Both the position numbers and the translations under genes were made by a program. A stretch of DNA of 23,008 nt from a virus: IMG/VR virus record IMGVR_UViG_3300047548_000810, positions 1-23,008 of that record. One strand, 5' to 3'. Shown piece after piece: positions 1-23,008 of the stretch. The first letter of the stretch is position 1, and each line of letters begins with the position of its first letter. Under the pieces are notes generated by a model, which was given only the letters and a program-made list of their open reading frames with translations, did no database searches and had not been told where the DNA came from.

Positions 1-147
1 ACAAACCCGTTCAAAATACCTGGGCGGTATATCGCAATGGACGAATGGGACGGCAAGGATTGGGTTCAAAACTCTCACGCCGCTGATTACATGCGCTGGA
101 CAAAAACCAGTTATTGGATGGAATGCCCTGAGATACCAAAGGAGTAG
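1..147 (+). CDS. DUF551-like small phage protein, 5'-truncated by window edge
   Basis: The frame is open from base 1 and ends at TAG 145-147, giving the last 48 residues of a protein whose start is outside the window. The visible part is rich in Trp and Tyr and closes with a W-M-E-C-P-E-I-P-K-E tail. This resembles the W-M-P-L-P-E-P-P ending of DUF551-type proteins, small accessory proteins common in phages and of unknown biochemical role. The next gene downstream has the same general look (Trp/Tyr-rich, W-x-A-x-x-L-P-W-E-P near its end), so the two may be diverged paralogues. An AAAGGAG site near its stop (138-144) serves the next start, which places both genes in one plus-strand operon. The family call is by pattern only. 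Confidence 0.55.
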   Translation, partial: TNPFKIPGRYIAMDEWDGKDWVQNSHAADYMRWTKTSYWMECPEIPKE

Positions 148-151
148 AACA

Positions 152-448
152 ATGAACATTTACCGTGAATACCTGCCGGATTGGGTAGCAGTGGAGGATT
201 GGACACCGCCTACCCATGACGAGCTGCTGCTTGTAACGTACCAGGATGACCTAGGAGCGCCGCAGGTGATGACGGCCTACTACCAGGCCGAAACAACGAT
301 GTGGGCGCTTCATGGCTACTATGCGGGCTATCCCCACGCCGTGTACACTGTTGAGTATTACGGCAAGACACCGCCGTCTTGGTGGACTGCAATAGCATTA
401 CCATGGGAGCCAATAGCTTATGGCGTTCAAACTGAAACCGAAAACTAG
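152..448 (+). CDS. DUF551-like small phage protein
   Basis: This gene encodes 98 residues. The ATG at 152 lies 7 bases after AAAGGAG (138-144), which fixes the start. The N-terminal half has a W-x-x-P-P-T-H-D-E-L-L-L-V-T-Y pattern, and the C-terminal half ends in W-W-T-A-I-A-L-P-W-E-P. This fits the DUF551 layout of 'x-P-x-x-x-x-x-V-L-V' followed by 'W-x-P-L-P-E-P'. Such proteins are small, probably cytoplasmic and of unknown function, and typically sit among phage early or accessory genes. Its 3' end overlaps the VRR-NUC gene by 29 bases. The family assignment is by eye and moderate; that it is a real gene is well supported by its RBS, spacing and composition. Confidence 0.7.
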   Translation: MNIYREYLPDWVAVEDWTPPTHDELLLVTYQDDLGAPQVMTAYYQAETTMWALHGYYAGYPHAVYTVEYYGKTPPSWWTAIALPWEPIAYGVQTETEN

Positions 449-827
449 CAAATTCAAACATGGCCCCGAGGAGCAGCAGATGATGTTGTTCTTTGAGCTG
501 TGTCGGATTGAAGCGCTGCAACCAAATGCTAGTAGGATCTGGTCCGTAGGCTTTCATATTGCTAATGAAGGCAAGTGCAGCATCCAGAGACGGATCACCC
601 TAAGCCGCTGCGGTGTGCGGCCCGGTGTTCCGGACCTGTTCTTCCCCATACCGTCTGACCTGTATCACGGGCTATTTATTGAGATGAAGGTTAAGCCAAA
701 TCGGCCTACGCCGCTCCAGCTCAAATGGATTCAGTGGTTAGGCGAATTGGGTTATAAAGCGGTAATTGCGTATAGTGCAGATGAGGCCCTCGATGAGTGC
801 AAGCGATACATCCGGAACGAACCCTGA
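420..827 (+). CDS. VRR-NUC domain endonuclease
   Basis: This 135-residue protein carries a whole VRR-NUC nuclease fold (PD-(D/E)xK superfamily). Visible motifs in order are a Glu/Gln pair in PEEQQ (16-20), H-I-A-N-E-G-K (46-52), G-V-R-P-G-V-P-D (65-72, with Asp72 as the probable metal ligand), and I-E-M-K-V-K (87-92, with Glu88 and Lys90 completing the catalytic core). These are followed by the usual P-x-Q-x-x-W-x-x-x-L and Y-S-x-D-E-A helices. Stand-alone phage VRR-NUC proteins are about this size and are thought to cleave branched DNA such as Holliday junctions during replication or packaging; that role is taken from the family. The ATG at 420 has GGGAG (405-409) upstream and overlaps the preceding gene by 29 bases. 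Confidence 0.9.
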   Translation: MAFKLKPKTSKFKHGPEEQQMMLFFELCRIEALQPNASRIWSVGFHIANEGKCSIQRRITLSRCGVRPGVPDLFFPIPSDLYHGLFIEMKVKPNRPTPLQLKWIQWLGELGYKAVIAYSADEALDECKRYIRNEP

Positions 828-1311
828 GACCCATTGGCTAATGACCAAGGGCAGCCCCGAGCAGCACCTATGGCTGGCGGTGGTGGAGCGAGCATTTATA
901 GACTACGCTGATTTCTATCAGTACCTGGGTGGCAATCACAACGAGACAAGCAAAGCTCGTTTTGAGCGCATCGGCACGGAGCTCACGTTCCACAATCGGC
1001 GCAGCATCCTGCAAAGCCTGCAAGAGCTGGAGCGCTTCTTCTTTGGGCCGCCTGAACAATGGACGCTGCACTACATCGTTGACATGTGTGAGGCCAGTGA
1101 TGTGCTGATGTACACCATCCGGGAGCAGGTAGCGGCCAAGTATGAGGAATCCCTCAAATGGGCAAAGAGCATCGGCGTCTTTGCAGAGATAACCGAGCTC
1201 GTTGAGCCGCTCAAATTCAAGACGTTTACTCAGAGCGTTTATCAAATAGACTCCAAGCTTGCCCAACACTATAGAGTAGAACTCCCGACACTATCGGCTC
1301 TAAAGCATTAA
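793..1311 (+). CDS. Conserved helical phage protein of unknown function
   Basis: The product is 172 residues from the ATG at 793. That start is preferred because GAGG (783-786) sits 6 bases upstream. In-frame TTG 766 and ATG 781 are longer alternatives, and ATG 841 is a shorter one. The start overlaps the end of the VRR-NUC gene by 35 bases. After a Ser/Thr-rich leader comes S-P-E-Q-H-L-W-L-A-V-V-E-R-A, then a predominantly alpha-helical body with R-R-S-I-L-Q-S-L-Q-E-L-E-R-F-F. No signal peptide, membrane segment or metal motif is visible. Similar 'P-E-Q-x-L-W-L-A-V' openings occur in uncharacterised phage proteins. The last 86 bases are antisense to the end of the holin gene. I do not recognise a function. 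Confidence 0.75.
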   Translation: MSASDTSGTNPETHWLMTKGSPEQHLWLAVVERAFIDYADFYQYLGGNHNETSKARFERIGTELTFHNRRSILQSLQELERFFFGPPEQWTLHYIVDMCEASDVLMYTIREQVAAKYEESLKWAKSIGVFAEITELVEPLKFKTFTQSVYQIDSKLAQHYRVELPTLSALKH

Positions 1312-1408
1312 CAAGGCTGGTAGCATCGGACTCTGATACTCCAACAGTGATAAGGCAGCCTGCGCTTAGGGTGAGGAGGTGTCTTACGATACTTTTAACG
1401 ATTGGCAT
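1226..1408 (-). CDS. Putative holin, Pam3-gp28-like
   Basis: This is a 60-residue protein with two hydrophobic stretches (about residues 9-24 and 38-52), an acidic/polar middle (ESDATS) and a W-S-L-F-D-K-R tail. The layout 'V-R-H-L-L-T ... G ... A ... G ... A-W-S-x-x-D-K-R' matches the small holins called the Pam3-gp28 family, which would open the inner membrane late in infection. The ATG at 1408 has AGGAG a few bases upstream on the minus strand and overlaps the secreted protein gene by 25 bases. It is the last minus-strand gene of the late operon, so it sits in a lysis setting. Its 3' end is antisense to the last 86 bases of the plus-strand gene ending at 1311. Confidence 0.65.
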   Translation of the reverse strand: MPIVKSIVRHLLTLSAGCLITVGVSESDATSLVNALEPIVSGVLLYSVGQAWSLFDKRSE

Positions 1409-2178
1409 ATAGCTCCTATTCGTTTGAAGAAGTTACGACCAAGATTGCACGCCCGTTCATTGGGCAGGATAAACTTGTCACTGATGCAATTCATTTTAGG
1501 CTCCCAGTAGTACCTGATTATACAATGACTGGAATTGATTAGGTACTGGTTGAGATCTACCTGCCTTCCGTCTACGCCGTCTAGGTCCGCTATACACGGC
1601 TGATGAGGGCTAGGATTGATTCCGTGTTTCTCACAGATGGTACCTGGCAGGCAGTGGCCGGCCACAATGTTGTCCACAAGACGACAATTAGGAAGAGCAG
1701 CAGCAGTAAGCTGTAACAGTTTAAGCCTGGCGTCATCATGCAGCGTCGACTCCAACGATGGGCTCACGTAACATTCAAGGTTTTGTACCCCAGCGATACG
1801 TTGAGCAAAGCGGCGCAGCGGCTTCTCAAAGCGCTTTATGACCCGCCTGTTGCCCGTTATGAGCCGTTTACTCATCCGTCTAGGGGTAAAGCCAAACATA
1901 AACTCATGGCGGCCACAAAAGCGATTACCGCGGACGCAGGTGAGGTTGGTGAGGTGTACCCGGATGATTTTGGGGCGCGGGTCTTTGAGGATGCGGTTGG
2001 CGCAATTACAGCGGGAGCCGAATGATTCCTCTAACCAGCCCGTAACTATGGGCCCCTTCCCCCAGGTGGTAAGGGTAAGACCACAAGGCCAGGAAGGATT
2101 GCAAAGGCCAAGGTAACTGGCTCCTTCAGCGTACGCCATCGGAACCCAGAGGAGTAGCACTAACAGTAGCGCCCTCAT
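1384..2178 (-). CDS. Secreted Cys-rich phage protein in lysis cassette
   Basis: This 264-residue protein opens with a clear signal peptide: a short start with one Arg, then a Leu/Val-rich core, ending near A-Y-A with likely cleavage before Glu18. The mature part has many Cys residues, often paired (CNPSWPC, CNC, C-x6-C, CLPGTIC), as expected of a disulfide-bonded periplasmic protein. Segments such as I-I-R-V-H-L, L-E-C-Y-V-S-P-S-L-E-S and A-D-L-D-G-V-D hint at strands of a TIM-barrel hydrolase, but no catalytic pair can be assigned. Its start overlaps the upstream stop by ATGA (2175-2178) and its end overlaps the holin by 25 bases, so it is translated with the lysis genes. Possible roles are envelope or polysaccharide degradation. 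This is inference, and the family is not recognised. Confidence 0.7.
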   Translation of the reverse strand: MRALLLVLLLWVPMAYAEGASYLGLCNPSWPCGLTLTTWGKGPIVTGWLEESFGSRCNCANRILKDPRPKIIRVHLTNLTCVRGNRFCGRHEFMFGFTPRRMSKRLITGNRRVIKRFEKPLRRFAQRIAGVQNLECYVSPSLESTLHDDARLKLLQLTAAALPNCRLVDNIVAGHCLPGTICEKHGINPSPHQPCIADLDGVDGRQVDLNQYLINSSHCIIRYYWEPKMNCISDKFILPNERACNLGRNFFKRIGAICQSLKVS

Positions 2179-2417
2179 TTTTCTAATGCCTTGTCAATCT
2201 TGCTGTCTATGCGCTCCAGCCTGTTTTCAATCGTAGACAGGTTTCTGCGGAGATAGGTTACCTCCGCAGTAAGCGAATACTTGGTGTGCTCCAGTTCGGT
2301 AAGGCTATTCTTCATGGCTTTGTAATCCAGCCCAACGACGCTGATTACGACCCCAATGATTGCTTTGATGGCGATGTCGAGCCAGTACCTAAGCTCTGCA
2401 ATGTTTTGTTCGGTCAT
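2175..2417 (-). CDS. Small membrane-anchored coiled-coil protein (spanin- or holin-like)
   Basis: The product is 80 residues from the ATG at 2417. This start was chosen because it overlaps the upstream TAA as TAATG and has AGGTG 6 bases upstream; an upstream in-frame start at 2441 would add eight residues. Residues 12-30 form one transmembrane helix (I-A-I-K-A-I-I-G-V-V-I-S-V-V-G-L). Residues 33-80 are a charged heptad coiled coil ending L-E-R-I-D-S-K-I-D-K-A-L-E-K. One N-terminal TM helix followed by a coiled coil is the layout of inner-membrane spanins (Rz type) and of some phage holin or antiholin accessories. It is followed by the secreted protein gene (ATGA overlap) and the putative holin. 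The membrane location is well supported; the exact lysis role is inferred. Confidence 0.7.
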   Translation of the reverse strand: MTEQNIAELRYWLDIAIKAIIGVVISVVGLDYKAMKNSLTELEHTKYSLTAEVTYLRRNLSTIENRLERIDSKIDKALEK

Positions 2418-2740
2418 TAGTGGCACCTGCCTCCAATACACGTATCAATAATGCTTAACTGCGCTTCTGTTTTACCCCCCATCATTTGCATAAACCGAGC
2501 GAACGCTGCTTTTGAGTTCAGCACCGCAGGGTCTTTGTCTATCTTCCCGAATACCGTTCCAATAAGGATGCAACCAAGAGTATCCCGATGAGTATTGCCG
2601 GAGTGAAATAAAATATTACTTCTGGCCGGAACATTGGTCACCTCAAACGTTAATCCAAATTTAGGACTGTTTACCCGTTTCACCGTGTACGTGCCTGCCG
2701 GGATGCAGGCGTGCAAAATTCCGGCATCCCCTCGACACAC
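2417..2740 (-). CDS. DUF5675 protein, main open frame (N-terminus disrupted)
   Basis: The open frame gives 107 residues from a GTG at 2740. It contains the DUF5675 signature: C-I-P-A-G-T-Y, V-N-S-P-K-F-G-x-T-F-E-V, N-V-P-x-R-S-x-I-L-F-H-x-G-N and D-T-L-G-C-I-L-I-G. DUF5675 proteins are small proteins often found near phage lysis or tail genes; their activity is not known. The family normally begins with about 45 residues before C-I-P-A-G-T-Y, and these are missing here. No Shine-Dalgarno precedes GTG 2740. The expected N-terminus is found in another frame starting at ATG 2796 (listed separately), so the gene appears frame-broken. The TAA at 2417-2419 overlaps the next ATG as TAATG. Confidence 0.7.
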   Translation of the reverse strand: MCRGDAGILHACIPAGTYTVKRVNSPKFGLTFEVTNVPARSNILFHSGNTHRDTLGCILIGTVFGKIDKDPAVLNSKAAFARFMQMMGGKTEAQLSIIDTCIGGRCH

Positions 2741-2796
2741 AAGATGCCGAGAGTGACGCCTAAAACCTCAGAAACCCTAACCAACCTTAGATTCAT
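2680..2796 (-). pseudogene. N-terminal fragment of the DUF5675 gene in a different frame
   Basis: The ATG at 2796 has GAGG 6 bases upstream and overlaps the tail fibre stop by 20 bases, a typical late-operon junction. It opens a 38-codon frame ending at TGA 2680-2682. Its residues M-N-L-R-L-V-R-V, then T-L-G-I-L-C-V-E-G-M-P-E-F-C-T, fit the first strands of DUF5675 proteins (T-L-G-x-L-x-V-x-G-x-x-x-x-x-T-L-E). The rest of the domain continues in the 2417-2740 frame, which is reached by a -1 shift. The usual linker of roughly a dozen residues between F-C-T and C-I-P-A-G-T-Y is absent, which suggests a short internal deletion that also changed frame. The frame is too short to be an independent protein of known type. 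Confidence 0.6.
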
Positions 2797-3823
2797 ATCG
2801 TGCCTCAAGTGCTGTTACCTTTGCTGAAAGCTCCTGCACCGCAGCCACCAAATATGGCACCAGTTTGGATGAATCGACCCCCTGGTAGCGCGGATTGCCT
2901 GCGCTGTCAATTTCATCCTTTTCCCCTGTGACGGCTTGAGGAACAATATCTTGGAGCTCATGGGCAACAAAACCGATGCCATCTGATTCGTTTGCAATCC
3001 ACTTCCATTTGCGCGGTTTGATTTGTTGAATGGTAGCCAACCCATCACTTAACTCTTCTACGGACGTTTTCAGTCGGTAATCTGAGCTCGTGTTGAATGA
3101 TGTATTTGCGCCGTCGTGTGTAATCGTTCCTCTAAGTGATCCACCCTCATAAAAAGCCATCAGGACTCGTGTGCCGGCTGCTGCGCGATTATCTAAACCC
3201 AAACATGCGGCATCCTTGTCTGCTACCCGAACAACCTGCCCATGATCAGTGCCGGTGGCTTCAATATACGCTTTTGCAGTAGCGAAAAGTTGAGTGGTGG
3301 TGGTGTTCACCATTACCTGTCCAGCGCTATTAAGCCGCATCCCCTCCACTCGGCTTGGACCGTTCCCTATGTCCCACCGATGCGCTGTGCCGTCATAACG
3401 GTTACCGAACCCGGATTCGCTCCAAAAGCGCATAGCACCGTCGTAAGATGGCGCGCTAGTTGCGTCGATTCTGACCACGCCGTTGAGGTGCAGCTTTTCA
3501 GTTGGACTAGTCTGATTGATTCCAACCCGGTTGTTCACTGTGTCCAGGTAGAACCCGCTGGCTACCTGAAGCTGCCCAAGGTTTACTGCATCGCCGCTGG
3601 TAGTAGCATTACCCAAGCTAGTAATCTTGTACCCGGCCCAGTTGATGTTAGCTGTAGGGCTATTAGCGCCTGTCTTAGTAAGGCAGCTGTTGATAGCCGT
3701 AGCAAAATCGTCATCCTGAGAATCATGACGAGTCGCCAATATGCCAGTGCCAGCCGTTTTATCTCCAACCCAGCCACCGCTAGCGCTGTTCCACTTTGTA
3801 TATGTTCCACCTGAAAATGGCAT
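2777..3823 (-). CDS. Tail fibre/spike protein with C-terminal S74 intramolecular chaperone
   Basis: This 348-residue protein has three recognisable parts. Residues 1-88 resemble the anchor of podovirus tail fibres (M-P-F-S-G-x-x, W, then D-D-x-x-A-x-A-I-N-S-C-L-T, I-T-S-L-x-x-A, D-A-V-N-L-G-Q). Residues 90-240 are a beta-rich shaft with V-N-N-R-V-G-I-N-Q-T-S-P-T-E-K-L-H (97-112), usual in S74 proteins. Residues about 241-345 are a Peptidase_S74 chaperone with S-S-D-Y-R-L-K (246-252) at the expected autocleavage Ser and G-F-V-A-H-E-L-Q-D-I-V-P (284-295), ending in a coiled coil. S74 domains assist trimer folding and then cleave themselves off. The ATG at 3823 has AGGAG 5 bases upstream. The protein probably binds the host surface; the fibre is short. 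Confidence 0.9.
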   Translation of the reverse strand: MPFSGGTYTKWNSASGGWVGDKTAGTGILATRHDSQDDDFATAINSCLTKTGANSPTANINWAGYKITSLGNATTSGDAVNLGQLQVASGFYLDTVNNRVGINQTSPTEKLHLNGVVRIDATSAPSYDGAMRFWSESGFGNRYDGTAHRWDIGNGPSRVEGMRLNSAGQVMVNTTTTQLFATAKAYIEATGTDHGQVVRVADKDAACLGLDNRAAAGTRVLMAFYEGGSLRGTITHDGANTSFNTSSDYRLKTSVEELSDGLATIQQIKPRKWKWIANESDGIGFVAHELQDIVPQAVTGEKDEIDSAGNPRYQGVDSSKLVPYLVAAVQELSAKVTALEARYESKVG

Positions 3824-3830
3824 GACTCTC

Positions 3831-6800
3831 CTATCCGATGTTTTTTGTTACGTTTGCCACATAAGCCCGGGTCTCCGCAGGAACCAGGTGCTTGATGTTG
3901 TTCCATGTTGGTTTTTTGTTGTCCTGCTCAACGGCTTTCAAGCGCTTAGCTACCGCTGTTGGCCCAAAGTTGTAGGCCGCCAGTGCCAGCTCATAAGAAC
4001 CAAAGCGGTCTAGCATCTGCTTGAGGTATCGGCTCCCTGCTTCTACATTGGTTTGAGGATCAAACCTGTCCGCAGGGTTTATGCCTAACGCCTTAGCTGT
4101 TTGAGGCATAAGCTGCATCAGGCCACCAGCTCCCTTCTTGCTGACCGCATAAGGCCGCCCTCGTGATTCTGCTTGAATCACCGCCTTCACTAAACTAGGT
4201 GGAGCGTATGATTGACCTGTAGGTACAGTTACATTGGTGCCTTTTACGGTTGTTGATGCAGCCGTTGGCTGACGCTCTTCGGCTCCAGCTGACGGGATAG
4301 CCATATCCATAATCTCTTTCAGCAGGGCATCTGAGTTTGTTTGAGCGCCGGTAGCTTTTGGTTCCATGCTGGCTATAGGCTTTGCAGGCTCTTGTGCTGC
4401 TGCATTCTGCTTGGATTCTTCCCGCGTAGTGTTTGCACCTGCTTTTGCGGTTAATACTCCCATCGCTTCCAGGCTTTTAATGAAGCGCTGAACGTTTTCT
4501 TCTGTTGGTGGCGCAAGCGCTGCCTCTAGGAGCTTAGGGTTTGCAAAGATCATGGCCTCTGCTTTTGCAAGCTGGTCTGCGCGAGTTTTAGCCAAAGCGG
4601 ACATGCCAGCACCCCCAACCAAGCTGACTATGCCTTTAGCAACTTTTGGCAAATCTCCTTTCCATAAATTTGCCACGGTATAAAGCGCCGATCCTGTTGA
4701 AACAGCAGTGCCAGCTTTTGAAACCATTTTGATAAAACCACCTGGATCTTTAAGCGCTCCAAGGACTGTACTCCAAAGATTAGTAGGAGATCCGCCTAAG
4801 GCCGATTGTTTTGCCAAGCTTTTAACGTCATCAAATCGCTGAAGGTCATCTAACGTGCTTTGTAATTGTGAAAGATCACCTTCTTTATACAGTACTTCGG
4901 CTACACCCATGCGCTGACTCAAGGCTTCCTGAAACCCTCTTGGCCCGCCAGTAGCTACTGTTTGTTTGCCTTCTTTAATGACTTTTCCTACAAACACTTT
5001 TTGCAGCCATTCTTGGACGTCACTGTCGGTGATGGCGCGGCCTGCTGCTTCTGGAGTTTGCAATGCCTCTTTTAATGTAACGGCCTTAGCTTCGTCATGA
5101 ACCTGGGCGGCCCGCATCAGTCGGTTAAACTGATCTTGAAACAGTAGACGTAACTTGTTTTCGTTTTGTTGTAATGTTTCGACTAGGGAGCCACCTTTGC
5201 TTTGTTTGAGTAAATCGCCAAGAATGGTTCCCTTTGCTGCTTCAATGTAGAAACCATCTTCTAGTCCACCAAAAGCATCAACAAAATTTCGCACACTAGT
5301 TTCGTCTGCAAACACTTTGCGGGGAATCATTGAATCAGTGATTGACTGATATTGTTCAAACCCCGTAAGCGCCTGCTTTTGGGTAGCATATCTTTGTAAT
5401 TGTTCAAATTCGTCGCCAAACAATGTTTTAAACAACGTTTTGTTTTCAGCCAAGAATTTATCAGGCGCAACCTGCCGATTGAGCCGTGACAGTAGCTCTT
5501 TGCGTGCGCCAATTATGGGCGGCGCGGTTGTTTTGCCACCAAAATCTCTGACTAGCTTTTCAACGTTTTCAGTTTTTTTGAGTAAAGCATCGGCAACCTT
5601 CTCTGCTGCTAGCTGAAACTCTCCGCCTTTAGTCGCTAAAATTTGACCAACGGCGCCACGACCCCATTTTTCATAGTAAGCTTTTGTTGCGCTTCTGGCT
5701 TCATTTACGGCTTGGATGGCCTGCTTAGCTTCAGGTGATGCCGTTTTTGATACTTCAAAATTGAAATCTGCAAGTTTGTTGTATATTGCGCTTACACGAC
5801 CAAGCAATTTGGTATCCTTAAAATTGCTTTTGTCGCGTTTAGCATTAAAGGCTAATTCAAACAGTTCTTTGTAATCTTTAACTGTACCTTCGCGAACAAC
5901 GTTGCCTTCTGCATCTGGAGCAAGCTCAACCAAACGTTTTTTTAATTCCGTTATAGAGCTGTTGGGGCCAATTTTGTCGGGCGTGTACTCACTCAAAGTT
6001 TCTAAGGTATCAACGGCAAATTTTTGCAAATCAATCGGTTGCGCAAAATTTATTTTGTCTGATTGCCAATACGTTTGTTCAACGGCTTTAGCTTTTTCGC
6101 GTGCTTTTTCCAGCTTGCTTCGCAATGCTTTGCCTGTTGCAGCTTGGTCTATTGGCTTGGTAGGAATCCCTAAGGTTTCGGCAGCCTGTTTAACCTCTTC
6201 AGCGCGTTGCTCAAGTTGGGATTGCGCCATGCTTCGGACGCTTTCGGCTAGTTCTCCTTTTTGGGGAACAATGCCAAACGTTTCGGGGTTTAACTGCTGC
6301 CCTGCAACAATTTTGGCCTGTTTTTCAGCTAACACTTTGGCGGCGGTTTCCTCTACATCCAGCCTATTCACATCAAAGCCTACCGCCCGCAGAGCGTCGT
6401 CCAAATTCTGTTTCCACAAGTCCGTTGCTTCTGAAATAATTGGTTGGCCAACGGCACTTTGACCGACTGCGGCTTGTGCTGCTGCGACATTTGGCGCAGG
6501 TACGACACCCGCCAATGTTCGAGCGGCTCCGGTTGGGCTAATGTTTTCGCCAGCTTGTAATGCTTCAGCAAGGGTTGTCTTTTGTTCTGGTGTAAGAATG
6601 TTAGCAACCCTTTCAGCTGCAAGGTTGTCGATGGTTGCTTTATTACCTGCCAACACGCCAAGCGCTCTGCTGCCAGCAGCTTTTTGGGCAAGAGTTCCAG
6701 TCACAATTGGTGCAACTACTTGAGTAAGGGCGCTTTCAGGAGCTAGCGCTTTAGCAAGCTCAGAGGTTCCGTAGCCTACGGCACCGCCAACCACTTGCGC

Positions 6801-7229
6801 CCCCTTAGCGGCCTTTGCTAATGGAAACATCCAGGAGGTTGCTGTCTGAAGCGCTGATGACGGCTCAAGCCCCACCGTCTGCATTGTTTGCGGCCATCCT
6901 TCGCCAATGTACTCACTGGTTGGGAAGTATGGCAAATCGGCTCCTACTCTGTTTGCCAAGAATGTAGGCGCAGCAAGACCAAGGTCAATAAGCCCGCCAC
7001 CTGCAAGCGCTACTCCACCAAACACGTCGCCTGCTCTGCTAGCCAACCATTTACCCCAACCACTTTCTTGGGGCTTTGGACCTAAAGCAGCGGCTAGGCT
7101 ATTAGCTGCTGTCGGCGCAGCAGTAGCCATTGGTGCAGCCATAACTGGAGCGGCGGCCTGCGGCGCAGGAGCTGCCCCAAGGTCGGCAAGCAGGCGATCT
7201 ACTTCAGAGATTGCATCGTTTGGATCCAT
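3831..7229 (-). CDS. Large internal virion (ejection) protein with C-terminal lytic transglycosylase
   Basis: This is a 1132-residue protein. The N-terminus is Ala/Pro-rich (residues 20-50) and is followed by Gly/Ala hydrophobic patches (about 60-110 and 138-165) that could insert in a membrane. The middle is long, helical and Gln/Lys/Glu-rich. The last 125 residues form an SLT lytic transglycosylase: catalytic Glu about 1021 in I-Q-A-E-S-R-G, G-A-G-G-L-M-Q-L-M-P, Y-L-K-Q-M-L-D-R-F-G and A-L-A-A-Y-N-F-G-P. Proteins of this type are carried in podovirus heads and ejected with the DNA to locally cut peptidoglycan and build a channel; T7 gp16 is the model, though its SLT domain is N-terminal. 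The ATG at 7229 has AGAGG 6 bases upstream. The genes next to it encode other probable internal proteins. Confidence 0.88.
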   Translation of the reverse strand: MDPNDAISEVDRLLADLGAAPAPQAAAPVMAAPMATAAPTAANSLAAALGPKPQESGWGKWLASRAGDVFGGVALAGGGLIDLGLAAPTFLANRVGADLPYFPTSEYIGEGWPQTMQTVGLEPSSALQTATSWMFPLAKAAKGAQVVGGAVGYGTSELAKALAPESALTQVVAPIVTGTLAQKAAGSRALGVLAGNKATIDNLAAERVANILTPEQKTTLAEALQAGENISPTGAARTLAGVVPAPNVAAAQAAVGQSAVGQPIISEATDLWKQNLDDALRAVGFDVNRLDVEETAAKVLAEKQAKIVAGQQLNPETFGIVPQKGELAESVRSMAQSQLEQRAEEVKQAAETLGIPTKPIDQAATGKALRSKLEKAREKAKAVEQTYWQSDKINFAQPIDLQKFAVDTLETLSEYTPDKIGPNSSITELKKRLVELAPDAEGNVVREGTVKDYKELFELAFNAKRDKSNFKDTKLLGRVSAIYNKLADFNFEVSKTASPEAKQAIQAVNEARSATKAYYEKWGRGAVGQILATKGGEFQLAAEKVADALLKKTENVEKLVRDFGGKTTAPPIIGARKELLSRLNRQVAPDKFLAENKTLFKTLFGDEFEQLQRYATQKQALTGFEQYQSITDSMIPRKVFADETSVRNFVDAFGGLEDGFYIEAAKGTILGDLLKQSKGGSLVETLQQNENKLRLLFQDQFNRLMRAAQVHDEAKAVTLKEALQTPEAAGRAITDSDVQEWLQKVFVGKVIKEGKQTVATGGPRGFQEALSQRMGVAEVLYKEGDLSQLQSTLDDLQRFDDVKSLAKQSALGGSPTNLWSTVLGALKDPGGFIKMVSKAGTAVSTGSALYTVANLWKGDLPKVAKGIVSLVGGAGMSALAKTRADQLAKAEAMIFANPKLLEAALAPPTEENVQRFIKSLEAMGVLTAKAGANTTREESKQNAAAQEPAKPIASMEPKATGAQTNSDALLKEIMDMAIPSAGAEERQPTAASTTVKGTNVTVPTGQSYAPPSLVKAVIQAESRGRPYAVSKKGAGGLMQLMPQTAKALGINPADRFDPQTNVEAGSRYLKQMLDRFGSYELALAAYNFGPTAVAKRLKAVEQDNKKPTWNNIKHLVPAETRAYVANVTKNIG

Positions 7230-7237
7230 ATTTGCCT

Positions 7238-8797
7238 CTATGGAAGAATACCGGCTGCCTGTTGTTGTAGAGCATCATTTGTCGGGTCACCCAGGGCCTG
7301 TAATTGGAGCTTTATGCCCTGCAATCGTCTTACCTTCTCTTCTTGTGGAAGATTGGAAGCGCCAATGGCTTGCGCTTCTTTTCGTAGGTTATCCGAGAAC
7401 ATTGTTCTGTAGGATTGGATTGTTGGCAGTTTTGTTTCATCAGCAGCTTGCCGTCCTAATGCAGATTGAATTGTCGGGTCTGTTGGCAACCGTTCTGCTA
7501 TTGCAGGGTTCGTTTGAAATGCCCTGTTTATTGTATTGCGCCACTGTGCAACTGCATCATCAACGGTAATACGAGCGCGGTCCGGCACCTGTCTGCGGAT
7601 GTTCTCTGCGATAGATTTAGAATCCAAGACACCTTCCATGCCATAAAACTCGCCAAAGATGCTGCGCATGAACAGTTTAGTATCAAGATCGGACTGAGCC
7701 TTACTCAAGCCGTTGAGCTGAATAAATGAACCAATCTTGGCTAAAACCTGGTTGCGGAGATCTCCGATTTCGGTGTTTGAGTTATTGAGATTGGCTTTTA
7801 CTTCAAGTGCAGAAGCTCCCTTGCCACCATTTAAGGCTTCCCATCGTGCGGCTAGAGCATCCACTTCAGCAACTAGCTTTTGTCGCTCTGCTATTGTTGA
7901 AACATATTCCCGAGACGGAATGCCAAGTTTTTGGATTTGGTCCTGTAAACTTGTTTCAAGATCTATGGCTTTCTTTTTAGCATAATTGTTCATCTCCTGT
8001 TGTTGCCTATTTAGATCTCGTTCCCCTATTAACTGTTGTTTAAGCCTTTCACGCTCTTCCGCATCTTTGGTGGCCTGTTCGCGTAATCGTTTTGTTCGTT
8101 CTTCAATTATGTCTGAACCTGCTTGTTTGCGTTTTAATTCTTCCGCTTGTACAGCTGCATAACTTGGGCCAGCTTTAAAAGCAGCCTCTGCCTCTAATTG
8201 TGCAGTACGACGTGCAGCAAAATCTTCCGGTGTTAGTGTGCCACTAATTTGTCGCCGTCTCCGTTCGGCTTCTTGGTCTAGAATATTGCTGATTCCTGGT
8301 TCGCCCTGTAATTGATAAAGCTGACGTTGCTTTTCAACTGCATTCGCAATCTCTTGCTGATTCAATGCCTGGCCTAAAGGACTAAGCTGCATTTGCGCTT
8401 GTGTCTCAAGCGTTCTCTGCTGTTGTCGGGCAGCCTGCTGCGCTTTCAATTCATTCTCTGTGAGTACAGTGTCTAGTTTCAGTAACCGACCCTGTACGTT
8501 TGGCTCAAAGAAACCCCCTGGAGCGCTTTCAATAATGGAGCGCCGTGCCGCTGGACTGTCTGCCGATAGCATAGCATTGGCTAGCTCCTGCGTGCGAATG
8601 CCCGCCTCATTGGCGTCCTGTCGGGCCTTAAAACCCAATAGAGCTGCCACTAGGCCTCCACCTAGCGTGACTGCTAGGTTTTGCCCTGCCGAAGCGTAAG
8701 GATTGACCAACGCTGGTAATGACTGTGCCAGTGTTGAACCAGCTAATCCATAAATGGATTCACTGCCTGGATAGTAAAAGAGTGAGTCATCTGCCAT
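7238..8797 (-). CDS. Probable internal virion protein, coiled-coil
   Basis: The product is 519 residues from the ATG at 8797, which follows the upstream TAA (8799-8801) by one base. A TTG four codons earlier is also in frame but inside the upstream gene. Near the N-terminus, N-L-A-V-T-L-G-G-G-L-V-A-A-L-L-G-F is a possible membrane-inserting helix. The region from about residue 110 to 320 is Gln/Glu/Arg/Lys-rich and strongly helical, with coiled-coil stretches such as R-L-R-E-Q-A-T-K-D-A-E-E-R-E-R-L-K-Q-Q-L. The C-terminal third is globular and mixed. No enzyme motif is visible. Its place between the transglycosylase ejection protein and other Ala/Gln-rich virion proteins matches the internal core protein slots of podoviruses (T7 gp14/gp15 positions). 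The role is inferred from context. Confidence 0.72.
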   Translation of the reverse strand: MADDSLFYYPGSESIYGLAGSTLAQSLPALVNPYASAGQNLAVTLGGGLVAALLGFKARQDANEAGIRTQELANAMLSADSPAARRSIIESAPGGFFEPNVQGRLLKLDTVLTENELKAQQAARQQQRTLETQAQMQLSPLGQALNQQEIANAVEKQRQLYQLQGEPGISNILDQEAERRRRQISGTLTPEDFAARRTAQLEAEAAFKAGPSYAAVQAEELKRKQAGSDIIEERTKRLREQATKDAEERERLKQQLIGERDLNRQQQEMNNYAKKKAIDLETSLQDQIQKLGIPSREYVSTIAERQKLVAEVDALAARWEALNGGKGASALEVKANLNNSNTEIGDLRNQVLAKIGSFIQLNGLSKAQSDLDTKLFMRSIFGEFYGMEGVLDSKSIAENIRRQVPDRARITVDDAVAQWRNTINRAFQTNPAIAERLPTDPTIQSALGRQAADETKLPTIQSYRTMFSDNLRKEAQAIGASNLPQEEKVRRLQGIKLQLQALGDPTNDALQQQAAGILP

Positions 8798-8798
8798 A

Positions 8799-10022
8799 TT
8801 ATTTTGCAATCCCTGCGCCTAATCCCTGGCCGAAGCCCGTCGCAAATCCACCAATGGCTGCGTTTGTTGCACTAGCTCCTTGTCCTTGGCCTTTCTGCTT
8901 TTCAAGCTCCGCTAAGAACAATTTATCAAGAGCTGATTCATAAGCGTTTGCATTTCCGCCGCCGCCACCACCTGCTGGTTTCAATCGTGCTTGTAGCTTT
9001 ACCAGTGCTTTGTCATACTCAGCTTTAGCTTTAAGGGCAGCCGCATCGGCACTGTAGCCACGTTCACGGAGTTGTTTCTCGTATTCAAAGTTCGTGGCCC
9101 GCAAAACTGACTCAATTTGCGCAGCACGTTGCTGTGACATCTGGCCGTACCCTGCTTCAAGCGCCATCTGTCGCTCTCTGTTAGCAGCATCAGTCTGCTG
9201 GCTAATCTGGCCCATTTGGCCCTGATAGAACGGCATGTACGCTTGCATGGCTTGAAACGGCATTCCCCACGTCTGGGCAGCTTGTCCGTAGGCTTGTGCC
9301 TGTACGCCCTGAGCGGCTTGCTCTGCTGCGCTCATGGCTTCCTGACGTGCCAGATCCTGCCGCTGGGTGTTAGCCCTCATAAGAGCTTGCGCTGCCTCAC
9401 TATTAGGGTCAAGCCCCCGCTCTACAATGGCTTGCTGGGTGGCTAAGTTCTGACGGCCAAACTCCTCTTGGGTGCGTCGTTCAAACTGTCCCATGACATT
9501 CTGCCGGGCCTTTTCCATTTGAGCAGAGAAGTCTCCAGGTTGGAAAGCCCCCTGATTCTGAATAATACCCATACTGCTAGAAAGCCCCCCTAAACCTTCA
9601 GCAATGAGTTTTTCAAAATCAGGCTCTCCCGGAGGTGGCGGCTCTTCTCCAGGAGGTGTAGGGCCAGGGCCAACAATCGGCGGGGGCTTTGGCACTTCTG
9701 CGGTAAACTCCGGCGGGAGATTAGTAGGTGGCGCAAAAGCAGGAGTTGCTTCAGCCGCTGGAGCTGCTTGAGCCACTTCAGGCGCTCCTTTCGACACATG
9801 CTGTTGCCAATTCAGCCCATACATCTCACCAACACGTTTTAGTCCTTCATAGGCTTTTGCATATTCTGGACTGCCAGGAGCCGCTGTTTTTAGAATGTCC
9901 TGATTGCGCTTGTAGCGGTCCATCTCTTTTGGGTCTCGTGGCCCGGTGGATGGAGGCTTAGGCGGATCCTTTGCCATTGCTCCACCTTTGTTGTCGCGAT
10001 CTTTGCCTTTTCGTGTTGCCAT
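8799..10022 (-). CDS. Probable internal virion protein, Pro/Gln/Ala-rich
   Basis: The product is 407 residues from the ATG at 10022, with AGGT about 6 bases upstream; an internal ATG at codon 16 is possible but its RBS is too close. The N-terminus is basic (Lys/Arg-rich, with K-G-G-A-M-A). Residues about 80-135 are Ala/Pro-rich, with runs like P-P-P-I-V-G-P-G-P-T-P-P-G. A helical Gln/Ala-rich core follows (for example Q-Q-A-I-V-E-R-G-L-D-P-N-S-E-A-A-Q-A-L), and a poly-Gly linker (G6) leads to a short Gly-rich hydrophobic tail (A-I-G-G-F-A-T-G-F-G-Q-G-L-G-A-G). The hydrophobic Gly/Ala tail and helical Gln-rich body are typical of phage ejection or internal core proteins. No homologue is recognised, so the role rests on composition and on its position between tail nozzle and ejection genes. 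Confidence 0.7.
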   Translation of the reverse strand: MATRKGKDRDNKGGAMAKDPPKPPSTGPRDPKEMDRYKRNQDILKTAAPGSPEYAKAYEGLKRVGEMYGLNWQQHVSKGAPEVAQAAPAAEATPAFAPPTNLPPEFTAEVPKPPPIVGPGPTPPGEEPPPPGEPDFEKLIAEGLGGLSSSMGIIQNQGAFQPGDFSAQMEKARQNVMGQFERRTQEEFGRQNLATQQAIVERGLDPNSEAAQALMRANTQRQDLARQEAMSAAEQAAQGVQAQAYGQAAQTWGMPFQAMQAYMPFYQGQMGQISQQTDAANRERQMALEAGYGQMSQQRAAQIESVLRATNFEYEKQLRERGYSADAAALKAKAEYDKALVKLQARLKPAGGGGGGNANAYESALDKLFLAELEKQKGQGQGASATNAAIGGFATGFGQGLGAGIAK

Positions 10023-10024
10023 AG

Positions 10025-11590
10025 TTATACCTGCCCGCCAACATCAAAACGTATTTCAAACCCGTACATCTCCAACGGTGCATCCTTTACTGCCCCACCA
10101 AACCGAATGGACGCATTGTGTCCTTGGCCTTTAGCTGCGAACCGGTCATAAACGTATTCCACATCATCTGACCAAGGACTATCCCAGGGGCTATCCCAAG
10201 GCGTAAACGTTCCCGGATTCAGTGTAACAGTTGAGACTGTAGGCGATACCTTAAAATCGGTGTCAAGGCCAAGGTTAAACGTAAGGCCCTTCTGCGTGCG
10301 AACTAACGGCCTAATATCTTTGAAAGCCTTGTAGTTGCCCCGAGACCCGAAGAAGTTGTACGCCATGCGGCCTGCAAACTTGATTGAGTTGTTGAAGTTG
10401 GCTTCAGTAGATCCAGCGCTTGCTGCATCAACATAACCAGTTTCTCCTTCCCAAATCGTTCCACTAACGTTGCCATAAAACGGCTTGTTGTTAAACAGAA
10501 CGGAGCACAACATATCGCTGTCGTTGACTAGCTTAAACGTAGTCCATGCTTTGGTGTCGATTGAGTAGACAAGGAAGAATCCGCCTTCTCCACTAGTCGG
10601 GACTGTTATGTAAACCCGCCTGCCCTGTGGCCAAAAAAAGCCATGCCATTGGTGGTCAAACCCAATGGTATTAGCCCATTTGCTAATGATGGGATTAACG
10701 CGATAACTGACTGTATAGAGTGCTTGTTCTGGGTCGGATTGGAACAAAGCCGATAGTGGCACGACCCCCTGCCGGGTAATAACCCACACATCGTTATTAA
10801 CTCTGATAAAAGAACGATAGCTCATTGGGGCGCCGATAAAATAGCGTGCTACAATACCCCATGTTGTCGGGTCTCCTGCATAGGTGCCGGTGTAAAACAC
10901 AATCTCACCTTCACTGCTGCAAGCCCAAAAATACTCCTGGGTTGCTAGGTTGGCAGTATTAGAATAACTGCCAATGCCAACAAGGCGTCCGCCTCTGGTA
11001 AAGACGTAACTAAAATCAAATGCGGTGAGTGCAGGCGTGCCACCTGTTCCGGTTACTTGCAGGCCGCCGTACCATACCTTTGCTGTGCCTTGTTCAACAA
11101 AGTACAGGCGTTCCTTGTACGCGGTAACATTCACCAAAGACGCCATTGAGGTAGGGCCGGTAAAGGTCACATTGCTTACACTTGCAGCATTACCATCCCA
11201 ATAAAGAGGCGTATCAGCCCCGTTACAAAAGTAAATACGATTGTTGTACACAACCGTGTTAAACTCTGGAGAGGTGTAAAGTGTAACGCCAGGGTTTAAA
11301 GCAGTTTCGTTCTTATTAACATCCCACGCAACCAGTCTAACATTGCTAGAAGCGCCATAGGCTGCAATAAGGTATTGTGTACCGTCGCCCTTAACTAACG
11401 TGCCAAGAGTCTGAACGTTACTGCCTGCAACACCCTTCCATGATTTATACCCAAGCCTAACAGAAGGAGCGCTTGGTCCTGGGAAGATGTTTACCAGCTC
11501 CAAGGCGTACTGCTCCTCCATGCGGTCGATTGGTGTGACCACATCAAGACCGCCGTAAGGGGCGGATACTGTAAGACCTTGGAGCGACAT
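10025..11590 (-). CDS. Tail nozzle/hub protein, beta-propeller type (T7 gp12/P22 gp10-like)
   Basis: This 521-residue protein is almost all beta-strand. It opens with a short region naming a reference surface (A-P-Y-G-G-L-D-V-V-T-P-I-D-R-M) and then repeats propeller-blade-like strands: V-V-Y-N-N-R-I-Y-F-C-N-G, V-T-A-Y-K-E-R-L-Y-F-V, G-R-L-V-G-I-G, D-V-W-V-I-T-R-Q-G-V-V-P-L, V-Y-I-T-V-P and F-F-L-V-Y-S-I-D-T-K-A-W-T-T-F. Near the end the F-T-P-W-D-S-P-W-D-S-P-W-S motif is a frequent signature of this phage protein group. Such proteins form the distal tail tube of podoviruses and act as the exit gate for DNA. The gene lies two bases from each neighbour, within the tail module. AAGG precedes the ATG at 11590. 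The fold call is by strand pattern. Confidence 0.75.
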   Translation of the reverse strand: MSLQGLTVSAPYGGLDVVTPIDRMEEQYALELVNIFPGPSAPSVRLGYKSWKGVAGSNVQTLGTLVKGDGTQYLIAAYGASSNVRLVAWDVNKNETALNPGVTLYTSPEFNTVVYNNRIYFCNGADTPLYWDGNAASVSNVTFTGPTSMASLVNVTAYKERLYFVEQGTAKVWYGGLQVTGTGGTPALTAFDFSYVFTRGGRLVGIGSYSNTANLATQEYFWACSSEGEIVFYTGTYAGDPTTWGIVARYFIGAPMSYRSFIRVNNDVWVITRQGVVPLSALFQSDPEQALYTVSYRVNPIISKWANTIGFDHQWHGFFWPQGRRVYITVPTSGEGGFFLVYSIDTKAWTTFKLVNDSDMLCSVLFNNKPFYGNVSGTIWEGETGYVDAASAGSTEANFNNSIKFAGRMAYNFFGSRGNYKAFKDIRPLVRTQKGLTFNLGLDTDFKVSPTVSTVTLNPGTFTPWDSPWDSPWSDDVEYVYDRFAAKGQGHNASIRFGGAVKDAPLEMYGFEIRFDVGGQV

Positions 11591-11592
11591 TC

Positions 11593-12330
11593 TTAGCCTT
11601 TACGAACTTGTGGTTTAGCCGCAGAGAAGCCAGTTCTAGCTGCGTTCATTAACTGTTGCTGATAAGCTCTGTCTGCTTGTTCCTTGGTACCGTAAACCCC
11701 TGGGGACAGCCTATAACGTCCGCCCTGATTGGCTGATGGCCCAAAGCCTGCCGCTGCCATATCAGCAGCAGAAGGAGCTGGCATTGGTTTATTTATCATA
11801 GTGCCGCCGGGATATGGCACGCTGACTGGCTGGCCTGGCTTTGCTGCGTCCATTTTCATCCCCGTTATCTGAGCAATTTCAGCTGGGGATAAAGGACCAG
11901 TAGGTCGGGTGGACAGATTGCCCTGACCAAAAGCTGCCACATCAGCCGCAGTTGGGGCATTGGCCTGCCCTGATACAACGCCCATCATTTGACCCATCTG
12001 CTCTGGGCTAATCGGTCCAGTTGGCCGGTTGCCCATCCCGCCCATTTGCCGCCCGGCTGCCTGAGCAATCTGGTCCATGCTTGCACCTGATTGTGCCATC
12101 TGGCTCATCTGATCCTGAGGTCCCGGGCCTTGCACACTTTGCAGTGCCTCCGCCAAAGACTGCCCCATACGGTCTGGCTGCCGGGAAGGCTGATTAGGCA
12201 ATACCCGTCCACCCGGACCAGTAAGCTGCCCCTTTTGATTGCGATAAACTCCATAGTCTACCCGCTCAAGTTTTTGCCGTCTTGGCGATGTTGCTAATGC
12301 TCCACCCTTTGAACCTTGTTTTTTAGCCAT
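11593..12330 (-). CDS. Low-complexity Gln/Gly/Pro/Met-rich virion-associated protein
   Basis: This is a 245-residue protein of low complexity. It has a basic N-terminus with K-G-G-A-L-A. Residues 25-36 read D-Y-G-V-Y-R-N-Q-K-G-Q-L, a Gln/Met/Gly segment covers 75-100, and an imperfect internal duplication follows (units at about 102-136 and 142-195, both starting R-P-T-G-P-x-S-P). The C-terminus has L-S-P-G-V-Y-G. No fold or catalytic motif is visible. The ATG at 12330 has AGAGGA upstream and overlaps the preceding TAA as TAATG. It lies between two probable virion genes, so it is likely a structural or internal head protein, perhaps a flexible linker or core component. I do not recognise the family. 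Confidence 0.65.
   Translation of the reverse strand: MAKKQGSKGGALATSPRRQKLERVDYGVYRNQKGQLTGPGGRVLPNQPSRQPDRMGQSLAEALQSVQGPGPQDQMSQMAQSGASMDQIAQAAGRQMGGMGNRPTGPISPEQMGQMMGVVSGQANAPTAADVAAFGQGNLSTRPTGPLSPAEIAQITGMKMDAAKPGQPVSVPYPGGTMINKPMPAPSAADMAAAGFGPSANQGGRYRLSPGVYGTKEQADRAYQQQLMNAARTGFSAAKPQVRKG
11746..12027 (-). repeat. Imperfect internal duplication in the low-complexity virion gene
   Basis: Two copies of a unit starting R-P-T-G-P-(I/L)-S-P-x-x-(M/I)-x-Q-(M/I)-x-G and later containing A-P-(T/S)-A-A-D-(V/M)-A-A-x-G are present. Copy 1 covers residues about 102-136 (12027-11923) and copy 2 residues about 142-195 (11907-11746). The second is longer because of an inserted Pro/Gly segment. 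The two units match clearly at the protein level and weakly at the DNA level, so the duplication is not recent. Confidence 0.6.
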
Positions 12331-13913
12331 TATTTCCTCTTTGATTTACTAGGCGCTTCATAAGCCCGTTGCAGAGCTTCCTTCATGCTTTTACCCGGAA
12401 CTAATTCACCTCTATCATTTCGATATAGTCCTGGCGATTGACGTGCCACTTGCCCTTTGCCGGGCCGAGGCACTATTGCCGCAGATTGCGAATTTTCTGA
12501 TTGTGGCACACCAAACTGGGTTTGAGCCATTTCTTCGTAGATTCTACGAGCTTTTTCTTTATCAGCAATGACAACTTCACCCTTTTTTGAAGAGTACATA
12601 TCCTCATTGATTAGGCGTTGTGTCACCGCTTTTTGTTGCTCAAAGCTAAGTTGAGACCAATTAGGAACACCGGCTTTTTCGGCATAATCGGGTTTAAAAG
12701 CATCAAGGTTACCATATACACCGGTAAGGTCTCCCGCTTCTAATCCTGCTTCCTTATACTCATTGAATGTTTTGTATTTGCCAGCAAAAGGCTTGGTTTT
12801 GTCTTTTGGTCCCTCTGCGACTTGCGCTCGCATTGCGCCCACGTAATTTTGCCATTGAGGATCATCAGATTGCTGCATCAGTTGCCCACTGTGCATTTCC
12901 TGTGTTCCCTTGGTCGACTGATGAAACAGCTTGCTTCGGATATTTTTTCCTAAACCAAAATCAATTCTATCAGTAAACTTGTCATGTGCCTTATTAAATT
13001 TCATCAAACTTTCGGTAGCTTTGCCGCCAGTAGCAGCGTCTAAACCAGCCAAAGCAGCATAGGCTACCCAACCGTAACCAGGAATCCAAAGTAAAGCTGC
13101 CTTTTGTGCTTCGGCTTGTGCTTTTGCAGCTCTATCTGCACTTGAGCCTTTGTCACTTATCATTTGCTGCCCGATTTGAGCAGCGGCCACGGCAGTACCA
13201 ACCCCAGGAGCGTACGCCCCTAAAGATCCAGCTGTTCCCCCACCGGCCAAGGCTTGCGTTCCAGCTGCAACATTATACGCGCCGCCAGCGATGTTTGCAG
13301 CACCGCCCAGCTTTTCTCCACTCTGAAACTGCCGGTAACCGTTGTATGCTTGAGCCGCTCCACCTGCTACCTGCAAACCAGCAAGTGCTTGACCTTTAAA
13401 AGAGCCGCCATAGCTGCCATCTGGCTTTATAATTTGACCATTGTCGCCAATTTGTGCGCCATCTGACATTAGTTTTCCCGGCGTGCCATCAGGCATAGTT
13501 ACAGAGCCAACCTCGGTGACAGGCTGCATATCGGCTGACGGCCCGGTCGGTTGAGGCTGCGCTGCTTGTGTAGGCGTTGGTGTCGGTTGAGTTACTGGCT
13601 GCTGTTGCGGCATTGTAGTTGGTTTAGCTGCATCAGCTGGACCAAACAATGCGTTGTAGCCTTCTTTAACTCCTTGAACTGCTAAGGCGCCGCCCACTGT
13701 GCCACCAACATATCCGCCCAGTTGTGCTAATTGATTACCTTGTTGTTGTTTAGCCTGTTCTTCCGGTGTTTTTGGAGTTCCAAACCGTTTGTTAGTCTCC
13801 GCCATAGCCACGTCTTGTGGATAGCCCTGACGACGTAGCCAGATAAAAAACAGTTGGGGGTTTTGTGCCACTTGCGGCGGCATCCCAGGTGGTAGGTCTG
13901 TTGGTTGGCTCAT
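12330..13913 (-). CDS. Probable internal virion protein, Gly/Ala-rich hydrophobic core
   Basis: This is a 527-residue protein. The N-terminus has F-F-I-W-L-R-R-Q-G-Y-P and a Gly-rich hydrophobic stretch around residues 66-82 (L-G-G-Y-V-G-G-T-V-G-G-A-L-A-V). A Pro/Thr/Gln linker follows (about 98-125). Next comes a long Gly/Ala region (about 175-290) with A-G-L-Q-V-A-G-G-A-A-Q-A-Y and L-L-W-I-P-G-Y-G-W-V-A-Y-A-A-L-A-G. A helical charged C-terminal half ends with S-P-G-L-Y-R-N-D-R-G-E-L (493-504) and a Lys/Arg/Ser tail. Several amphipathic Gly/Ala segments suggest a protein that inserts in membranes on ejection, but this is inference. The start overlaps the upstream stop by ATGA at 13910-13913; the end is coupled to the next gene by TAATG. 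Confidence 0.7.
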   Translation of the reverse strand: MSQPTDLPPGMPPQVAQNPQLFFIWLRRQGYPQDVAMAETNKRFGTPKTPEEQAKQQQGNQLAQLGGYVGGTVGGALAVQGVKEGYNALFGPADAAKPTTMPQQQPVTQPTPTPTQAAQPQPTGPSADMQPVTEVGSVTMPDGTPGKLMSDGAQIGDNGQIIKPDGSYGGSFKGQALAGLQVAGGAAQAYNGYRQFQSGEKLGGAANIAGGAYNVAAGTQALAGGGTAGSLGAYAPGVGTAVAAAQIGQQMISDKGSSADRAAKAQAEAQKAALLWIPGYGWVAYAALAGLDAATGGKATESLMKFNKAHDKFTDRIDFGLGKNIRSKLFHQSTKGTQEMHSGQLMQQSDDPQWQNYVGAMRAQVAEGPKDKTKPFAGKYKTFNEYKEAGLEAGDLTGVYGNLDAFKPDYAEKAGVPNWSQLSFEQQKAVTQRLINEDMYSSKKGEVVIADKEKARRIYEEMAQTQFGVPQSENSQSAAIVPRPGKGQVARQSPGLYRNDRGELVPGKSMKEALQRAYEAPSKSKRK

Positions 13914-14773
13914 ATCCAGGTTCCAAAAGCTACTCGGTTATTGCGAGCAAACAGGTCCGGTGCTCTAACCCCTGCAACCATAATCGTTTTGCCGGTCTTA
14001 GCTCGCCCAAACTCTTCATGAAGCTGCATATCAAAGGTTGGCTTGATGGTAGTTAGCCCGTGCATTTCAGCAAAGCGCTCTTTGACGCCCTGCTCAACAA
14101 GAGCCTCACTGAATAGGCTCACGTCTGTATCGGCTAAGAATGACATATAGGAGCCGTCATAGTAGGCCCATGTCACACCACCATCTGATACACTTCCGCT
14201 TGTATGCGTTGGAGCTGTGGCCCCTGTAGTGCCTCCTGCGGTGGTTTTGTAATAGTTGCCGTTGTTAAAACAATAACTGCCAGCTGTAAACGGCGTGCTA
14301 GCCACCCAGTTTCTAGGCTTAACAGAGCGGTCGGCAATGTATTCAAAGATAAGGATTTGCCCGTTTTGTGCCGCTGTTGGCGTAGGAGTAATTAGCAGCT
14401 CGTTATTGCTCATCCCCCGTATTTGAAAGCGGCTATAGATAGTGGTGTTTAACCCGTAACCACGGATCTCGCCGTATTCCTGCACAGTCAAAGGGCCGAG
14501 GATACGCCAGCGGTCGCTTTGATTCCAAAAGGTATCGTACTGTAACCAAGAAAAGGCGGCGGGCAAAGCATAGGTACTCTGCCCGCCGACTAGGGTAATG
14601 GAGCCAGAAGCGTAACACTTGGGCCAGGGGTAAGCCTCAAAGATGTCACGATTAACACGGTTCACCATTGCCAATAACTGCTTAGTTGTGGTTTCCGTAG
14701 AAGCAACAATGTTGCTCTCTACGGTATACCCACACTCGTTGGCTACATTGCTGACAATGGTTGCGAGAGTCAT
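13910..14773 (-). CDS. Tail adaptor (T7 gp11/P22 gp4-like) with inserted beta module
   Basis: This 287-residue protein fits the head-tail adaptor or tail tubular A type. It has an N-terminal helix with T-L-A-T-I-V-S-N-V-A-N-E-C-G, a helix L-L-A-M-V-N-R-V-N-R-D-I-F, then Y-P-W (48-50), L-V-G-G-Q-S-T-Y-A-L-P, and a C-terminal helix with S-E-A-L-V-E-Q-G-V-K-E-R-F-A-E-M. Residues about 155-206 are a separate module, beginning W-V-A-S-T-P-F-T-A-G-S-Y and holding G-N-Y-Y-K-T-T-A-G-G-T-T-G, A-P-T-H-T-S-G and G-G-V-T-W-A-Y. It resembles small carbohydrate-binding-like modules found in phage virion proteins. Adaptors of this type form the dodecameric ring below the portal. The gene is joined to both neighbours by 4-base overlaps. 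Confidence in the adaptor role is moderate to good. Confidence 0.75.
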   Translation of the reverse strand: MTLATIVSNVANECGYTVESNIVASTETTTKQLLAMVNRVNRDIFEAYPWPKCYASGSITLVGGQSTYALPAAFSWLQYDTFWNQSDRWRILGPLTVQEYGEIRGYGLNTTIYSRFQIRGMSNNELLITPTPTAAQNGQILIFEYIADRSVKPRNWVASTPFTAGSYCFNNGNYYKTTAGGTTGATAPTHTSGSVSDGGVTWAYYDGSYMSFLADTDVSLFSEALVEQGVKERFAEMHGLTTIKPTFDMQLHEEFGRAKTGKTIMVAGVRAPDLFARNNRVAFGTWI

Positions 14774-15456
14774 ACCTTCCGTAGTCGTCCTTTAGGCGAT
14801 GGTTCAGGTAAGTTGTCCAATTCATCCAGTATTGCGGGATCTGATGCAGAAACCACTACGGAAGCAGATTGGATCACCTCCTTTCGTTGTTCGCGCAAAT
14901 CGGTCCCCTCTGAAGCCTCAACCCGCTGCATGAGAAGCTCGACCTGATCGCGTAGTTTAGCCACCCTTTCTTGTTCTTGTTTGAGCTGCTCCTCCAATTT
15001 CATTACATTTGATTGTGTGCAATTAGCAGCGTCTAACCAAGTTTTTGCCATCTTTATGAAACGCCCTGAGGTTCCCAGGCGCTGCTTTACGGCATCTGAT
15101 GCTTCCGCAAGTTGCTCAACCGTTTTGAATCCAAGGTGAGCTAGCTCTTTTACAACGGAACCAGGACAAGGTGCCCATTCGGAAAGAGGTGTACCTTCTG
15201 TAACTGGAATGAGTCCTGACTGGTAGGCTGCCCATTCGTTTGGGTACTGACGGGAGTCTTGTGGCTCGATTCGTCTGACGGTCTCATCACCACCAGGGAA
15301 CTGAATGGAGATGCTTGGTATCTCGTCATAAATAGGTCGGCCAGCTTCAAGGCTTTTGACTTTGTTTTCATTGAGAGCATTAAAGAATCGCACGTTGGGG
15401 CGTCTAAACTGCTTTCGGTTGATGATAGCATCATAATCGTAGCTTGGTTGGTTCAT
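14770..15456 (-). CDS. Conserved phage protein with HhH-like segment and coiled coil
   Basis: This is a 228-residue protein. The first half has I-S-I-Q-F-P-G-G-D, then E-W-A-A-Y-Q-S-G and G-T-P-L-S-E-W. This is followed by a helix-hairpin-helix-like stretch, E-L-A-H-L-G-F-K-T-V-E-Q-L-A-E-A-S-D (about 104-121), and L-G-T-S-G-R. Residues about 150-185 form a coiled coil (L-E-E-Q-L-K-Q-E-Q-E-R-V-A-K-L-R-D-Q-V-E), and the tail is acidic then basic. Proteins with this order (F-P-G-D, E-G-T-P-L, then L-x-x-x-T-V-E-Q-L-A) recur in phage head/tail clusters without an assigned role. The ATG at 15456 has GGAGG 4 bases upstream. The stop overlaps the adaptor start by ATGA, so the two are probably co-translated, which makes a head-completion role reasonable but unproven. 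Confidence 0.7.
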   Translation of the reverse strand: MNQPSYDYDAIINRKQFRRPNVRFFNALNENKVKSLEAGRPIYDEIPSISIQFPGGDETVRRIEPQDSRQYPNEWAAYQSGLIPVTEGTPLSEWAPCPGSVVKELAHLGFKTVEQLAEASDAVKQRLGTSGRFIKMAKTWLDAANCTQSNVMKLEEQLKQEQERVAKLRDQVELLMQRVEASEGTDLREQRKEVIQSASVVVSASDPAILDELDNLPEPSPKGRLRKV

Positions 15457-15504
15457 TTTTCCTCCATTGATATACAGCCTCTTTCAAATAAAGAAGCTAG
15501 GGTG

Positions 15505-15663
15505 TTACCCGATACCAATAGAATAACACATTGCAACGCTTCCGCTATTCACAAATCCATCGTAACTGTAACCGGTTCCTGCCTCTGGCTCATCTTTAAC
15601 TGCCAGGATAACAGTGCCGGAAGATTCAAACGTGGTAAAACCCTCTGGGATTGTTTCGCCCCC
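15505..15663 (-). pseudogene. Out-of-frame C-terminal part of the preceding beta-rich virion gene
   Basis: This frame ends at TAA 15505-15507 and reads G-E-T-I-P-E-G-F-T-T-F-E-S-S-G-T-V-I-L-A-V-K-D followed by G-T-G-Y-S-Y-D-G. The I-P-x-G-F-T-x-(F/L) phrase echoes the earlier half of the same protein (I-P-M-G-F-T-S-L), which supports its being the real C-terminus. The break falls at a run of five G on the minus strand (15659-15663). One extra G would join the halves exactly as S-T-G-G-E-T-I-P. Possible explanations are a true 1-base deletion, a homopolymer miscount, or a -1 slip with GGG re-pairing on GGG. The frame is open further upstream to 15723, but that part is the shadow of the main frame. 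Confidence 0.7.
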
Positions 15664-16076
15664 GTTGAATATCCAGCCGCAACGATCATGCTGTTGGTGT
15701 TCAGTCCTGTAAGCATTGCCCAAGAGCTGCCGTTGTTGACCATTGTCACAATAGTTGAGCTTGCTTGGTTTCTAGTAACAAGACACCCTACTGACAAAGC
15801 GGTAATTCCAATACTACCAGATTCACTGCCTGCTGCTGTAAGGGAAGCAATGTGGTAGTAGTTGCCGCCATTGTTGCCACTAGTAAGGCTTGTGAACCCC
15901 ATGGGTATTGAAAACGGCGTGTCTTTGGTAGCAAATACAATGACTAGATCGCCTGACTCAATGCCCGTTGGGTAGTTACCATCATTGCTGGTGCCCACGA
16001 CATTTGGGTTTGAGGTCGGACCTCCGCCGCCTGTTTTCTGTATCCCAGCAGTGCTTGTGCCAAGACCAATAAACAT
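15549..16076 (-). CDS. Beta-rich virion surface protein, apparent frameshift near its 3' end
   Basis: The main frame gives 175 residues from the ATG at 16076, which overlaps the upstream TAA as TAATG and has no clear RBS of its own, so coupling is likely. It is Gly/Ser/Thr/Asn-rich and beta-rich: S-G-D-L-V-I-V-F-A-T-K-D-T-P-F, I-P-M-G-F-T-S-L-T-S-G, V-G-C-L-V-T-R-N-Q-A and M-I-V-A-A-G-Y. After residue 137 the sequence turns Arg/Gln-rich and unlike the rest, while the natural continuation (I-P-E-G-F-T-T-F-E-S-S-G-T-V-I-L-A-V-K-D) lies in the -1 frame ending at 15505. The joined protein would be about 190 residues. It directly follows a spike-base-like gene, so a capsid-surface or spike role is plausible (inference). 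Confidence 0.7.
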   Translation of the reverse strand: MFIGLGTSTAGIQKTGGGGPTSNPNVVGTSNDGNYPTGIESGDLVIVFATKDTPFSIPMGFTSLTSGNNGGNYYHIASLTAAGSESGSIGITALSVGCLVTRNQASSTIVTMVNNGSSWAMLTGLNTNSMIVAAGYSTGAKQSQRVLPRLNLPALLSWQLKMSQRQEPVTVTMDL

Positions 16077-16333
16077 TAGTACAGCGCCACAATAAGGGTT
16101 GCTGACGTACCGTCGGCCATTACCTTAGAAACAAAAATAGGAAGCAAAGTACCGGCGGGAACGGTAAGAGAAACGGCAGCGGTATCATTGCAAGCAACAA
16201 TATTCACAGTGCCTGCACCGCCAACCCATAATCCTCGGCAGCCAGTAAGCACGGTGGTGTCACTTGGTGTAACACTGGAAAGCTTATACGCCGGAAACAT
16301 GGCGCCAGGGTTGCTTGGTGTAAAGTCTGGCAT
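16076..16333 (-). CDS. Spike base-like small virion protein (RcGTA Rcc01079 type)
   Basis: This 85-residue beta protein has the order P-A-Y-K-L-S-S-V-T-P-S-D, T-G-C-R-G-L-W-V-G-G-A-G-T-V-N-I-V, V-P-A-G-T-L-L-P-I-F-V-S-K-V, then G-T-S-A-T-L-I-V-A-L-Y at the very end. This matches the pattern of the spike base family named after Rcc01079 of the Rhodobacter capsulatus gene transfer agent: a T-P-S-D motif, R-G-L-x-V-G-x-x-G, a P-A-G-x-x-x-P-x-x-V-x-x-V segment and T-x-A-T-x-I-V-A-L. There it forms the base of head spikes. The ATG at 16333 has GGAGG 4 bases upstream and follows an intrinsic terminator. Its stop is fused as TAATG with the next gene, which encodes a possible surface partner. The family call is by memory of the motif pattern. 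Confidence 0.68.
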   Translation of the reverse strand: MPDFTPSNPGAMFPAYKLSSVTPSDTTVLTGCRGLWVGGAGTVNIVACNDTAAVSLTVPAGTLLPIFVSKVMADGTSATLIVALY

Positions 16334-16342
16334 AAGACCTCC

Positions 16343-16368
16343 AAAAGCGGGGGGATTGCTCCCCCCGT
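16343..16368 (-). terminator. Intrinsic terminator downstream of the 16374-16718 gene
   Basis: On the minus strand a 7-bp G/C stem (CGGGGGG with CCCCCCG, positions 16367-16361 and 16354-16348) closes a 6-base loop and is followed after one base by TTTT (16346-16343). It lies in the 40-base gap between the stop at 16374 and the ATG at 16333. The T-tract is short, so termination is probably partial, fitting read-through to the tail genes. Confidence 0.7.
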
Positions 16369-16373
16369 ACTAA

Positions 16374-16718
16374 CTAAGTCGCTTTAGTAAATTTGAGGAA
16401 GAAAAAAGACGTCCCGTTACTAATTACCAAATAGCAATTAGTATCTTCGTTGTTGTCTTTAACCACTCCAACAAACCCACTACCAACGGTGGAGGGGAAA
16501 CCGAATGACGTAGTTAATTCTGTTGCAGTAGGGACTGTAGAGCTAACGATGTCATTAACAGCCTGCTTGGTCCGTAAACCGGCGGCTGTAGCATTAACAA
16601 CACCAGTAACAGTAAGGCTTCCGCCTACTGTTGCAGCGCCTGATACAACACCATCTGCTACGGCATTAGCCAATTCTGGCGGCATACCGAGGCCAATAAG
16701 AGTAGTTGTGCTTGCCAT
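16374..16718 (-). CDS. Small conserved virion-associated protein
   Basis: The product is 114 residues from the ATG at 16718, chosen because AGAGG sits 4 bases upstream; a start ten codons earlier would lie inside the terminator hairpin. The N-terminus M-A-S-T-T-T-L-I-G-L-G-M-P-P-E-L-A leads to an Ala/Val/Thr-rich middle. The C-terminal part, F-G-F-P-S-T-V-G-S-G-F-V-G-V-V-K-D, then D-T-N-C-Y-L-V-I-S-N-G-T-S-F-F-F-L-K-F-T-K-A, is a pattern seen at the ends of many small phage structural proteins. It is beta-rich with no catalytic motif. It is isolated between two intrinsic terminators, so its expression may differ from neighbouring genes. A capsid-surface or fibre accessory role is possible but unproven. 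Confidence 0.68.
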   Translation of the reverse strand: MASTTTLIGLGMPPELANAVADGVVSGAATVGGSLTVTGVVNATAAGLRTKQAVNDIVSSTVPTATELTTSFGFPSTVGSGFVGVVKDNNEDTNCYLVISNGTSFFFLKFTKAT

Positions 16719-16728
16719 AAATCCTCTT

Positions 16729-16756
16729 AAAAAAGGGGAGCTGTACAAGCCTCCCC
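16729..16756 (-). terminator. Intrinsic terminator after the capsid-decoration gene
   Basis: Reading the minus strand, GGGGAG (16756-16751) pairs with CTCCCC (16740-16735) across a 10-base loop and is followed at once by six T (16734-16729). It begins 6 bases below the stop at 16763. This is a standard rho-independent terminator and would separate high capsid-gene transcription from downstream genes. Confidence 0.78.
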
Positions 16757-16762
16757 ATTAGT

Positions 16763-17248
16763 TTAGTTGACCTTAAGATGCGCTACGGAAAACAATTCAA
16801 CCGCCGCTGCTGGGGTCGTGCTTGCCACACCTACCACATACGAAACCTTGGTTGTAGAAGCATCGTCTGCAACGCCAGCTGTTGCCGTGGTGTTGAGGTT
16901 ATTCTTAGCAACATATCCTGCTGCTACTTTCCCCTTAATCCCACTGCCAGCGCCGCCGCCAGCCAATCCGCCAACCCATACCCAACCGTATTCGTTATCG
17001 GCAAAAGCAACCTGCGCTACTCCTACCAATAAACCCTGCGAACCTGCATTGGTCGTGGTAAGCATTGCAGCTTGACCGTCTGCTTCAATCTTTACAAAAG
17101 CAAACTGGTCGATTGCTCCATCTGCCTGCACGAACACGAACTCACCTTCTGGGCTTGAGCCAACCGACCCAAGCTTTGCAGGCAAGGGTAGTACACTTGC
17201 ATCAAAGGTTTTCTTATAATTTACACCAAACGATCCTGATTGTGACAT
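16763..17248 (-). CDS. Probable capsid decoration/stabilisation protein
   Basis: This 161-residue beta-rich, Gly/Ala/Val-rich protein directly follows the major capsid gene, the usual place for a head decoration protein. It has G-E-F-V-F-V-Q-A-D-G-A-I (36-47), F-V-K-I-E-A-D-G-Q-A-A-M-L, L-L-V-G-V-A-Q-V-A-F-A-D-N-E-Y-G-W-V-W-V-G-G and K-V-A-A-G-Y-V-A-K-N-N-L. The W-V-x-V-x-G and 'G-V-A-Q-V' phrases are like small head proteins of DUF2190 type, though I cannot assign that family firmly. The ATG at 17248 has GGAG 7 bases upstream. A strong intrinsic terminator follows its stop, which suggests that capsid and decoration genes form the most highly expressed segment. Confidence 0.7.
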   Translation of the reverse strand: MSQSGSFGVNYKKTFDASVLPLPAKLGSVGSSPEGEFVFVQADGAIDQFAFVKIEADGQAAMLTTTNAGSQGLLVGVAQVAFADNEYGWVWVGGLAGGGAGSGIKGKVAAGYVAKNNLNTTATAGVADDASTTKVSYVVGVASTTPAAAVELFSVAHLKVN

Positions 17249-17265
17249 GATAATCTCCTTCTATC

Positions 17266-18222
17266 TTACTGGTATATTACAGCCTGAAGAGCCGGAGCCG
17301 AACAACAGAGGTTTCCTTCAACGATCATCACGGTGAAGTAAGCATCCTGATCAGCAGGGCGCACCATTTCCGGAGCCAGCGGCTTAAAGTCACGGTCACG
17401 GATGAGGTCAAGCGACCAATACTTGGTGTTCAACAATCGAATGGAGTTAGTCTCAAGCACGCTTGAACCGTATCCACCATCGAAGATGAAATCGCATCCA
17501 TCATAATTCATTGCCCGAAATCCAGCCGATGCCTTCTTTACAGGGAGGGCAATGCGCTGAATCGCGGTGAGCGAGCTATGGAGGAACTTCCAAGCAGTGC
17601 GGTCACACAGAGCCAGGTCTGGCATTTCGCTTCCCCGGGTTACCTGAGTAAGCGCATCCGTTACCTGCTCCTGTACGTTGGCAGCGGTAAGTGTTACGTT
17701 TACAGCCAGGTTGCGAGCAAAGCTGTTTGATGCGCGGTCAATCTTTCCGTAGGTACCGCTTGAAGGAGAGGTACTAACGGCTTTCTTGATTCCGTCAAAC
17801 TCCATGCCGCCTGAACCAGTACCATCGCCACGAAGCGCAGCAGATACTACGTTCTTTAACCGAGTCATTGCTGCATCCATTTTAAGGGATACAACATCAA
17901 TCAGCTGGGCCTTATCACGGTTAGCAGCCTTTTCACGTCCGCTGATGCTTACAGGCTCATAGCAGCTTTTGATGGAAAAGATAAAGGCCGTGAGGTCATC
18001 AATCGAATCCAGGTCAAATGCTGAATAGCCAGAATACCAGCCACCGACGGCGCTGTCGTTGTACATTACCGGCTTTCGCAGTTCATACCCACCGGGGACA
18101 CGGCGAACGAGTCCCTGCGACTTAAGTGCCGCTGAGAGCGGGTTGTGATGAAGAACCAGGTCTGCAATCTCGTCTGACTGGTCCCATAGGGTAGTTACCA
18201 ATGCTTCTTCTATGTTTGCCAT
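17266..18222 (-). CDS. Major capsid protein
   Basis: This 318-residue protein lies directly after the scaffold gene and before the decoration gene, the canonical capsid slot. Its N-terminal A-L-V-T-T-L-W-D-Q-S-D-E-I-A-D-L, then N-P-L-S-A-A-L, V-R-R-V-P-G-G-Y-E-L-R-K-P-V, and W-Y-S-G-Y-S-A-F-D-L, are features of a phage major capsid group expected to adopt the HK97 fold. The central part has D-A-A-M-T-R-L-K-N-V-V-S-A-A-L-R-G-D-G, and the C-terminal part D-G-C-D-F-I-F-D-G-G-Y, L-L-N-T-K-Y-W-S-L-D-L-I-R-D-R-D-F and a beta-rich end. No protease is seen nearby, and a separate scaffold is present. The ATG at 18222 has GAGGT 5 bases upstream. The capsid assignment is firm; the subfamily is not. Confidence 0.88.
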   Translation of the reverse strand: MANIEEALVTTLWDQSDEIADLVLHHNPLSAALKSQGLVRRVPGGYELRKPVMYNDSAVGGWYSGYSAFDLDSIDDLTAFIFSIKSCYEPVSISGREKAANRDKAQLIDVVSLKMDAAMTRLKNVVSAALRGDGTGSGGMEFDGIKKAVSTSPSSGTYGKIDRASNSFARNLAVNVTLTAANVQEQVTDALTQVTRGSEMPDLALCDRTAWKFLHSSLTAIQRIALPVKKASAGFRAMNYDGCDFIFDGGYGSSVLETNSIRLLNTKYWSLDLIRDRDFKPLAPEMVRPADQDAYFTVMIVEGNLCCSAPALQAVIYQ

Positions 18223-18257
18223 TTTTTACCTCAATGAATGTTTTTATGTACGAAGAC

Positions 18258-19271
18258 CTAATCGCCAACAAGGCGACGCTCTAGGTTTTCTTTGAATGAG
18301 AGTCCTTTAACTCTGGGAGTCCCCGTTCCCGGAGAGCCAGATATGGAACGTGCAGCAGCCTTCGCCTTTTCAGCGACCTGTTGCTGTTGTTGTACCCTTG
18401 AACCAGCGGCCATTTTTTGAACGAGGCCGGAATAGTTAGGGTTCCCGTGTATCACATAGTTGTAGGCGGTTTCCAGGATCTCTTGCTGAGAGCTGTACTT
18501 GCCAGTGGCACCAAGTGCCTGAACTATGGGGATCATATCAGATTCAATTTGTGAACCTGTTTCAGGATCCATAAACACGGGCTTGCTAGCCTTAAACGAT
18601 TGTACAAGCATTTCATTATATTGTGCAACAGCATTTTGCCGATGCTCGTCCATAGCTGATTGTAGACGCTCATCTGCTATACGTTCGGCCTCTTCCCGGG
18701 TAAGATACTGGCTAGTATCCACGGGAGTCGCCTGCATAAGCTGGCCGCCTGGAGCTTGTTGCTGAAGAAGGTCTTGGGGCGTTAATCCATAGGTTTCTAG
18801 CCATTCCTTAGCGGCGTTAATTGGGTCCGTGCTGATTGCCCGGTCCCATTCAATGGCTCTCCGTGCCACATCGTAAATATTCAAATTGCGTTTGACATAT
18901 TCAGGTTCGTAGCGCTTTACCACATCCACCAACGGATTAACAACCTTTCGAGCGTCTTCAATCTCTTGTTGACGGCGTTGGTAATCGGCTCTCGTTTCGT
19001 AGGAGCGTCGGTTGACGTACTGTTGCAGGATGTAAGCGTTTTGGGGTGTTGGGTTAAGGAAGGCGTCTCTCTCTTCCTGCCGCATATCGGCTGGCGGAAC
19101 GAGCAGCGGTTGCGGTGCCGATGTCTCCAATGTAGTAGCTGTAATCTCGTTGGTTGGCGTCTCATACTGACTTTCCACCTCCGTATCTTGTGGCATGTTG
19201 CGATTAAGAGCCTCCTTAAAAGACTCTACTGCGTTGGTTTCTTGTGTGTCTTGGGTTTCGTTATCTTGCAT
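18258..19271 (-). CDS. Scaffolding protein
   Basis: This is a 337-residue acidic, Gln/Glu-rich, mostly helical protein immediately upstream of the capsid gene, where podovirus scaffolds lie. A disordered N-terminus (residues 1-60, Glu/Thr-rich) is followed by helices with Y-V-N-R-R-S-Y-E-T-R-A-D-Y-Q-R-R, then A-R-R-A-I-E-W-D-R-A-I-S-T-D-P and A-A-K-E-W-L-E-T-Y-G-L-T-P-Q-D-L. The C-terminus, A-A-R-S-I-S-G-S-P-G-T-G-T-P-R-V then L-E-R-R-L, is a recurring end in phage scaffolds and probably the capsid-binding tail. The ATG at 19271 has GGAG 8 bases upstream and overlaps the preceding gene by 11 bases. Such proteins guide procapsid assembly and then leave or are degraded. Confidence 0.82.
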   Translation of the reverse strand: MQDNETQDTQETNAVESFKEALNRNMPQDTEVESQYETPTNEITATTLETSAPQPLLVPPADMRQEERDAFLNPTPQNAYILQQYVNRRSYETRADYQRRQQEIEDARKVVNPLVDVVKRYEPEYVKRNLNIYDVARRAIEWDRAISTDPINAAKEWLETYGLTPQDLLQQQAPGGQLMQATPVDTSQYLTREEAERIADERLQSAMDEHRQNAVAQYNEMLVQSFKASKPVFMDPETGSQIESDMIPIVQALGATGKYSSQQEILETAYNYVIHGNPNYSGLVQKMAAGSRVQQQQQVAEKAKAAARSISGSPGTGTPRVKGLSFKENLERRLVGD

Positions 19272-19578
19272 TGTGGCGCTCCAAAGTTGCTTGAATTAGT
19301 TTGTCGATGGCCTTCTTCTGTTCCCGCTGTTGCTCCTTTTCAGGGTTGTAGCCTTTTTCATAGGCATCCCCAATTTCAACCGCACCTGCGGCTTTGTAGG
19401 CTTTTCGTAAAGCGCTTTTGCTGGTGTATATCTCTTTGGAGTTGAGCGGGTTTCGCGTAGGTGGCATCTCATCTGTTGTGTAGTAGTTGCGAGCCATCTT
19501 TGTTGTATCGCGTTCTATTTCATCGATTGGTACCACCTTCTTTTTTTTGGGACACCAACCAAGCACTATTCTGGCCAT
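19261..19578 (-). CDS. Small conserved phage head-cluster protein
   Basis: This is a 105-residue basic protein. The N-terminus, R-I-V-L-G-W-C-P-K-K-K-K-V-V-P, has only a single Cys, so a zinc ribbon is unlikely. The middle has Y-T-S-K-S-A-L-R-K-A-Y-K-A-A-G-A-V-E-I-G-D-A-Y-E-K-G-Y (about 51-77), a motif block that recurs in small proteins encoded next to phage portal and scaffold genes. The C-terminus is a charged helix. The ATG at 19578 has an excellent GGAGG 7 bases upstream and follows the previous stop by one base; its end overlaps the scaffold start by 11 bases. The function is unknown; position suggests a head assembly or minor structural role. Confidence 0.75.
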   Translation of the reverse strand: MARIVLGWCPKKKKVVPIDEIERDTTKMARNYYTTDEMPPTRNPLNSKEIYTSKSALRKAYKAAGAVEIGDAYEKGYNPEKEQQREQKKAIDKLIQATLERHNAR

Positions 19579-19579
19579 T

Positions 19580-21268
19580 TTAATCCTCCATTGCTGCCAT
19601 GAGGAGCAGCGTTTTTAGCCGTTTGTTTCGTACCTGGCGCGCCTCATACGCGACCAGTGCTTGCTGTACATCGGTTTGTTGTTCTGCGGTAAAAGACAAA
19701 ATCGGAGCCTCTTCCTGGGTTTCTTCAATTACCGCAGCCGCAGCTTGAGCTTGAGCTTCTTCTTCTAGCCGTCTTTGTTCTTCAAGTTGGCGGGCGCGTA
19801 GGATTTGCGCTGCAACATTTTCCTCTTCTAACTGCTCTCTGATGCTTTGGCGGCGCTTGCGCGATTTGCCCGGCAAAACGTCACGGGTATCCGTTGACTG
19901 GCCGCTAATATCAGGCTGACGGACTACAGTATTTGGTCCAATGACGTTTAAGCTAATGATTTGAAGCATCAGCTCAACGGCGGGATTGTAAACAACAGTT
20001 GCGCTTGGGATAGCCGGTAAAGTGATGTTTACGGCACCAATGACAACCGTAGGCTCATGTATCGTAGTTGTGGCGGCAATGAGAGGCGCTGCAATATCAA
20101 CGGGTCCAGCAGTAATTTGTGGCCCGTTAATCGTTGTATCTGCTGGTATTGCATCAAGAACAATGCCAGTCCCAAGTGTAATAACCGGACCATTGACCGA
20201 CGTTGTTGCAGCTATTTCTGGCGCGCTAATGTTTACAGCGCCTGGAGCTACTGTCGGGCCATAAACGGTTGTAGTTGCTGAAATAGCATTAAGTGCTACG
20301 CTGACTGAAGTATTAAGCTGCGGCTGATAAACTGTAGTAGTGGCAGCAATGAGAGGCGCTGCAATATTAACTGCCCCGACACTAATACTAGGCTGGTGAA
20401 CCGTAGTAGTTGCTGCAATGACTGGCAGAACAATGTTAATTGGTAAAGCAGTAACAGTTGGTTCGTAAACAGTGGTAGTTGCTGCAATGTTAGACAGGCT
20501 AATGTCTAAAGGCCCGGGAGTAATGCTTGGCTGATAAACTGTGGTAGCGGCACTAATTACGTCGAGCGTGATAGACTGGGCGGAGGCGCCTTCTGGAGCA
20601 AAATAAATAGGTTGGGGATAATAAATGCTTGGGTGATCTTCGTAGGTTGGCGTACCTACAGAGGTCATGTTGCGGCCACCACTACTGAAGTCGTTACCCG
20701 AATTGCCAAAAAATCCGCCTAGCGGATAATATGTTAAAATACTTGCGGGGCGAATTGATAAAGGGTGTGCGCCGTTAGCTAGGGCGGTAATTTCACCTTG
20801 GGTTAGTTGAACCGTCCAAATGCATAATTCAGCAATATTACCATTAAAATAAACGGCTGGCGTGGTGGTTCCCCCATATCGACAACCAATGTTTGTTCTA
20901 TTTCGTGATCCGACTGTTGGTGCAGGACTGGTTGTCGTATTTATCCCCGCAGCATTTAGATAAATTGTGCGGTCTGAGTTGCTTGCAAAATAGGCAGCGC
21001 CATGCTGCCACCCAGTTGTAATAGAGTTAGTAGAGGCAGCGGTGTACAAAACACCGCCAGTATCAACAGTGGCACATTTTAACTTAGAATCAGTGTCAAT
21101 GTAAAAACTATGACGCGATTGTCCAGTTGTACTACTTTCTGACCAAATTACCTGTGCTGTTGTTGTGCTATTTGTTTTGAACCATGCACTAATAGTAAGA
21201 GGAAACGACGCACCAACAGTGGCGGTACGTTCAAGATATTGCGTTGTTCCATTAAGGTTAATGGCCAC
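19580..21268 (-). CDS. LamG-like domain protein with ten tandem repeats and C-terminal coiled coil
   Basis: The product is 562 residues from a GTG at 21268 (AGGA about 9 bases upstream). Residues 1-185 form a laminin-G/concanavalin A-like jelly roll: L-N-G-T-T-Q-Y-L-E, F-T-I-S-x-W-F style strand P-L-T-I-S-A-W-F-K-T, G-W-Q-H-G-A-A-Y-F, F-N-G-N-I-A-E-L-C-I-W and L-T-Q-G-E-I-T-A-L. Residues about 232-456 are ten copies of a 22-23-residue unit with consensus V-x-I-x-x-P-x-I-A-A-T-T-T-V-Y-x-P-x-(V/I). After a Lys/Arg stretch, residues 470-520 are a Glu/Gln/Arg-rich coiled coil. The layout resembles a fibre: ligand-binding head, repeat shaft, oligomerising end. It sits in the head cluster between portal-side genes and the scaffold, which is unusual for a tail fibre. 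A capsid-attached adhesin is the favoured but unproven role. Confidence 0.8.
   Translation of the reverse strand: MAINLNGTTQYLERTATVGASFPLTISAWFKTNSTTTAQVIWSESSTTGQSRHSFYIDTDSKLKCATVDTGGVLYTAASTNSITTGWQHGAAYFASNSDRTIYLNAAGINTTTSPAPTVGSRNRTNIGCRYGGTTTPAVYFNGNIAELCIWTVQLTQGEITALANGAHPLSIRPASILTYYPLGGFFGNSGNDFSSGGRNMTSVGTPTYEDHPSIYYPQPIYFAPEGASAQSITLDVISAATTVYQPSITPGPLDISLSNIAATTTVYEPTVTALPINIVLPVIAATTTVHQPSISVGAVNIAAPLIAATTTVYQPQLNTSVSVALNAISATTTVYGPTVAPGAVNISAPEIAATTSVNGPVITLGTGIVLDAIPADTTINGPQITAGPVDIAAPLIAATTTIHEPTVVIGAVNITLPAIPSATVVYNPAVELMLQIISLNVIGPNTVVRQPDISGQSTDTRDVLPGKSRKRRQSIREQLEEENVAAQILRARQLEEQRRLEEEAQAQAAAAVIEETQEEAPILSFTAEQQTDVQQALVAYEARQVRNKRLKTLLLMAAMED
19901..20575 (-). repeat. 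Ten tandem 66/69-bp coding repeats (22-23 residues each)
   Basis: The V-(Y/H/N)-x-P phrase falls at residues 244, 267, 290, 313, 335, 358, 380, 403, 426 and 449, so spacing is 23 residues except two gaps of 22. Most units share I-A-A-T-T-T-V before it. Most DNA copies have diverged, but a 22-base stretch is identical at 20076-20097 and 20346-20367, exactly 270 bases (four units) apart. That suggests more recent copying between units 4 and 8. Confidence 0.85.
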
Positions 21269-21271
21269 AGT

Positions 21272-21778
21272 TTAGGTTTCCTGAATAACAATGTAATGTA
21301 ATTGCGAATCGACTGTTAGTGTATCCGAACCACTTGCAGCATTCCTTTGAATACGTAAAACAAACATATCACCAGCTACCACAGAATCCATATCTGCGCC
21401 GTTAGTAAACGTTATTGTTGAATATTTGACTTCACCTGCTACGTTGGCTGTTGTAGCCGTTGTGGAATTGTAGTCATAGGTGTGAGATACATCTACATCT
21501 TCTGCGTCATCGGCTACACGGCGAAATGCAGCTTGCCAAACACAAGCATTGGTTGTTGCATCAGCTGACCATTTTATTTGAACCGTTATACCACCGCCAG
21601 CATACGCTCCTGTCATTTGCCCGTAAAAGTCTAAATGCTCCGCTGTTCCAGGGTCAAACAACCACACAGGAAAGTTTTCGGCAGGGCTACTTCCACCTGC
21701 TCGTCGGCTTGGTGTTGCATATGTCGTAGCCGGAGGTATTACCTGATAAATCAATCCAACGACCTGACCTGAAGCCAT
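21272..21778 (-). CDS. Beta-rich virion protein, conserved in environmental phages
   Basis: This 168-residue protein is nearly all beta. Visible phrases are P-A-E-N-F-P-V-W-L-F-D-P-G-T-A-E-H-L-D-F-Y-G (about 33-54), Y-A-G-G-G-I-T-V-Q-I-K-W-S-A, A-F-R-R-V-A-D-D-A-E-D-V-D, G-E-V-K-Y-S-T-I-T-F-T-N-G-A-D-M-D-S-V and G-D-M-F-V-L-R-I-Q-R-N-A. The same order of motifs is familiar from uncharacterised structural proteins of aquatic and environmental phages, probably a jelly-roll fold. The ATG at 21778 is one base from the upstream TAA, with AAGGGA upstream. It directly precedes the LamG repeat protein and may be its partner on the virion surface; that pairing is inference. No catalytic residues are evident. 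Confidence 0.72.
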   Translation of the reverse strand: MASGQVVGLIYQVIPPATTYATPSRRAGGSSPAENFPVWLFDPGTAEHLDFYGQMTGAYAGGGITVQIKWSADATTNACVWQAAFRRVADDAEDVDVSHTYDYNSTTATTANVAGEVKYSTITFTNGADMDSVVAGDMFVLRIQRNAASGSDTLTVDSQLHYIVIQET

Positions 21779-21779
21779 A

Positions 21780-21995
21780 TTATTCTTCCCTTATGTAGCC
21801 TTGTTCAATATCAATCCGACGGCGTTCTTCATCGGTTGGCCTACGCACTACATCGTTATCAATAATCCAATAATAGCATGGAAGATCCGCAACACTTGAG
21901 ATATCGGGGTCAATCAGCCATTCAGCTAAGTCAATTTCATTAGGAGATACCGAAATGCGGTAATCCTTAGTGATACGATGCAGTACGTTAGGCAT
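21780..21995 (-). CDS. Small phage structural protein
   Basis: The product is 71 residues from the ATG at 21995, which lies 4 bases below the TAG of the upstream gene (22000-22002). The longer open frame back to 22145 was rejected because it overlaps a clear gene and its added residues look like noise. The motif D-L-P-C-Y-Y-W-I-I-D-N-D-V-V-R-R-P-T-D-E-E-R, with L-I-D-P-D-I-S upstream, matches a common small phage virion protein pattern (N-P-D-x-S, P-x-Y-W-x-x-x-G-D-x-V-x-x-M-x-x-x-E-x). No Shine-Dalgarno is clear, so it is probably translated by coupling with the preceding gene. The function is unknown. Confidence 0.65.
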   Translation of the reverse strand: MPNVLHRITKDYRISVSPNEIDLAEWLIDPDISSVADLPCYYWIIDNDVVRRPTDEERRRIDIEQGYIREE

Positions 21996-21999
21996 ACAA

Positions 22000-22431
22000 C
22001 TATATACTGAAGATTCCACTAGCCGAGAACGTGACAGTAATGTCACCGCCGTTTGGTGTAACCGAGATTCCACCACCGCCTGATTTGACATCAATGAAAC
22101 AGATAAGTGACGACGTGCCAGCAGTTCCCGTATCTTTGAAAACAATTAAAGCCTCAACACTGTTTCCCGTGACTGCCGTAAACGTGACATCAGCTGCATC
22201 AAAGGTGCCACTGGTTACCGTCTTACTTGCCAAAGTTGCAGCGGTCCCCACTAGTGCTGAAGAAGCGCTTGACCAAAACTCGTGCGCTGCGCTGTAAGTG
22301 TAAGTTCCAAGGTCAATCAGTGCAATCTTAATAGTGTCATCAATCAGGTCTACTGCGGTTCCGCTAGTCGTCCCCAGTGTTCCAGGGTTAAGAATCTTTT
22401 CTTTGAATAAAGGGTATAGTACGTTTGCCAT
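22000..22431 (-). CDS. Beta-rich phage structural protein
   Basis: This 143-residue protein opens M-A-N-V-L-Y-P-L-F-K-E-K-I-L-N. It continues with D-D-T-I-K-I-A-L-I-D-L-G-T-Y-T-Y-S-A-A-H-E-F, then V-T-S-G-T-F-D-A-A-D-V-T-F-T-A-V-T-G and E-A-L-I-V-F-K-D-T-G-T-A-G-T-S-S-L-I-C-F-I-D, and ends with V-T-P-N-G-G-D-I-T-V-T-F-S. This whole pattern is very common in phage head/tail clusters, where the protein is annotated only as structural or hypothetical. The ATG at 22431 follows the portal-like stop by 3 bases with GAGG upstream. It is likely a minor virion surface component; its exact place is unknown. Confidence 0.78.
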   Translation of the reverse strand: MANVLYPLFKEKILNPGTLGTTSGTAVDLIDDTIKIALIDLGTYTYSAAHEFWSSASSALVGTAATLASKTVTSGTFDAADVTFTAVTGNSVEALIVFKDTGTAGTSSLICFIDVKSGGGGISVTPNGGDITVTFSASGIFSI

Positions 22432-22434
22432 ATT

Positions 22435-23008
22435 TTAGTCCTCGTTAAACTCAATCATTTGTGGGTTGCCTTGTTCATCATTTACAACATTGCCGTAGCG
22501 TTTGCCGTTTTCATTGTCCTCATCATCGTAGTCGGTAATCTCAATGCCAACTGGATTGCCAATACCATCTGCGATAATCTTGCCAATACGTTTCTTAGCG
22601 CGTTTCTGGACCTGCGCTTGGATATTCTGTCCGGCCATGCTGATTTGTTCCATAGCCAACCGCACACGTTCTAGGTCTTGTTCTTGTTTAAGACGGCGTT
22701 CTTCCATGAGCTTTTCAGATTCCGATAATCGCACGCGCATACTTTCAAGCTCAAGTTTTTGGACTTCAATGATGCCGCTCATACGATTGGCCTCTGAAGC
22801 AATCATGTGCTTGTCTTTATCCGTCTGAGCTTGCGTCTGAATCTTCATGACGTCAACCTGTACGGCCTGAGCTTTAATCTGAGCTTCCTGCTGCGAGATC
22901 ATCAGCTCCTGCTCTTTCAGGTACTGCTCAAACTGCTGCTTTTGAACAGCAAGTTGTGCTTCCAACTGGTCGCGCTGCATCTTAATCTGCTGCTCTTGAA
23001 TCATTATC
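22435..23008 (-). CDS. C-terminal part of probable portal protein (5' end outside window)
   Basis: The frame stays open to the right edge, so the 189 residues from the ATG at 23004 are taken as the end of a longer protein, not a gene start; no Shine-Dalgarno can be seen in the four bases available. Residues about 1-140 are a continuous Gln/Glu/Lys-rich coiled coil (E-Q-E-L-M-I-S-Q-Q-E-A-Q-I-K-A-Q-A). This is followed by K-K-R-I-G-K-I-I, then an acidic tail with D-Y-D-D-E-D-N-E-N-G and F-N-E-D. Podovirus portals often end in a long helical barrel of this type, and this is the portal's expected place upstream of scaffold and capsid. The portal call therefore rests on context and coiled coil, with no core portal motif visible. 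Confidence 0.6.
   Translation of the reverse strand, partial: IMIQEQQIKMQRDQLEAQLAVQKQQFEQYLKEQELMISQQEAQIKAQAVQVDVMKIQTQAQTDKDKHMIASEANRMSGIIEVQKLELESMRVRLSESEKLMEERRLKQEQDLERVRLAMEQISMAGQNIQAQVQKRAKKRIGKIIADGIGNPVGIEITDYDDEDNENGKRYGNVVNDEQGNPQMIEFNED

Follow-up and report, generated by a model that had tools for sequence, protein, structure and literature searches.

A putative LamG-headed accessory adhesin encoded in an exchangeable gene cassette between the portal and scaffold genes of a phage clade

Gene order around the locus

The window analysed here is a viral contig of 23 kb (23,008 nucleotides), the structural operon of which lies on the minus strand. Its 562-aa LamG-repeat ORF is embedded among the head genes as follows, where MCP denotes the major capsid protein and 'cassette' the genes between portal and p46:

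22435-23007, minus strand: portal protein, C-terminal part (the contig starts within the gene)
22438-22596, minus strand: portal C-terminal tag, made up of a GKIIADxxGNPxxIEI-type motif in two copies; varies together with the cassette type
22000-22431, minus strand: P6, 143 aa, phrog_644; relative of Corndog gp63, Catdawg gp60 and Dylan gp60
21780-21995, minus strand: small ORF 'o75', about 71 aa; kept in L037, L039 and the Nitrosovibrio prophage L157
21272-21778, minus strand: P5, 168 aa, LamG-adjacent partner gene; C-terminal domain of a collagen-like fibre in L004, L015 and L019
19580-21268, minus strand: LamG-repeat-C-module ORF, whole, 562 aa; closing gene of the cassette
19261-19578, minus strand: p46-like gene, 105 aa; borders the cassette site on the right
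18258-19271, minus strand: scaffold-position gene (the place of Mx8 p47)
17266-18222, minus strand: MCP; phrog_9953, E 3.5e-68, and 34% identity to Mx8 p48

An earlier, sequence-only reading of this DNA had placed the ORF between portal-side and scaffold/capsid genes, and this placement is borne out: the portal C-terminus lies upstream, and the p46-like gene, the scaffold-position gene and the MCP (phrog_9953) lie downstream. The genes 3' of the MCP encode tail and internal proteins and then an S74-type tail fibre (2777-3823). Judged by an MCP with these similarities to Mx8 p48 and phrog_9953, the window phage is an Mx8-like podovirus; the homologous MCP also stands in the portal - small gene - scaffold - MCP order of the Mx8/Pr-type structural module. 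Mx8, Bradyrhizobium ppBjS10J-1 and Stenotrophomonas BUCT555 share the homologous MCP and this order (with one or more small genes), but an adhesin (LamG) cassette between portal and small gene is absent from their annotation. The predicted model of P5 bears a weak likeness to carbohydrate-binding jelly rolls (TM 0.4-0.6).

Domain anatomy of the 562-residue protein

The ORF is a single open frame with a GTG start at 21268, a stop at 19580-19582 and an AGGAA Shine-Dalgarno-like site about 9 nt 5' of the GTG. It has three parts:

20621-21268, minus strand: residues 1-216, LamG/ConA-like lectin-fold domain (Pfam, alignment with P0011, P0012 and P0016, AF2, Foldseek)
19904-20578, minus strand: residues ~231-455, ten repeats of 22-23 residues each (self-similarity; phrog_8501)
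19583-19903, minus strand: residues 456-562, C-terminal module ('C-module') with a DTxDxL motif, a basic stretch, helices and the end RNKRLKTLLLMAAMED

The N-terminal jelly roll that had been proposed from the letters is recovered as a LamG domain by profile and by model. Residues 7-160 match Pfam Laminin_G_3 (PF13385) with an E-value of 3.3e-16 (60.2 bits against a cut-off of 27.6), residues 1-180 are modelled by AF2 with a pLDDT of ~82, and Foldseek searches with the LamG model return the LamG domains of agrin/perlecan, pentraxins and CBM40 (TM to target ≤0.76); both the curated score cut-off and the jelly-roll fold place the domain in the Laminin_G_3/ConA-like group. Standalone LamG proteins of other phages align up to residue 216, which is their own end.

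The repeat count of the sequence-only reading was likewise exact: the motif recurs at ten positions (residues 244, 267, 290, 313, 335, 358, 380, 403, 426 and 449) with a spacing of 22-23, and self-similarity of the protein at offset 23 is 1.34, whereas none of 500 shuffles exceeds 0.26. Each repeat is predicted to form two short strands ~11 residues apart, in an AF2 model of low confidence (pLDDT ~48 in the shaft). Residues 302-418 match a known family, phrog_8501 ('minor tail protein'; E 1e-10).

As for the terminal oligomerising coiled coil that had been suggested, the helical character of the C-terminus stands (AF2 places helices at 468-516 and 528-560), but in most relatives this module is also found as a separate small gene. 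The existence of such standalone orthologues led us to set aside a chance coiled coil; Pfam matches to XRCC4_C, P2X_receptor and similar families fall under their cut-offs and were ignored. Misassembly of the window contig is ruled out as the source of the fusion by an independent contig (L002/L028), in which the 3' two thirds of the ORF recur with 100% identity; two diverged relatives carry the fusion as well.

We found no sequence homologue in the PDB, and no family match for the C-module. In the annotated phage collection, tblastn gave no match for the whole ORF, its LamG part, the standalone LamG protein P0011, the P5 relative P0015 or the standalone C-module; the repeat part matched Pam2 only.

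An exchangeable cassette with a constant C-module

MCP relatives were gathered from viral contigs and bacterial genomes, and the portal-p46 interval was mapped in each; the close clade comprises 50 distinct loci, mostly on metagenome contigs. The interval is filled with 2.3-6.3 kb in 40 of these loci, is empty in nine (the portal abuts p46) and holds a relic in one (L064). The fillings are diverse: a virion-structural fibre (phrog_1645) with a Tail Collar protein (Pfam Collar, E 4e-24); n177 with a protein of 1,000-1,340 residues and n224; beta-helix-like giant proteins; P6 with repeat proteins, with or without LamG; Gly-rich tip proteins (Gly_rich_2); repeat-rich fibres of ~655 aa; and, among the alternative occupants, a match to the tail fibre assembly family phrog_863. 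LamG is fused in only a few loci, namely the window, L037, L039, L090 and L105.

The C-module lies just 5' of p46 in 40/40 filled close-clade loci and in 0/9 empty ones, as a standalone gene of ~100-165 aa in many relatives and fused to repeats in others. Because it closes every filled locus while the occupants differ, the constant part of the cassette is its C-terminus and the variable part its N-terminus, in agreement with the reversed polarity that the sequence-only reading had proposed. Cassette class changes at least 20 times on a tree of p46, scaffold and MCP. Exchange is seen between L057 (collar cassette) and L059 (repeat cassette). Up to the portal 3' end the two share 96.7% identity across 3.5 kb, and from the p46 start 92-96% for most of the next 10 kb; the cassettes between are unrelated. 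L064 equals L057 minus 2,369 bp, a clean deletion that may be an assembly artefact.

The L064 junction has features of an apparent recent cassette deletion: a 49-aa C-module relic (L064 1069-1218) sits right behind the portal, the portal tag is retained, and the junction has a 5-bp overlap.

A comparable order occurs at the same place outside the close clade, in a prophage of Nitrosovibrio sp. Nv6 (L157 5925-8588; MCP 33% identical): o75-like, P5-like, LamG-like, shaft and basic coil. Its shaft is Ser/Ala/Gly-rich and of another repeat type than that of the window. Two ORFs share the LamG-like part, for which Pfam gives no significant LamG match; it is read as such from its position and sequence pattern.

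We also observed a second ConA/LamG-like protein 3' of the MCP, in relatives with and without the cassette, which marks a second variable site (L030 10392-11162; L036 12220-12993; L059 10087-10986; also L065, L071, L087 and L090).

A separate S74-type tail fibre

That the tail fibre is encoded elsewhere, as had been claimed, is confirmed by a Peptidase_S74 match (E 3.1e-11) at 2777-3823, in a gene distinct from that of the LamG-headed protein. Searching 31 records recovered an S74-type fibre in 18 (16 with the cassette, and the two cassette-less records of L036 and L055), and its N-terminal ~100 residues are best conserved; of the 13 records that gave no S74 match, four are of other phage types and nine are clade contigs whose length (6-22 kb) is probably insufficient. 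Tail fibres of the Mx8/P22 family have conserved N-termini and are encoded at the right end (PMC10386132). The 562-aa protein departs from this pattern twice: where a conventional fibre has a conserved N-terminal dock and a variable C-terminus, the reverse is seen, and the right-end place after the internal virion proteins is held by the S74 fibre. We set aside the possibility that the LamG protein is the only receptor-binding protein, given the coexisting S74-type fibre. Because a separate fibre of this type is present and some relatives lack the cassette, the latter appears, on genomic grounds, to be accessory.

Relatives outside the clade

Beyond the close clade, LamG relatives lie in tail or tail-fibre modules. 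In L003 a LamG-P5 pair is located between the genes for tail tubular A (phrog_394) and tail B (phrog_376); the pair recurs in other phages, and in L004, L015 and L019 a collagen-like fibre encoded immediately ahead of LamG has P5 as its end. The standalone LamG proteins of L003, L004, L005 and L015-L019 resemble the window protein in having a LamG domain that reaches residue 216 and an adjoining P5 relative; they differ in having neither repeat shaft nor C-module, in their tail-fibre contexts and, mostly, in being followed by a ~140-aa gene. The latter is conserved in L003, L004, L015, L016, L017 and L019, possibly encodes a fibre assembly protein, and has no counterpart in the window.

The minor tail block of Corndog-type siphophages (cluster O) contains relatives of both P6 and the repeats as neighbours, the P6 relative being directly followed by a repeat-family protein: gp63/gp64 in Corndog, gp60/gp61 in Dylan and Catdawg (phrog_644, phrog_8501). 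Dylan gp61 matches phrog_8501 with an E-value of 8e-78, and Corndog gp63 (P6 family) and gp64 (repeat family) were equated with Dylan gp60 and gp61 by size and synteny. The two Corndog proteins were detected in twice-CsCl-banded virions, with 17 and 9 peptides respectively (PMC4351075). In contrast to the window, the Corndog-type genes belong to a siphophage tail module, and the repeat protein has 133 aa, no LamG and no C-module. Pseudanabaena phage Pam2 (Pam2_64, Pam2_68) similarly encodes, in one gene block, a relative of P6 together with a long protein whose 23-aa repeats are of the same type, but it lacks LamG and C-module, and its block includes tail-type genes.

The portal C-terminal tag

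A GKIIxDExGNPxxIEI-type tag stands at the extreme C-terminus of the portal in cassette-bearing relatives and is absent from all nine cassette-less portals; the portals of distant relatives end in unrelated or loosely similar sequences. Its copy number follows cassette type: two copies accompany repeat-type cassettes in 10/11 cases, and one copy accompanies the collar, beta-helix and f543 types in 25/25. In an independent-pair test, ~6.7 of 8 pairs were concordant and none was opposite (p ~0.016). We first read this co-variation as docking evidence, a reading that was withdrawn after the breakpoint comparison of L057 and L059: the exchange breakpoints fall within the portal 3' region, so linkage of the tag-coding portal 3' end to the cassette may alone give the same co-variation. 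Portal C-termini normally point to the capsid interior. It is a speculative and, in our estimate, improbable proposal that C-module and portal tag would form a matched docking pair, that is, a portal-vertex socket taking interchangeable adhesins of reversed polarity (N-terminus out, C-terminus in).

Proposed function and alternatives

We consider it likely that this is an exchangeable adsorption cassette and that the ORF, its last gene, encodes an accessory virion adhesin. Its N-terminal LamG jelly roll would probably bind a surface glycan; the ten-repeat shaft stands between LamG and the C-module; and the C-terminal helical module, the clade's constant part, is most likely what links the adhesin to the virion or its assembly pathway. 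P6, o75 and P5 are partner genes in this cassette. Incorporation of the protein into the virion and docking by its C-terminus are parts of this proposal; the 'dock' is deduced from the constancy of the module, which might instead act as an assembly factor. As to the docking site, we lean towards portal, neck or tail over the capsid shell, because LamG, P6 and repeat relatives occur in tail contexts and the Corndog counterparts are found in virions; what points to the head is gene position.

The sequence-only reading had favoured a capsid-attached adhesin. Its adhesin or fibre-like character, distinct from the S74 fibre, holds up; attachment to the capsid is unsupported, given the tail-type relatives and slot occupants. 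As a head fibre or decoration, the protein would have its C-module on the capsid shell and LamG projecting, pre-concentrating the phage on glycan-coated surfaces as T4 Hoc and phi29 head fibres do. The gene does lie between portal and scaffold/MCP in every close relative, its conserved C-terminus adjoins head genes, and optional presence would fit Hoc and the phi29 head fibres, which are without effect on capsid stability (PMC7602432). Hoc and phi29 gp8.5 are likewise accessory adhesive virion proteins (PMC7602432), but they have other folds and a proven capsid attachment, and we saw no sequence relation to them. Moreover, outside the clade LamG relatives are found in tail modules and the repeat and P6 relatives among Corndog-type minor tail genes, and other slot occupants are of tail-collar and tail-fibre types. 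The earlier reading had held that homologues consistently located in tail modules would speak against it; this is what we find outside the clade (e.g., L003) but not within it, where they always lie beside scaffold/capsid genes. On balance, we regard a head fibre as rather unlikely. The head fibres of phage 7-7-1 were weighed as a further analogue and set aside; the paper does not name their proteins.

The same tail-fibre-type occupants and tail-module LamG relatives would also suit an ordinary tail fibre whose gene happens to come early, one of two fibres on the tail hub with normal docking. Such a fibre should resemble those of its family, which have conserved N-termini and right-end genes (PMC10386132); here the polarity is reversed, and a fibre with a conserved N-terminus already occupies the right end in these phages, so that we judge this explanation unlikely. 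Least probable is a non-virion role in which the C-module acts as a morphogenesis factor for the head or fibre genes, with LamG-repeat as an undisplayed chaperone or passenger: the C-module is indeed a separate small basic helical gene right before p46/scaffold in most relatives, but it is missing whenever the cassette is missing and hence is not needed for head assembly, and a lectin head with a repeat shaft would make little sense on an undisplayed protein.

Implications

The usual search for host-range modules of tailed phages looks to the tail end of the structural operon and to the fibre C-terminus as the variable part. If the accessory-adhesin reading is correct, a whole clade would carry a second exchangeable adhesin slot within the head gene block, with the opposite polarity, the exchange of which is visible as natural swaps and deletions between near-identical phages. 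Each part is of a familiar type; their combination, an exchangeable slot on the head side that keeps a constant C-module, appears to be new, and we found no earlier description of one in the open-licence literature. The docking site, if found, would provide a clean test of modular accessory adhesins on a podovirus head or portal vertex. A caution also follows for annotation: position alone is no basis for assigning fibre-type genes between portal and scaffold to capsid or tail.

Other observations in the window

Two further genes of the window deserve comment. At 15505-16076, a 175-aa ORF (15549-16076) is apparently frame-shifted relative to a 196-aa version in the near-identical L028 (4613-5203); its lost end is readable in another frame at 15505-15723, which may reflect a sequencing error or a broken gene. 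The gene at 10025-11590 carries the PHROG label 'amidase' (phrog_5107), as does Mx8 p52; it has no Pfam enzyme domain and sits at the position expected for tail tube B, and the label is probably wrong.
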